A stretch of 64,000 nt of DNA, from the NCBI GenBank assembly GCA_004565275.1, contig SDOX01000019.1:182340-246339 (forward strand), given 5' to 3'. The DNA is from Nannochloropsis salina CCMP1776 (taxonomy: Eukaryota > Sar > Eustigmatophyceae > Eustigmatales > Monodopsidaceae). This document shows, in pieces, positions 1-64,000 of this stretch. Each line of letters begins with the position of its first letter. Positions within the stretch are counted from its first letter, which is position 1. Made by a program: the position numbers and the translations under genes. The notes under the pieces are model-generated. The model worked only from the letters and a program-made list of their open reading frames with translations. It searched no databases and was not told the DNA's origin.

Positions 1-752
1 TCCTCATATTGATGTAGGAATGGGGTAAGGCTTTCCCATTTCGCGAGCGATTTTTGATTTTCAGAAACAGGAATACGTGCTAAGGTCGCTGTGCAAGCGA
101 TCAGATCTCCCGACGCGGCACGAGAAGACCGATATGACACAGCTTGGAAAAAAAACATCAACGCCCTTCACTTTCCACAACCCTCGCGGTCGGCACATTT
201 CTCCCCACTTTACCAACCTGCGAGGCATCTTTTGCCTTGCATCCACGCTTTTCCATGGAATTTTCTCCTAGAACCCCACGGGGGAGGGTCCCAGGGGTTG
301 GCACGAAAATCGCGAGAAGCGAGAGACAAGCCTGAAGCCAACCTCAACAAGCACCCGCCTGGGCCATGCAAGGATGGTAATGGACCGAGACGGACACGCG
401 TGCTTACACGTACGCTTCTAATCATGGACAGGGTTAAAGGATAGCGAGCATGGGCCCTGTTCCTGCAATCAATCTGATCGCGTGGACGTGATTAGCCAGA
501 GAGGATCTCTCTGCGGAAGGCAGATTTTTAGGTAAGCTGAGGGAGGTGAAGTTGCGTCTGGCAGGGTTAGGCTCCGGAAGACCATGATAAATCATCCGAA
601 CAGGCAACGGTGCATTTCTGCACGCACCAACAGTTTTTCCCTTCTCCTTCGGGGGGCAAATTACTTTTTACAAGGGCCGTGCGGAATTTTAGATCCCATC
701 CTAGCGCAGATTCTCTTCGCATCTCAACCACAAATTTATCCACTCTAGGAGT
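1..752. other. Intergenic, upstream of PP2C gene
   Basis: No reading frame here resembles a protein, and no RNA gene was recognised. The short open frames overlap on both strands and have no family resemblance. The right end presumably contains the promoter and 5' leader of the phosphatase gene that starts at 753. Confidence 0.5.
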
Positions 753-2107
753 ATGGGGGCGCACCAGGGATCTCCCTCCCTCTCCGCGTCTACACCACCA
801 GACGCGCCCTCACTTCCGTTCGGCTCGCACGTCTTGGGCTTGCTCCTATGCTCTGCCATTCTCTACGTCGCCTTACGCATCCTCTTCGCCCTGGTGCATT
901 CCCTCTTCCTCCAATCCAATCCCGCCATGCCTGGCGCACCGACCGTTCCTCGCCTGAGCGGGGGCTGGCGAAGCTGGTACTTGGCGGGTGCATGCGGGGC
1001 AAAAGCCAGCCCGCTGTCCTCCACTGCCGGGCATCCGGCCCCGTATTCCTCAAGCCCGACGGATGTGGAAAGACAACCCAACCAAGTGCACCTCCCTTGC
1101 TCCCATTGGGCCGAAACCGGGGCCCGCCAGTACATGGAGGACCGGCTCAGCTTCCGAGGCCGCTTGGGCGGCAGGGAGGATGCGAGCTTGTACGCTTGTT
1201 TCGATGGCCACGGGGGGGCACTTGCCAGTGAATTCTGCGCCCAGGAATTACCGGGGTATCTGGTGGAAAGCGAAAAAAATTGGGAAATGGCGACGAAATC
1301 AGCCTTGAAAGATGCGTTCGCGCAAACCGATGCCGCTTTCGCGCAGGCTCTGGCAGGAACGGATCGATTGGATGGAACAACCGCGCTGGTCTCTGTCGTG
1401 GTAGGCGACAAGCTCTTTGTGGCCAACGCAGGAGACTCCCGGGCCATACTCGTCCAGCGCGGCGCACGGGTGGTGCCATTGTCCCGAGACCACAAGCCAT
1501 CCTTGCCGGACGAGCTGGAGCGGATTACCGGGCTGGGAGGGAAGGTGATCTTTTGGGGTCGATGGCGGGTGGAGGGAGTCTTGGCTGTCTCCAGGGCGAT
1601 AGGGGACGCGCATTTGAAGCCGTACGTGACGCCGGAGCCGGAGGTAACGGAGTGGGAGATCACTGAGAAGGACCACTTCCTGGTCGTGGCCAGCGATGGT
1701 GCGTGCTTTGGTGGGGTGAGGTGTGGGGCAGGGGAGAGGGGTTTGTGGCCGTGTCGTCGTGGGGGGGACGCTTTCCCTTAGTCATGCATGCGAGGGTCGA
1801 AGGTAAGCTGATGTGCAGGAAGGCCTGTGAAATACACATGCTTGTGAAGCGCGTCCGGAGAAAGCGGCGGCGTCATGCGCTTCAGAGATGCGGCTGAGAT
1901 AGACGCATTCCATCCTGAACAGGTTTATGGGATGTGCTCTCCAACGAGATGGCGGCGCAAATCGTCACCAACCACGGACAAAATCTCGAGCAGGCAGCGA
2001 AAAGGCTCTGCCGTGAGGCCTCTATGAACGGGTCGATGGATAATATCAGTGCGATTGTGGTAGACCTGCGGGAGGTTCGGAGAAGACGCAGGGGCAGGGG
2101 AAGGTAG
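753..2107 (+). CDS. Membrane-anchored PP2C-type Ser/Thr phosphatase
   Basis: Protein phosphatase of the metal-dependent PPM/PP2C family, which dephosphorylates Ser/Thr using two metal ions. Exons 753-1698 and 1923-2107 give 376 aa. The intron begins GTGCGT, and splicing joins the phase-1 codon of the SDG motif to LWDVLSNE. Residues about 24-52 form a hydrophobic segment (a signal anchor), so the catalytic domain is probably tethered to a membrane. Canonical motifs follow in order: ARQYMEDR, the metal-binding ACFDGHGG, DGTTALV, ANAGDSRAIL, LSRDHKP, VSRAIGD, VVASDGLWDV and GSMDNISAIVV, which include the expected metal-binding aspartates. The C-terminus ends soon after in a short basic tail (RRRRGRGR). 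It converges tail to tail with UFL1. The substrate cannot be told from sequence. An alternative start further upstream is not excluded, but 753 gives the complete anchor. Confidence 0.88.
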
Positions 2108-2648
2108 GCGGGCCGTGCGAAGGGAGGAGAGGCGAGGGGCTGTCACGAAGGGGGAAGCCACATGTCGGTCGAGGAGGACGATAGGTAGAGGGCAGTGTGT
2201 AAACCTGTGTACAGGTCTGAGTAGAGGAGAGGTCAAGACTGAATGACGGCGAAGGGGGAGGAGGGGGAGGAAAGGGAGGTGGTTTGGAGGAGAATTTTGA
2301 TTTATGCTAGCTCGGCTTCCCAGGACAGAGGCCACGAGGTCGTGTGCTCTTCAACCTGAACCTGAAAGAGCAAATTGTGCCCATGGCCTGAGGATGCTCC
2401 AGGGGCGGGATATTTGATAAGGGGAATGGTCGCGTCAGACGTTCGCCGAGACGAGATATCTCCGGAGCCCTGTGAGCGGGTGTCGCAATGCCGACTTTTC
2501 TTTCCAGGCGGTGTCGCGGGATGCTCGCCTATTTAATCAAAATGCGCCGCAGAGCACAGCGATATATACTGTTACACATTACGTAGTCTCTTCCCGTGAC
2601 GCCGGCCCGCACTCGGTCTCATCAATCACCGTTGAGATCTTTCTCGAA
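2108..2648. other. Convergent 3' intergenic spacer
   Basis: Spacer between the 3' ends of the PP2C gene (+) and UFL1 (-). I see no gene here. It should hold the two 3' untranslated regions and polyadenylation sites. Confidence 0.5.
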
Positions 2649-5312
2649 TCAAACCTTTCTACCTTCCCTTTTACCCCCTGCCTCCCTCGCCGTACTCCGT
2701 CCAAACGCCTCCTTCACCCGCCTCTGTGCTTCCAGCAGCTCCACTGCCAGATTTTGCCCCGTCGGCCCGTCTCCCTTGCGTGCTGCGTACTCTCTCCACG
2801 CTCTCCCCAGACCCTCCACCTCCTCCCACCCCACCTCCGTCTTCCGGCTCGCCTTCCCTCCCTCTCTCCTTGTCAGCAGGGCATGGGATAGGATCTCCAG
2901 CCCGCGGGGCAACAGGCCTCCCACGAGCGCACCCTCCGCCTCTGAACGCGTCACGAACAAGACGCCTCCCCCTCCTCCCGTCCTCCCTCCCTCCCTCCCT
3001 CCTACCAGCAACAATTGCAGACCCACCGCCAGCATCTCTGTTGGGGATTCGCTTTGGTTCAGTTCCGATACCAATTCCAGCTTCCGCGCCTGCAACATCT
3101 TTTTTTCTTTTTTTTTGTCCAATGTACGGGGGATAAAGTCCAGCGCCGGGGCGATTTCCGAAAGGTACAAGTTACTGACTTGCTCCAAAACCAAGGGGGC
3201 GGAAGCAGTCCCGCTGCCCTTGGAATGAGCCGCGGGCATAGAAGGGTGGGGACCCGGGGTCGGCGGGGCGTTGGCAGACTTTCTCTTCTTCTCGTCCTGA
3301 GTCTCCTTGACCACCAGGGTCCACAGGGCGGCCAGCGCGTCGCCGAGGGGGGACGGAAGGCGCGTCTTGAGCACATTACGTTGCTCGAGCGTGATAGAGG
3401 GGAAGTCCCAGGACGGTGAAGGCGGGGGGGAGGAGGAGGCGGGGGAAAAGGGCGGGAGAGAAGCCAGGGCCTGGTAGGGAACCTCGTACACCGCACTGGC
3501 CCATGTGGAGAGGAGGTGCGCAAGCTGAGCTCCACGCGACTTGAGGATGTACCGAGTCACCTCCTTGGCGTCCTTTTCGCACGCAAACGGGGTCGCCACC
3601 AACCCCTTGGCCAGGAGCTGCAGGGTCAAAATGGCCTCGTCCAACACCTTTTCCACTCGGTGTTGAACCGGCCCCGATGCCGCCCCCGCGCTCCCATGGA
3701 CGCCAGATCCTGCAAGCAGGGAGCTGACGTCCCACATCGGGGCCGAACCGGGACCCTCGCCCCCTCGTACGGTCTCTGCGACTGCCGTCGGCGCCAAGTC
3801 GTGGTATACGCGGGCGGCAAGGGCACCGGCAAGGGAGGGGAAAGCACCCAACGCAGGGTCCCATGCGCGGAGCCAGGCCTCGACGCCCTCCTCGGAGAAC
3901 AGAATAGCAACATCCTCGCTTGTTCTGACCCTTGCCGAAGCCCCTGGGGCACTGCTCGTGGCATTCCCGCCTGCTTCCCTCCCTCCCTCCTGCCCTCCCT
4001 CCCTCCCATTGGATTCATCACCCTTCCCCGTGCTCACCCGAGCGTCTTCTGTCCCCACCGCCTCTCCTCCCGCCTTAAACGCCCTCAAAGCAACCTCCTC
4101 TTGGCAAGGTGGGTCCGCTTCGTACAGACAAAGTCTGGCCTCCGCCTCCCGTTGCGCGTCCTGCAGGAAGCCCCGACTCACGACAAAGATGTCCTCGATC
4201 ACGACCACCGGAAGGTCCGCCCCCCGGCCGTAGGAGAGACACTCATTCAGCAACAGCGCTGCCCCCGAGGTCCTGGCAGGGGCGGCACGAGAAGAGAGGA
4301 TGGGGGGAAGAACGCTCGGAGCCTCCAACCAGGAGCGGCGGGCAACGCAGTCTTCCATGTGCCCTTCCAGGGCTCTGACTATGGCGGCATCCACAACCAG
4401 CTCCTTCCCCACCTGGATCGCGCCCGGAAAGGATTGCCGCAGGTACTCCAACGGCCGCCGCACTTGAAGTTTGTGCGCCCGGCTGCATTCCATGTACCCA
4501 TTCTGTCCAAAGAAACCCTCCATACAGGCACGTTGCATGCGCCTGAACACCGCAGGGACGTACTGCCGACCATTCAGGGCCCCGACAACCACCCCCTCCC
4601 GAACCAAAGCCGGCCACACGTCCTTTATCAAGCTTTCCTCCACGCTGTAACGCCCCGCCAGGTCTCCCAAAGTGATAGGCTGCGAGACTCCCGCCAATAC
4701 ACCGCGGATGCGGGCTTTCTGTCGCTCGTCGTATTCCGCTGTACACAAGGCACCGTTCCGAAGTTTCGCCGGCAGACACGCCTGTGAGAGACCCGGTTCC
4801 TTGGGCACAGCCCCCACATCACCCGCAACCCGCGCCTTGATTGCAGCTTCGGTAAGAGGTACGGGGAGCTTGAAGACACGTGCCGCAAGAGTGGAAATGG
4901 CGAGTCTACCGCCCGCCTCAGGAAGCATTTGGGTAAGGACCTCTGCGACCAGATCGTCAAGGTACCAGGCGGCTATCAACTCCCCACCCGAAAGCAGGCA
5001 GCCGCCCTCCAGATCCTCCTCCACAATGCGCGCGGCGGCCCTTTGGATGTGAACCATGTCCACGTTCAACAGAGGCCGTACGTCAGCGAGGGCAAGTCGG
5101 CCCCCCGCAGACAACAACTCATCCCGGAGCTCTAAAAGAAGTTGCTCGGGGGTAAGAATTTCTTTGCCGTCGGAAGTGTAGATGACGTCGAGCCTACCCA
5201 ATTTACACAGCTTCACGACGATTTCAACGCAGTTTCTTTCGCTCAGGCAATGTGAGGTGTCTTCTGCTTGCACGGCCACAAGCTCGCGTTGAAGGGCCAA
5301 AATTTCATCCAT
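2649..5312 (-). CDS. UFL1: UFL1, UFM1-protein E3 ligase
   Basis: E3 ligase that transfers the ubiquitin-like modifier UFM1, known in animals and plants to act at the ER, on ribosomal protein uL24 among others, with the adaptor DDRGK1. A single exon encodes 887 aa. The N-terminal half aligns by eye with human UFL1: LSERNCVEIVVKL, TSDGKEILTPEQLLLELRDE, the NVDMVHI segment, the KARIRG motif and FFGQNGYMEC. The frame stays open 18 codons upstream of the ATG at 5312, but that extension begins with TTG. The ATG (MDEILALQREL) matches the family start. The middle and 3' part carry glycine/arginine/glutamate-rich tracts (about residues 440-460 and 810-825) encoded by GGGA/CCCT microsatellites, and a lysine-rich KKKEKK stretch. 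These are absent from animal UFL1 and look like microsatellite expansions inside coding sequence. The C-terminal third is much less conserved. Confidence 0.9.
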   Translation of the reverse strand: MDEILALQRELVAVQAEDTSHCLSERNCVEIVVKLCKLGRLDVIYTSDGKEILTPEQLLLELRDELLSAGGRLALADVRPLLNVDMVHIQRAAARIVEEDLEGGCLLSGGELIAAWYLDDLVAEVLTQMLPEAGGRLAISTLAARVFKLPVPLTEAAIKARVAGDVGAVPKEPGLSQACLPAKLRNGALCTAEYDERQKARIRGVLAGVSQPITLGDLAGRYSVEESLIKDVWPALVREGVVVGALNGRQYVPAVFRRMQRACMEGFFGQNGYMECSRAHKLQVRRPLEYLRQSFPGAIQVGKELVVDAAIVRALEGHMEDCVARRSWLEAPSVLPPILSSRAAPARTSGAALLLNECLSYGRGADLPVVVIEDIFVVSRGFLQDAQREAEARLCLYEADPPCQEEVALRAFKAGGEAVGTEDARVSTGKGDESNGREGGQEGGREAGGNATSSAPGASARVRTSEDVAILFSEEGVEAWLRAWDPALGAFPSLAGALAARVYHDLAPTAVAETVRGGEGPGSAPMWDVSSLLAGSGVHGSAGAASGPVQHRVEKVLDEAILTLQLLAKGLVATPFACEKDAKEVTRYILKSRGAQLAHLLSTWASAVYEVPYQALASLPPFSPASSSPPPSPSWDFPSITLEQRNVLKTRLPSPLGDALAALWTLVVKETQDEKKRKSANAPPTPGPHPSMPAAHSKGSGTASAPLVLEQVSNLYLSEIAPALDFIPRTLDKKKEKKMLQARKLELVSELNQSESPTEMLAVGLQLLLVGGREGGRTGGGGGVLFVTRSEAEGALVGGLLPRGLEILSHALLTRREGGKASRKTEVGWEEVEGLGRAWREYAARKGDGPTGQNLAVELLEAQRRVKEAFGRSTAREAGGKREGRKV

Positions 5313-5579
5313 TGGCAAGGTTCGGGCTTTGACGGATGAACTCAACGCAGCAATGTATGCGCCCAATGCTTGGTTGGAAAGGTGTCAACAAGGGTGACGT
5401 GCTTGGGCATACCAACCATGACGGTCTGTCGAGGCAGCTTTACTCCGATCCGTAGGCATGCCGGCAAGGACTGGGAGTAGGGAAAGTATTAGTTCTAAGG
5501 CTCTTTCCAGAGTAAAGGGTGATGACAATATCGACGTCCCATCCCTTCTACATGCCAAGCCTCGAGGTTCTCACAAAGC
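5313..5579. other. UFL1 upstream region
   Basis: Region between the UFL1 start and the tandem array. No gene is recognised. It probably contains the UFL1 promoter (reading leftwards). Confidence 0.4.
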
Positions 5580-6135
5580 AAGGTCGCTTACAAGGCGTTG
5601 ACGAGGGAGGTGTAATCGAGTGCTTCCGTAAAGCTAGGTAAAAGATGTGGAGGATTCAGTTGATGAGCAAAGCGTGATAGAATGCTTCCCTCAAGCTTCA
5701 TAAAAAGCAAGGTGTGCACGTTTAAGTTGCTGAGGTAGGCGTGATGGAGTGCTTCCCTCAAGCTTCGCAAAAAGCAAGGTGTCGCAGTTTAAGTTGATGA
5801 GGGAGGCGTGATGGAGTGCTTCCCTAAAACTAAGTAACAAGCAAGGTGTGCACGTTTTAAGTTGCTGAGGGAGGCGTGATGAGTGCCTCCGTACAGCATC
5901 GTAAAATGCAAGGTGTGTGCTTTTAAGTTGCTGGGGTAGGCGTGATGGAGTGCTTCCGTAGAGCTTCATAGTAAGCAAGGTACCTCAATTAAAGCTGCTG
6001 AGGGAGGCGTGATGGAGTGCTTCCGTAGAGTTTCCTAGTAAGCAAGGTACCTCAATTAAAGCTGCTGAGGGAGGCGCGATGGAGTGCTTCCGTAGAGGTT
6101 CATAGTAGGCAAGGTATTGCGACGATGTTGCTGAG
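5580..6135 (+). repeat. Tandem array of ~67-bp units abutting tRNA-Val
   Basis: About eight head-to-tail units of 64-67 bp. Units start AGGT near 5580, 5710 and 5777 (67-bp spacing between the last two) and share the core GAGGGAGGCGTGATGGAGTG followed by CTTCC and an A/T-rich stretch ending AAGCA. The last two complete units are nearly identical, and the leftmost two are the most diverged. The ninth unit is cut short because its core becomes the 5' end of the tRNA-Val gene at 6136. The first 20 bases of the tRNA match the repeat core at 17 of 20 positions. Open frames on the minus strand across the array (for example 5691-5978) are a by-product of the periodicity. No unit contains the anticodon arm or T arm of a tRNA. 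Confidence 0.88.
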
Positions 6136-6208
6136 GGAGGCGTGGTGTAGTGGTTATCACGTTTGTTTTACGTACAAAAGGTCGAGGGTTCAATCCCCTC
6201 CGCTTCTA
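6136..6208 (+). tRNA. tRNA-Val (anticodon UAC)
   Basis: A 73-nt cloverleaf without an intron. The acceptor stem 6136-6142 (GGAGGCG) pairs with 6201-6207 (CGCTTCT) and includes two G-U pairs. The discriminator is A6208. The D arm is TGGTGTAGTGGTTATCAC. The anticodon stem TTTGT/ACAAA encloses the loop TTTACGT, giving anticodon TAC (UAC, valine). The variable loop is AGGTC, and the T stem GAGGG/CCCTC holds loop TTCAATC. The D arm and flanking bases match the standard eukaryotic tRNA-Val pattern. The A box (TGGTGTAGTGG) and B box (GGTTCAATCC) needed by RNA polymerase III are both present. The 5' end is continuous with the upstream tandem array. Confidence 0.93.
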
Positions 6209-6211
6209 CAC

Positions 6212-6216
6212 TTTTT
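6212..6216 (+). terminator. RNA polymerase III oligo-T terminator
   Basis: Five T residues begin 4 nt after the tRNA discriminator base, the usual position and form of a Pol III stop. Confidence 0.8.
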
Positions 6217-6754
6217 GCGGCCCCTCCTCCAACGGTGGCAGAGACCCTAGACATGCGCTGTCATCGTGTTGGTTGACGTAGGAACCGTCCGTGCGGGTGT
6301 GGGGTTTCAATGCTGTTGTGTTTTTTTGGGGCGGGTGTTTATTTGACGAAGGGCGGAAGCGGCGGAGGGGCCGGTGGCTCATGCAATGGCCTTGCCCTCC
6401 CCTACTCTCTTAAGCGTGACCGCAGAAAGACCGCGCGTCTTCGCGTCTTCGGGACTAGTCCGTCTCCAACTGAGCGTGTTATATTCTCGCGGTCCTGCCG
6501 TGGTTGACTTCGTCGTAGGGAGAGATTTCCACTTGCATGTGTTTTGTCGACCTCGCATCTAGCAAGAGCGATTATCATGCGTTCTCATCCCTTCCCAAAA
6601 TGCTCATTGACCAGACTCCTCTCGGATTTCCTCCCTAATTTTCATTTTTTGTACAATTCACTTGAAAATAGGCTTGGGACCGCGCTAGTTGCTCTGGAAG
6701 ACGGGCACACCAGGGGGACGGCGGAAGGAAGTTAGCTCTTAAGCCGACCCCAGT
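6217..6754. other. Upstream region of the gamma-CA-like gene
   Basis: No convincing gene. Small open frames at 6310-6562 lack any family resemblance. It probably contains the promoter and leader of the gene starting at 6755. Confidence 0.45.
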
Positions 6755-7591
6755 ATGACGGGACCTATTCTCAGTGCGTTTGGAGCCGCCGCCCGGGCTG
6801 CAGGAAGGGCCTTTGAAAACGCGGGCAAGCTTTTGGAAGTGGCTCCCTACGTAGAACATCTGGCACCCTCCACTAAGGTATTGTCCTTCGGGGGTAAGGC
6901 ACCCGCCATCCATGAAACAGCCTTCGTCGCCCCCAGCGCCAGCATCATCGGGAACGTGCAAGTGGGTAAAGGCGCTTCAGTCTGGTACGGGGCCACGCTG
7001 CGCGGAGACGTCCAGAGCATCACGGTTGGAGAGCAAACGACTATTGGAGACAGGGCAGTGGTGCACGTGGCCAAGCTGAAAGGAGACGCTCCTACTAAAA
7101 TTGGGAATCGGGTGACAGTTGGGCCCCGCGCGGTCATCCACGCATGCACCCTGGAGGACGAATCGACGGTAGGAGCTGGGGCGCAAGTCCTTGACAAGGC
7201 AGTGGTCAAGAGCCATGCCGCGTTGGCGCCTGGGGCAGTCTTAACTCCTGGAAAAACAGTCCCCTCCGGACACCTGTGGGCGGGTGTGCCTGCCAAATTC
7301 GTGCGGGAGCTCACGGCGGAAGAAATAGCAAACATCAAGCGGGAAGCCGTGGCATCCTTCGAGCTGGCCACCGTGCACAAGGCGGAGACTAGCAAAGACT
7401 ACGTGCAGGTGGAGGCGGACGAGGAGGCGTGGATAGACAAGAAACAACGGTCACCGAGCTACTGGCCACGGCTCAAGGACCCGAAGGACCCCGCAGAGAT
7501 ACCCGGATTTGGTGTGCCTGGGCGCATCTTCAACCACCCTTTGACTGTACCGTTGCCGGAGGGCTCGGATCGTTCGGGCGCGTCGAAGTGA
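6755..7591 (+). CDS. Gamma-carbonic-anhydrase-like protein (mitochondrial complex I type)
   Basis: A single exon encodes 278 aa with the left-handed beta-helix hexapeptide repeats of gamma carbonic anhydrases (residues about 50-190: FVAPSASIIGNVQVGKGASV and onward). The N-terminal amphipathic stretch (FGAAARAAGRAFENAGKLLE) resembles that of plant mitochondrial gamma-CAs, which sit on the matrix face of respiratory complex I. Of the three zinc-binding histidines of the family, the first (VVHVAKLKG) and third (AVIHAC) are present. The second, in the family motif VGH, is proline here (VTVGPRAVIHAC). It is therefore probably a structural, CAL-like subunit or an enzyme with altered metal binding (inference). 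The C-terminal tail after about residue 200 is long and charged. Complex I assembly is the best guess for its role. Catalytic activity is doubtful. Confidence 0.88.
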   Translation: MTGPILSAFGAAARAAGRAFENAGKLLEVAPYVEHLAPSTKVLSFGGKAPAIHETAFVAPSASIIGNVQVGKGASVWYGATLRGDVQSITVGEQTTIGDRAVVHVAKLKGDAPTKIGNRVTVGPRAVIHACTLEDESTVGAGAQVLDKAVVKSHAALAPGAVLTPGKTVPSGHLWAGVPAKFVRELTAEEIANIKREAVASFELATVHKAETSKDYVQVEADEEAWIDKKQRSPSYWPRLKDPKDPAEIPGFGVPGRIFNHPLTVPLPEGSDRSGASK

Positions 7592-8497
7592 GGTGCGGGA
7601 GGAGCGCATAGGATGGGAAGAGGGTGGAGAAGGATGCGTGGCGGGACGGACCTGTCTAGGAAACGGGCCTGCACCCAGAGCGTGCACTTTGGACAGTGGG
7701 TTATAGAACGGAGACATAGGCCTCCATGTGTGGGGTATTTGATGGCGTGCATACGTGCGATCGACGGGAAAGACCTGCCTGGAAGTGATCCTTGTGGTGC
7801 TCAGGGTCCTGGGGGTGAATGACAAGCTGGATTCGCCACGTCGTGAATGCAAAAGTCACTCTTCATACCTCTCCTTTCTAACTGAGGTCTTTTTTTCAAG
7901 GCGCATCCGTGTGTCTTTTGTGCCAAATTTTCTTTTCAAAGCTCTTTTTCAGTCTCTGTTCTGGCGCGGTGGACCTGAAAAATGAGCGCTCGATACAGAC
8001 ATACATACAATTGTCCCGCGCACACTACACATGACTATCTCCATTCTAAAAAGTCAAGTCATAATTCACATCGCTTAGGCCACGCCAGGAATTCTCAAGC
8101 TCGAAGTTTGAGCCTACACGTGACAGGGGCAATGCGCGCTCCCTTAGTCAATGGCATGCAGCACGTGGCGACCACCGTCCACCAATCTCTAAAGACTCCA
8201 GGGAGGAAGATGAAGCGTTGTCCTTTTGCCTTTCCTGCGGGTCACACGGACCCAGACGTGGGTGCGTCCATGGGGCATGGCTGGCGGCCCTTATATTCTT
8301 TTGCCTCCCGCCAGGGGGCTTGAACTGCGTTTGCGGTTATAACGACGGACAGTCTCGGTGCAGTGGGGTTTTGGTCGAGGGTAAGGATAGAATGCACAGG
8401 TTGGACTTTTGGTGGAACGGGGCCTCAAAGTGTGGGAAGAGAGGCGCGGATTCATCCACCTTGATGGTGCGGTCATGAATGTGCCGTACTTAAAATC
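7592..8497. other. Convergent intergenic spacer
   Basis: About 0.9 kb between the 3' ends of the gamma-CA-like gene (+) and the armadillo-repeat gene (-). Open frames here are short and without resemblance to known proteins. I see no RNA gene. Confidence 0.45.
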
Positions 8498-11400
8498 TCA
8501 CACCACCGACGATTGAAAGGCCACCGAAGTGGGCGCCAATTCTACCGAGGCGGTTGGCTGTGGATCAGTCTCTCTGTCCTCTTGGGCATCCTTGGCCGCC
8601 GGCGGCAGTGTCCCCGACAGCTTGCCCTTCTGTTTGGCGCCTGAAAGACGAGTTTGCCCTCGATCCATGGCGTGGCTGGCTGCTACTAGTGCCCCTTCTT
8701 TTGATGCGGGTGATGCCCGTGGCCATGGGGACGGGAACTCGCTCAACTTGGGGTGACTCACGACTATCACGTTGCGGGATTGAAGGAGGGAGAGATGCGA
8801 CGAATTGAGCGTGGACAGCGGGGATGGCTCCTGGAAAGATTGCGGGGCAGGTTGATCATTTCCTTCTTGGCTAGCTTTCGATAACGGACTCGCCGGTACC
8901 GCCTCTTGATGTAGGCCGTCACCTGCCGAGGAGACGGGGGTAATCCCACCGCGTTGTGGCGCGAAAAGAGAGCAGCGATAAAAAACAGCGTCATGCAACG
9001 GCGGTGACATATCCCAGGAGGCCAATCGGGCGTTTTGTTGGTGGCTTGTGAGGCCACGCAAGTCGATTAAATGCCTGGTAGGGACATCTCCTTCGCTATG
9101 AGTAGCGCGGACATAGAAAGCGCGCCAATTTTTATCTTCCTCTTCAACGCTCATCTCCAGAGCGGCGCCTTTAAGCTCATGCAATCCGCTCTCACCTACT
9201 CCATCGATCATGTTTTGCTCCGCGGCTTCCTTTCCGGGGAAGTCCTTGGGCGTGCCATCATGGCTGTCAATGCCAGTTGTAGAGAAAGTTTCTGCTCCTC
9301 CCGTGGTACTCGGTTTATTGCCGTCGTTCAATTCTTTGGCCAGCGTGGCCGCCATAAGCAACCGGCGAAATTTTGCTTGTATTGTTCCCCTTTGGTTGTC
9401 TTTGACCCTTCCTCCCGGAAGTCGAGTTTTGTCATGACGAAGCTGAGATTTGAACAGGCCAACCAATGCTCCCATGGAACCCCCGTGAAGCCTTGCTTCC
9501 TGTTGACCCGACAAATTAGCAAGGATTATACTGCAGTGGCCTTGGATCGCCGTGTTGGTCGATTTGGAAAGCGCCATCACAGCTTCCACTGCGTCAGGGT
9601 GGGCGGCAAGCAACGGACGACATCCCTGACAACGGGAAAAATTGCACAACGCCCCAGCCGCATACCGTTGGATTATTTCGCACCTTTCCCCTAATTTATC
9701 CGACACCGACAAAATAATGAAAACGAGGAGATCGAGGGCACCGTTTAAAGCCATGGTAACCAGTAGGTCGTCCGACGACTCACTCAACTGCATCATGCCC
9801 AGCACAGCGCGCCACACGACAACATCTGTCTCCGCTGACATTCCTGCTTCTGGCAAAAAGCCTCTTTTGAGGACGAGGATCAGAGCTTCAATGGCGCCGA
9901 CCGATACCAGGTGCACACGGCGGCCCTCACTCCGAGCCAAATTTGCAAAGGATATGGCGAGACTTCTTGCAAATTGAGCACCATAAAGCAGGGGCGCATC
10001 TCGCCGACGCTTGACTAGCTCCACCAATGCTGACATTGCCCCATCCTCAATGATATGGTGCTGCGAAGCTGGCAACCAGGACAGGCGTTCCAGCGTTGCG
10101 GCCAGCATGGATTCGAGGAGACAAATCTTGGAACGACTTTGTGCCTTTGCTTCTCCCCACGCACACAAATTGTGCAATAGAATGACGACAGCACACACAG
10201 CTTGTGTCTTGGTCATGGCCAAGCGTAGCTCTTTGTTTGAAGCAAAGCGGTACAGGATATATACACACGATTCTGCAACTTCCATTGCGGCGTCACTCGG
10301 TCTCGTGTCGCCACCTGCGTATTCTGGCCCATCCTTCGCACCACAGAGGACTCCACTTTTCGGCCTTTTGTCCATCAGAAAAGTGCTTGAAAGTACACGG
10401 TATGCGATTACATGGAGGATGCCAGCCTGAAGCAGCACCGCTAATGGGAACTGTGACACGGCCAGACAAGTCAGCGCTTGTAAGGCCGTCACAGCTGCGG
10501 CCGTATTCTGGTTCTGTTGAGCCAAAAGGACCATGGCGTGCGGAATGGAGTCTTTGGACATATGCTCCCGGCAAGCCGCGAGTGGGGCGATTTTGGCTAT
10601 GGCGCGTGCACACTCGACTTGAATATCGGCGTCACCGGAAGTGCACATCACTTTGACAACAGCCAAAGCTCCTGCTTCTGTTGCCAAGACAGCGGTTTCA
10701 GGTTCGAGCAACAAAAGATTTAGGATCGTCGCGCCACACAGGGTACGAGTCATGATTGAATCAGACCGCACAAGACTACACAGCCCCTGCATTATATATT
10801 TTTTGGATGAAATCTTGGCGCGACCGATGGGGTGCAGAGACAACGTCCAAAAAGCTTGTGCACAAATTTGCAAACATATCTCTGAGTCTAACCCACACAA
10901 AGAGGCCAAGCCCTGTGTGATGCCATCGTCTATTACTCTCGCGGTGGATTCTTCCGTAATGAGGTTCAGAAGGGCGCGGGCACAGACCTCTCGCGTCTGC
11001 GTCGTCACAGCTCTGACCAATGCAATCATCAGCAAGGCCCCAACTGCTCCCTGACGCACCATTGTCGCCCGATTGATCCCCATATGCGCCGTATGCGTGT
11101 CTTCAGTACCTCCGCTGCAGGCCATATTGTAGAAACACCACGCACAGTCCATCTGTGTTTCATCACTATACGTATTTGAAAGCTGGGCCAGAACCATGAC
11201 CACGTTCCGCTCCACCATCTGGTTCCGCACATGGGGATTACATGATAGATTACACAATACCGTGGCGCAGCGTTTTCGTGTTTCTGTCTCTTCAGTCTTG
11301 GCCAACAAGAATACGGCATCCAACACTCCGGCTTCGAAGAGATGAGGGACATGTCGTGCGGAGTAGGACAACGAAGCGAAAATCGCTACCACAGCATGTC

Positions 11401-13669
11401 GCATTTTATCGCTTCGTAAATGATGATCGAGTGTGACCCGGATGAGTGTCGGCACGATACCTTGGTTGATCATCTCTGCTTGCATGTCATCGCGATGAAA
11501 GGACGTCAGCGCCAACGCTGTTGTTACACTTGCCAAAAGCATTTCGTCAGAAGACGTCTCTAATAAGCGGGCCAGGCATCCAATGACTCCATCTTGTACC
11601 ATGCGCTGTAGCATGTGCGCCATGAGGCCACGCTTTTGCTTCGTTGTGTCCGTCGCGCATCTGCTGTATGTGCCATCGCTTTGGTCAGTACTACCGTTCC
11701 CACCCGCTGTAGCCATCAGATTAGCCAAAGCCGTAGCACAACGGGACTTAAGCTTCAGACTTATTTGTGGTGAGGTGACAAAATCGCACACCATGACAAG
11801 GCGGGGCACAAGACCCGCCATGACAACCTGATACCGTCGCGACGCTCCGCACGCGAGGTTGCTGTAGAGACAAGACAGATACTCCAGCAGCATTTCATCG
11901 TGACTGTCGTCCCGGCCCACATTACTACCCAGGCCTTCTTGAAGCTTCAGTATAGATGTCAGGCTTCCCTTGATGTCCAACACAGGTCCGTGGTGCCTGT
12001 CGGCACAAAGGAGGTTGCAGAAACTCGCGACGATGCTGTGTTTTTGCCGATAATGTTCCGCGTTGGGGCCGACGCTCAACAAATCGGTCAGCTTCACCAG
12101 GGCAGAAACCGCATGATGCTTAATGAGAAGAACGGAACAGTCCCCAAATGATGTGAAGGCATGGATAGCCCGTGCGCACATATATAGCACGTCGGCGTGA
12201 GTTGTCTGATCCAGCAAGTTGAGAATGGCTCGAATGGCGCCGTCTTGGATACATTTCCGTCGGACGCTTCCTTCCAGGCTCAAAAACTGCAATGTCCTCG
12301 CGAGGCACTCGAGCATTGGCAATAGCTCCTGGTCTACTGATTTAAAATGGAATCGCTTCTGTGGGTCTTCCGCAGCCATTACCTGTCCGTTGATGCTAGC
12401 GACTGTGCCCCCTTTAGCTCCAGTGGGTGGTCGCGTCAAGATGACGAGACACGGCACAATACCGCGATTGACCATCTCCACGCCCCCGGCCCCAGTACAG
12501 GCGATATTATGAAGGGCCACTGCCACGTTGTAGCGTAACGCAGCATCCGCGACTGGCAATATGTGGCTTGTGAGGATATCGACGAGGCCTTCTTCCAAGA
12601 TCCGAAGACGCATGCGGTGAATGACGCTCAAATTAGCAACGGCCATGCCCACGATCTGAGATGGATCCAATCCTTGACAGGGCGTGTCATACGCAGAAAA
12701 TAAGCCTTTGAGGACGCGGTCCAGGCCTGGGTAACTCACTGACACGCAAGTGAGGTTGTAAAGTCCCAGCAGGCTGGTTGTCCAGACGTCACGTTCCGAA
12801 AAGGTCAGCAACAAGGTGCAGAATGCTCCGACAGCCCCTTCTTCAGCCAAGCGTGTCTCAACTGTGTGTTCTAGTGACAGATTTCGCAGGGAGGATGCAC
12901 ATGAATAAGCGACTTGAGGGCTTTTTGTATTTATAGCCACCTGAGCAAGGATGGCGCACGCGCCGACGTGCACCAACTCGCTTCGGAAACCGGAACTGCG
13001 TGAGAGAAAAGAGAATGCAGCGGCACAAAGACGGCGTGTCAATCTATCCTCCCGTGAAGCCAAGGCAGCAATTGCTTGAATCGCCCCCTCCTTCGCAACA
13101 AGGGCCATGTTGCCATCGTCAGTGCACCAGTTACGCAACGTCAACGCCATTCGCTGCCTCAGGTCCAGCTTCTCAGGCACAACTCTTTCCACTATATCTT
13201 CCGTTGAAAAGTAAATTTCTTCGTCATCGAAGGTATCTTTGCTTCTTAAGCTCGTACTTATGCCCGCCACCGCTGTGGAGGCATCCTCCCTTTGGCTTCT
13301 CCTTTCCGCACCTGTTTCCTGCTGGCAGACTAGGGCACCAGCAACCACGTCGGTCATATTTTTAGGGTCGTTACGGGATCGATAGAGCATACCAGGCACA
13401 GTGTTGCTGAGATTGAATGTAAAGCCACATAACTGTTTATCTGCGAACGGCGTAGGGCTAAGAGCAATGGTAGGACTTGCATGATGTCGTCGGGAAGAAA
13501 CCGAAGCCGAGGGCGGCGTCACACCATTAAAATTCGTAATATCATGTGGTGAATCATATTTGTACCGGATTGATTGATTTGAAGACATTTCTATATTGAC
13601 AAACTCCTGTTTGGGGGGGGGTGAGGCCGACCAGTCTCGCGTTTCATGGCGCCTGCTCACTCCTTTCAT
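8498..13669 (-). CDS. Giant armadillo-repeat protein
   Basis: One uninterrupted exon encodes 1723 aa. From about residue 150 to 1430 the chain is a long series of roughly 42-residue armadillo units. Recurrent signatures are LRNLS, CATVLCNLS, ALANLM and GAVGAL/GAIEALI, with helix-breaking glycines and asparagines at the usual places, as in Vac8, beta-catenin and similar scaffolds. There are probably more than twenty units. The N-terminal ~140 residues and the C-terminal ~290 residues are polar and low complexity, with no recognised domain, transmembrane segment or signal peptide. Function is not known; the family suggests a protein-interaction scaffold. The start is the first ATG in the frame. 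A second ATG at residue 28 (MSSNQSIRYK) is a possible alternative. The lack of introns over 5 kb contrasts with its multi-exon neighbours. It diverges from the gene at 14136. Confidence 0.85.
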   Translation of the reverse strand: MKGVSRRHETRDWSASPPPKQEFVNIEMSSNQSIRYKYDSPHDITNFNGVTPPSASVSSRRHHASPTIALSPTPFADKQLCGFTFNLSNTVPGMLYRSRNDPKNMTDVVAGALVCQQETGAERRSQREDASTAVAGISTSLRSKDTFDDEEIYFSTEDIVERVVPEKLDLRQRMALTLRNWCTDDGNMALVAKEGAIQAIAALASREDRLTRRLCAAAFSFLSRSSGFRSELVHVGACAILAQVAINTKSPQVAYSCASSLRNLSLEHTVETRLAEEGAVGAFCTLLLTFSERDVWTTSLLGLYNLTCVSVSYPGLDRVLKGLFSAYDTPCQGLDPSQIVGMAVANLSVIHRMRLRILEEGLVDILTSHILPVADAALRYNVAVALHNIACTGAGGVEMVNRGIVPCLVILTRPPTGAKGGTVASINGQVMAAEDPQKRFHFKSVDQELLPMLECLARTLQFLSLEGSVRRKCIQDGAIRAILNLLDQTTHADVLYMCARAIHAFTSFGDCSVLLIKHHAVSALVKLTDLLSVGPNAEHYRQKHSIVASFCNLLCADRHHGPVLDIKGSLTSILKLQEGLGSNVGRDDSHDEMLLEYLSCLYSNLACGASRRYQVVMAGLVPRLVMVCDFVTSPQISLKLKSRCATALANLMATAGGNGSTDQSDGTYSRCATDTTKQKRGLMAHMLQRMVQDGVIGCLARLLETSSDEMLLASVTTALALTSFHRDDMQAEMINQGIVPTLIRVTLDHHLRSDKMRHAVVAIFASLSYSARHVPHLFEAGVLDAVFLLAKTEETETRKRCATVLCNLSCNPHVRNQMVERNVVMVLAQLSNTYSDETQMDCAWCFYNMACSGGTEDTHTAHMGINRATMVRQGAVGALLMIALVRAVTTQTREVCARALLNLITEESTARVIDDGITQGLASLCGLDSEICLQICAQAFWTLSLHPIGRAKISSKKYIMQGLCSLVRSDSIMTRTLCGATILNLLLLEPETAVLATEAGALAVVKVMCTSGDADIQVECARAIAKIAPLAACREHMSKDSIPHAMVLLAQQNQNTAAAVTALQALTCLAVSQFPLAVLLQAGILHVIAYRVLSSTFLMDKRPKSGVLCGAKDGPEYAGGDTRPSDAAMEVAESCVYILYRFASNKELRLAMTKTQAVCAVVILLHNLCAWGEAKAQSRSKICLLESMLAATLERLSWLPASQHHIIEDGAMSALVELVKRRRDAPLLYGAQFARSLAISFANLARSEGRRVHLVSVGAIEALILVLKRGFLPEAGMSAETDVVVWRAVLGMMQLSESSDDLLVTMALNGALDLLVFIILSVSDKLGERCEIIQRYAAGALCNFSRCQGCRPLLAAHPDAVEAVMALSKSTNTAIQGHCSIILANLSGQQEARLHGGSMGALVGLFKSQLRHDKTRLPGGRVKDNQRGTIQAKFRRLLMAATLAKELNDGNKPSTTGGAETFSTTGIDSHDGTPKDFPGKEAAEQNMIDGVGESGLHELKGAALEMSVEEEDKNWRAFYVRATHSEGDVPTRHLIDLRGLTSHQQNARLASWDMSPPLHDAVFYRCSLFAPQRGGITPVSSAGDGLHQEAVPASPLSKASQEGNDQPAPQSFQEPSPLSTLNSSHLSLLQSRNVIVVSHPKLSEFPSPWPRASPASKEGALVAASHAMDRGQTRLSGAKQKGKLSGTLPPAAKDAQEDRETDPQPTASVELAPTSVAFQSSVV

Positions 13670-14135
13670 TTTCTCTACAAGGTGCTCTTACAAATGTGCC
13701 TGTCGCCCAGAATGAAAATTCAAATTAATATTATCGATAAAGGGCAAAAAATACGCACAAAACTTGGCACACACGGGGCATACTATTCCAAAAGGCTTTT
13801 CCAACTAGCTTTTAAACTGGAAATAGAAGATCGAGCGTAACGGCTACAAAAGATCGGCGAGACCGGCATTCAAACGATGGGCGTGAGACGCGCTACTTAC
13901 GCGACCAGGGCGTGCACAGGCGTGCTTCTTGGGAAGCTGCGTCAATGGTAGGAGGGAATTGCCTGTGCTTTGTCTCTCGGCCAGAGATACTGACAGCGCA
14001 TACTTACGTTGGTTTTGCGTGGATACAGCGATGATCATGTCAGGGCGCAGAATTCTCATTAACATGCGATCAATTGTCTTGATTCGAACAGGTCACATCC
14101 CTCAGCTAATACTCGGTTGCAGCCGATAAGTCATC
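13670..14135. promoter_or_regulatory. Divergent promoter region, armadillo gene and NRS/ER
   Basis: This 466-bp gap separates the start codons of two divergently read genes, so it must contain both promoters. No specific element is recognised. Confidence 0.45.
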
Positions 14136-15740
14136 ATGGCGGAAGAGGTAGGTGCCTGTTTAATGGAATGACGAGGCCATGCTCCTCTTGATCATGGCCT
14201 TCCTCCCGGTGACTCGTTCGGACTCTGATGTCTTTTCCCCACCGGCACTCACTCGTCCCAACAGAAGTATCTGATTTTCGGCAAGAATGGATGGATCGGA
14301 GGGAAGCTTATTGAGCTTCTGCAGGCGCAAGGCAAGACAGTGGTGTTGGCTCAGACACGACTGGAGAATCGGGAGTCGTTGTTTGCAGAGCTGGACGCAG
14401 TGAAGCCGACACACGTCTTGGATGCAGCAGGCGTGACGGGTCGCCCCAACATTGATTGGTGTGAGACTCACCAGGTGGAGACGATCCGTACGAACGTTAT
14501 TGGGACGTTGAACCTGGCGGAGGCGTGTCACTTGAAAGGGATCCACATGACGTTGTACGCGACGGGATGCATCTTCGAGTACGACGAGAAGCACCCGATT
14601 GGGGGAGCCGGCTTCACGGAGGAGGACTCGCCCAACTTCTTCGGGTCATTCTACAGCAAGACCAAGGCGTATATGGAAGACATGCTGAAGAGCTACAATA
14701 ACGTGTGCATCCTCCGTGTCCGTATGCCCATTTCCGACGATTTGAACTCCAGGAATTTTGTCACCAAGATCGTCAAGTACGACAAGGTCGTGAACGTGCC
14801 GAACTCGATGACGGTCTTGACGGACCTCCTCCCCATCTCCTTGCTTATGGCCGCGCGGAAGTTGACGGGTACGCGTTCGCTTTTCAGGGAGGGAGTGAGG
14901 GAGGGAAGAGAGGCAGGCGGGGCGGGGCGACACATCGGTATCCCTCAGTCTTCCCTTGCCTGAGCGCGGGAAGCACACAGGGCCTCCACACCCTTCCCTT
15001 CTCATCCCCCCGTCTACCGTCTCTTTGTCCTTGCCCTCTCCCCAGGCATCTACAACTTCACCAATCCCGGCGCCATTTCCCACAACCAAATCCTCGCGTT
15101 GTACAAGAAGCACGTGGATCCCTCCTACACGTGGGAGAACTTCACGGTGCGCATCGCCCCTTCCTCTCCCCCCTCCCCTCTACTTTCTTGCTCTCCAATT
15201 CACGCAGCGTACCTGTTTATCACCTGCCTCACTTTTGGTGGAGCTCCTCATAGGCCCCTCTTCCCTCCCTTCCCCTCCTTCCCTCCCTCCCTCCCTCCCT
15301 CCCTACTCTTACCAGATCGATGAGCAGAACAAGATCTTGGCAGCCAAGCGATCCAACAACGAGCTGGATACCACCAAATTCTGCGCCGCATTGCCGGACG
15401 TGCACATTCCCGACATCCACGAGGCCTGCGAGAAGGTGAGGAGGGAGGGAAGGAGGGAGGGAGGAGGAGGGGGCACAGAGAGCCGAGACAAAAAACGCGG
15501 GTAAGAGGGGAAAGACTCGCAAAGAGGTGAGAGGGCTCTTGCCTCCAGATGTTCGAAGTTTGACACTTCCATGACGCACCTCCCTTGCTTATCAACCCCC
15601 TCCCTCCCTCCCCCATTCCCTCTCTCCCTCCTTCCCAACCCCAGGTCTTCCAGCGCATGAAGGTCAACCTGGAAGCGGAGGGTATCTGGCCCGACAAGCT
15701 CCCGAAGCGCACCAACCGCCTTGCGCCCCCGTCATCTTGA
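14136..15740 (+). CDS. NRS/ER: UDP-4-keto-6-deoxyglucose 3,5-epimerase/4-reductase (rhamnose synthesis)
   Basis: Short-chain dehydrogenase that completes conversion of UDP-4-keto-6-deoxy-glucose to UDP-rhamnose in plants and algae. Five exons (14136-14147, 14265-14868, 15046-15146, 15316-15435, 15645-15740) give 310 aa. The first exon has only four codons (MAEE). Splicing produces MAEEKYLIFGKNGWIGGKL, the Rossmann glycine motif. Strong landmarks follow: PTHVLDAAGVTGRPNIDWCE, ETIRTNVIGTLNLAEAC, YATGCIFEYD, the catalytic YSKTK, NVCILRVRMPIS, GIYNFTNPGAISHN and RSNNELDTTK. All are near-identical to plant NRS/ER. No presequence, so probably cytosolic. The introns are rich in CCCT and GGGA repeats. 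The preceding enzyme of the pathway (4,6-dehydratase) is not in the window. Confidence 0.93.
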
Positions 15741-16421
15741 ACTCGTATTCTGTGTTCTTGAAGTTGTATCTTCACCTCTAAGCTTCGTGCTTCCTTCCAC
15801 GATGTTGTGGGGTCAAATGCTAGAGAGCAGAAATGAATAATCGGTGCAATCGTCGCGCTTCGACGAGCTGTATGTGCGCTAGGCGGGAGATGTTAACTAC
15901 AAAGGGATGGGAGGCACACGCCGGGGGGGGGGGGGGCGGCGGAGGTGGAGTGTGATATAGAGCAGTCGAGACTATGACTCAGACATGAAAAGGCACGAAT
16001 GGGATCGGAGAAAGTCCAAGTTGACAGCTTGCGATCCTTAGCACGTCAATGGTCGAAAGAAAAAGACAGCCCGAAAAAGGAGAATCAGCTTTATCACGGG
16101 GCGCGGGGGCCAAGTTAAGACGAGGCATTTTCATTTCTTAACCCATGCCAGGGCCCGATATTGGGGGCGTCCCGTGTACACCTCATTCAGTCATTCCTTG
16201 TGCCTTGAATCGTCGATTGAATCCTCCAAATACGATCTCCCAGCCAGAGAGCTCCCACAAAACGCGCCCTCTCCCCTTTCCCTCCGTCCCTTCCTCCCCC
16301 CTTACCTCCCTTCAAAATTTGTAATCTACTCACAAGTGAAGAATGCTCCTGGCAAGCACGTCCACTCCTTGTCCGTCATCTTTGTACAAGGCCTGTCTTT
16401 TCCTCCTCCCTCCCCCCCGCG
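15741..16421. other. Convergent spacer with poly-G run
   Basis: 3' spacer between NRS/ER (+) and ISCA (-). No gene is seen. It includes a 14-G run at 15923-15936. Confidence 0.5.
15923..15936 (+). repeat. Homopolymer run G14
   Basis: Fourteen consecutive G residues in a purine-rich intergenic stretch. It is a likely site of length variation and sequencing error, and could form quadruplex structure. Confidence 0.9.
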
Positions 16422-17219
16422 CTACACATTGAAACTCTCCCCGCAGCCACACTGGCCCTTGGCATTGGGGTTGTTGAAGGTGAATTCCCTGGAGAGCTCC
16501 GTCTCCTCGTAGTCCATCTCGGTGCCTACCACGTGCATCAAGGCGGAGGGCTCGACAAAAACCGTGACTCCGCCCACCTGCACTTCCTCATCAAACTTCG
16601 GTCGCGTCTCCGCGTAGTTCATCGTGTACGACAACCCATTGCATCCGCGGCGCTTGGTCCCAAGTCGGACGCCTATGACGGACGGACCTTTCGAGGCAAG
16701 CAGCTCTTTAATGCGGGACACGGCCCGCTCAGTCAGTTGAAGAGGGGCGGCCCGGGGACGCCGAGGGGAGGAGGAGGGACGGGGGAAGGACTCGGCGGGC
16801 GGTGGAGACGGAGGGGTTGTGAGCGGCACTTCACTCTTGCTCTTGTCTCGAGAAGAGGAGTCAATGCTCGTGGGTGCGTTCGATGCAGAGGCTGGAGGGA
16901 TTGGCACCTGGGATGGATGCTCATGAACCTGCCCGTGCTCTACCTCCATCGAGCTGAGCTTCGAAGTCGTCGCTGCTGCCATGGTGGAAGCCCGTGCCTT
17001 CCTATGTTGCATTTGGCGCGCTTTTTCCCCCTCTTGTGGAATTCTTCCCTCTCGGATCGTGGATATTCTCGAAAGGGAAGTACGCCCGCGAACAAAAGCA
17101 CTCCCTGGGGCGACTGACGAGGCGGAAAGGAACGGGGAGGATCTTGCTCCTCCTCCTCTGAGACACGATGTCAGAGCCACCCCTCGTAGCAATTTCGACG
17201 CAACGTGGGTTCTGGACAT
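16422..17219 (-). CDS. ISCA1: A-type Fe-S cluster carrier, ISCA1-like
   Basis: A single exon encodes 265 aa. The C-terminal ~105 residues are a complete HesB/IscA domain: PLQLTERAVSRIKELL, GVRLGTKRRGCNGLSYTMNY, GGVTVFVEPSALMHVVGTEM and the C-terminal GQCGCGESFNV. The three cluster-binding cysteines are in place (one in RGCNG, two in CGCG). A-type proteins hold [2Fe-2S] or [4Fe-4S] clusters and pass them to mitochondrial enzymes. The first ~50 residues are basic and rich in Arg, Ser and Ala, fitting a mitochondrial presequence. They are followed by about 100 residues of Ser/Pro/Lys-rich linker that is unusual for this family (normally ~130-150 aa in total). The RLGTKRRGCNG spacing matches ISCA1 better than ISCA2. 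Plastid location is less likely because there is no hydrophobic signal peptide. Confidence 0.9.
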   Translation of the reverse strand: MSRTHVASKLLRGVALTSCLRGGGARSSPFLSASSVAPGSAFVRGRTSLSRISTIREGRIPQEGEKARQMQHRKARASTMAAATTSKLSSMEVEHGQVHEHPSQVPIPPASASNAPTSIDSSSRDKSKSEVPLTTPPSPPPAESFPRPSSSPRRPRAAPLQLTERAVSRIKELLASKGPSVIGVRLGTKRRGCNGLSYTMNYAETRPKFDEEVQVGGVTVFVEPSALMHVVGTEMDYEETELSREFTFNNPNAKGQCGCGESFNV

Positions 17220-17816
17220 GACGGTGGAGCGGCTTACTCACTGCGTGTGAGGTTATTCGAGCAACTTCGACTTTCCCAAGAGGGCAACAAGGATCTCGTG
17301 CTTCTCAAGCCCAAGCTCCACCCTTGTCCGTCTGCTGGCTAGAACAGCACTGACAATGGTACCTGTGTTCGTACAACGGCATCGAACCGTGAGATGTCAT
17401 CCAGGAGACATTCCATGTGAAAAAGGACCGTCTTAGGCGACCGAGTTATTCGGGCAGCAAATGCACCGGCCGGCACACGGACGAGGACTCCGGTCCTCTG
17501 ATTGCTCTCCTTCGCGAGGCCCGTGACGTTCGAGATGCGGGAAGCAGAAGGTAATAAAATTCATTCCAGGCGAAAGATCACAAGGCCTCACAGATCAATG
17601 AACCAGTCTACGTTCAAATTGTAAGGGCCAAACGACGAAAATCACGGAAGCACAAAGAAATTATTTTCTCATCCCCTCCCCGCCACTCCCAAGCCATGCC
17701 ACCTATGATGCTAGGAACGTCTCTACCAGCACTCTTTTTTGTGATTAGCTTGTCGGGAAATTTACTTTTCGTGTTACGACTTTTCCGAGCTGTAAAGGCA
17801 ACGTCGTCTGGTTTCA
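17220..17816. other. Intergenic, upstream of ISCA1, downstream of DRG2
   Basis: About 0.6 kb, presumably the ISCA1 promoter and the DRG2 3' untranslated region. No gene is recognised. Confidence 0.45.
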
Positions 17817-20384
17817 TTACGAGCGCAGCGCAGCCTTTTTCTTCTTCGCTTTCAACGCGTCCCAATGCTCCTGGACCTTCTTGGAATACCCCTTCTCGCG
17901 TTTTTGCTGCGTCACTGTCTTACCCACCACCTGTACAACGTCCTCATCCTCCAATGTATGCTGCAGGCCGCAGCGTTGCGGGTCATATTTTGTGCTTCGA
18001 CCCCAGACCAAGGCGTAGTTGAATATTTCAGAAAGCTCTGTTGACACGTGAACAGGTGCAGAGGGCAAGTGACAGGGCGTGAGACTACTATGCATTCCAA
18101 GGCTTCCTTAAAAGAGACAACACGTGAACAGGTACAGAGGGCAAGTGACAGGGCGTGAGACATCTCAATGCTACCGGACGTCTCCACGCACACGGCCTGG
18201 GGAGGCGTCGCTGGAAGCGCCAAGTCCTGTCCGGTATGCGCAGGCTCGACGCGGTACTCACCTCGGGAGATGTTCTCGCAAGCCACTTCCACATTCACTC
18301 CTCTCCTCTCGCTGGACATGACGAGCGGCTCCCTGAACTCGGGAGGGGCGCCTCGCCGTTTCGTGTAGACGCGGATTAGCCCCATGTAGTCCCACATGCG
18401 TTCGAGGAGACGCTGGGAGGCGTGAGGAAGACGGGAGATTGAATGACTCAGGGAGGAAATGGGGGGAAAAAGAAGCCGACGACCCCCACAGAGGCCTCTT
18501 TTCCCGCCACTTCCTCGGCCTCACCTCCAGATTGAGCTTGTGGCGGACGGAGATGACGATGGCGTCAGGCTCCCGGGCCAGCCTGTCCACGTCCTCGATG
18601 GTGATAGTGTCGATCTTGTTGTAGGCGTACAGGCACCTGACGTATTTCCTGAGAAGGGAAGGAACGGAGTGGACTCAGCCGTAGGGGACGTCGCAGAGCG
18701 GGGAGCAAGGGAAGGACAGCCAGCAGATGGGCACCAAGGGAGACACGCAACGCACTCCAAGAGTGCGCGAAGGGATGAAAATGGAACCCACTCCGCGGCC
18801 GGAAAGGGCCTTAAGAGGTGCCACCCGCGTCCGGCGGGGTCGGCGGCACTTCCAGAAGGACAAGGGAAAACCTACCGATTGCCCTCGATCACGTCGATGA
18901 CTTGATCCGTGGAGACGTCCTCCCGCAGGAGCATCTCGCAGTTGTGGATCTTGTATTCATAGAGGATGCGCCCGACGGTCAAGGCCGGGTCGGGTCCCAG
19001 CTGTGTGAGCGGCACCTGGGTAAGAGGATCATGGGGGAGTGCAGGGGCTTTTTGTTCGGAACGTGGGGGCGGTGGCGCCAGCATTGCGTGCACAGGACCT
19101 GGTGTAGAGCCCTGGAAGGTACTCCCCCCGGCTGGAAGGTACCCTCCCGGCTACCCGGACCTTTTCGCCGCCAATACTCTAACCCCTTCCCCTCTCACCG
19201 TCGAGTTAAACTTGACCCCACCGTCTTTCTTCTTTCTAAAATAAATGTTGGGCGGTTTCTTGTTCAGCCGGAGCCCCACTGTCTCGAGTTCCCGCTCGAG
19301 GATGGCACGGTGGTTGTTGACTTGCTCCTTGCCTCCGTCCAGGACCATGAGAACGAGGTCCGAGGAGCGGGCCACGGCAATCACTTCCTTCCCACGCCCT
19401 TTCCCGTGTGCTGCGCCTTCGATGATTCCTGAAGGCGGAAGTGAAAGCAAGGGAGGGGGGGAGGGAGCGGGGAAGGGAGGGATGACAATGGGCGATTCTG
19501 TGTCCTGGCGACAGGGACCATCCTCATCCGTGTGGCGTTGACACAAGCGACAGCGTGTGGGAACCCCCCCCCCCCATGCCGGGAGGACGTGGGTAAAAAA
19601 ACGCGCAAAGAGATGAAGTCCCCGCGCTGCATCCTCCCAGACCGGACCAAGGCCCTACCTGGCAGGTCGAGCAGTTGAATCTTGGTGTCGTTGTAGATGA
19701 TGTTGCCCGGTATGCACGTGAGCGTGGTGAACTCGTAGGCGGCGGCTTGAGATTCTGAAGATAGAAAGAAATTCGACCGGAAGGGAATGAAAGGGGTGGA
19801 TGCCGGTGAACAGAGGGGAGAAGCAGGGCAAAGTAGGACGCGAGCAACGGCGTCCTACTGTCTGCAAGCCCCTCCCTCCCTCCCTCTTGCACGCTCTGCC
19901 CGCCCTCCCTCCCGCCTCCACCCACCCGTGTCGGTCAAGGTATTCAAAAGGGAGGACTTCCCCACGGAGGGGAAGCCGATCAACGCCACACGCCCGTCCC
20001 CACTCCTGGCCACTTCAAAACCGGAACCAGCGCCCCCAGGTCCTTTGCTCCCAGTTTCCAACAAGAGCTCGGACCGAAGCTTCGCCAAACGGGCCTTCAG
20101 GGCGCCCAGATGGTGCTCCGTGGCTTTATTTTTCTGGGTCCGGGCCATCTCCTCCTGGGAAGGCGGCACAGATCATGGGGTGCACGCGCACAAGACGTAG
20201 GACGGTAGAGATACAGGGGAAAATAGCGTCAAAAATATTTGATTTTTCACTCTGACTTTTCAACAAGATTAACACCACAAAACTGCGTCAGATTTGACTG
20301 ATACAAGCCTTTTCACCACTGGTTCATGACCTGCTTCCCTCTCTCGTATACCTCGATTTCCTTTATCCTGTCTACAATCCCCAT
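17817..20384 (-). CDS. DRG2: DRG2-type developmentally regulated GTP-binding protein
   Basis: Translation-associated GTPase of the Obg/DRG group (Rbg2 in yeast). Eight exons on the minus strand (20352-20384, 19926-20154, 19659-19754, 19199-19428, 18876-19015, 18525-18648, 18262-18412, 17817-18037) join in frame to 407 aa. The 11-codon first exon [11 protein letters not shown] joins [17 protein letters not shown], matching human DRG2 (MGILEKISEIE then [14 protein letters not shown]). Landmarks: P-loop [25 protein letters not shown], base-specificity NKID, and a C-terminal TGS domain ending [21 protein letters not shown] Gly-rich insert ([10 protein letters not shown]) precedes the G domain. 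The C-terminal tail is basic (KAKKKKAA). The protein is longer than human DRG2 (364 aa) because of the insert and tail. Intron 7 carries a 76-bp-spaced duplication close to the 3' splice site. Confidence 0.92.
18045..18161 (-). repeat. Intronic 41-bp direct duplication (76-bp period)
   Basis: Two 41-bp copies at 18045-18085 and 18121-18161 differ at one base. They lie in intron 7 of DRG2. The copy at 18045-18085 directly precedes the inferred 3' splice site before exon 8 (minus strand), so the duplication covers the splice-acceptor neighbourhood. Confidence 0.85.
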
Positions 20385-21005
20385 AGTGCTGAGTATGCGC
20401 CCGCTTGCCTATATTTGAGATGATACATGCCAATGTTAAACGTCTAAAGCGCGTAGTTCCCTCAAAACTGCAGATAAGAAACAGTAGTATAAGTGGAGCC
20501 CTCCCAATGCAAGAGGCACTATATGATACGTCTGACCAACAGCAACCCCGCATTTGGTTTCAGATTTGTCAATCGAAATACATGCATCACTTTCGGTCGA
20601 AGGGACATGACCTTAGCCCCTTAAATCAGGTGACTGGACACCATCATGACTCCCAAAGCCGTACTCGTGTCTGACCATCGTGCCTCCTCGTCAATGATTA
20701 AAAAAGGGGGATGGAACTCACCGATACGTGCAGTAGACCGAAACAAAGACGTGCCTTCCAATACCTGTGAATCGAATGCGAAAAGGTGCGAAAGATTTCT
20801 GTAATTCATCGCAGCGGGCGGCGCCTCTGGTAGAGAGGAGCATTTGCTACTAGCTTCCTTTGTAAGACTCGCTGACGGCCAGCTAGACAAGCATGTCCTA
20901 TTCGGGGGGTGCATGAGGCACCGGGAAAAGCAATTTTCACGAATACATGACCTGCACCATCCCACCGACAGATACGACTCCGTGCACATTCCCACGTCAA
21001 CCAAT
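20385..21005. promoter_or_regulatory. Divergent promoter region, DRG2 and peroxiredoxin
   Basis: The 621-bp gap between the start codons of DRG2 (-) and the peroxiredoxin (+) must carry both promoters. No coding frame or defined element is recognised. Confidence 0.45.
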
Positions 21006-21729
21006 ATGCTGTCCGTCTTTACTCGCGTGCGTCGCCCCACTAACCTCCCCTCCTTTCTGGCCCTGACAACACGTGGCATCAGCACCGGTTCCAAAGTTCC
21101 CACTCTTCCGCTTAAGGAGGTAAGTGTCCAACTATGGTACTACCATTATTTGCACGGGCAGCGCCTGCATCAGGTATCACGAGAATTGGCTCTGCAGGGC
21201 AAAAAACCAGCACGGAATCTGCCGAAGTTTCCCTCAATTAGCACGACTGCGGACGCACTCACTGACAAGGCAAGTCAAACACGGTTTCTCACAGGTGAAA
21301 GGCGATACTGTTTCTGACGTGTCGAGCAACGACTTTTTCAGAGGGAAGGTGGTGTTAATTGGCCTTCCAGCGGCGTTTTCCCCCACGTGCTCCGAAAAAC
21401 ATGTTCCAGGATATCTTGCGCATGCGCGGGAGTTCAAACAAAAGGGCGTCGATAAAATTGCGGTCCTGGCAGTAAATGATTTCTTTACTATGAAGGCTTG
21501 GGCGAAAGCCCAGGATATAGGCGATGAGATAAGTTTTGTAGCAGATGGAAACGGGGAGCTAACCAATGCCCTTGGCTTAGAATTAGATTTGACGAAAGCT
21601 GTCCTTGGGAAGCGATGTAAGCGTTTCTCGATGGTCTTAGAGGATGGAATTGTAAAATCTTTATCAGTAGAGCCGGACGGGACAGGATATACAGTTAGCT
21701 CTGCAGAAAGTACGCTGAAGCAGGTTTGA
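21006..21729 (+). CDS. PRX5: Type II / PRX5-like peroxiredoxin, mitochondrial
   Basis: Thiol peroxidase that reduces hydrogen peroxide and alkyl hydroperoxides. Exons 21006-21119 and 21295-21729 give 182 aa. Splicing joins PTLPLKE to VKGDTVSDVS. The peroxidatic cysteine lies in PAAFSPTCSEKHVPGY, the standard motif of PRX5/PrxII. Further landmarks are KIAVLAVNDFF, MKAWAKAQ, FVADGNGELTNALGLELDL, RFSMVLEDGIVKSL and EPDGTGYTVSSAE. A cysteine in GKRCKRFSM sits just before the RF motif and is a candidate resolving residue. The N-terminus (MLSVFTRVRRPTNLPSFLAL, Arg-rich without Asp/Glu) looks like a mitochondrial presequence, so PrxIIF-like rather than cytosolic. The intron is 175 bp. Confidence 0.93.
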
Positions 21730-23144
21730 TGAAATTTTTCTGCTTCTTTGCAACGAGTGATATGGATGGGACTGAACGGGATCAAAGGAATCCTCCACTC
21801 TACGTGATACGAGTTGTCCAGCATATGTGATCAATTTTGAATCGTATGATATGACCCTGTGTAGGTGCAGCCTGTGCGACTAATTGACTTCTACGGTAGA
21901 ACGGATGAGAAATGAGTTCATCTAATCTTTCCTAAGACTTTCTGAGGTCTCCAGCTTTGATTTTTGCTATGGCAACAGCAACAAGCGTGGAGGGGGGTCA
22001 ACCTTTCTTGGAAAATGAGAGCATATTCGTCTAGTGACAGATGTTCTTCCTCATCTTTTCAAAAACTTTGGCCGCTTTCGACCTCTTATGTACATAAACA
22101 AATTAAGAAATCATTCCTGGAAAGATTTCAATATGTGATTATTCACTGTGATTGTACTGCATATCTTTTGGTAATGGTAAATATGCTGCTACATGTGTGC
22201 ATGTCATTCATGAATAGAGTTTTTTGATGTCGAAATACAATATCCATGCCCGACTGACTAGTTTGGTTAAGACTGTGGATGATAAGCATTTAAGTACTAC
22301 AAATGCTAGCAAGCGCCATTGGAATTATGCAGCACATGTTGACAAAAAAAAAGTGGCGATATTAGCCATTAATGCTACCGCGTTTCTGACAGAAAAACAG
22401 CGAACACGCACATGGAAATGATTTGAAATTTGAACTGTCTTCTCGGCCGGACATATACATGTGCATGTATATATAACATGCCAGCGCCTCGCAGATGCAT
22501 CCGTCAGTTCTCTGCGGCCAGACGCTGGTAATTTTTGAAATGATGTTATGCCACCATCCTGGGGTCCACGTTCCCGTGCACAAGAAAGGCTTTCTTCGGG
22601 CAGAATCTCGCCAAGCCTTCCTTGTATGCATTCCAATCTGGACACCATATGAACAAACAATGCTTGCAACCAGCAACTGACCATTCTGTTCCCATGATTT
22701 CACACAAACGTCTGTATAAAAAAGAAAACGTGCCGTCGTCAACGGGAAGTCGTGGGGAGGGCAATTGGAGCTACATCAGCTATCACAGACGCCGATTAGG
22801 ACCAACAGGCGGGAGGCTTGAGGACATTGTACCATCTCCAGAAAGAAGCACGCAACGCCAAAACAGTTGCCGCAAAGAAGAGGAGAGGGTGTTTCAGGTA
22901 CTTGACTTGGGCAGGGAGGACCCCTCGACAAACTCAGGCAATTCCAGCGGGAAGTATACTCTGCTGCCTACAGCTGGTGAGTCTCGTGTGCATTCCTTCG
23001 ATCCGATGCCCTCTTCCCGTATTCTTCTGATGTTTGTCGGGTGGAAGAAATGTCTACGGCACTCAATCGGATGACTTTCTTCCTCTATTTCTTATGTGTC
23101 CTGAAATTTTTTTCCCATCTGTAACCTGAGACGAGACGCCCAGA
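21730..23144. other. Intergenic, 1.4 kb between peroxiredoxin and UXS
   Basis: Mostly A/T-richer sequence without clear genes up to about 22500. From 22546 to about 22950 both strands show protein-like short frames with possible splice sites, treated separately. The right end should contain the UXS promoter and leader. Confidence 0.4.
22546..22711 (-). CDS. Possible terminal exon of an unrecognised gene
   Basis: After a good 3' splice site (TTTTTTATACAG) on the minus strand, a frame of 54 codons runs to a stop at 22546. It includes a Cys/Trp-rich stretch GCKHCLFIWCPDWNAYKEG and ends HGNVDPRMVA. The composition looks protein-like rather than random, but I cannot name a family. I found no upstream exons that fit convincingly before the UXS gene begins at 23145 on the other strand. 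It may be a genuine small gene, a remnant, or chance. Confidence 0.25.
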
Positions 23145-25323
23145 ATGAGCCATTCCTTCAGACATTGGTTCGGGAGCAGTACCGGACATCGTCTAAATTC
23201 TAGCATTCGAGCCGCTTTTCTTTTCATCGTCGGGGCCTTGGCCTTGATTATATCCGTCAACTGCGTCTTCGGCCGGGAGCCATTGGTGCTCCGCGCCTCC
23301 TCTTCCCACGTCCGCGGTGGAGATGAAGGAGGAAACGGAGGGATGCAAATGCTGCAGCACGACGGTCGACAGGTGGAGAGTCATGAGCCAGTGCTGGTTT
23401 CTGAGGAGCTGCGGAGAACGATCAAAGAAGAAGTCCGTGCGGAGATTTTGGCGGCCATGGCCGAAGAGGAAAAAAAGCGAAGACAGGAAGCCCCACATGC
23501 CCGGCCCGGGACACTGGGGGACGGAGAGCGGACGGTAAGCCGACAGGAGCAGCTAGGACAGCTCTACCCGCCTACGGCCACCCTGAGTGAGGGCCAGCGG
23601 AGGCGGATCCTTGTGACGGGGGGGGCGGGCTTTGTGGGCTCCCATCTGGTCGACCGCCTGATGGCCGAGGGGCACGAGGTGATCGTGGTGGACAACATGT
23701 TCACGGGGCGGAAGAAGAACGTGGCGCACTGGATCGGGCACCCCCACTTCATGCTCATTGTCCACGACGTGGTGGAGCCTATCCTCCTGGAGGTCGACCA
23801 GATCTACCACCTGGCCTGCCCCGCCTCCCCCCCCCACTACCAGTACAACCCGATTAAGACGATCAAGACCAGCACCATGGGCACCTTGAACATGCTCGGC
23901 CTCGCCAAGCGGGTCCGGGCCCGCATGCTCCTGACCTCCACCAGCGAGGTGTACGGCGACCCGCAAATCCACCCCCAGCCCGAGTCCTATTGGGGCAACG
24001 TGAATCCAATCGGGCCCCGGGCGTGCTACGACGAGGGGAAGCGGGTGGCGGAGACGATGATGTACGCGTACAGGTCGCAGGGCGGGGAGGGGGACTCGAG
24101 CATGGAGGTGCGGGTCGCCAGGATTTTCAACACGTTTGGGCCGCGGATGCATCCCAACGACGGACGGGTGGTCAGGTACGGAGGGAGACCGGGACGAAGA
24201 TGGGAAGGAAGGAGGTGGAGAGGGTCATCAGGGGAGGGAGGGCGCCAGACCGTTTCGTCAATTCTTCCCGAGATGGGGTGGTCGTGTCTCACGTCTTGTC
24301 GGTCGTGCCCATGATTGCCTTCCACCCCTTTCCTCTGGCTCGGACGCGATGCCTCCGCAGCAATTTTATTATCCAGGCGCTTCAAGGGAAGAACATCACC
24401 ATCTACGGCAAAGGAAGGCAGACACGGTCTTTCCAGTACGTGGACGACCTGGTCTCGGGCCTCATGAAGCTCATGAACAGGTAAGGACGTAGACAGAGGA
24501 GGGGAGCGGAGGAGGGGGCATGGAGGAGAGGACAAAGGCGGTCCCACAGGCGGCAAGGAGAGAGAGAGTGCGCAGTCGGATTACGACGCTGTCAACCCCA
24601 CTGGTATTGACCTCCACCTTTTTGCCTATCTCCCGTGTTTCTCGTACCTCGTATTTCTCCCTGGCAGCGACTACGAACTGCCCGTCAACCTAGGGAACCC
24701 CGACGAATACTCCGTCAAGGACTTCGCCTTGCTTGTGCGGGTGAGTGAGGAGGGGAGACGAGGAAGGAAGTGGGAGGGAGGGAGGGAAGGCGGGTGTCAA
24801 GATGGGTGCTCACCAGGGAAAATCTACAGACCTAAAAGTCTAAAAGAATCGTGCCCATTCCGAAAGCCAAAACCACGTTCTCAACGTTCCTTTTCGGCCT
24901 CCATCAGCATCTCATCTTTCCCCATTCTGTCTCTTCAAACCACAGGAGCTGGTCAGGAACATGGACAGCCAAATAGTGCACTTACCGGCGACCAAAGATG
25001 ACCCCGCGAAGCGCAAACCTGATATCACTACCGCCAAAAAAGAATTAGGTTGGGAACCAACGGTGTCGGTGCGGGACGGGCTGGCCAAGACCATCGAGTA
25101 TTTCCGAAAAGAACTGGAAGAGACGGTACGTCGACCACCATGCCTGCTCGCTCGAATCACTCTGTGTCCAGGTAGTGTATTTTAGACGACTTAGCAGCTT
25201 GACAGAGACGGCCTTGAATGCTCGCAGGCTTATCGAATCCGAAACGCTCCCAAACCTATGTCGAGTCACGACGCCTCGGTCACGCCCTTTCCTTTTCCTT
25301 TTCGCCATTTCGTGAAAATTTGA
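23145..25323 (+). CDS. UXS: UDP-glucuronate decarboxylase (UDP-xylose synthase), membrane-anchored
   Basis: Converts UDP-glucuronate to UDP-xylose with bound NAD+, normally in the Golgi lumen. Exons 23145-24175, 24361-24480, 24668-24740, 24946-25125 and 25228-25323 join in frame to 499 aa. Residues about 20-42 form a single hydrophobic signal anchor after a short basic head, typical of type II Golgi UXS. A polar stem follows to about residue 145. The catalytic domain has [42 protein letters not shown], the YxxxK motif [41 protein letters not shown] and AKKELGWEP. The last exon ([10 protein letters not shown] then to a stop within a minisatellite) is the least certain. If the preceding donor is not used, translation stops in the intron after about 20 further codons. 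With NRS/ER it supplies donors for wall or glycoprotein sugars. Confidence 0.9.
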
Positions 25324-25394
25324 CAGGGCGAGATCACGCCCTTTCCTTTTCCTTCTCGCCATTTCGTGAACATTTGACAGGGCGAGATCACGCC
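25281..25394 (+). repeat. 54-bp minisatellite overlapping UXS last exon
   Basis: Two tandem copies of a 54-bp unit (25281-25334 and 25335-25388) plus six bases of a third. They begin CACGCCCTTTCCTTTTCCTT and contain CGCCATTTCGTGAA and TTGACAGGGCGAGAT. The two copies differ at only about two positions. The inferred UXS stop codon (25321-25323) lies in the first copy. Confidence 0.88.
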
Positions 25395-26554
25395 GACGGG
25401 GCCCGAGGCCGCACGACCACAGCCGCATGTAGAGGAGAGCAAGAGGAGTTGAGGCGGGGCAAGGGCCCGATCGGGTAAAGAATAGGAGGAAAGGGGGAAC
25501 TGGGTGGGAAATAAGGACGCGCAGGACGTTGCGTAGGTTGTGTATTTGAGCAATAGAGGCTAGCGATAGTTTCATGTCATAAGCTGAAGGTCGGGCGATA
25601 TCTGGCTTGTGGTGTTCTTTACGAAGAATCTACACCAGTGACAGGAGATAAAGAACAAAATCCAGGAATGTCGCATACCGCGCAGACCTGGGACTTTTCG
25701 GAGCGTCTTCTCCCATGAATCACGACTCACAAATCATACCACTCAGTGCTTCTTGCTTCTTTTCTCTGGCATTGTCGTTCTTTCCCTTTTGACTTCGACG
25801 AGGCTTGCTTTTTCCTCATTGACCGTGATTTACGTCGCATACGCTCGTACGAATTGGATATGGAGATTTATGCGCGCGGTATTTCAAATTATAGGGTTTC
25901 ACCCTGTCCGTGTGCGCGCTCATCCAAGCCCTGATTTATAATCCAACAAGCCAGTAAGGACTTCTTTTACTGCGAAACAGCACACGCGCGAGGTCGCAAC
26001 ACAAAGAATGCTAGGTGTTACACGCTACGTACGCCCACTACCCAAAACTGTGGAAGCGGCCCATGCAGCGATTCCTCTGATCACTTTTTATCACGGCGTT
26101 TCCTATGTCGCAAAGGAAAATCAAGTCGAAAACCTCCCGATCTACGGACAACGCCGACCCGAGTGTCTTCGCGATTTTCGCTCCACTATTAGAAAATTGA
26201 CGCTGTCGATTGAACACTATTCATAGCAGAACATTCATACACCATCCAATCTTGGCACTTATTTGGCTCCGGACTAGGGAAAGACGCGTTGTGTGCCAGC
26301 GAGGTACGGCGAGCCCAAGCCTGTGTCTTGTCGACACCCGCTACTGCCTCCTTGCCAGATAAAAAGTGTATGTTTGGACGTTCTTTCGTGTTTCTTCACC
26401 CTGCACCGCCATGGCTGTAGAGATTCAAATTTTTGGATATGAGCTTGTGACCTTTTTTATCTCGCCTCCCATTTCATGCGTAAAACTCAACCAAAACGTG
26501 ACAGGCCACGGTCAGCGTCATCCTATCGCCCGATACTACGACGTACACAAAAGT
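25395..26554. other. Intergenic, upstream of KASII
   Basis: About 1.2 kb. The open frames (up to about 72 codons) show no resemblance to known proteins. It includes the KASII promoter, position unknown. Confidence 0.4.
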
Positions 26555-28613
26555 ATGCGGCTTTCGACTCTCAGCGTCTTGGGCCCTGCACTAGGATGCG
26601 CCTTCCTACTATTCGACTCAAGCCTGGCATATCTACCGACCTATATGCGCGGGTCTAAGGTGAGGATCTTCTGCTTGTGTTTTTTCATTTTCCAGTCTCT
26701 TGAGGAGGTACTACCTAGTAGATGCTTGAGCCGCCGTCAAAGTACATCCATCAAGCAAGCCTCCCCATGACCAGAATGTACTATTTTGATCCTTTTCTAC
26801 CTGTTCGTTTCTAAATATTGCCATTTTGGAGAAAGAGTGGAGTTGCCAACTGCCTCACCAATGTCCTACATATTTTCATCGCATTCATCCGCTCTCCTCG
26901 ACCTGTCTCAAAACGGTCAATGTCCTCTCCCTTTCCGTGATAAGGGACAACTCTACATGAAGGAAAAAAGTCAGCGTGTCGTCGTAACGGGTCTTGGACC
27001 CATATCCGCTGTGGGTATTGGGAAAGATGCCTTCTGGAAAGCGCTGTTGGAAGGGAAAAGTGGTATCGATCGCATCAGCGGCTTTGACCCCTCCGGCCTC
27101 ACTTGTCAGATTGGCGCCGAAGTAAAAGATTTCGATGCCAAGCCTTATTTCAAGGATAGGAAGAGCGCAGTTCGTAACGACAGGGTGACCTTGATGGGAG
27201 TGGCCGCCTCGCGCATTGCTGTGGACGATGCCAAGCTGGATTTGTCGTCGGTGGAGGGGGAACGCTTTGGGGTTGTGGTAGGGTCCGCGTTCGGAGGGCT
27301 TCAAACACTTGAGACCCAGATTCAGACCATGAACGAAAAGGGCCCGGGCTCAGTGTCTCCATTCGCCGTGCCAAGTTTGTTGTCCAACTTGATCTCGGGG
27401 GTGATTGCGTTGGAAAATGGCGCGAAAGGTGAGGAATCAGATCGGACACGGCCTTAGGTCTAAATAATTCGCTCAGCATGCCTGCCATATCACGTTATTG
27501 AAGGGGTGAGTACTCGTACAGTCCGACTCATCCACCTTCCATTCCTCCCGTTTCTTCCTCCCAGGCCCCAACTACGTCGTGAACAGCGCCTGTGCCGCGT
27601 CCACCCACGCCCTGGGGCTGGCCTACGCACACATTGCCCACGGAGAGGCGGACGTGTGCCTGGCGGGCGGGTCGGAAGCGGCTGTGACCCCGTTCGGATT
27701 CGCGGGCTTTTGCTCGATGAAAGGTATTTGTCAAAGGGAAGAGCGGAGGGGGACATGACGCGAGATGGGGCCCATGTACGTGATATCGATGCCCTCCTGC
27801 TCTTTTCCACCACAGCCATGGCCACAAAGTACAACGACAACCCCAGCCAAGGATCCCGACCTTTCGATAAGGACCGTTGCGGCTTTGTCATGGGAGAGGG
27901 GGCCGGGATGGTGTTGTTGGAAAGCTTGGAGCATGCGCAGAAACGGGGCGCGCATATTTACGCCGAGGTGGCGGGCTTTGGGCAGGCGTGCGACGCCCAC
28001 CATATCACCACTCCGCACCCTGAGGGAGCGGGCTTGGCCCAGGCGATCACGTTGGCTTTGGAAGACGCGGGCATGGCGAAAGAGGACTTAACCTACATCA
28101 ATGCCCATGGCACCAGCACCGCCTACAATGACAAATTCGAGACGCTGGCGGTCAAGAAGGCCTTAGGAGAGGAGGTGGCCAAAAAGATGTACTTGTCGTC
28201 GACCAAGGGATCGACGGGCCACACGCTGGGAGCGGCGGGTGGACTGGAAGCAATCGCGACAGTCCTGGCCATAGAGACAAAGACACTGCCGCCTACGATC
28301 AATTACGAGACGCCTGACCCGGTGGGTGGCATAAGAGAGAAAGGAGACATGCGGGAGGGTGGGAAATTTTTCACAGAGATTCTCATGGCATGGAATACCT
28401 GTGCGGGAGATCCCTGCCCTCTGTGTGTCTCCTCACGAATGCTCTGCTTTCTTTGTCCCCTTTCTCTGGCCGTTTCACACGTCTGCACAGGATTGCGACC
28501 TAAACGTGGTGCCAAACAAGCCCATCACCCTGGATGAGATCACAGGGGCCGCCTCTCAGTCCGCTGGCTTCGGCGGGCATGACTCGGTGGTGGTGTTCAA
28601 ACCATTCAAATAA
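26555..28613 (+). CDS. KAS2: Plastid beta-ketoacyl-ACP synthase II (KASII/FabF)
   Basis: Condensing enzyme of plastid fatty-acid synthesis that extends acyl-ACP with malonyl-ACP. Exons 26555-26659, 26945-27428, 27565-27723, 27816-28321 and 28491-28613 give 458 aa. Exon 1 encodes a signal peptide ([20 protein letters not shown]) followed by [15 protein letters not shown]. The SLA/Y junction is an ASAF-like cleavage site, so the protein should enter the complex plastid through the ER. The mature domain starts [20 protein letters not shown]. The catalytic triad is complete: Cys in [11 protein letters not shown], His in [15 protein letters not shown] and His in [14 protein letters not shown]. The exon 2 acceptor (CCGTGATAAG before GGACAA) is the weakest border; phase and pyrimidine content support it. 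The C-terminus [17 protein letters not shown] is intact. Confidence 0.93.
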
Positions 28614-29825
28614 AAAATCAAAGCCGTGCATGAATGCGAGGGAGGCAGTCACCTAAAGGGAACGTGGAGAGGAGGAGGCAATGTTTGTTGTTTGTGATCT
28701 GTGTCATTTGATACTGTACTTGTGCGCGTGATTCGTCTCTCCTCTGAAAGATCAGGGTGGTAGTGTTGGGAAAGAGACGACGGATCTGTAAGGGGCAACT
28801 CATGCGGGCTCCGTCTGTGCAATTAAGATGCCGAGAAGGGATGATTCGAGCGATAAAAATCTCCTCCTTTTCGTGTCCTTTTCTTTTTGTCACCGACCTC
28901 TGCCTCTTTGCCTCGAACCCCACCGGCGGAGAGAGCAGACATCCTAGGCACATCTTTCTTCGCGCACTCCAGGCGTCAGGTGGGCTGAAGAACAGGAAAG
29001 GACACCAATTCCCCCATAATCATACGCAAAATTCCCCCTCCTCTTGCTACTTTTCTCCGTCTAAGTGTTCGTAAACCCCGTTGCCCACTCTGTAAAGCAC
29101 AGGGATCCACGTACTTGCTTTCCCCTTCGTTCGTTTCCACCGTCTCCAGGGATGCTTTCTGCTTCAGTTCCTCGCACTTACTCCAATGGCACAGACCCTC
29201 TCCGCCCCTCCCTCACCTTCTTTCAATCCGGTCCTGCCTCAATTATCTGATAGCCTTTTTGCTTCGGACATAAATTATATTGTGGTATGTCATAATGTCG
29301 CCAGGCAGCTGTCTCTACTTCAATATCATTTATCTTTTTTTTAAGTTCTCATTTTTCTTTCTCCTCGGTAGCAGCTGATCCAGCCCAAAATTGTGCATGA
29401 TACGTGTGACTCCTCTTTGAAAGTCGTTCCGATCGCTTGTTCCACTTGGTCTAACGCTTCCCTTACACCCTCCGTAAGCCACGTCTTTCCCACAATATCG
29501 CCCTCTTATCCGAATCAATATCGGCTCTCTAGGCCGCCAATTCTTCCGCTGCGTTCCCATTCTTTCCCTTCTTCACTCCGTAGATATCCTGTAGCGCAGG
29601 GCGGTCCTCCGTCTTCCATCCCTTGGTCACTGACTCTTGTCCGAGAGACGGGAAGGAGTCAACCTGATGCACGTGTCGCCAAAGACCCAAAAATGGGGGC
29701 AAAGGAGATTGAGAAGATGTTTAAGTGTCAGTAATCTGGTATTTGTTTTCCTACACAACCGCCCGCATATATACAGAGGCTCTGTAATGTCCATGCTGTT
29801 CATGAGACAAGCTCCCTGCCCTCCA
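28614..29825. other. Convergent intergenic spacer
   Basis: About 1.2 kb between the 3' ends of KASII (+) and the acyl-CoA dehydrogenase (-). No protein-like frame or RNA gene is recognised. Long pyrimidine-rich stretches occur near 28860 and 29330. Confidence 0.45.
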
Positions 29826-32800
29826 TCATCCTACCTGGATAATAATCTCACGGGCCGCCTCCACCTCGTCGATCAGCTTCTGCTCCTCGGCAGTGGCAGT
29901 GCGCTTCTCCTTTCGAAGTTTCGTGTAGATCTCGTCAACCTACAACACGGATTCGACGGACCGGAGAAGAAAGGAAGTGAGAGAGAGTGAAATGGATGTA
30001 GGCGCCTGCATATCTCATTTTACATGGAAATGCCCCGTTGTCCGCTAAGAAAAAAGAATCAACACAGGACTCGAGCCGAAGATAAATCGCGAGCAACGCA
30101 CCTTGACGGCCTTAGGCAGTGTTGCGTTCAGCAGGGCCACGCGGTCGTTCAGGTCCTTGTGCACGTATATGTCCTGCGAGAGCAGGTCACGCACCCCTAA
30201 AGCCCCCAGAAAGAACCAGAAACAGAGCAGACGCGACATGAGAAGAGTTGATGTACACATGTCCACCATAAATCCTAAACCGCCTCCTCTCTCCCTTGTC
30301 TTTCCTCACCAGACGGCTTGCTGATCAGCTGCGCCACCTGCGTGGTGAGCCTGTCCGAGGGACGGACGTACGTCTTGCCCGTAGGGAAGGTCAGGGCGTG
30401 GATTGCCCATCCCACGGGGCGGATCGGGTAGTTCTCCGCAATGCCGTAGAAAGCGTCCTGGAACGAGATCACCAAGGACCGCGATGGGGATGGGGTCGGC
30501 GATGAAAGTGAGTTAAAATCGCCGGCAGGGCAACTTCTCATGGATAATAAGGCCCTTAAATACTGATATATGCATTTCTATGCTTCCCCTGCCCTTCTCT
30601 ACCTCTCGTGACCCACCTGGATGTCCACCAAAATATTATCCAATGCCCAAGCCGCCACCGCCTCCGACCCCTGCGCGGGGTACTTGCTGTGGAACCAGAG
30701 CGTGGCGTATCCAAGGTAGAGGTTGGACAGGACGTCGGCATATCGCCCCGACAGGGACTCGGCGAATTTGATCTTCCCACCCATAGTCAAGGAAAGGTCA
30801 GAAGCAATAGCAAAGGCAGCGGCGAGGCGACCAAGCTGCAAAAGACCCAGGATGGAAAATATTTGAGGGATGTATGTTTAGTCTAATCAAACGTTTCATG
30901 ACATTCCGATCGAGACACGCACACGTCGCCTGCATGCGACAGGAGAAGGGGCGCGAGGGACAAAGAGAAGGAAGACCCTACCTGTGACTCGTAGTACCCC
31001 TCAAAGTTGGACTTGGAGCGAGAACGGATGAACGCCTTGGAGAAAGAGCGGGTGGCATTCACCGCCCCGTGCGAGAACATCCCTGCCAGGCCCTTGTTGA
31101 ACCCCTGAAGATCGTCACCCTTCTGGACGGCCTGCACGACCGACAGGAGGTGGGGATGGGCACGCATCAGGCCTTGGCCAAACTGGATCAGGGACCGGGT
31201 CAAAGTGTTGGCGCCCTCCACTGTGATGGCGATGGGTGTGGCCATGTAGTTCGCCCCCATGAAGTTGTTGGGGCCCATGCAGATCCCCGCCCCGCCCAGG
31301 ACGTCCATCGCGTCGTTCACGATTTGCCGGCCCCGGCTGGTGCACTGCTGCTTCATGATGGCGGAGATGACTGCCGGTTGCTCGTGCTGATTCAGCATGG
31401 AATTCGTCAGGCTCTGAGCCGCCGTGATCACATAGGTATGCCCGGCGATCCTGGCCAAATGCTCCTGCACCCCCTCCAATTCGGCAATGGGCACTTTGAA
31501 CTGCTTGCGAATGCGGGCGTACGCCCCCACCGCCGTCACCGACAGCTTGCCAATGGCGATGGCGCCCGCAGGCAAGGAGATGGCGCGGCCCTCGGCCAGA
31601 CAATCCATCAACATGTTCCAGCCATACCCTGCCCGCTCCTGGCCTCCCAGGAGCTTGTCGATGGGAATGAAGACATTCTCTCCCTCGACCGTCCCGTTCA
31701 TAAAGAAGGCCGACAGCGGGTCGTGGCGGGGGCCCATACGGAGCCCGGGCAGATCCCGTTCCAGCAAAAAGATGGAGATTCCCTCTTTTCCTTTCCCCTT
31801 CAGGAGGCCATTCGGGTCCTTCAGCTGCACCGCAAGCCCCACACATCCAGCCACGGGGGCCAAAGTAATGTAGCGCTTCTTGAACGTCGCGCGCACCCCC
31901 AACTGTCCGTTCTCCTCCACCACGATGGCTTGATCACGCATGGCCGCCGCGTCCGAGCCAGAGGCCGGGCCCGTCAACCCAAAGCAAGGAATCAGCTCTC
32001 CGGTGGCCAGCTTGGGCAGGTAATAATCCTTCTCGGCTTCGGTTCCGTAGCGCTGTTGAAAAAAGGGCCATGAAAGGGAAAAAGGTGGGCTGGGCACGGC
32101 TGCTGTGTGACCGAGGCCAGATACCATCGTTTGCCTGCGTCTAAGCCGGCTTCCAGACATGGCCTACCTACCTTAAGAAGCTCGCCCGGGCCGAGGGAAT
32201 TAGGGACCATGACGGACACGCCCACCGACTGGGAGCGCGTGGAGAGCTTCTGCACTACCAAGGCGTGGCCGTGGGCCGAAAAGCCCTTCCCGCCGTACTT
32301 CTTGTCAATGATCATGCCCAGGAACCCGTTCTTGCGGATGTAGTCCCACACGGGCTGAGGCAGGTCCTGAGAGGAGGGGGCGGTGCAAGAGAGGAGGCCG
32401 GGAGGACCAACATGACTCCTAAAACTTTGTACTTGATTAGGGTCGTATGTAACACCAAAAGGAGAACTGCAACGGGACACTGACACGGTGAAGGACGATG
32501 AAGAAAGGGATGTAGGACAAGGGTGGAGCAACCTACCTTATTCTTGTACATTTCGTACTCATTGGACATTTCGCAGAGCTTCTCAACTTCATTTTCGAGG
32601 AAGGCCCGCTCCTCGGCCGAAATCTACAGTGGCACCCCAGAAAGGAATTCGTGTCGTAATAAATTAGTAACATATAAAATCAGAGAACTTAAGTCACACT
32701 GGTGGCTTTGCACCGCCTTGGCAACCGAATCCTCTGACTTTCCCTAGCACGTACCTTCAAGTCGTACTTTTTTTTCAGTCCTTCCAGGGACGGGCTTCCC

Positions 32801-33009
32801 GCAAAGAGGTCACGATCAAACCCCACAGTGCCAGCCTCGAGAGCTGCAGCCTCCGTAGCAGAGATTTTGGGTGTAACTTTCTTGGCCAGATTGTAGGCAG
32901 CTGCAAAGAATTGGCGCTGTTGAGGAGCTACCATACTGGAAGGAATGGCGCTCTTCGACCTGGCCAGGGCCAAGGCAGTTTTCATCCCACGGCGGTGGAA
33001 AGCCTCCAT
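29826..33009 (-). CDS. FadE-type acyl-CoA dehydrogenase
   Basis: Flavoenzyme for the first oxidation step of fatty-acid beta-oxidation. Eight minus-strand exons (32755-33009, 32537-32623, 32172-32366, 30982-32052, 30617-30835, 30310-30457, 30102-30196, 29826-29939) join in frame to 727 aa. The sequence follows bacterial FadE rather than short-chain ACADs: DLPQPVWDYIRKNGFLGMII, GGKGFSAHGHA, RYGTEAEKDYYLPKLATGE, PCFGLTGPASGSDAA, AEGRAISLPA, then TVEGANTLTRSLIQFGQG, where the Glu is the likely catalytic base. A C-terminal FadE-specific domain (DUF1974-like) follows: YLGYATLWFHSKYP, IRPVGWAIHALTFPTG and a charged end. The N-terminus (MEAFHRRGMKTALALARSKS) is basic and fits mitochondrial import; peroxisomal location lacks an obvious C-terminal signal. 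Human VLCAD and ACAD9 have a different C-terminal domain. Confidence 0.9.
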
Positions 33010-34124
33010 ATTTACTATTTCAGTAGTCTAGGGAGTGTGATAAGACCGCTTTCTTTGTTTTGTGGTGTTCTCGTGGCGCTAAGATGGGTTGAGGCAACCT
33101 TCTTGAACCTGGGAACAGAGAAGTGGGTGGAACAGGGATGAGATGCTTTGCTTAGACTTTATGCCGGCGCCCTCTACACCGGCCCCAAAATTCGATGCGG
33201 TGCACTACCCCCGCACACTTAGGCCGCTTTGGCATCCACACTGAAAAGCTTTACATTGCGGTCAATTTGCGGCATGCGCCCGCGTAGGCACAAACCTCGG
33301 CGGACAAAGGAGCCCCGCGGACCAGAACAGACGGCGCTTGCTCTTGTTCGCTCTCGCTGACTCATACACCGGTGTCCTCGCAGACTTCCACACGTCCACA
33401 CACGCAAATCCCGTCCATCTCCGTGACAGCCATCCCAACGTTGTACGCGATCGAAAAGCATGGGGGAGAAAAAACGAACAGCGGTGCCAAGAATCGGGAC
33501 AAGGCGGAGAGGGAGAGGTGGGAAGGAAGGGGCGCCTCAACTTCAATGGCGGGGACGTTGACGTTGGAGACGAGAGGGTTTAAAAAATGGCTACACTGAC
33601 GCGTACCAAACGTCCGAGTCCACGGTGCGGACGAAGCATTAGGGCACAAAACTGGCACGTATACAGATTTCTCCGTGCCTTTTCCAGTGCCGGTCCTGCT
33701 GAGTCACGCAGTTGGCACCTGGGTAGCACGATTGGCACATTCCGCCGTGTCGTTCAGTCCGCAGATCCGAGCCGTAGCTGGCATGCAGGCGACTCGGTGT
33801 ACTCGCTCCGCCCCATTTGCTTACATGATTTTATTCCTTTATTTTCCCTGCGACGAATCAGCTGTTGGTCACCTTGTCAAGCACATGTCCGCGCCTTCTC
33901 CCGGTTGTGTGACGTGCGAGCGTCGCCTCTGCGTAACTTTTTCCACTGAACCAAAGAGCACACATGTTTTCCTTTTCCGAACACAGCTGACCAAGCCTGT
34001 CATGTCGTCTTACTATCATTTTCGACCCTAATCCTGCATTCTGGCAATAGAGGGAGTATTATCGGTCTGCCGTGGATTAATTTCCACGTGCTCAAGCCCG
34101 CATAAAGTCTCTTAGACCTGCGCC
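33010..34124. promoter_or_regulatory. Divergent intergenic region, 1.1 kb
   Basis: This lies between the start codons of the acyl-CoA dehydrogenase (-) and the chorein protein (+) and must carry both promoters. Minus-strand frames at 33219-33658 overlap in three phases. One ends in a protein-like tail (DRNVKLFSVDAKAA) but none matches a known family, so I do not call a gene. Confidence 0.4.
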
Positions 34125-37100
34125 ATGGATAGTTTTCTCTCTCAAACGTTGCAGCCTCTGCTGCAGCAATATATAGAAAACTACAGCAAAGAGCAAATCA
34201 AAATTAATTTCTTGAAAGGCAAAGGGGTGATGCGAAATATTATTTTGAATGTGGACGAGATTAATGCTCGTTTGCCCCCCGAGGCGTACAGGCACATGCG
34301 CTTTGCGCGGGTCGCAATGGATCAGGTCGCTTTCAAAGCATCCCTTACCCGAATCAAGACACAACCCGTAAGCATTTACGTTGAGCGTTTGGACATCGAC
34401 TTGTATGAACAGACACCAAAGTCATCAGGACAGTCTACGACACATCCAACCGCCTCGTGTGCGACGGCGAGTCCAGAGCAATCTCCACCTGGCCCTTCAG
34501 GCCCTCTTCTTCTTAGCCCCTACACGCTGCAACAACGCATTCTTGATGGTATTCGCGTTGAAATTAGGGAGATTCGCTTTCGTGTGCGTGTCTTGGGTCG
34601 TCGGAAATGTGGGAAAGTGGGCGAATGGAACCCACCGGATGGGCTTTGGGTGTTCAGGGACCTCGTCCTTTTGAGTGTGACGGAGGAAGGGCTGGAGGGA
34701 AATTTGGAGGAGTGTTGGCGGTTCAACAAGCAAAGGTTTGCGGCAGAACGTTTTGCTGGCAGGCCGAAAGACTACTACCTTTTCAAACAATTGCGGATGG
34801 GATCAATGTCTTTCTTTCTGCTTCCTCGGGATACTTTGGCTAGCAGCAGCAGCGGCAAATGTACATCCAGCGGAAGCCGTCCGAACTTGCTAATTGTGGA
34901 AGAGACACCACTGGCATGCGACATTATGATTCGTCGCTCTATGCACGACGTGAATTGCTTGTTGGACCTGGAAGTGGATGTGCGAATCGACCGATTCAAA
35001 ATGCGGCTGGGATTGGCGGACAAAACCTACGAGCAGTGGTTCGCCTTCATCGTCGCTTTATATTGTTGTGCGGCAAGGCCAGGCAGCGCGCTTGCAGTTT
35101 CTACGTTCGTGCTTCCGGATGAGACCTCGGAGGCGCAGCAAGGCACCGGACCCCCGCCCGCAGATCCACTGCACACACCTCTGGCGGAGGAGGCGGAGCA
35201 ACGCAGTGATTACGTCCGAAAAGGTACGGAGCTGGACCGTATTTCGAGCGCTGAAATAGAGGGATTTGAGGCAGAGGTCAAAGGTACTGTTGTAGGGGAT
35301 GGCCGCCTTTCGCTGGAGTATGCCAGTGAGGACGAGGAAGAGGGAGATGAGGGTGAGGAAGAGGAGGAGGAGGGAGAGGAGGGAGGCGAGTCAACGCTTC
35401 TCACGTCGGCTGACCTGCTGGGCGAGAAAGAAGCTCACGAACGATCCGATATCGAGGCAAACACCTTGATGACTCCGGATAAAGCAAGTCCATCGCTTCC
35501 TCGCGTGGCCATGAGCGTGAGCATCGACGATGTGCAAATTCGCCTCGTCGACGACATCGGTCGCAGCAACGATCCCAACGACCAGTACCTTCCCAGTCCT
35601 GCGGCTGACAATCAGGAAACTGACAAGGGGGCGGGCTGGCTTTTGAGGTTTCAGCGATGCCGCGTCGAGGATATACGTCCCGAGGCCGCCGGTCCTGACG
35701 AGCATATATTACAAATGTATCTAGGCTCATTTGATCTCAAAGTCTTGGACGGCTTGGGGGAGGGTGCTGTCTCAAACGAGCCAGTATTGCTTCGACCTAC
35801 GCTAGCCACCCTTCTGCCAAAGCCGGTGGAAAAAATGGCGGGAGAAGTACGTTCAATGTACCCGACATTGGAGCCCTTCAGCGCGCGCGGGGAGGGGGCG
35901 AGCGATGGGGACGGCCATCGCGGGGATGCTACCTCGCACACCCACGTCGAGGTGCCCGATACTGTCAGACTCAAACTACACACGTTTGCCTATCCGCCAC
36001 CCCCACCCCCGCGATTGGCTGGCACATTGGAAGTCAACATTGGTCGCAAGCTGCAGGTCTTGGCTAATGCTCATGCTTGGCGCCGCCTTCTCGATGTTCT
36101 TGTCACACACACCGACGCACGCTGTATGTCGGGGGATTGGGGAAGAAAGACGAGAGACTACACACTGCAAGACTTTCCACCCCCTGGCGTGCGTGATGTG
36201 GTAGTAAAATGCCAGGGGCTCCTTGCTCGAATGCCTTCTGCACCTGCCGCCTGCGAGTGGGCTGAAGCCGGGTGGGCATTTTCAATGGGGATTGGCATCT
36301 CTTCCTTGCATATATCACACTCCTTGCTGCCTTCCTCTTACTTTCATGAATTGATGGATTCCCGACTACGTCTTCCAGTGGAAAATCAGCGCAAGAGCTG
36401 CAGAAGAAGAACTCCTCGCTCCCTGACACCGCCATTGTCACAGCCGAAGAAGTTGGTTCCTTTGCGCTTGGAAGTATGCATGGCCGATGTTAACGTGGTT
36501 GCGCATCCTCATGGGCACTGCCGACAAAATTTTGAGGTCCTTGCTCCGACTTCCCTCAATTTATATGTTAGTGTCGAGGACCGATTGGGTGTGCCACGTC
36601 CGGCTGTCCTTGAAGATCTGTGGTACGTCCCCCTGGACGCACACTCCTCTCTGACGGTCGCCTTCTCCTTACCCGATCCCGTCGGTTTGCACATCAATCC
36701 ACCAATATGTAAAGCCTTGGCGCTTGCGTTGTGGCCCCCTGCCTATTGTGGTCGGATAAGTCCCCGCCTCGGCTCCGAAACACTCTCCAAATCGTCCTTT
36801 CTACTCGATGCCATAGCTTCCTCCTCCTTCGACGCCCTGGCCACGTGTGCTTCGCTGCAGATTACCCTCTATGAACACAGTGACTGTCTCACAATACCAT
36901 CGAGCACTCTGAAAGAAGGCCCCCCTCTTTTCAAAGTGTTCTTTTACTCCTGCCAAGCAATGGCAAGCAAAGCATCTTGCAGTGGTTTGGTCAATCAATT
37001 GCACATGACACATGTCGGCCGGTCTGTGCTAGAAATGGGCCTCACGGAAAGGGACAAAGGCATCCTGCTCCGGTTTGACGACAACTCTGGGTCTATTCAG

Positions 37101-40100
37101 GTCCCTGGCCACACTCGCTTGCATGTGCCCTTGGAGGACGGACCAATGGACCGGTTGGTCGAAATATTGCGCAGCTTTCTCCCGTCTCCACGGTCCATAG
37201 CGGGCAAACATAGCACGGCTGGCATTCCTGTACATTCTTTCTGGTCCCAGACCCGATCGTGGGAGTACCGAGCTGTCGAGAAGACTACTGTGTGTGTATC
37301 CACAGATGGTGACAAGTCCTTGCGTTTCGTTTGCGAACAACTGCTGTTGAAAGGGTCTTTTCCGCCAGAAAACGTCGTGGGGCCCAATGACGGAGACCAC
37401 ATTGGAAGAATTGTGGAGTACCCCCACATAACTTTCCGTATCCGCATGCAATCAGCTTACCAGATGAAAGCCGGTGCGGACTGGGAGCAATGGATACCGG
37501 GAGCAGGCATACTTGTGAAGATGGAAGGAAACCCTAAGACAAGGGAGGAGTCGCGTGCCTGGAGCGTGAGTTTGGAATGGTCGAACTTACCATCCCATCT
37601 CCATCTCTCTTCCAGTCTGGCCACCATTCTGACCGACATAAAAGAGCGAGTGAGGTCCTTGGCACGGAAGGCCTTGCCTACAAGTACCCGCATGTCCGTT
37701 GAAAGCTTCCCCAGAGAAATGTCTTTTTTGTCCCGGGCCGAGTTGAACAAGGCCGAAAGGGTTTTATCGAAAAGGACCAGAGACTTGTCGCGCGGACTTC
37801 GGCGCCAGATGGAGGAGGCAATGTGTCTTCTCAATGAAGCAAAGAAAAAGACAGCGTTGGCCGTGTCAAGCCATCGGAGGCAACTTCAATCTTGGCACCG
37901 ACGTGTGGAACGAAAGGAATTGCAACGGCAGCATGCCCTTGCTTTTCACCACGCTGACTTTGCGGGCTTTCTGCACGTGGGTTCGCTCATTTCTCCGGCC
38001 TCTATGGTAAAAAGTAAGAGAACGTCAATGAATGGCGTCAAAGCGAAACATCTCATTACCCTGCCTCGGTTGTGGTGCGTATTGAGGAATGGGCTGCTTC
38101 TCTGCTATGACCAGCCGAACTCCTTCAAAATTGAGCGTGTCTTGACTGTATCGGACAAGGAGCCCTGCTCGAATCCCGTCACTTTGCAGCCCTTCACACC
38201 TTCAGATCGGCCTTCAAGTCGCTTTTACGATCGGCTTTATGCCTTGTCTTACTGTAAAGGAGATGATGACCCTCTCTTCCTTGTTTGCCAAGAGGTTGTA
38301 GACCTGGCATCGTGGAAAGAGGCTCTAGGGCCCTATCTGAAGCTCGATCGAGCCTCAGATACCCCGTCATCTGTTTGTGAGACGCCCAAACGGGCCGTTT
38401 TGCTCCACCGTCTCAGCTCGGACACAAGGACTTTCCACAACGGCAAGGCGACGACTGACCCATCTCCTCGGGGAAGCAAGAGATTCTCGCTCAAAGGACT
38501 GGGCTTTCGCAAGACTCAAGGGCAGCGTCAAGGGCAGCAGCACTACTTAGAAAACTCACCTTTGTCACAAACCTTGGCTTTGACGTCCTCTCTCACACAT
38601 ATTACACCTAATCCCCCAGCTCTAAAAGACGAGCCCACCTCCCCGAGCCTCCTTTCTAGTTGTACTCCAAACATAGCCACTGCTGCATCGAGCGCTTGCG
38701 GGGCCGGTAGCGATAAGTTCAAGCATTTGTCAGTGATAGTTCAGCCCCTTGTGAGGACAGGACGAGAGCATGCGTCTGTTGTGGCAAGTTACACCATGAC
38801 GTCGCGTCTTGTGGAACGCATCACGCGGGATGAGCATGGATGTCCGCAGGACCCTCTGCATGGGCATGTGGAAACACGCTCTTGGTCAGTCACACACAGC
38901 TTCCCTGTCATTCAAGCATTCCATGGAGAATACACTCGAGTCTGGACGACGGCTCTTCGGGATGACAATAAAGTGGAGGCAGCTCTACAAGTCGAAGGCC
39001 TTTACCCCCACGAGGCAATGGGTTACGCGCATCAATTACTGGAAGGCGCTGCGCACTTGCTGGAAATGCCCTTTCCTTCTCCGTTGGAGCGACAAGAACA
39101 AAGCGTTCTCCTAGGACGTTATTGGCAACTGGTGGTGGGTACTTGTCAAGCTCATGGGCTCTGTCGTGCTTTTCTTGGGCGTTTTCTGAGGTTGCCTGAC
39201 TGGACATTGCAAAACCCGCAGCCACATATGGAATCAGTAGCTGACGAGCCCATTCCGGTCCTAACTGAGTCTGCAAGCGCCGATGTTGCTGCTGATACGA
39301 TTGACGTAAGCGGAGATAATAATATTCAGGACGACCCTTTGCTGTCCATTCTCAGCAAGTTTGAGAAAAAACTCGGAAGCATATGCCTTGCCATTAAAAA
39401 GTGTCACATGACAAATATTTTGTATACAGCAGTCGTCAAGGATCATGGTCAAGCCATCGAACGCGAATCGTCCGCGGGCATACAAAGGGTGGAGCAGCTG
39501 CAAGAAGCTTTGCAAGAGCAGAAGAGACGCGGCGCTCTATTGGTCCAAGAAGTAGTCAAAGCGCAACTTATCCGAGACGATGCTGTGGCGGCAATGACGG
39601 AGGTGTCATTGGATGCGGGGCGCAAACTCGTGGAATCCGAGTTGCGGTACGCGGCTCTCTGCAGCAAGTTACCGCACCATTTGCAACCCCAATCCAACCA
39701 CCGGCGCCGCCCGAGTCAGGGGCACACTCGTACAAGACATGTTCAATCCCATCACCATGCCACAGGGACGGGCGCGGTACGCCTCAAAACTGCCTCGCCC
39801 CCTTCTCCTTTGCAACTGGATGGCAGCAGGGACAGCAGCGCCTCTGCCAAAAGCTTTGTTAGCAGCCATGGGTTATCACGTGACCGAAGCCATGTATCCA
39901 ACCTCCGTGCAGCCCTTACCAGTGAGGCGGATGGCGGCGTCAGGCCCGTCACTTCCCCACGACAACGACGACAACAGCTGGAAGAGCTGCTCATGAGCAG
40001 TAAGGCCAGCATGACTCATACTCTGTTTGCGACCAGTAACGCAAACACGACGGCAAGTGTAGGAAACTTCAAGCTAAGTCGGCAGCTGTCCTCCATGGAC

Positions 40101-40673
40101 GGCGAAAGCTCTTCTCCTTTGGCTTCCTCTGAAGTTGCTGGCGCTACTTTATCGACGTCCAACAGATGTCCGTCTCCGACAGTCACGGGAGCGGTTAGCC
40201 AGGCGCATCATTACGATGTCGTTTACAAGATGAAAGGCCTTCTAGCGGACCGGCTTGAAGAAGTGGGTAGTTTGAAAGAGCGTTTAAAAGAAGCAGAGGG
40301 AAAGGTGAAAATGTACGAGGACCGTGTCCATAGATGGGGCGTGGAAGCACGGGAATCCGTACAAATGACCAGGAAGGAAAAGACGTCAAAAGTGGAGGAA
40401 CTTGGACAGGAGGCCATCGACAATGTCCTTGATTTGTGGCGAGAGCGAGTTGGGCAAGCGGAAGATGGACGCGAACAGGCGGAGAGGCTCTTAAAGAAGT
40501 CGCGTGCTCAATGGGAAAGGCTGCTGACTCAAATTAAGGAAGAAGAGAGCGACAATGAGATCGCTGAGGAGGAGGAAGTAAGGGAAAGCGGGAGAATGGA
40601 AGAGGGATCGATGCGAAGGGACGATGACTACCGACGATTACTGCGGGCTCTCGAAGAAGGAGCCATGCTTTGA
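34125..40673 (+). CDS. Chorein-N, PH and PX domain protein (VPS13-related)
   Basis: One uninterrupted 6.5-kb exon encodes 2182 aa. Residues 1 to about 110 are a chorein N-terminal domain, the entry of the lipid-transfer groove in VPS13/ATG2-type proteins: FLSQTLQPLLQQYIENYSKE, INFLKGKGVMRNI and NVDEINARLP. An acidic run lies near residues 400-425. A PH domain spans about 1278-1407 (GFLHVGSLISP, KHLITLPRLWCVLRNGLLLC, WKEALGPYLKL). A PX-like domain follows at about 1530-1700, with an FPSPLERQEQ stretch and a terminal SHGLCRAFLGRF-like helix (here AHGLCRAFLGRFLRL). Coiled coils lie near 1740-1825 and 2030-2172. PH and PX bind phosphoinositides, so it is likely a membrane-contact or endosomal lipid-transfer protein (inference). 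The VPS13 adaptor and APT1 C-terminal domains were not recognised. The start ATG has a good context (GCGCCATGG). Confidence 0.85.
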   Translation: MDSFLSQTLQPLLQQYIENYSKEQIKINFLKGKGVMRNIILNVDEINARLPPEAYRHMRFARVAMDQVAFKASLTRIKTQPVSIYVERLDIDLYEQTPKSSGQSTTHPTASCATASPEQSPPGPSGPLLLSPYTLQQRILDGIRVEIREIRFRVRVLGRRKCGKVGEWNPPDGLWVFRDLVLLSVTEEGLEGNLEECWRFNKQRFAAERFAGRPKDYYLFKQLRMGSMSFFLLPRDTLASSSSGKCTSSGSRPNLLIVEETPLACDIMIRRSMHDVNCLLDLEVDVRIDRFKMRLGLADKTYEQWFAFIVALYCCAARPGSALAVSTFVLPDETSEAQQGTGPPPADPLHTPLAEEAEQRSDYVRKGTELDRISSAEIEGFEAEVKGTVVGDGRLSLEYASEDEEEGDEGEEEEEEGEEGGESTLLTSADLLGEKEAHERSDIEANTLMTPDKASPSLPRVAMSVSIDDVQIRLVDDIGRSNDPNDQYLPSPAADNQETDKGAGWLLRFQRCRVEDIRPEAAGPDEHILQMYLGSFDLKVLDGLGEGAVSNEPVLLRPTLATLLPKPVEKMAGEVRSMYPTLEPFSARGEGASDGDGHRGDATSHTHVEVPDTVRLKLHTFAYPPPPPPRLAGTLEVNIGRKLQVLANAHAWRRLLDVLVTHTDARCMSGDWGRKTRDYTLQDFPPPGVRDVVVKCQGLLARMPSAPAACEWAEAGWAFSMGIGISSLHISHSLLPSSYFHELMDSRLRLPVENQRKSCRRRTPRSLTPPLSQPKKLVPLRLEVCMADVNVVAHPHGHCRQNFEVLAPTSLNLYVSVEDRLGVPRPAVLEDLWYVPLDAHSSLTVAFSLPDPVGLHINPPICKALALALWPPAYCGRISPRLGSETLSKSSFLLDAIASSSFDALATCASLQITLYEHSDCLTIPSSTLKEGPPLFKVFFYSCQAMASKASCSGLVNQLHMTHVGRSVLEMGLTERDKGILLRFDDNSGSIQVPGHTRLHVPLEDGPMDRLVEILRSFLPSPRSIAGKHSTAGIPVHSFWSQTRSWEYRAVEKTTVCVSTDGDKSLRFVCEQLLLKGSFPPENVVGPNDGDHIGRIVEYPHITFRIRMQSAYQMKAGADWEQWIPGAGILVKMEGNPKTREESRAWSVSLEWSNLPSHLHLSSSLATILTDIKERVRSLARKALPTSTRMSVESFPREMSFLSRAELNKAERVLSKRTRDLSRGLRRQMEEAMCLLNEAKKKTALAVSSHRRQLQSWHRRVERKELQRQHALAFHHADFAGFLHVGSLISPASMVKSKRTSMNGVKAKHLITLPRLWCVLRNGLLLCYDQPNSFKIERVLTVSDKEPCSNPVTLQPFTPSDRPSSRFYDRLYALSYCKGDDDPLFLVCQEVVDLASWKEALGPYLKLDRASDTPSSVCETPKRAVLLHRLSSDTRTFHNGKATTDPSPRGSKRFSLKGLGFRKTQGQRQGQQHYLENSPLSQTLALTSSLTHITPNPPALKDEPTSPSLLSSCTPNIATAASSACGAGSDKFKHLSVIVQPLVRTGREHASVVASYTMTSRLVERITRDEHGCPQDPLHGHVETRSWSVTHSFPVIQAFHGEYTRVWTTALRDDNKVEAALQVEGLYPHEAMGYAHQLLEGAAHLLEMPFPSPLERQEQSVLLGRYWQLVVGTCQAHGLCRAFLGRFLRLPDWTLQNPQPHMESVADEPIPVLTESASADVAADTIDVSGDNNIQDDPLLSILSKFEKKLGSICLAIKKCHMTNILYTAVVKDHGQAIERESSAGIQRVEQLQEALQEQKRRGALLVQEVVKAQLIRDDAVAAMTEVSLDAGRKLVESELRYAALCSKLPHHLQPQSNHRRRPSQGHTRTRHVQSHHHATGTGAVRLKTASPPSPLQLDGSRDSSASAKSFVSSHGLSRDRSHVSNLRAALTSEADGGVRPVTSPRQRRQQLEELLMSSKASMTHTLFATSNANTTASVGNFKLSRQLSSMDGESSSPLASSEVAGATLSTSNRCPSPTVTGAVSQAHHYDVVYKMKGLLADRLEEVGSLKERLKEAEGKVKMYEDRVHRWGVEARESVQMTRKEKTSKVEELGQEAIDNVLDLWRERVGQAEDGREQAERLLKKSRAQWERLLTQIKEEESDNEIAEEEEVRESGRMEEGSMRRDDDYRRLLRALEEGAML

Positions 40674-40874
40674 AAATAGTAAAACCACCGTAAATGGAAT
40701 GCTTTTGGAAAATGTACACATCTACCACTGCATATCACTGTATAAAACGTATGCTCGTGAAATCCTAAAATTTAACCCTTAATGAAGAAGCAAATGGACC
40801 GAGATGCACATCGCGGGACTTATTGCATTGGTTAAGCGACTTTGTAAGCACCCGCACGGCCAAATCGTTATTTA

Positions 40875-41546
40875 TCACGCGAGTGTTTTCTTTTGAATAA
40901 TTAACCATGCCTGTCCCCAGGGCTCTTCGCGCTCAGATTTGTGCACCACTTCCCATTTTGGGCCGGGGAGAGGTTTTGTGATACATATGGCCAAAGTCCC
41001 GACCGCTTGCGAATCCAGAACCTTCGCTATGCTCCGCATCAGCGTATCGGTAAATGCTGCCGACACGAGGAGGATGACTTGGAATCTCTCCATCTCGATT
41101 TCGACAATGTCACTGCAAGCGAAGTCGACCACTCGGGTACGCAGCATGGGTATACTACTCTCTTTACTTTTCCATCTTTGCAATGCTTCCTCTGCAAGTT
41201 TTGCTCGTTTCTCATAGATTTCCACCCCAATGCACCGCTTCCAGGCGTATACACATGCAGCCGTGAATATCTGCTTCCCAATTCCCGAACCAATGTCAAT
41301 AAGCGAGCCTTCCCCCTCTCTCGGTAGGGCTTCTAACTCATCAATCAGGCCTAAGGCTTTTACCAGAGTCTCTCCGCTCAGTTCTCCATACATGAGGGAA
41401 GGACAGTGGTGCGAAATGTCGTGCCCCAAGACAAGGGCGGGGTTCAAAGAGGGGTAGAGACAAGGCTCGAGGCGGGAGTAAAGCGCAAGCCCATCTTGAA
41501 ATTTTGAAGACCTATGCGCTCCTTCGATCCTTATTGCCGTTTCCAT
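40875..41546 (-). CDS. DOT1-fold SAM-dependent methyltransferase
   Basis: Class I methyltransferase of 223 aa if the ATG at 41544-41546 (METAIRIEG) is the start. The signature resembles the DOT1 family: MYGELSGETLVKAL corresponds to the D1 loop (YGE..), and LIDIGSGIGKQIFTAA to the SAM-binding motif I. An acidic residue at the end of strand 2 (IGVEIYEKR) and an aromatic/proline-rich C-terminal sheet (CITKPLPGPKW) follow. The open frame continues 43 codons upstream, but that part follows a good 3' splice site (TTCTTTTTTCACAG before GCTCTC) and reads like untranslated sequence, so a 5' leader intron is likely. DOT1 itself methylates histone H3 Lys79. The substrate here is unknown, and the chain lacks DOT1's long N-terminal helical region. 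Confidence 0.75.
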   Translation of the reverse strand: METAIRIEGAHRSSKFQDGLALYSRLEPCLYPSLNPALVLGHDISHHCPSLMYGELSGETLVKALGLIDELEALPREGEGSLIDIGSGIGKQIFTAACVYAWKRCIGVEIYEKRAKLAEEALQRWKSKESSIPMLRTRVVDFACSDIVEIEMERFQVILLVSAAFTDTLMRSIAKVLDSQAVGTLAICITKPLPGPKWEVVHKSEREEPWGQAWLIIQKKTLA

Positions 41547-42424
41547 AAATGTGAATGAGAGCCTGTGAAAAAAGAAGGAAGGGAATCCCGTATGGAGTGA
41601 AGGATCTGTGGGTTTCGACAGGGAGAAGGTGTACTCTCGAGAAACATTCGAAGTCCTGCCGTGCTCTCCCTTCATTCGCTCTCTTCCATAGAACCAAATG
41701 CTACCCAGGGATAAATTGCAACTCCTTCTTTTTCAAAATTTGTCTTCAAAGAACCCAGTCCTTTCATATTTATAGCGTTAAATGAAGACGAGGGAGGTAA
41801 AGAAGTTGAAAAATATGACAGTAGGAACCCAACGTTCTCTGGTCGATGCATATTCCATGCCCCTAGACTCAAAATGAAATAAGACACACTGCAAGCTGCA
41901 CAACAATTTCTCTCACGGTTTATGCAACGGGGACAAAACCCAAGGGAGTTGTGTTAACCACCTCATCCTTTCATGTCTCCCTCCATAAGCACGGCCTTTG
42001 GCACGATTCTGTGATTATAGGATTGTTTCGATTGTACATCGGTTGCCATTGAATGCCTGTCTATCAATTGATTCCAATCCGACGTCATCACACAAATATT
42101 TCGCGAAGGTCCATGACGCATGTATGTTTGGAACACTCTTTTTCCTCCTCCCCCCTTTTCCCCCTTTCATTTTCCCCTACGCACCCATTTCACCCTGCGA
42201 TCCATCGGACTTCACCATTGTTAAGGCCGTCTACTCTCACCCCTGTGTCTCTTCTTGCTTCGATTCACATTTCAGCATTGTTAAATACTTTTGTCTCGTT
42301 GTGCGGTCCGAGCTTAAATATTTCGTTCGTGTCTTATTCTCGTCTTTTGATCGCCTTCTCTCTATGGTATGCGGGATGTAACTTGGATGAGTGAAGACTA
42401 ATTTGAATGTTTAAACACCCATTT
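41547..42424. other. Intergenic, 0.9 kb
   Basis: Upstream of the methyltransferase (-), and downstream of the small membrane-protein frame (-). Probably holds the methyltransferase leader intron and promoter. Plus-strand frames near 41998-42394 are pyrimidine-rich and not protein-like. Confidence 0.4.
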
Positions 42425-42661
42425 TCAAAGCCAGAAGGTGATGTGCAGTCCTACGGAAGCTAACATGCTTGAGGCATTCAGACGCTTTTTGCTGGCTAAC
42501 CCTCCCACGCCCAGCACAATAATCCCGATACACACCTCGAAGTCCACTTCGGATGTGCGGGGACGAGAACGAAACCAGTATGTCCAGCCCACGAGCAACA
42601 CAAGAAGCAGGAAGAGGATGACCAAGACATGGTCTCCGACAGTTTTTCCATCGTCTGCCAT
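42425..42661 (-). CDS. Small two-helix membrane protein, unrecognised
   Basis: A 78-aa frame starting MADDGKTVGDH. It contains a strong hydrophobic helix (about residues 12-29: LVILFLLLVLLVGW), a basic loop (FRSRPRTSE) and a second weaker helix (about 43-57: EVCIGIIVLGVGGL), then a short polar/hydrophobic tail. The charge pattern suits a hairpin membrane protein of an organelle or the ER. I do not recognise a family. It diverges from the gene starting at 43076. A spliced form or a longer chain is possible. Confidence 0.45.
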   Translation of the reverse strand: MADDGKTVGDHVLVILFLLLVLLVGWTYWFRSRPRTSEVDFEVCIGIIVLGVGGLASKKRLNASSMLASVGLHITFWL

Positions 42662-43075
42662 CGAAAAGAACAGGACGAGGCCGCGGGGAGGTGAAAATAT
42701 CCCTTAGAGATGCCGACCCTGCCAACTAGCTTAAGTGAAGTCGCTGCCACGGAGTCCTCCCAAGTTGGGCCAGCCACTCCTCGGATACCTATGTCCGAAG
42801 CGTGTCTATTCATTAAGTGTAATGTTTTTGGATGTCAGGTCACGTTGGTTGGCGAGAGGCCGCTGCTCGTTCCCTCGCTTGGCGAACGATGGCTCATAAG
42901 GCGAAAAGAAAGGACGAAAAGTATAACCTGACCAATGAAAAGCACGCCTGCCTGGTCCTTATATACAGGCATACCGGTCATCATTGACACAAGAGCTGAC
43001 AGAACGCTTACAACGGTCGAAGCCACGTTTGCTCCTGCGCACTGTCTTCTAAGAGCGCCGACTCACTTTATCGAC
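42662..43075. promoter_or_regulatory. Divergent promoter region of two membrane-protein genes
   Basis: A 0.4-kb gap between two divergently read frames. It contains an in-frame upstream ATG at 42935 for the right-hand gene (see that entry). No specific element is recognised. Confidence 0.35.
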
Positions 43076-44224
43076 ATGACCCTTAATGTTCCGCTCCTCT
43101 TCAATTTCGACTTCCCGTCCTGCGAGTATATCACGCAACATCCGCGCACTCACGAGGCGATAAGTTATGTACTGGTAAGGAAATTTGCACTTTTGAGCCC
43201 CCTTTTTTAAAACGGCATCCCTTAGCAGTCCTTACTTATCCTCAAACACGCCTACTGTTTGTTTGAAATAGGCTGGCGTGGCCATCGGCCTCATCATTAT
43301 AACAGTCCTTTCCGTGTATCCGGGAGAGCCTTTCGAGTCTTCTGTACTGGGACCTATACACTGCAAGCAATCCGAGCGAGAAAGCGATCGAAGAAGAACT
43401 CAAAGACATGGGGACAAGCTGGAGGAGATAGATGTGAAAGTAACGCGTAGGCGTACCAGCACTTCTTCGGGGGCGCATGCAATTACATCAGAGGCGTGGA
43501 GTTATGATTCCAGCGGAGGCATCCATGACACTTCCCCAAGCAATGTTACAAGCATCCGCCACGACTGCGCTGTTGACAATGTTAAGAGTCATTTTTCTCC
43601 CCACTCGACCACCCGAAGATGTGGCTGCAATGGACAAGAACAGCAAGCCCAGGCTGACGCACTCCACCGCCTTTTGCTTCGGGAAGACCGCGTGTGGCAG
43701 CAATTTCAACGCCTTCCTCGGACTTTTCAGAGCACGCTGGGCCTATCGGAATCTCAAGTGCGTGCGGCGATCCGTCAAGAGGTGTCGCAGGCAGAATTCG
43801 AGGTCCGACAGGGAGCAGGTAGCGAGACACTCCCAAAGGGTAAGCACCACTTTATAATGAGTGATTATCTCGATTCTTTGCGTTGAAAGATACACTTACG
43901 ACTCTTAATTCTCACAATGGAAAGACACAGGAGTTATCGTCGACCCTATAGGCTTGTCAAGTAAGTTTTTATCTGTCTCAACCGGGCTCTTCTGAGCCAT
44001 TCCGAGTATGTTATATTGGGTGCTTAAAAAGTTTGCTTACTTTCTCTCCCTCCGCACCACCAAACTTAGTGCGAGTGAACCTAGCCTTCTATCTGATTGC
44101 TTTCGGCGCCTTGGTATATTTCATCGATATGGAATATGGTTATGCAGCCACATGCCTGTTTACTCGATGGTTTCCGAAAGAGGCAGAAGTTCTAGGGTTC
44201 AAATCGGTTAGTGAAAAATCATGA
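43076..44224 (+). CDS. Two-helix membrane protein, unrecognised
   Basis: Four inferred exons (43076-43174, 43272-43839, 43931-43960, 44070-44224) join in frame to 283 aa, with all borders GT-AG. One hydrophobic helix begins right at the exon 1/2 junction (AGVAIGLIIITVLSV). A second lies in the last exon (VNLAFYLIAFGALVYFIDM). Between them are about 190 polar residues with an Arg-rich part (SDRRRTQRHGDK), a Cys pair (CGCNG) and a helical charged segment (SESQVRAAIRQEVSQ). The third exon has just ten codons. The final segment is GYAATCLFTRWFPKEAEVLG. I do not recognise the family. Translation could also start at the in-frame ATG at 42935. A GTTAGT near the end could be a further donor, so the C-terminus is uncertain. 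Confidence 0.6.
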
Positions 44225-45292
44225 CTGAGACAGCTTTCATGTGATTCGTACAAGGGAATCAGCAAAATCCAAGCAGTCTGAGGTTGGTGTAAATATATAC
44301 GCACGTGTTTATAAATATGGATTGTGTACAGACAAAGGTAATAAAAGATGAAATGCATGGATCGAGGGCATAGATGGGACCTCTTTCCTACGTTGGCAAG
44401 GACTTCAAGGTGCTGAGTAAACCATATCTGTGAGAGTGCCGAGAGAGATTTGTGACAAACGTGTGGAAGAAAAACGAAAAGAGTGTCTTTCTTAATCACC
44501 TCTTTTCTGCATTGGGAAAAAATGATCTCCAACGTATGATTTGTAAATAGTGATGCAAATATTCTGTTTACTTCTCATCATTTCTGTATGGGCGAAATGT
44601 AAAGCTTTCGCGTAGGTTGAATTTCTGTATGGGCGAAATGTAAAGCTTTCGCGTAGTTTGAATCTCCGTTACTTGATGTAACGGCTAATTGACCGGTAAG
44701 AACTCGGGAGATTCGGGGGCCTCTGCTTTTCTATTGGGGGAGCTTCCGCAAATTTCGCTGGTCACTTGGGACGGGCGAGACAAAATGAAACCGAAAGCAT
44801 GTCGAGGTGCAATCATTCTCTTGGTTTTCTTATAGTTTGTGCGCAAGATCACAAAGCTCCTCAGTGATTGTCGTGGGAAGAAGCTCCGCCTGAGAAAGGA
44901 GAGTGACAACGCCGTTTCGATTTGAACGCGGTTGGGTTTCTGTTTCTCCGGCACTTGCGATACGACCATCTTTCCCGTTTTACCTTGCTCCCTCGCCATG
45001 CGTTTTCGTTCGCACATGCAACTGTCGATCTGGTACGCAGCGCAATGAAACTCTGTGTGTGCGTTCAATAAAGACGTGGCCCCGGTCACTATTCAGTCGC
45101 CATCGACGTATTGAAGATGTTTGTGGTAGATCTATAATTATAGCTTTCGCTTCTCATCTAAAGGAAGCCTTACATACTTCTTGGTTCCGGTAAAAGATTC
45201 TGTCGAAGTGATTAAGTCGATAACACACACCGCTTACAACTCACAAACAGCCAAAGAACACTTCTACTCTTACCACCACACCTAAATTGAAC
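44225..45292. other. Intergenic with 41-bp duplication
   Basis: About 1.1 kb upstream of the secreted alanine-rich protein gene. It holds a tandem duplication at 44581-44662 (separate entry). A minus-strand 134-codon frame (44685-45089) shows no family resemblance and is not called. Confidence 0.45.
44581..44662 (+). repeat. Tandem 41-bp duplication
   Basis: Two adjacent copies (44581-44621, 44622-44662) containing GTATGGGCGAAATGTAAAGC and CTTTCGCGTAG. They are nearly identical, so the duplication is recent. Confidence 0.9.
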
Positions 45293-46984
45293 ATGCGTCG
45301 CGCTGGTCTTGTCGCTGCTCTCACTTACGCCGCCTTTGCTGCAGCGGAGGATGCCGCTCCTGCTGTCACATCTTTGGTGAATGGCCAAACCGCGGACGTT
45401 AAGTCCGCCTTGCAAAACATTCTTATTCAGACTGAGGATGCGAAGCCCGCTTCGATTATCCTGGGCGACGCGGAGACCCCCATGGGTATCTCCATCTCGA
45501 ACCAACCTGGAGAAGAAGCTATTGTGTAAGTGTAAAAGAGGGATCGAGAAGAACCCAAATACCATGGCCGATAAAAAAATGGGATGTGTTGAGTAGCCAC
45601 TAATTTCTCTGTCTCTTGCTCCTGTCCTCCCAATGAGCAGGTTGGTGGCCCCAGATCTGACAGTGGCTCCGAAAGTCGGCCAGGTTGGCTGCTACACGAT
45701 TGGTGACGATGTCTCCAAGATCGCCTTGCTCATGTGCGAAGATAAGGATTCCGCCACTACTCCTGTCCCCGACAAGGAGAAGGGTAAGTCAAGGATAATT
45801 AAAACATGAAGCCAGTCATTTTCCTCGTCAATGACCCAAGTCTGCGCCAATGCTTGAAATCGTCTTACTCGCATTACAAATGATGAAAATACCCAATACG
45901 CATCGCAGACGGCCAGGCCTTCGCGTGGGTGAAAGGCACCCTCACGAACGAGGGCCCCGAAGCTATCTGCCAGCTCAAGTTTGCTTCGAACGACCTTAAA
46001 TTGGGCATGGCTGCGATAGAGACAGTCCCCAAGGAGCTTGGGAATCTGACACCCTTTAAGCTTGAGCCCCAGGAGAGCATTAACTACAGTTTCCTTCTTC
46101 CGATCGACGCGAAGGAGATGGCCGCGCCCCTGGTTGGGATCCAGGACACGCTGGGACCCTGCAAGATGATTGAAAAGGCGAAGGAGGCCTTAGCTGCCGG
46201 GAACCTGGTGGGAGATAACACCCTCGCAGACTCGGGGAAAGCGGCCAGTGATGCGTTGGCGAAAGGGAGTGAGGTGGCCAAGAAGGCCGCTGACAACGCC
46301 AACGCCGCGGCTGAGGAAGCACTAAAAGCCGCTAAGAACTCTCAGGTTGCAACGGACGCGGATGGTCCCGACAGTGGCGATGATGATGATGGCGACGAGT
46401 CTACGGGATCCTCGACAGAAATGACTGCCAAAGATCAGTTGGCGCAGTCAGCGGATGATTCCGCCGACGACGATGGCACCTCAGGTGATGACGGGTCGCC
46501 GACCGAGCTGACGGCCAAGTCTGCAATCAAAGGTATCAAAGATGCCTTGACCGGCGCCGCTGATGCCACCGTGAAGGCGGCTCAGGAAGCTACAGCGGCA
46601 ACTCAGGCGGCCGCTGGAGGGGCCGTGGATTCCGCCCAGGGCCCAGCTGGGGCCGTCACAGACGCCGCTCAAGGTGCGGTGGACAGCGCCACGGGTGGGG
46701 CTCAGGCTGCCGCGGACTCCGCCTCTGGGGACGTCTTGGCGGACGATGACAACACGGAGGCCGCTACGGCCGGAGATCCGGCGGACGAGGCCAAGTCCGC
46801 GGTGGAGAAAGCCGCTGGGAAGGTGAAAGATGCCGCCGCCAACGTGCCCAAGGCGTCCAATGCCCTGGACGTGAACGGTGATGGCGCGGACGATGAAGCG
46901 ACCTCTCCCGCGCCCAAGGTGGGGGCGTCCCTCGTCGGGCTTTTCACTGTGGCCGTCGTGGTTGCTGCCCAGTTCCTCCTCTAA
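45293..46984 (+). CDS. Secreted alanine-rich acidic protein with GPI-like tail
   Basis: Exons 45293-45525, 45641-45783 and 45909-46984 give 483 aa. A cleavable signal peptide (MRRAGLVAALTYAAFAAAED) leads. A luminal domain of about 200 residues has four cysteines (VGCYTIG, LLMCEDK, AICQLKF, LGPCKM) and potential N-glycosylation sites (NLT, NYS). Its core (FAWVKGTLTNEGPE, then NLTPFKLEPQESINYSFLLP) recalls the beta-sandwich of TRAP-alpha/SSR1, with the N.G, N.T and Y.F pattern in the same order, but the match is weak. From about residue 245 the chain becomes Ala/Asp/Ser-rich helical repeats resembling LEA-type 11-mers, interrupted by acidic patches. The last ~17 residues are hydrophobic and end at the stop (VGASLVGLFTVAVVVAAQFL), preceded by small residues, as in a GPI-attachment signal. 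Likely a cell-surface or wall protein. A TRAP-like ER role is the alternative. Confidence 0.8.
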
Positions 46985-48384
46985 CGCAGAAACTTATTTT
47001 CATGCGTGATTGGCGTTTCACACTAGGCTAAGAAGAATGGGGTCAGATTGAAGAAGTATTAAGTTTGTTAGTGCGCGACAGTAGGCGACATCTCTTGTTT
47101 TCCTGTGTTTTTTGGCTATTTTCCAAGCAAACCCTATGTATGAACGACGCACCGGGACGAAAATTGGGGCCTAAAACTTAGATTGAAGGCAAGTAGGATA
47201 TCAATCATTGCCAGCACGAATTTTAGAGAGATTCATGATTGCATGAAATTTCAATGAGATGAAAGGAAGGAAGACAGGCGAATCAAAAAAAGCTCGAAGG
47301 TGAGCGTCCATTAGATGAATTAAAGTTCTGATTTAATGGTGTACACCGTGGGGAAATGAAAAGCACTTGGATGCATAATCATCTTGAATTTTATTTGAGA
47401 TCGAAACACGACAATTACGGATTTGCTCTGAGAGGGAAGGTAAAGAAAGAAGATATTACTCTACATTTCCGAAGAGACTTACAATTGTACAGTCAGCACA
47501 TCTCACAAGACCGACAATCGTATTTGACGGGCCTACATCGTTGACCTCATTAAGATTTCACCCTGTTAAGGTTGGGAGCACCACGTTACTTAAAAGAGAA
47601 ATGGTATGCAAGCATAGCATCATTTTTGGTAATATAAATGGTACTTCTAAAGCCTCATACGAAGCATAGAGGGAAGATTTAGGATTATCAATATTGATTT
47701 TAAAATTCTGGGAAAAATTATGGTCACGAGCAGCCTTATCATGTCGGAATTTTGGAAAAAGCTAGGTCGAACATTGTTCCGGACAGTAGCTCGCACTATG
47801 TGAGACATGCAGAAACAAATATCTGTCTGGGCTATTATGCAGCCTCTCCCTTCTCCCTCACAAACGTCAAACTCCTAAGTTTGTTTAAAATGATAAGGTG
47901 TGGATCATACAAAGTCATCAAATGTTTCTTTATAGCCGTCTGTCTATTTTAACTGCTTTCCTAGTCTTCGTCCAGAAGTCCTTCGTAAAGATCATAAAAG
48001 ACGTTGAGGCCAAGAAACGAAGTGTGAGATAATGAAAAAGAGCAGGGTTTGAGACGTAAAATGAACAGTGGCGGTGTACGAACAGTGTTCGTGTACGCGA
48101 CGACGGGTTATCAGGGATGGGGCAAGGAGAACACTTAGAGCCAGGCAACCATACCCGGATGCTGTCCTCCTATCGCCTGCTGGACAACCCCGCCCTCCTT
48201 TCGCGATATACACGTCTGGTGGTATACACTGGGCACCGAAGAGTTCACAGAATGACAAACTTTTTAAATACATTACAGGGGTTTGGCAGGGACATAACGT
48301 GCAAGCGGGTGGAGAGACGAACAGAAAGGAGCTTAAAGTTTGGTGTATCCTTCTATTGCTCCCTGTTGGCCTCCTCTGTCTTGG
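46985..48384. other. A/T-richer intergenic region, 1.4 kb
   Basis: Clearly richer in A/T than its surroundings from about 47000 to 47950, with no protein-like frame. From 48000 the base composition returns to the local norm, and this part presumably holds the RRP6 promoter and leader. Confidence 0.5.
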
Positions 48385-51300
48385 ATGGCCACTCTCGACG
48401 AGCTCTTGTTTCACCAACCACAGCCGCGTATGGGGATCGACGACATATCTGTCGAAAACTCTGGCCGGGGTGGGATGTTTTTGAAAAATTTGTTCAAAAG
48501 CCTCATTCAGGGTACTCGGGCCTCGAATGCCATCCCGGCCGGGGGCGGATTAGGGAACGGTGAGGCCTCTGACTTTGCTTTTCACGCCGCCACTTCCTCA
48601 AATTTTGCCGACAAGAGCTTAGATACAAGCAAGGAGACGTTGGCTCTTCTTAAAAAATTGGTTGTCTATATCAGTAAGACCGGTGCGAAGGACCAAGAGG
48701 AAAGCAAGCAAGAGGAGGAGGAGGAAGCCCTCATAGCGGGCTTGGACGACGTGGAGGACCCGGATGCTTTCGAAAACCTAGCCGACTTGATAGAAGATCT
48801 GCTGGACCACGTGGAATATTTTATGAGTACTGCGAAGCGCGGGGAAGGGGAAGGTATCAAGGAGGCGGGAGATCAAGAAGAAAACAAGAAGCTCGCTTCG
48901 GAGTGGGCACGTTTGCGTCGCATGGCGGGGGCGGCAAGACAGACAGCCAGCCGGTACAACACAATGTTGTCGCAAACTTTGGATATCCCGAAACCGCAAC
49001 ACGCTTTCCAGGATGAAATTGACAACCGGCGGGAGACCTGTTTCCAGCCTTGTCCCCATGGAGATGGGACGAGCGTGGAGGAGGGGAACGCTTCGGAGAT
49101 CCCGCATCCGTATGAGACTGAGATCCGGAACTTTACCTACTCGACTTGGCAATTACAGGTTCCCGCGGAGAAGGACATGCAAATCCCCTTATCCTTACAG
49201 GAGAGCAGCCCGGCCGGCCTGGTCGCCAGCCCGGAGGCCTTGAGGGAAATGGTGCAGAGCATCCGTGAGGAGCTGGAGAAGGAGGACGAGAAGGCGATAG
49301 CTGTAGATTTGGAAGCGCATAGCCTCCGGTCATTCCAGGGATTGGTCTGCCTGATGCAGATCTCTACACGGGAGAGAGATTTCTTGGTGGATACCTTAGC
49401 CCTCTGGCGGGAGGTGGGCCCCCTCTTGCACGACCTGTTCACCGACCACACCGTCCTCAAAATTTTCCACGGGGCGGAAAGCGACATCAAATGGCTGCAG
49501 CGTGACTTTGGCTTGTACGTGGTTAATCTGTTCGACACCTTTGTGGCTGCCCAAGCTCTGCACATGCCGAAGAAGTCTCTGGCGTACCTGTTGCAACACT
49601 ACGTGGGTGTAGTGCTGGACAAACAGTACCAGTTGGCGGACTGGCGCGTCCGGCCCCTGCCGGAGAAGATGCTACACTACGCCCGGGAGGACACCCATTA
49701 CCTTCTGCACCTCCACGACTGCCTCCGCCGGGATTTGGGCCGAGAGCAGGGGAGGATACAAGAGGTGCTGGAGGGGTCCCGGGCGGTCAGTTCGTTGCGG
49801 TACCGGAAGGAGACGTTTGATCCAGAGGGCTACGGGCGTCTCTTGCAGGGCCCACGGCGTTGGACGGGCGAGAGGGGGGAGGGAAGGAGGGAAGGCGGAT
49901 TGGCACCGGTGCAGAGGGAGACCCTGAAAGCACTTTACGATTGGAGAGATCGCGTGGCGCGGGAGGAGGACGAAAGCCCCGGATATGTCTGCCCAGACAA
50001 ATTGCTCTTGCGTCTGGCAAAGGTGCGGCCTCTTACCCGCGGTGGGGTACAGGAATGTGTGGGAAGCGGGAGTGCCTTGCCGTCCTTGGTCGGGGCTCGT
50101 ATGGAAGACATGCTACAGGTGGTCGGGGCGGCTGGGAAAGAAGAAGGGGAAGAAGAGGACAAAGCCCGTGTCTTCTCTGCAGGGGGAGGAGAGAGCAGCC
50201 TTGGGGACGGGGGGACGCAAAGAAGGGTTAAGACTAGGACGAGTGAATCGATAGCGACCGCGACTACCCTCCATGCGGACGCTGAGAAAACGCCCTTGTC
50301 AGACTACGCGTTCCCTGTTTATGTGCCCGCCCCTCTGGAGGACTCTCTTTCACAAGAGCGTGTGAGCAGCACGTTTCACCCTCCCCCCGCCCTTCCTCTT
50401 CCTCCCGTCTTGAACACGGAAGAGCTGTATTTATCAGCTGGGTGGACGGCGGCGTCCGATGGCCTTCAGAGCATGACGCCGGTATCCACCGGGGCGGGCC
50501 GGGAGGGGGGACGGGCGGGAGTGGTAGCGGCCACAGGCAACGAAGGCTTGGAAAGCCATCGAGGCCTTCAGCATTCCATAGGTTTGTCCCCCCCCGTACG
50601 CTCAAGCAACGTGGAGGAGACATCGGCCCCTATGCTGCAGGCAGGGTTCGAGGAAAGGGAGGGAGGGAGGGAGGGAGGAGGAAAATGCACGGAGGGGGAC
50701 GCGGAAGGGCCCTACGCCACGGCTTTGGACCCGCTGGCTGGGGCTCGCGCGCTTTTGAGAAAGGAACAAGGTCTACCACCTGTGAACAATGCTCAGGTCG
50801 ATTTCGACGGGGTCTCCGAGGAGGAGGAAGAGGAAAAGGGAGAATGCGAGGAGGAGGGCGAGGCCGACGAAGAGGCAATGCCGCGCTCCATCGCAGACAT
50901 ATACAAGATATCGAACCGGAACCGGCGGAGAAACAAAGAAAAGAAGAGGCAGCAGGACACCAGGAGCGAAATGTCGGCCGGCGCGGACGGCGGTGCAGGG
51001 GAAGGGGTCGAAGGCCCCGCGAGGCTAGGAACCACTCGATCGTCATCGCCTACCCCGGGCGACACCAGTCTTTCCCTTCCTCTCGATCCCGAGCTCCAAG
51101 AGTATTTCGGCGACGCTCTGGACAACGCGGCAAGTCCCGTGCCCCTGAGTAACGAGGGGGCCTTTGTGCTGACGAACAAACGGACGCGGCCCGAAGACAC
51201 GGAGGAAATCGTGAAGTTCATGAGCAGCATTGGGTGGGTGGATGCCAATGCACCGGCCTTGCCTTCCTCCTCTCGTGCCGTGGCGCTTCCCGAGCAATTT

Positions 51301-51972
51301 CTTCCACATCGCCAGGCGCTCTTGCAGTCGCAGGTCCAGCCGTCCAACCCCCACACGGGCGCGCATCAGCCACAGCAGGACCCGTACCATTTCCGGCGTG
51401 GGACCCTCAGTCATGACACTCAGCACGCTCAGTTTGAGGCCCCGAGACTGAAAGGAGACGGAGGAGAGGGGAACCACGGTGGTTTCGGGCTCACTCCCCC
51501 GGACAGTGCGGCCTGGTCCCGGCAGCAGCACCTCTGGCCAGAGCAGCCCCAATACGTGCAGCAGCAACAATGCGGAGGCCGAGGGAGAGGGAGCAAGACA
51601 GTGGGGCCACCCCGAGGGGCTCTGGTCGATGGTACTGGAGCTGGAGGAGTCAGGGGCCGGGACGGGCTTTCTTCTACTCAAATTTTCCACAATAACAAGG
51701 CCGCCGTAGAATCGTCTCGAGGACCGCATGGCGCTCCTTCTCCTTCTTCTTACAACGCAAGCTCGATGAATACGAAGGCCTACCTTCATCATCAGCAGGC
51801 CTTGCGACAATCGATGGAGAGCAGCTCTCGCCCACCTTCCCTAGCTCCTCCCATAGGGCTGAACTTGAATACACATCAAAAGCTACGCTCACAGCAGCTG
51901 CGGTACCAAGAACATCGTCAACAGCATCAACCTCACCAGCAACATTTACCACCACAACAGTTCCCTAAATAG
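48385..51972 (+). CDS. RRP6: RRP6/EXOSC10, nuclear exosome 3'-5' exoribonuclease
   Basis: DEDD-Y family exonuclease of the nuclear exosome that trims and degrades rRNA, snoRNA and aberrant transcripts. A single exon encodes 1195 aa from ATG 48385 (MATLDELLF); the frame is open further upstream but without an ATG. A PMC2NT domain (binding the Rrp47/C1D cofactor) covers about residues 20-200. The connector RNFTYSTWQLQVP is the usual lead-in to the nuclease (family HPY.TEI). Catalytic motifs: AVDLEAHSLRSFQG, FHGAESDIKWLQRDFG and YAREDTHYLL. An HRDC domain follows at about 507-585 (LKALYDWRDRVAREEDES, PDKLLLRLA). The C-terminal ~600 residues are low complexity, with Gly/Glu/Arg runs from GGGA repeats, an acidic stretch, a basic NRNRRRNKEKKRQQ segment (a nuclear signal or lasso-like tail) and a Gln/His-rich end. 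Confidence 0.92.
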   Translation: MATLDELLFHQPQPRMGIDDISVENSGRGGMFLKNLFKSLIQGTRASNAIPAGGGLGNGEASDFAFHAATSSNFADKSLDTSKETLALLKKLVVYISKTGAKDQEESKQEEEEEALIAGLDDVEDPDAFENLADLIEDLLDHVEYFMSTAKRGEGEGIKEAGDQEENKKLASEWARLRRMAGAARQTASRYNTMLSQTLDIPKPQHAFQDEIDNRRETCFQPCPHGDGTSVEEGNASEIPHPYETEIRNFTYSTWQLQVPAEKDMQIPLSLQESSPAGLVASPEALREMVQSIREELEKEDEKAIAVDLEAHSLRSFQGLVCLMQISTRERDFLVDTLALWREVGPLLHDLFTDHTVLKIFHGAESDIKWLQRDFGLYVVNLFDTFVAAQALHMPKKSLAYLLQHYVGVVLDKQYQLADWRVRPLPEKMLHYAREDTHYLLHLHDCLRRDLGREQGRIQEVLEGSRAVSSLRYRKETFDPEGYGRLLQGPRRWTGERGEGRREGGLAPVQRETLKALYDWRDRVAREEDESPGYVCPDKLLLRLAKVRPLTRGGVQECVGSGSALPSLVGARMEDMLQVVGAAGKEEGEEEDKARVFSAGGGESSLGDGGTQRRVKTRTSESIATATTLHADAEKTPLSDYAFPVYVPAPLEDSLSQERVSSTFHPPPALPLPPVLNTEELYLSAGWTAASDGLQSMTPVSTGAGREGGRAGVVAATGNEGLESHRGLQHSIGLSPPVRSSNVEETSAPMLQAGFEEREGGREGGGKCTEGDAEGPYATALDPLAGARALLRKEQGLPPVNNAQVDFDGVSEEEEEEKGECEEEGEADEEAMPRSIADIYKISNRNRRRNKEKKRQQDTRSEMSAGADGGAGEGVEGPARLGTTRSSSPTPGDTSLSLPLDPELQEYFGDALDNAASPVPLSNEGAFVLTNKRTRPEDTEEIVKFMSSIGWVDANAPALPSSSRAVALPEQFLPHRQALLQSQVQPSNPHTGAHQPQQDPYHFRRGTLSHDTQHAQFEAPRLKGDGGEGNHGGFGLTPPDSAAWSRQQHLWPEQPQYVQQQQCGGRGRGSKTVGPPRGALVDGTGAGGVRGRDGLSSTQIFHNNKAAVESSRGPHGAPSPSSYNASSMNTKAYLHHQQALRQSMESSSRPPSLAPPIGLNLNTHQKLRSQQLRYQEHRQQHQPHQQHLPPQQFPK

Positions 51973-53142
51973 CAACGGCGGCGAGAGGAGAGCAACCGAG
52001 GCGATGGCTTGCATATTGAAAGGAAGGAACTGTTGTGCACGCGGGCACAGAGAAGAGAGAGTACAACAGGCGAAGTGCGCTTTAAAGAAAGCCGCTTGGA
52101 GGCATTTGGCAATTAGAACGAGAGAAGATTTGTGATTTTTCCTTGACCAAAGCCATGGTGGATTGGAGAATCGCGGGGCTCGACGGAAGGGGAAAGTAGG
52201 ACGTAGGAGAGTCTCTTTGATTTCTTTCTCTCCTAACTCTCCCCTGGGACCTGCTCGATCGACATCTCTTCTGAAGGCGCTCGGGCATGCGTGCGGTCAG
52301 AACCAACCGGTTGCCTGTGCATTGTTATAATCGAAGGCCCTTCGGGAGACGCCCAGGACGAGGATAGGGGAGACACAAGAGGGGTAGGGGAAAAGATGAC
52401 AGCGCTCCAGAGGCCGAGGGAGGGACAAATACTGGACCTCAAGACGTGTGGAGGTTTCTGGCAGGTGGCTCTTCGTGATGAGGAAGGGACAGTGCATATC
52501 GCTGGATTTAAGGAAATGCACATATCTCGATTGACCCTACAAAGGGGTCAAATATATGATGAAATTGATTCACTGCTCGACAGTTGCGGACAATAGCCCC
52601 CCAATGTTGCCGCATAAGATCGCACTGTAGCGCTTTGTCACATTTGTAAACTTTGACACGATGCACGTAAGGTGGAAAAGGTTCGACTTAAAAAGCTTGT
52701 GGGCCTTCAGAGGGAAAGAACATCGGAGGGAATTTCGACAGAGGCATGGCAATAAAGAAGGAGACCCACAATCACTGCAAAACAACGGCCCATATAAAGA
52801 AAGTTAACCCCTTGTGTATCTTTTTTTTAAATTCTTGTTAAGCTTCTCCTCGCTGGCTGAAAGCGGCAACGTCCACGGTCCTCTCCCAGTGTGAGCTTTT
52901 CTCCAGGCGGGAAGAAAGTGCCAAATCCATCCGCTCGAGGCCTGAATCTCACAACAAGAACAAGCACGACAACACTTTCCAGCCTTTGGTGGGTGTCAGG
53001 TCTCCCCCCTCTCTCACTCTATCCATATTTATAGTAGTAAGGCGCTTGCATCCCCCCCCCACCCATGCCCGCAGTGATCTCTCCTACATATCACTAAAGC
53101 AGCTTCCGTCTCGTTGCCTTCTCAGTCACAATGTCCTGCGCT
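51973..53142. other. Intergenic, 1.2 kb, with one short plausible frame
   Basis: Downstream of RRP6 (+) and downstream of the small plastid-protein gene (-). Apart from the frame at 52396-52596 I see no gene. It includes a C9 run near 53054-53062. Confidence 0.4.
52396..52596 (+). CDS. Possible small protein or terminal exon, unrecognised
   Basis: A 66-codon frame from ATG (MTALQRPREGQILDLK) to the stop at 52594-52596. It continues open upstream to about 52291 without another ATG. The sequence GGFWQVALRDEEGTVHIAGF followed by a helical acidic end (YDEIDSLLDSCGQ) looks protein-like. No family is recognised. It could be the last exon of a gene whose first exon I could not place. Confidence 0.3.
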   Translation: MTALQRPREGQILDLKTCGGFWQVALRDEEGTVHIAGFKEMHISRLTLQRGQIYDEIDSLLDSCGQ

Positions 53143-53990
53143 TTATGCGTCGCCCCCATCCGAGGCCCCCGCAAGAAGTGAGTCAATGTCTTGGACCTGG
53201 AAAATCTGTGCCGTGAAGTCCATCTCGTACTGCTCCAGACGCTTGCTGTACTCGGCTTTGGAAGCCCGTTTACGCGTCTTGATGATCAAGTACTTGGGTC
53301 CCGTGTTCTGTGGATCGATAAGTTGGACAGAGAGGATGCTGAGAGAGAAGCTCTGCCAAAGAGGCCCCAAACTGAACCCGCTCGGCCGTGTCACGTTGTG
53401 TCGGCATTCGAAACCTCTCCTTCCTTTCTTTCTGCTTTCAACGGATTCCATGCTTATTCCTTTTGCATCACTTTACCTTCATGCGGTATTTGCGGGCATT
53501 CTCCCCGTTTCGCTTCCTCTTCTCGCGTTTCGCATTGAAACGGCACGCCATCACCACATTCCCGGCGGCGCGACCTTTTTGTTGCACTTGCTGGGAGCCT
53601 ATTGTGATACGGTGTTGTTAAGATAATTATACCAAAGTTAGATCTGCATCGTACAGAGTTAAAATCGTAAAAGCTCTGCTCTACGTAGATGGAAACCACA
53701 AATGGTTTTCCATCTACACGCAAGTTAGAACCGTCCCACTCAGCGCCTTCAATTCACTCACCGGTACGGAGCGCCAGCGGTGCTGGGGTCATAAATGCCT
53801 GCCACGGAAAAGATTAGGTCGACATGAGTGAGTTTCGCTCATCTTTCTGCCTCTTTGGTTTCCTACGTGTTGAGCTCCGGCCTGTTTCTCCCTCCCTTAG
53901 GGACTGGTCAACTCTCGCATAAACACGTACCGTGGACACGGTTACACAGACCGCCAGAAGAAGGGCAACGAGGACAAATGCTCGTGACAT
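53143..53990 (-). CDS. Small plastid-targeted basic protein
   Basis: Four minus-strand exons (53931-53990, 53762-53798, 53477-53598, 53143-53307) join in frame to 127 aa. Exon 1 is a signal peptide (MSRAFVLVALLLAVCVTVST). Exon 2 begins AFMTPAPLALRTG, giving a VST/AFMTP junction that is a textbook ASAF-type plastid cleavage motif. The mature part is highly basic (CRFNAKREKRKRNGENARKY, then KYLIIKTRKRASKAEYSKRL) and ends with an acidic tail (DIDSLLAGASDGGDA). Size, charge and location suggest a plastid ribosomal or RNA-binding protein, but I do not recognise the family, so no function is assigned. The 5' end faces the Mbb1-type gene across a 0.6-kb divergent promoter region. Confidence 0.75.
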
Positions 53991-54597
53991 GTTGCTGTTC
54001 GTGATTGTGTGCGGGTGCTATGAGAAGTGCTCATACGAAAGGAGTGGAATGGGCGGGGGCCCGGCGGATACTACTCAGAGTCTCGCTCGATGTGGGACGT
54101 GGTTGGTGAGAAAATGCCTACTGAATGGTCCATGCGGCCCCGAACATCGAAGCGAAGAACGATCAAGCGCACACCGGCGCAAGAATGAAAAGCACCACAT
54201 CTCCCCACCACCCTGCCCATGCGATATGGAGGGTGCGTGTTGTTGTGGTCGTGGACAGGGATGTCGCAGGGCACTAGGGCTCGAACGCGAGAACGGCTCT
54301 GCGTGGAAAAGGCGTGATATCCTATTGCGCGTGTAGCTCCTGAGAGCAGGGTATAAAATCCAATTACCGACCAAAATGCGTCGCATCCATGGCACCGATG
54401 GCATGATAGGAGCGTATCGTGCATAGTTGCATTCTATTGTGATGGATCTTTTGTGTCTCGTGTTTTGAGTGGCTGATTCAGCGTGGTCGGACGTCGTTCA
54501 AGCCTGTGACGCGGGTTTACAGGCAAACACATCCCCCTATTTTCTTAAGACCAACCATCCTCCATTACCATTCAACATATCATCAGGGAGGGAAGCT
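53991..54597. promoter_or_regulatory. Divergent promoter region of two likely plastid-protein genes
   Basis: The 0.6-kb gap between the start codons of the small plastid protein (-) and the Mbb1-type factor (+). Shared regulation is possible because both products are likely plastid proteins (inference). No specific motif is recognised. Confidence 0.4.
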
Positions 54598-57500
54598 ATG
54601 GTAGAATCTAGGCGGCGGCGGAGACCAGGCTCTTCTGTCTTGATGACCACGACCACGGCGGTACTCCTCCTTCACACCTCTTGGACCTCAGCAGCACCAT
54701 CGTCGTCGTCTGCGCCCTCCCCGAACACTTGTCTTCCCCCACGGCCTTTGGTGAGTCATGTCGTTTGTATTTGATTGTTACTGCAATGATATTGATGAAC
54801 GGGATAGCCTTGCCATGCCTGCTTTGAACGGCGCACTTATCGATGCTCACAATGCACATGAACAGCACCAAGGAGCTTTCCTCTCTCCACGCACTCCCTT
54901 CCGATGGGGGGCCAAAAGCAGAAGCAACAGTGATAGCACACAAACCAAGCCTTCAGAAGACGCCATCTGTAGTACCTGTAATTTTATCGCAGCCTCCGTT
55001 TCCTTCTCTCCCACCCCCCTCGTCTTGCCGGCCTCAAGGACGGATGATGTGACCAGTCCTCACGCTGCGCCCGCGAACCCCCCCGCGGACTTCGCCCCTC
55101 CTATCTCGCCCCCAGGCACCAACTTGATAAAGGGTGGAAAGGGCTCGATCGGAAGCAGCAAGACTTCCAATGCCAGGAGTAAGGGCCCAAAACCAGGACT
55201 CCTCTATGTCCTTCAAGGGGTCAGGGACCGCGAGACCATCCGAGGCAGCAGCGAGGCAGAGGCGGAGCGTGCCGTGGCGGTGGTAGGCTTAAAAGGGAAG
55301 AGCAATGCGCCGCTTTCCTCTCTGGAGAGGGCCAAGGCGCGCATGCCTCGCCTCGAGGAGAGGGTGGCGGAGGAGGGGGAGGGGAGTGTAGGAGAGACAG
55401 GCTGGGGCAACCAGGACGAGGACGAGGGGGCTGGGACGGAAAGGATGGGTTACAGAGAGGGGGACGTAGCAGAGGAAGAGGGAACCGAAGAAGCAGGCCC
55501 TCCTCTGCCCTACTTGCCCTCACAGGCGGAAGATCTGGAGGCCAAGATCGCCGAGGCGGAGACGGCGTCGAACTCCCTGGAAACTCTTTCTAAGGCCGTG
55601 AACGAACGCATGTTGGAGGAAAAATTCGACAACGTCCGGGCCCCGTACCGGGAGCCTCGGGAGCCCAAGCCACTCCCGTACCAGCTCGACCTCCTCACCT
55701 ACTACGCCAAGGAGGCCCTGCGGAAGCGGAACGTCCCAGAGGCGGCGCGCATCTATCAGCGGTGCATGGAGCTGGATCGGTACGACGGACGGGCCTACAT
55801 AGGCCTGGCGAGGATAGAAGGGAGGCGGCGGAATGGGACGGCGGCGCAGGCCGTGTACGAGGAGGCCTTGCGGTGGTGTGCCGACAATCCGTTTGTGCTC
55901 CAGGCCTACGGGGTCTTCCAGCAGAGGAACGGGGTAAGCGGGGGGGCCCGATCAGGACGGGGCTCAGATTGAACGCAGGTGTCAAGAAGGGAAGAGGGGT
56001 GGGGGGTGACAAAGAAAGCACACGGAAGCGGGGAGGCGCGGATTTCAAACAGGAAACACGAAGACTCTGTGTGCATAGGAAGAGCACATCGATGCAGGTC
56101 CTCATCCCACCCCTCCCTTGCTCCCTCCCTCCCTCCATTCCCTCCCCCCTCTCCCTTTCTGGAAACCCCACCTTCCCCTCCAAAGAATCTGCGCAAAGCC
56201 ATGGAACTCTTCGATGCCGCCATCCGTCACGGACCCAAGCACAGCGCGGCCTGGCTAGGCAAAGCCCAGTTGCTGTGGGAGTTGGGCAGAAAGCGGGAAG
56301 CCCGAGGGTACTTCCAAACGGCCGTGCAAAGCAACCCGGAGAACGAGGTGCTGTGGCACGCCTGGGGAGTGGCGGAACGGCGGGAGGGGAACTTCGGAGT
56401 GGCCAGAAAACTTCTGCGAAAGGCCACGGAGATCAATCCGAGGTGAGGAGGAGGATACTGACAGGGATGTGGGCGCGCGCACGAGTGCGAAGGGACGGGA
56501 AGCCAGGCCAGCATTTCGAGGACTGCCGCTCAGACGGTCAGATCGACTCAAAGCGCTTCTGTGCGGGCTTGCCTTGGTGATGGCACAGCAAGAGAGTCGG
56601 CGCTGTTTCTTGAGGGTTACTGACCTTCCACGCCCTCCTTTTTCCTTCTCCTTCTAGAAACTCCTTCTGCTGGCATGCCTGGGCTGTCATGGAGCAAGAG
56701 CTGGAGAACATGGACCTTGCAGTAGATCTGTATCAAAATGCGCTGAAGGTGGGGTGGGAAGGATACAAAAAGCAAAAGAGACACAGGGCCTGCCCAGCAG
56801 ATCCGATGCGACGTCAGAAGCTCTCCCGCATGCCCCTTTCATCCTCTGTCCCTCCACTCCTCCCCCTTTTCCCCTCTCTCCCTTAAAGGCTTTCCCGAAT
56901 AGCAGCCACACATATCAAGCATGGGCTTGTCTGGAGAAAGATCGCGGCAATTGGGAGCTGGCTTTCTCCCTCTTTCGCTCTGGCATCGCCAAACGGCCGT
57001 GGGACGGGGGGGCCTATCAGCCCTACGCCCTCGCCTTGAAGGAGCGGGGGGAGATGACGGCGGCGATGGAGATCTTCCAGAAGGGACTGCAGGAGGATCC
57101 TTACCACTGTCCTTTGTACCAGGTACTTGGCCACTCCGTATCCCATTTTGGAGCAAGCCACGTCGATCGAGCACTTATTCGTAGCCGTCGTCATACACAT
57201 CATTATTCTGCGCTCAATCCCTCATCCATTTATTTTCTCACTAACTCCATTTCCAACCAGGCGTTTGGAATGTTGCTGGCGGAACTGGGAAGGACAGATG
57301 CAGCGCGATCGATCTTTGAGAGAGGAACTCAGACGAATCCTCGCGGGCGCCATGTGTACTACATTTGGCACGCTTGGGCCGTTATGGAGGAGAAGAGTGG
57401 TGAGTCTGGCTTACTTTTGTCCTCCCCCTTATCTATCCTGTATCGCACTTGGATAGTGGGAAGAATTCCACGTTCCACTGCTCGGCAGATCATTCAGTGG

Positions 57501-58381
57501 TTCGCTCTTGTTCGTGGAGGAGAAGATAGAATGGCATGAACAAGGAGGCGTGAGTGTGCGGCAAGGCAAAGATACCGCAGACTTTTTAACCGGATAGACT
57601 TTGCCGTCCACGGACCAATTTATTTTACACCTTCTCTTTCATCGTTTGGCTCACAGGTAACTTCGAACTGGCCCGTCGGTATTTCCGCAAAGCCCTGGAA
57701 CGTCAAAGCCGCTCCATTCCCACCCTGGTGGCCCTGGCGCAATTGGAAGAGATGGAAGGAAACGTGGAGGGTTGTCGAGAGCTTTACGAGCGCGTCCTCT
57801 TGATCCGACCGGAAGCAGAGGTCTATTGGACTCAGTACGAAGTGATGGAGCGCCGGTTTGGGCACGTGGAACACGCAATGCGAATAGAGCAAAGGCGACA
57901 CCTGGCCTTTGGCGGAAAAAGCGGGGGAGGCCCGCATGGAGGAGGAGGTGGCACGAGAGATGCCAAGCAGGGAGGGAGGGGAGTGGAGGAATATGAGAAG
58001 GGAAGTCGGATGATGGGACTCTTCGATTCATTTCAAGGAGCGTACGCTTTGCCCAGGCGGACCATGGAGGAGGAAAAGGGGAGGGATAGAAAGTGGGGGG
58101 CCTTAGGAGGCAAGGACGGGAACGGAGCAAAGCGTAGCATGGGGTGGAGAGCGGACGGACAAAGTAAAGGGCGAGAGGCGGATGAGGAGCAAGAAGAGGC
58201 AGAGCATTCACGGGAGCAGCTGCAGCGTGGACGGATCGGGGGGAGTGCCACAGGCGTGTCTCCGCCACCGCCTCCGAGGCACGCGCGAGAAGATGCGCCC
58301 GTTTTTGATACCTTTCTTGAAGGAGGGTTCACCAGGGAGGGAGAGATCAGGCATGGAAATGTGACATTGGGGATTGCATAG
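54598..58381 (+). CDS. MBB1: Mbb1/HCF107-type HAT-repeat RNA factor
   Basis: Seven exons (54598-54750, 54866-55933, 56186-56442, 56658-56748, 56889-57122, 57261-57399, 57657-58381) join in frame to 888 aa. HAT/TPR-like helical repeats run from about residue 325 to 700: TYYAKEALRKRNVPEAARIY, ARIEGRRRNGTAAQAVYEEA, LWHAWGVAERREGNFGVARK, WHAWAVMEQELENMDLA, AFGMLLAELGRTDAARSIFE and the last NFELARRYFRKALER. This array and the lead-in NVRAPYREPREPKPLPYQLD match Chlamydomonas Mbb1 and Arabidopsis HCF107, which protect and process the plastid psbB/psbH transcripts. The N-terminus has a basic head and a hydrophobic segment (TTTTAVLLLHTSWTSAAP) that could be a signal peptide for plastid import, though no clear ASAF site follows. 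The C-terminal ~170 residues are Gly/Lys/Glu-rich and less conserved. Confidence 0.87.
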
Positions 58382-59174
58382 AATTTGTGGAAGTTACGGA
58401 ATGGGGAGGGAGGACAAGAGGGGGCAAAAAGAGGTCTCCACAATGTTTAAATAACTGAAGAACACATTTTCAGCGAGGATAAGACGACATGCTCGGTACA
58501 CTAATCACTCTGAAAGCCTCGCCACGAGACGCGGGAAATTCGAGAGCTGCGATGCGTTTTGTTGGCTGTAAAACCAGTGGAGGTAGAGAAAGAACGAGTG
58601 CTACACGGTGCATTAAGGAAGCGTAATGCAGGGGGACGGATAGATAGCATGAAATGAATAAGATCGGAAAGAAAACTCCAGCGTTGACCTTCTTATCACC
58701 CGACATACCGGTCCGCATTGTCAGCGTTCACGTGCCCACATTCATCTGAAGCTGCCTCTCTAGATTAGATTGGTAAGTGTTGAGACTCGTCTTTTTTACG
58801 CCACAAAGCCCTCGATCTTACTTTTGCACAGCTTGGTCAGCCCCAGAGACGAGATAGTCCCTCTCGGATCACATCACTTCTGTTTCCGTTTTTCTTGGGA
58901 AAAGAATTGTGTTCCATGGCCCAATGCGTGAATATATCCGCAACGACAAGACGGCTAGAAAGTTATAACTGCTCGTTTCAGATTTAACTCGAGAGCCCAG
59001 CACAACACTCACGTTTTCGCTGCATTCATTGGATTGTTCTTTCAAAGCAATTGCATCAACGAGGATATGCAATATGTTGCCAAAATTACTGGGGCATTGG
59101 CATGTCATCCTCTTTCAATTGCCTCGCGTTCTATATGACACCCTTTGCAATACTGGTCCTGCTCCTTTCTACGT
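58382..59174. other. Convergent intergenic spacer
   Basis: About 0.8 kb between the 3' ends of the HAT-repeat gene (+) and the tandem kinase gene (-). No protein-like frame or RNA gene is seen. Confidence 0.45.
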
Positions 59175-61409
59175 TCATTTCAAGCCCAGCAGCGGTTGAA
59201 AAATGGCATTGTGTCCAGACTTGACAGCGAGAGGGCTTCGCACTTCCATCATGTTTCTAGAAGTGCTGGTGCTGACTCCCTTCCTATAGACGCCGAGCAG
59301 TTCCCTTCCATACGACGGTGTACTCGCGTCGGCAGCGTATCTTTGCTGCGACAGATGCGGTGAAAGCGGGATAGACGGAGTGTGCATCCTCATCCAGGGA
59401 TGCCGCATTGCTTCCTGCAATGTCATACGCACTCTTGTATCCACGATCAACAACTTCTCGATGAAGTCTTGTGCAGCTTTTGACATGTACAAGGGGAAAG
59501 ATACCTTTCCATCCATAATGTTCTCGAACATTCTCCCCTCAAAATTCTTCAATGCCTCTCCCTCAACATCGTCCTCCTCTTGAAAAGTGACAGGGGAGGA
59601 GCGTCTGAAAGGGGTGCGGCCGACCAAAAACTCGTAGCATAGCACGCCCACAGACCAGGTGTCGACAGATTCTGCATACCCTTTCCCGTCGTGTCTGAGC
59701 ATTTCCGGGCTCACATAGTCGGGGGTGCCACACAACGTCTGCCGCAACCGTATTCCGTGACTTCCCCTGACCGCACCCACGCACCATCCAAAATCTGCCA
59801 GGAGCAAATCGCCTGTCGGCCCCAAGAGCAGATTTTCTGGCTTGAGGTCACGGTGGATGATGCCTTGTCCATGCAGGAACTGGAGTGCTTCGATCAGCTG
59901 CATTATATACTTGGCGGCCTCGTTTTCTCGAAACCTTCCCCCTGGACATGATTTAAGCTTCCTGTAAAGTTCCACAGGGCAGTACTCCATGACAAGGTAC
60001 AGACGCAGCTCGTCGTGGAAGTACCCGTGACAACGGACAATGTGTCGGTGTCGAAGCTTGCAATGAATTTCGACCTCATTTTTGATTTGATGCCAGACGC
60101 CGTCTGCCTCAAGCTGAGCTTTATGGAGAACTTTGACTGCCACCCTCCGCCCGGTCTTTTTCTCTCTTGCCATGTACACGGAGCCGTAACGGCCTCGACC
60201 TATGGGATTGGGATTGAATGCAAAGTCGTGCCGCGACCAGCCTTTACCGCTCTTGTCGGAGCACAAGATTGGCTGAATTACAAGGGGTGTGCTGTCTGTA
60301 GAGCTCAGCGGGGGAGCAGGATAGAGAGGGTCGTCGGGGAGAGAAGGGGGATGGCTCTGGATACAAGATGGAAGCTTGGAAAACTCTGTGTTCGATTTGA
60401 CAGTGACGCCGCATCCTGGCCTTTTCCTGCTCACTAAGAAGGAAGAAAAGGCGACAGGAGGCGCGACATTGGATTCGTCTAACCAGGGGTCGGCCAAAGC
60501 CTCCTCCAGGGACGGCCGCAAAGATGGTTCTGACTGCAAGACTCGCATGATGAAGTTGCATGCCTCGTCCGTCAAATCTTCCCGGAAATGAATCCGCTGT
60601 CCGCGCTCAGACAGGAGCTCCTCGTCGCTGCTTTCCTCGTCTTCCTCGCCTGCACTATGGGCGAGCCGGTCCGTAGCATCCCTTGCCGTGCTTTGACCAC
60701 CGCAAATTTTCTCATCCGATCGTCGCCGCTCAAATGGGGTACGCCCATGCAGTAGTTCAAAGGCCATGACACCAGCTGTCCACAGATCCACACTGGGCCC
60801 ATAAGGCTCCCGAGCCAGGACCTCCGGCGCTAAGTAATCCCCCTGAGTCCCACACACTGTTTGCCGCAACCGCTTGCTGGATGTGCACCAACCGAAGTCA
60901 CACAGCAAAAGGTGGCCCCGTCGATTTAAAAGCAGGTTTTCAGGTTTTAAATCCCGATGTATGATTCCTTGTCCGTGCAAATAGGTAAGCGCATCCAACA
61001 GCTGTCGCATGTAAAATGCTGCCTGGGGCTCAGCAAGCCGTCGCTGCGGCTGTGCACGCAAGTACTTCAGTAGATCGCCCCCTTCTGCCAGAGACATTAC
61101 AACATACACGCGATGCGGGTCCTGGAACCATCCAAACATGCGTATTATGTTGGGGTGGCGCAATTTACAATGCACCTCGATTTCCTGCCGCAGTTGTTTC
61201 ACCACACCACAGGCTTCCAGCTCTTTTTTGAAGAGGACCTTAATGCCGACTACTTTGTTGCTGCGCTTTTCTTTAGCAGCAAAAACATGACCAAACCGTC
61301 CCTGGCCGATGGGTTGGGGTGGAGAACCGAAGTCGAAGTCATCGCGAGTCCATGGAGACGACCTCGATGGTGCCTTGATTGGAGTCTCCATCCCTGTCGC
61401 AAGGTACAT
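59175..61409 (-). CDS. Tandem-domain Aurora-like Ser/Thr kinase
   Basis: A single exon encodes 744 aa with two protein-kinase domains. Domain 1 spans about residues 26-312: glycine loop IGQGRFGHV, Lys57 in GIKVLFKK, HRDLKPEN 151-158, DFGW 171-174, and activation segment RLRQTVCGTQGDYLAPE, with one extra Gly relative to Aurora. It has an acidic insert at about 230-270. Domain 2 spans about 391-690: IGRGRYGSVYMAREK, Lys426, KAQLEADGVWHQIKNEVEIH, HGYFHDELRLYLVMEYCP, HRDLKPEN 519-526, DFGW 539-542, TLCGTPDYVSPEML and CYEFLVGRTPF. The DFGW motif, the FKAQLE.AGVEHQL-like helix C and the GYFHD hinge strand are Aurora hallmarks, clearest in domain 2. Both domains keep the catalytic Lys, HRD and DFG residues. 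No other domain is seen. Aurora kinases normally have one domain and control chromosome segregation. Confidence 0.9.
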   Translation of the reverse strand: MYLATGMETPIKAPSRSSPWTRDDFDFGSPPQPIGQGRFGHVFAAKEKRSNKVVGIKVLFKKELEACGVVKQLRQEIEVHCKLRHPNIIRMFGWFQDPHRVYVVMSLAEGGDLLKYLRAQPQRRLAEPQAAFYMRQLLDALTYLHGQGIIHRDLKPENLLLNRRGHLLLCDFGWCTSSKRLRQTVCGTQGDYLAPEVLAREPYGPSVDLWTAGVMAFELLHGRTPFERRRSDEKICGGQSTARDATDRLAHSAGEEDEESSDEELLSERGQRIHFREDLTDEACNFIMRVLQSEPSLRPSLEEALADPWLDESNVAPPVAFSSFLVSRKRPGCGVTVKSNTEFSKLPSCIQSHPPSLPDDPLYPAPPLSSTDSTPLVIQPILCSDKSGKGWSRHDFAFNPNPIGRGRYGSVYMAREKKTGRRVAVKVLHKAQLEADGVWHQIKNEVEIHCKLRHRHIVRCHGYFHDELRLYLVMEYCPVELYRKLKSCPGGRFRENEAAKYIMQLIEALQFLHGQGIIHRDLKPENLLLGPTGDLLLADFGWCVGAVRGSHGIRLRQTLCGTPDYVSPEMLRHDGKGYAESVDTWSVGVLCYEFLVGRTPFRRSSPVTFQEEDDVEGEALKNFEGRMFENIMDGKVSFPLYMSKAAQDFIEKLLIVDTRVRMTLQEAMRHPWMRMHTPSIPLSPHLSQQRYAADASTPSYGRELLGVYRKGVSTSTSRNMMEVRSPLAVKSGHNAIFQPLLGLK

Positions 61410-62321
61410 GAAATGTGAGGTACCAAATTCTACAAATCTTTAATATGCGTCAAGAACTACATGGGATAGCCTCTTTGGACCATTCAACCCTTTTTTAGGG
61501 CGCCATAAGCTACTTTGAAAGCTATTCAATGACAATAAATTTGAATTTGTCTTCAGAGCGGGGTGTCGTCATCAGCAGCACCTAAACTTCAACGTTCAAC
61601 GGGTGACTTTGAGTCCGATAAAATTGTTATTTAGGTATGACGGATTTGAGTCAATTCTTCCATTTCTTCTACTTGAGGTCTTTCCGGAAATGATTCAAAA
61701 ATAGAGAAATCATAGGCACAAGGAGAGATTACAGCTTGAATGGATGGCATCAAGCCATAAATACGTTGGCTATTGGAAGATAACCTCCTCTTCCGCTATG
61801 TTTCTGAGATCCCAATTGCCGCCACCTTTTTAAACCTCGCAAAGCTCGTCTCATGACCTTTCTTCGTTCCCACTTGAGTGTAAGAGCTTTGACATAATGC
61901 AATTTTGCCCGTGTCAACTTTTAGCTCCCCTTGATCTCTAATCATTGCCTGGCTCCTTTATTGACCTGCTTAATTGTAATTTCATTCTGCCATGGCTGTT
62001 GCGTAATTCAGAAAATGATTGCGTATAAAGAAATTTGACATTTAATCTTTTGCGTCACCAACAGAGTACGAGATGAAAAGAACAAATACATTTATCTTGA
62101 TTTTGCGAACCGGTCACTCGTGGCCCCGTTTGGGTCATAGAAGGGGTAGGGAGGGTTGATCCAGCCTTGATTTTTTTAAAAGCCTCTGAATCCCTCTTAC
62201 GGATACGGAAGTGTATTACACAAATATTTGAGTGACAAGGTATCGCTGCCACTTGTCATAGCAATCAGTTATTGAAAGCAAGCATTCCTAGCTCTTCATC
62301 ACGTTTTCTATCCCTTTTCTA
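61410..62321. other. Intergenic, 0.9 kb
   Basis: Upstream of the tandem kinase (-) and downstream of RibD (-). It is A/T-richer than the flanking genes, with no protein-like frame. It should hold the kinase promoter. Confidence 0.45.
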
Positions 62322-63912
62322 TCAAAGCGTTGCAGTATCGTCTACAGTCAAACTCAACAAACACGCCTTGGTTCCCACTGCGTCACAGCTCATCACTGAC
62401 ATCTTCATAGGTCGACCAAACTGACGACCTATGAAATCCGGATCATCCACCCCGTCCAAATCGTCCGCCTCCTGCAGTGTCGCGTGTATCCACAGGTCTT
62501 GCACCACTCCCGCCTTGACCGCCCGTTTCGCCCCCTCGGGACACAGCAACCAGAGGGCGGAGAGCAGCCCTAGGCCGTGCATATACTTTCCCACCGCCAG
62601 TGGGTCCGTGGGCATGGCTATCACCTCGACACCGCGGCCCTCCAGCACCTCCACTGCTGCTTCTTGTCCGGCTATGCTGATGGTTAGTACCACCTTCCGC
62701 ACACTCGCTTTCTTGTGTTTTGCCCACTCCACGGGCAGGGCACTCAGATCGTTCGCCAACACGATCCGAACTACCTCGTCCTGCAGGAGTCCGGCAGTCT
62801 GCAGGGCCGCCACCGTTTGCAAGCCCTCTCCCTTCACGTTGAAATCGACCACAATCGCGTCGATCATCTCCAAGGCCTTCCCCCCGTCTCCGAGCTGGAC
62901 TGTAGCGGGCGCCGGGCGGACAAAGTCCTGGCGCGAGTAGGTCAAGGGGAGGAAACCCAGGGGGGTCCCATGCTGTACCCGGTGCACGAAAGGCCGGTTC
63001 AATGCCTGACATTTCCCCTCCTCACAGCCCACCACCACCTCCACCCCATTGTCCGCCAGCCGGGCCAGGCCCTTGCCGCCAACGAGGGGGAAGGGATCGA
63101 CCATGCCCGCCACCACTTTCTTGATCCCGGCCTCCAACAATGCGTCAACGCATGGCGGCGTCTTTCCGTGATGGTTGCACGGCTCCAATGTCACGTAGAC
63201 CGTTCCCCCCCTGGCCCTGTCGCCTGCCTCCTTGAGGGCGAAGACCTCCGCGTGGGGTTGTCCGGCTTTGGGATGGAAGCCTTCTCCCACTACCACCCCT
63301 TCTTGGTCAAGTATCACGCAACCGACCACGGGGTTGGGTCGTGTTTTTCCAAGAGCCTGAGCGGCCAGATGCAAAGCACGGCGCATGTGTTTGCGGTCCG
63401 ATTCGGAGTACGAAGGTTCTTGTATCTCTGCCATTGACTCTTCGTCAACCTCCATTGTAAAAGCTACAGTCGGGTAGCGGGTGATATTCCGCAGTGCGAT
63501 AGAAGATAATAAAGTTGAGAATATCAGTGCGTGAGTTGATATTCATTGCCATGCAAGAGCGTGAGTTCACGTGTTAGACAGGGTTAGGGCCGGTCAGTTG
63601 AACACATTTGTTCGTCATTAGCCCCCGAGGGACATCTGATAAATCCCTTATGTTCGTGAGTAATCATGCCGGATCGCATTAGTTCAACATCCTGACGAAA
63701 AAAGTCGACACATACATACTTGAGGCAGCCAAAGCTAAGAAAGGGCGGAGCGGGTGACAAATTCGGCCGCCCTGGAAGGGCCTCTCCGTGTACTTAATTG
63801 GCCCAACCCGCTGACACAGGGCGTGCGAGGACAAGATGAAAGACGTAGCTGCCGGAAGGAGGAATACCAGAGCAAAAATTGGCACGCGATTATCCACCAA
63901 AAATTGCTTCAT
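62322..63912 (-). CDS. RIBD: Plastid-targeted riboflavin deaminase (RibD/PyrD-like)
   Basis: Riboflavin-pathway deaminase acting on the diaminopyrimidine formed from GTP. Two minus-strand exons, 63720-63912 and 62322-63463, join in frame (phase 1) to 444 aa. Exon 1 encodes a signal peptide with an ASAF-like site: VPIFALVFLLPAATSFILSS. A basic transit region follows, so import into the complex plastid is expected. The deaminase domain has RPNPVVGCVILD, the zinc motif GQPHAEVFALKEAG (His near residue 135) and the second zinc motif LEPCNHHGKTPPCVDALL. The C-terminal half occupies the place of the RibD reductase but lacks the SLDG segment of the substrate/NADPH site, and the usual EGG motif reads PEGAKRAV. 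It is therefore probably a deaminase only, as in plant PyrD. Without exon 1 translation could start at the ATG 63455, giving a protein with no presequence. Confidence 0.9.
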
Positions 63913-64000
63913 ACAGCCCAGTTGCAGCGCAGCCCCCTCAACAGCAATGTGACGTGCGGTTCTGTGGTGGGCGTGGAGGTTTGTGAAATGTCGGGGCGAT

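Follow-up and report, generated by a model that had tools for sequence, protein, structure and literature searches.

A tandem array beside a nuclear tRNA-Val(UAC) gene of Nannochloropsis salina, most likely an old minisatellite seeded by the tRNA

Introduction

In Entamoeba, short tandem repeats (STRs) are linked to tRNA genes, and the portion of the paper drawn on here invokes short tandem duplications from chance mutation and strand slippage (PMC2652664). The human tRNA VNTR at 1q23.3 is likewise a tandem repeat with tRNA sequence, as is the array described here; according to the portion of that source used here, its units are 7.3 kb long, in contrast to units of 67 bp with about 20 bases of tRNA at the present locus (PMC4041453). 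Within the excerpts consulted of the literature on tRNA-gene repeats, Nannochloropsis tRNA genes and Pol III, no case was seen of a nuclear tRNA whose own 5′ end had given rise to a repeat.

The present locus lies in a stretch of 64,000 nucleotides (64 kb; the window) from N. salina CCMP1776, carried by contig C52 of a 26.5 Mb genome assembled in 103 contigs. An earlier note on this DNA had described units that lie head to tail and merge into a tRNA-Val(UAC) gene, each carrying a degenerate copy of the tRNA 5′ end. The analysis below examines the unit, its history and its capacity to act as a promoter, and compares them with the other nuclear tRNA genes.

Materials and methods

In a genome search with RF00005, 63 of 582 candidates were scored and 52 tRNAs listed, of which the 16 outside the organelle-sized contigs C102 and C103 were taken as nuclear, tRNA-Val(UAC) included. 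This nuclear sample was enlarged by two genes from ARAGORN and one more from Rfam. The ARAGORN call for tRNA-Thr(ggt), with its figure of a 709-base intron, has a wrong 5′ end, and Rfam places the gene at L036 4932-5014. Three sets of other genes result: the 17-gene tests (TRF, background slots and core scan) include the wrong-end tRNA-Thr(ggt), the 16-gene motif search omits it, and the 18 genes with sound ends are those 16, the Rfam tRNA-Thr and the gene at L035 4262-4380. The motif search was a Gibbs search of the 70 bp upstream of the 16 other nuclear tRNAs (L032-L044), with tRNA-Val(UAC) left out.

The B-box pattern has 229 matches in the genome, compared with 169 for its reversed control. 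Among the 100 matches listed, 7 fall in loci already covered, and ARAGORN found no tRNA in 60 places (251-base windows; contigs C1-C47), a hint that the nuclear set of tRNA genes is small. Two tRNA-like stretches at L034 4445-4640, with B boxes GGTTCGACTCC and GGTTCGATTCC and ends that are complementary by eye, are called by neither ARAGORN nor Rfam; they are perhaps intron-bearing or rearranged tRNA genes.

Results

The left neighbour of the array is UFL1 (minus strand, ORF 2649-5366; Pfam E3_UFM1_ligase, 3e-66), and its right neighbour encodes a hexapeptide-repeat protein (plus strand, ORF 6755-7591; Pfam Hexapep, 6e-16). TRF reports a tandem repeat at 5603-6152 with a period of 67 and 8.3 copies, and the register is kept across eight units of 62-68 bp each (5603-6132) that continue into tRNA-Val(UAC) (Table 1), so that the head-to-tail array built on the tRNA's own 5′ end is as first described. 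With this period, the array has the head-to-tail arrangement of a minisatellite, whose units are roughly 10-100 bp long. The tRNA-Val (tac) gene, which scores 63.6 bits against RF00005, is the only tRNA that ARAGORN finds in the window. At the left edge, the profile match to a partial unit has an E of 0.12 in 300 kb and of 0.00036 if the search is restricted to 940 b around both edges. Elsewhere in the window, TRF finds two further near-perfect tandem duplications of about 2 copies each, at 25280-25394 (period 54) and 44580-44663 (period 41).

Table 1. Coordinates of the array and of the adjoining tRNA gene within the window
Feature	Position	Strand	Basis
Partial unit, degenerate left edge of array	5560-5602	+	Profile match 5560-5585, 10.8 bits
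u1, most diverged unit	5603-5664	+	TRF; profile match 5603-5644, 25.3 bits, E 3.7e-6
u2	5665-5731	+	Register alignment, profile match
TATA-like box TTCATAAAAA in u2, -38 of next unit start	5697-5706	+	Motif score
u3	5732-5798	+	Register alignment, profile match
u4	5799-5866	+	Register alignment, profile match
u5	5867-5932	+	Register alignment, profile match
u6	5933-5999	+	Register alignment, profile match
TATA-like box TTCATAGTAA in u6, -38	5965-5974	+	Motif score
u7, 94% identical to u6	6000-6066	+	Register alignment, pairwise identity
TATA-like box TTCCTAGTAA in u7, -38	6032-6041	+	Motif score
u8, tail = real upstream region of tRNA-Val(UAC)	6067-6132	+	Register alignment, profile match
TATA-like box TTCATAGTAG, -37 of tRNA-Val	6099-6108	+	Score 6.38, highest of array sites
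tRNA-Val(UAC), first ~20 bases = start of ninth, truncated unit	6136-6209	+	ARAGORN, Rfam
B box of tRNA-Val(UAC), intact; A box also intact	6187-6197	+	Consensus match
T5, probable Pol III terminator	6212-6216	+	Sequence

In register, tRNA bases 1-20 match u1 to u8 at 14, 12, 16, 17, 15, 16, 17 and 16 of 20 positions, respectively. The unit register inside the tRNA reads GGAGGCGTG(G/A)TG(T/G)AGTG(G/C)TT, and GAG directly 5′ of tRNA-Val(UAC) is part of the unit, confirming in register that the bases just before the tRNA belong to it. The chance of a 17/20 match at a fixed register is about 3e-8 to 5e-7, and the best match of the tRNA 20-mer outside the array is 15/20, at two places in the window (both strands). 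Moreover, the 18 other nuclear tRNA genes agree with the unit at 8-13 of 20 positions over their first 20 bases, and at 11-13 when any of their 20-mers is allowed. When the tRNA is aligned locally with single units against a shuffled-unit control (u2-u8 tested), u3-u8 are significant (p 0.014 or less) and u2 is not (p 0.23). Given the register match and the chance, window, other-tRNA and shuffle controls, the homology of the unit to the tRNA 5′ end is real and is specific to tRNA-Val(UAC) among the tRNA genes tested; the 17/20 match claimed in the earlier note holds up against both shuffled units and other tRNAs.

The divergence of the units bears on how the array grew. Five differences from the tRNA are common to all eight units (raw positions 10, 13, 18, 21 and 22), two of them in the A box. 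Inter-unit identity is 0.79 between neighbours (lag 1) and drops to 0.62 at lag 7, and u1 has the lowest mean identity to the other units (0.65). The rise in identity towards the tRNA that had been noted earlier is a weak trend (Spearman 0.60, p 0.11, 8 units), and u8, which lies beside the tRNA (16/20), is no closer to it than u4 or u7 (17/20). The proposed growth from the tRNA end is not supported, given the five shared differences, which imply that amplification began from a diverged copy, or that homogenisation took place between units and left the tRNA aside. Together with the fall of identity with lag, the near-identity of u6 and u7, and the diverged u1 and decayed edge, the shared differences fit a diverged founder that may have been amplified by local duplication, and not repeated fresh copying from the tRNA. 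In this one genome, tRNA-Val(UAC) would be the source of the array and not its product, a polarity deduced from the canonical A box of the gene (0 mismatches, compared with two or more in every unit) and from known tRNA-Val sequences.

Across the 26.5 Mb genome, the searches place the array at a single locus. The 631-base DNA query found only itself, one unit as query found no place besides the array, and tRNA-Val(UAC) alone found one copy, all three counts being lower bounds. When up to 3 mismatches are allowed, a 19-base core is matched at 17 places in the genome (reversed control, 7), with 7 in the array and 10 elsewhere, the latter carrying 2-3 mismatches each. The unit profile, run against 300 kb (window plus loci, overlaps included), found nothing off-array better than E 0.044. 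The DNA and pattern searches thus find no copy of the unit beyond the array, and a dispersed tRNA-derived repeat (SINE) is disfavoured by the lack of dispersed copies, with 10 off-array pattern matches compared with 7 in the control. Exact tRNA parts of 37 and 26 bases have 0 matches in bacterial/archaeal genome contigs and viral contigs. Further, a leader of the same type, which the earlier note had raised for other tRNA genes, is found at none of those tested: in the 900 bp upstream, 18/18 other nuclear tRNA genes carry no copy of their initial 20 bases with at least 15/20 matches (best 10-13/20). TRF on 17 other tRNA upstream regions reports one tandem repeat, 2 copies of 24 bp at tRNA-Val(cac).

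The Gibbs search shows that the unit contains more than the tRNA 5′ end. The learned motif, TTNATA, is located between -39 and -36 in 11 of the 16 other nuclear tRNA genes; in the remaining five, the site is at -47 and -31 in two (Lys, Met) and elsewhere in three. Two held-out genes have their best site at -37 (score 5.5, L036) and at -39 (2.6, weak). Of the 9 starts of units or tRNA in the array, 6 have their best TTNATA site at -38/-37 and 4 have a site scoring at least 3.99, the real tRNA gene being included in both counts. With scores averaged over eight starts (5668-6136), the top-scoring slot among 67 positions is the one that begins at -38. The score at the tRNA-Val box is reached by 0.18% of background slots. 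Because a TATA-like box stands at a gene-like distance from a copy of the tRNA 5′ end, the unit corresponds to about -47 to +20 of the gene, comprising the upstream box, the start region and the tRNA 5′ end with its A-box region. The earlier suggestion of an amplified promoter segment is therefore supported, with an upstream TATA-like box that the note did not contain. As a byproduct, a TATA-like upstream element is defined for the nuclear tRNA genes of this alga.

The A box has the consensus TRGYNNARNGG and the B box the consensus GGTTCRANYCC, while a B box without a Pol III gene is an extra-TFIIIC (ETC) site. Against this consensus, 8/8 units show at least 2 mismatches in the A box, and tRNA-Val(UAC) shows 0. 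A B box with up to 2 mismatches is absent from 5560 to 6135 (the tRNA has 0 mismatches at 6187), which speaks against an ETC site in the units and agrees with the original statement that they have no B box. The TATA slot has 13 changes in 10 columns, compared with 63 in the 68 columns of the whole unit; per column, there are 1.3 changes in the TATA slot, 0.6 in the 20 tRNA-derived columns, 0.5 in AAGCAAGGTG and 2.2 in the spacer. Four-T runs occur within u4 and u5 (5855, 5921). Because the A box is broken, the B box is missing and the TATA slot varies among units, the units do not resemble functional promoters, and units 1-8 are improbable as a multi-copy working array of Pol III promoters. 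A decoy for TFIIIC, as proposed before, is weakened by the same two box results and by a TATA slot that is more variable than the tRNA-derived part.

The array could still act as a functional leader whose repeated TATA-like boxes and tRNA starts serve as loading sites for TFIIIB or as nucleosome-positioning elements and thereby aid expression of an apparently single-copy tRNA-Val(UAC). The single BLAST copy of this gene (a lower bound), the 6 of 9 starts with a best site at -38/-37 and the partial conservation of the unit point that way; however, the TATA slot varies more than the unit average, good boxes precede only 4 of 9 starts, none of the 18 other nuclear tRNA genes tested has upstream copies of its own 5′ end, and the tRNA-Val(cac) repeat is the only one among 17 other upstream regions. 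Such a leader has a small chance of being correct. A similarly slim chance attaches to the reading that the cassettes are selected as an upstream platform of the single-copy gene, a multi-copy leader of TATA boxes and core elements whose core GGAGTGCTTCC is also used at tRNA-Ala(UGC), and which tunes Pol III output or shields UFL1. If true, a tRNA gene would here be controlled from outside by an element made of repeats.

Changes are spread unevenly along the unit. The core (GGAGTGCTTCC plus AAGCAAGGT) has 13 changes in 25 columns, compared with 50 in 43 for the rest of the unit, with permutation p values of 0.0074 (8 units), 0.009 (u2-u8) and 0.0002 (u3-u8); taken as one contiguous cyclic block out of 68, it comes third, sixth and fourth in those three sets, which is weaker support. 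Similarly, AAGCAAGGTG has 5 changes in 10 columns, compared with 22 in a 10-column spacer, both segments having been picked after inspection with one column in common. Neutral decay alone does not predict this unevenness, and the two unusually conserved blocks may have a binding or structural role. At a tolerance of up to 2 mismatches, TGGAGTGCTTCCRTAGAG is matched 7 times in the genome, 4 of them in the array (control, 2). Its sole off-array match with up to 1 mismatch in the 26.5 Mb (17/18, reverse) is at L034 5129-5146 (C42:769128-769145), about 89-106 bp upstream of tRNA-Ala(UGC), and was found post hoc. The TATA region of tRNA-Ala(UGC) matches the unit at 15/18, which has little meaning, as this pattern has 55 matches (6 in the array) compared with 45 for the control.

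It is quite unlikely that the core forms a putative multi-site protein-binding array acting on chromatin or on the flanking Pol II genes, UFL1 and the hexapeptide-repeat gene. The conserved blocks, the array's place between UFL1 and the next gene, and the TGGAGTGCTTCCRTAGAG match at tRNA-Ala(UGC) would favour it, but GGAGTGCTTCC with up to 1 mismatch is present in the 300 bp upstream of only 1 of 17 other tRNA genes scanned, and that case was noticed post hoc. Transcription of the units as small hairpin RNAs with the stem GG-AGGCGU/GUGCUUCC is less probable again, and very unlikely overall. All but one of 64 cells keep the stem intact (Monte Carlo p 0.01-0.04, or 0.03-0.17 conditioned on stem changes), and the whole array folds mildly better than shuffles on the plus strand (z -2.41, 1/100 shuffles as good; -1.95 on the minus strand). 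However, the stem was derived from the same unit sequences that test it, most single units fold like their shuffles (z -2.1 to +0.4), 0 of 13 predicted pairs have changes on both sides in u2-u8, and the array has no Rfam family at gathering score. MiRNA-like and CRISPR-repeat Rfam matches were dismissed as below gathering score. A box C/D snoRNA, considered for GTGATGG and CTGA, was also rejected: 5300-6400 has no Rfam snoRNA match at E up to 5, and by eye no complementarity is seen beyond the boxes. Finally, decayed whole tRNAs from a dying cluster, already disfavoured and hardly credible despite a unit length of 67 close to the tRNA length of 74, are rejected as the origin of the unit by its tail, which in u2-u8 aligns with tRNA positions 21-74 no better than chance (shuffled units, p 0.53-0.96; shuffled tRNA, p 0.63-0.96) and has, as had been stated, no detectable tRNA remnant, and by the missing B box.

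Discussion

The array is most likely an old minisatellite seeded by the tRNA. More fully, it is probably a tRNA-seeded minisatellite, found once in the genome, whose unit is a promoter-plus-5′-end cassette and which persists as a by-product of repeat turnover. Homology and register indicate that a segment from about -47 to +20 of tRNA-Val(UAC) was duplicated in tandem, after which the extra copy diverged at five sites. The diverged copy may then have been amplified by local duplication, slippage or unequal exchange, because identity falls with distance and the differences are shared. Selection would have held the last cassette, with the real promoter and gene, canonical. Having no intact A box and no B box, the upstream cassettes most likely start no Pol III transcripts of their own and would mostly have been left behind by repeat turnover next to a Pol III gene.

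On this reading, the locus preserves a minisatellite alongside its source, in which a promoter-box and 5′-end segment was copied and the gene stands intact, in register, at the array end. Two questions can be put to it as a natural test: do tRNA genes provoke tandem duplication at their 5′ border, and do additional upstream Pol III boxes have any effect when internal boxes are missing?

Compared with Entamoeba, the array resembles the tRNA-linked STRs in that tandem repeats adjoin tRNA genes; the STRs differ in sitting between tRNA genes within tRNA gene arrays, in very A+T-rich DNA, and the portion of the paper drawn on here does not describe repeats from the tRNA's own 5′ end (PMC2652664). 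Type 2 Pol III promoters, in the portions of the sources used, have a TATA-like box upstream of internal boxes, here at about -38 from tRNA base 1, and units 1-8 differ from them in having no proper A box and no B box (PMC7279448, PMC10137851). With minisatellites that arise by slippage or unequal exchange, the array shares short head-to-tail units, identity that falls with distance and a decayed edge. Unlike minisatellites generally, its unit holds a Pol III upstream box and a tRNA 5′ end, and the array ends in register in the tRNA. What is new here is the TATA-like box (TTNATA), which before 6 of 9 starts of the array is positioned as in 11 of the 16 other nuclear tRNA genes.
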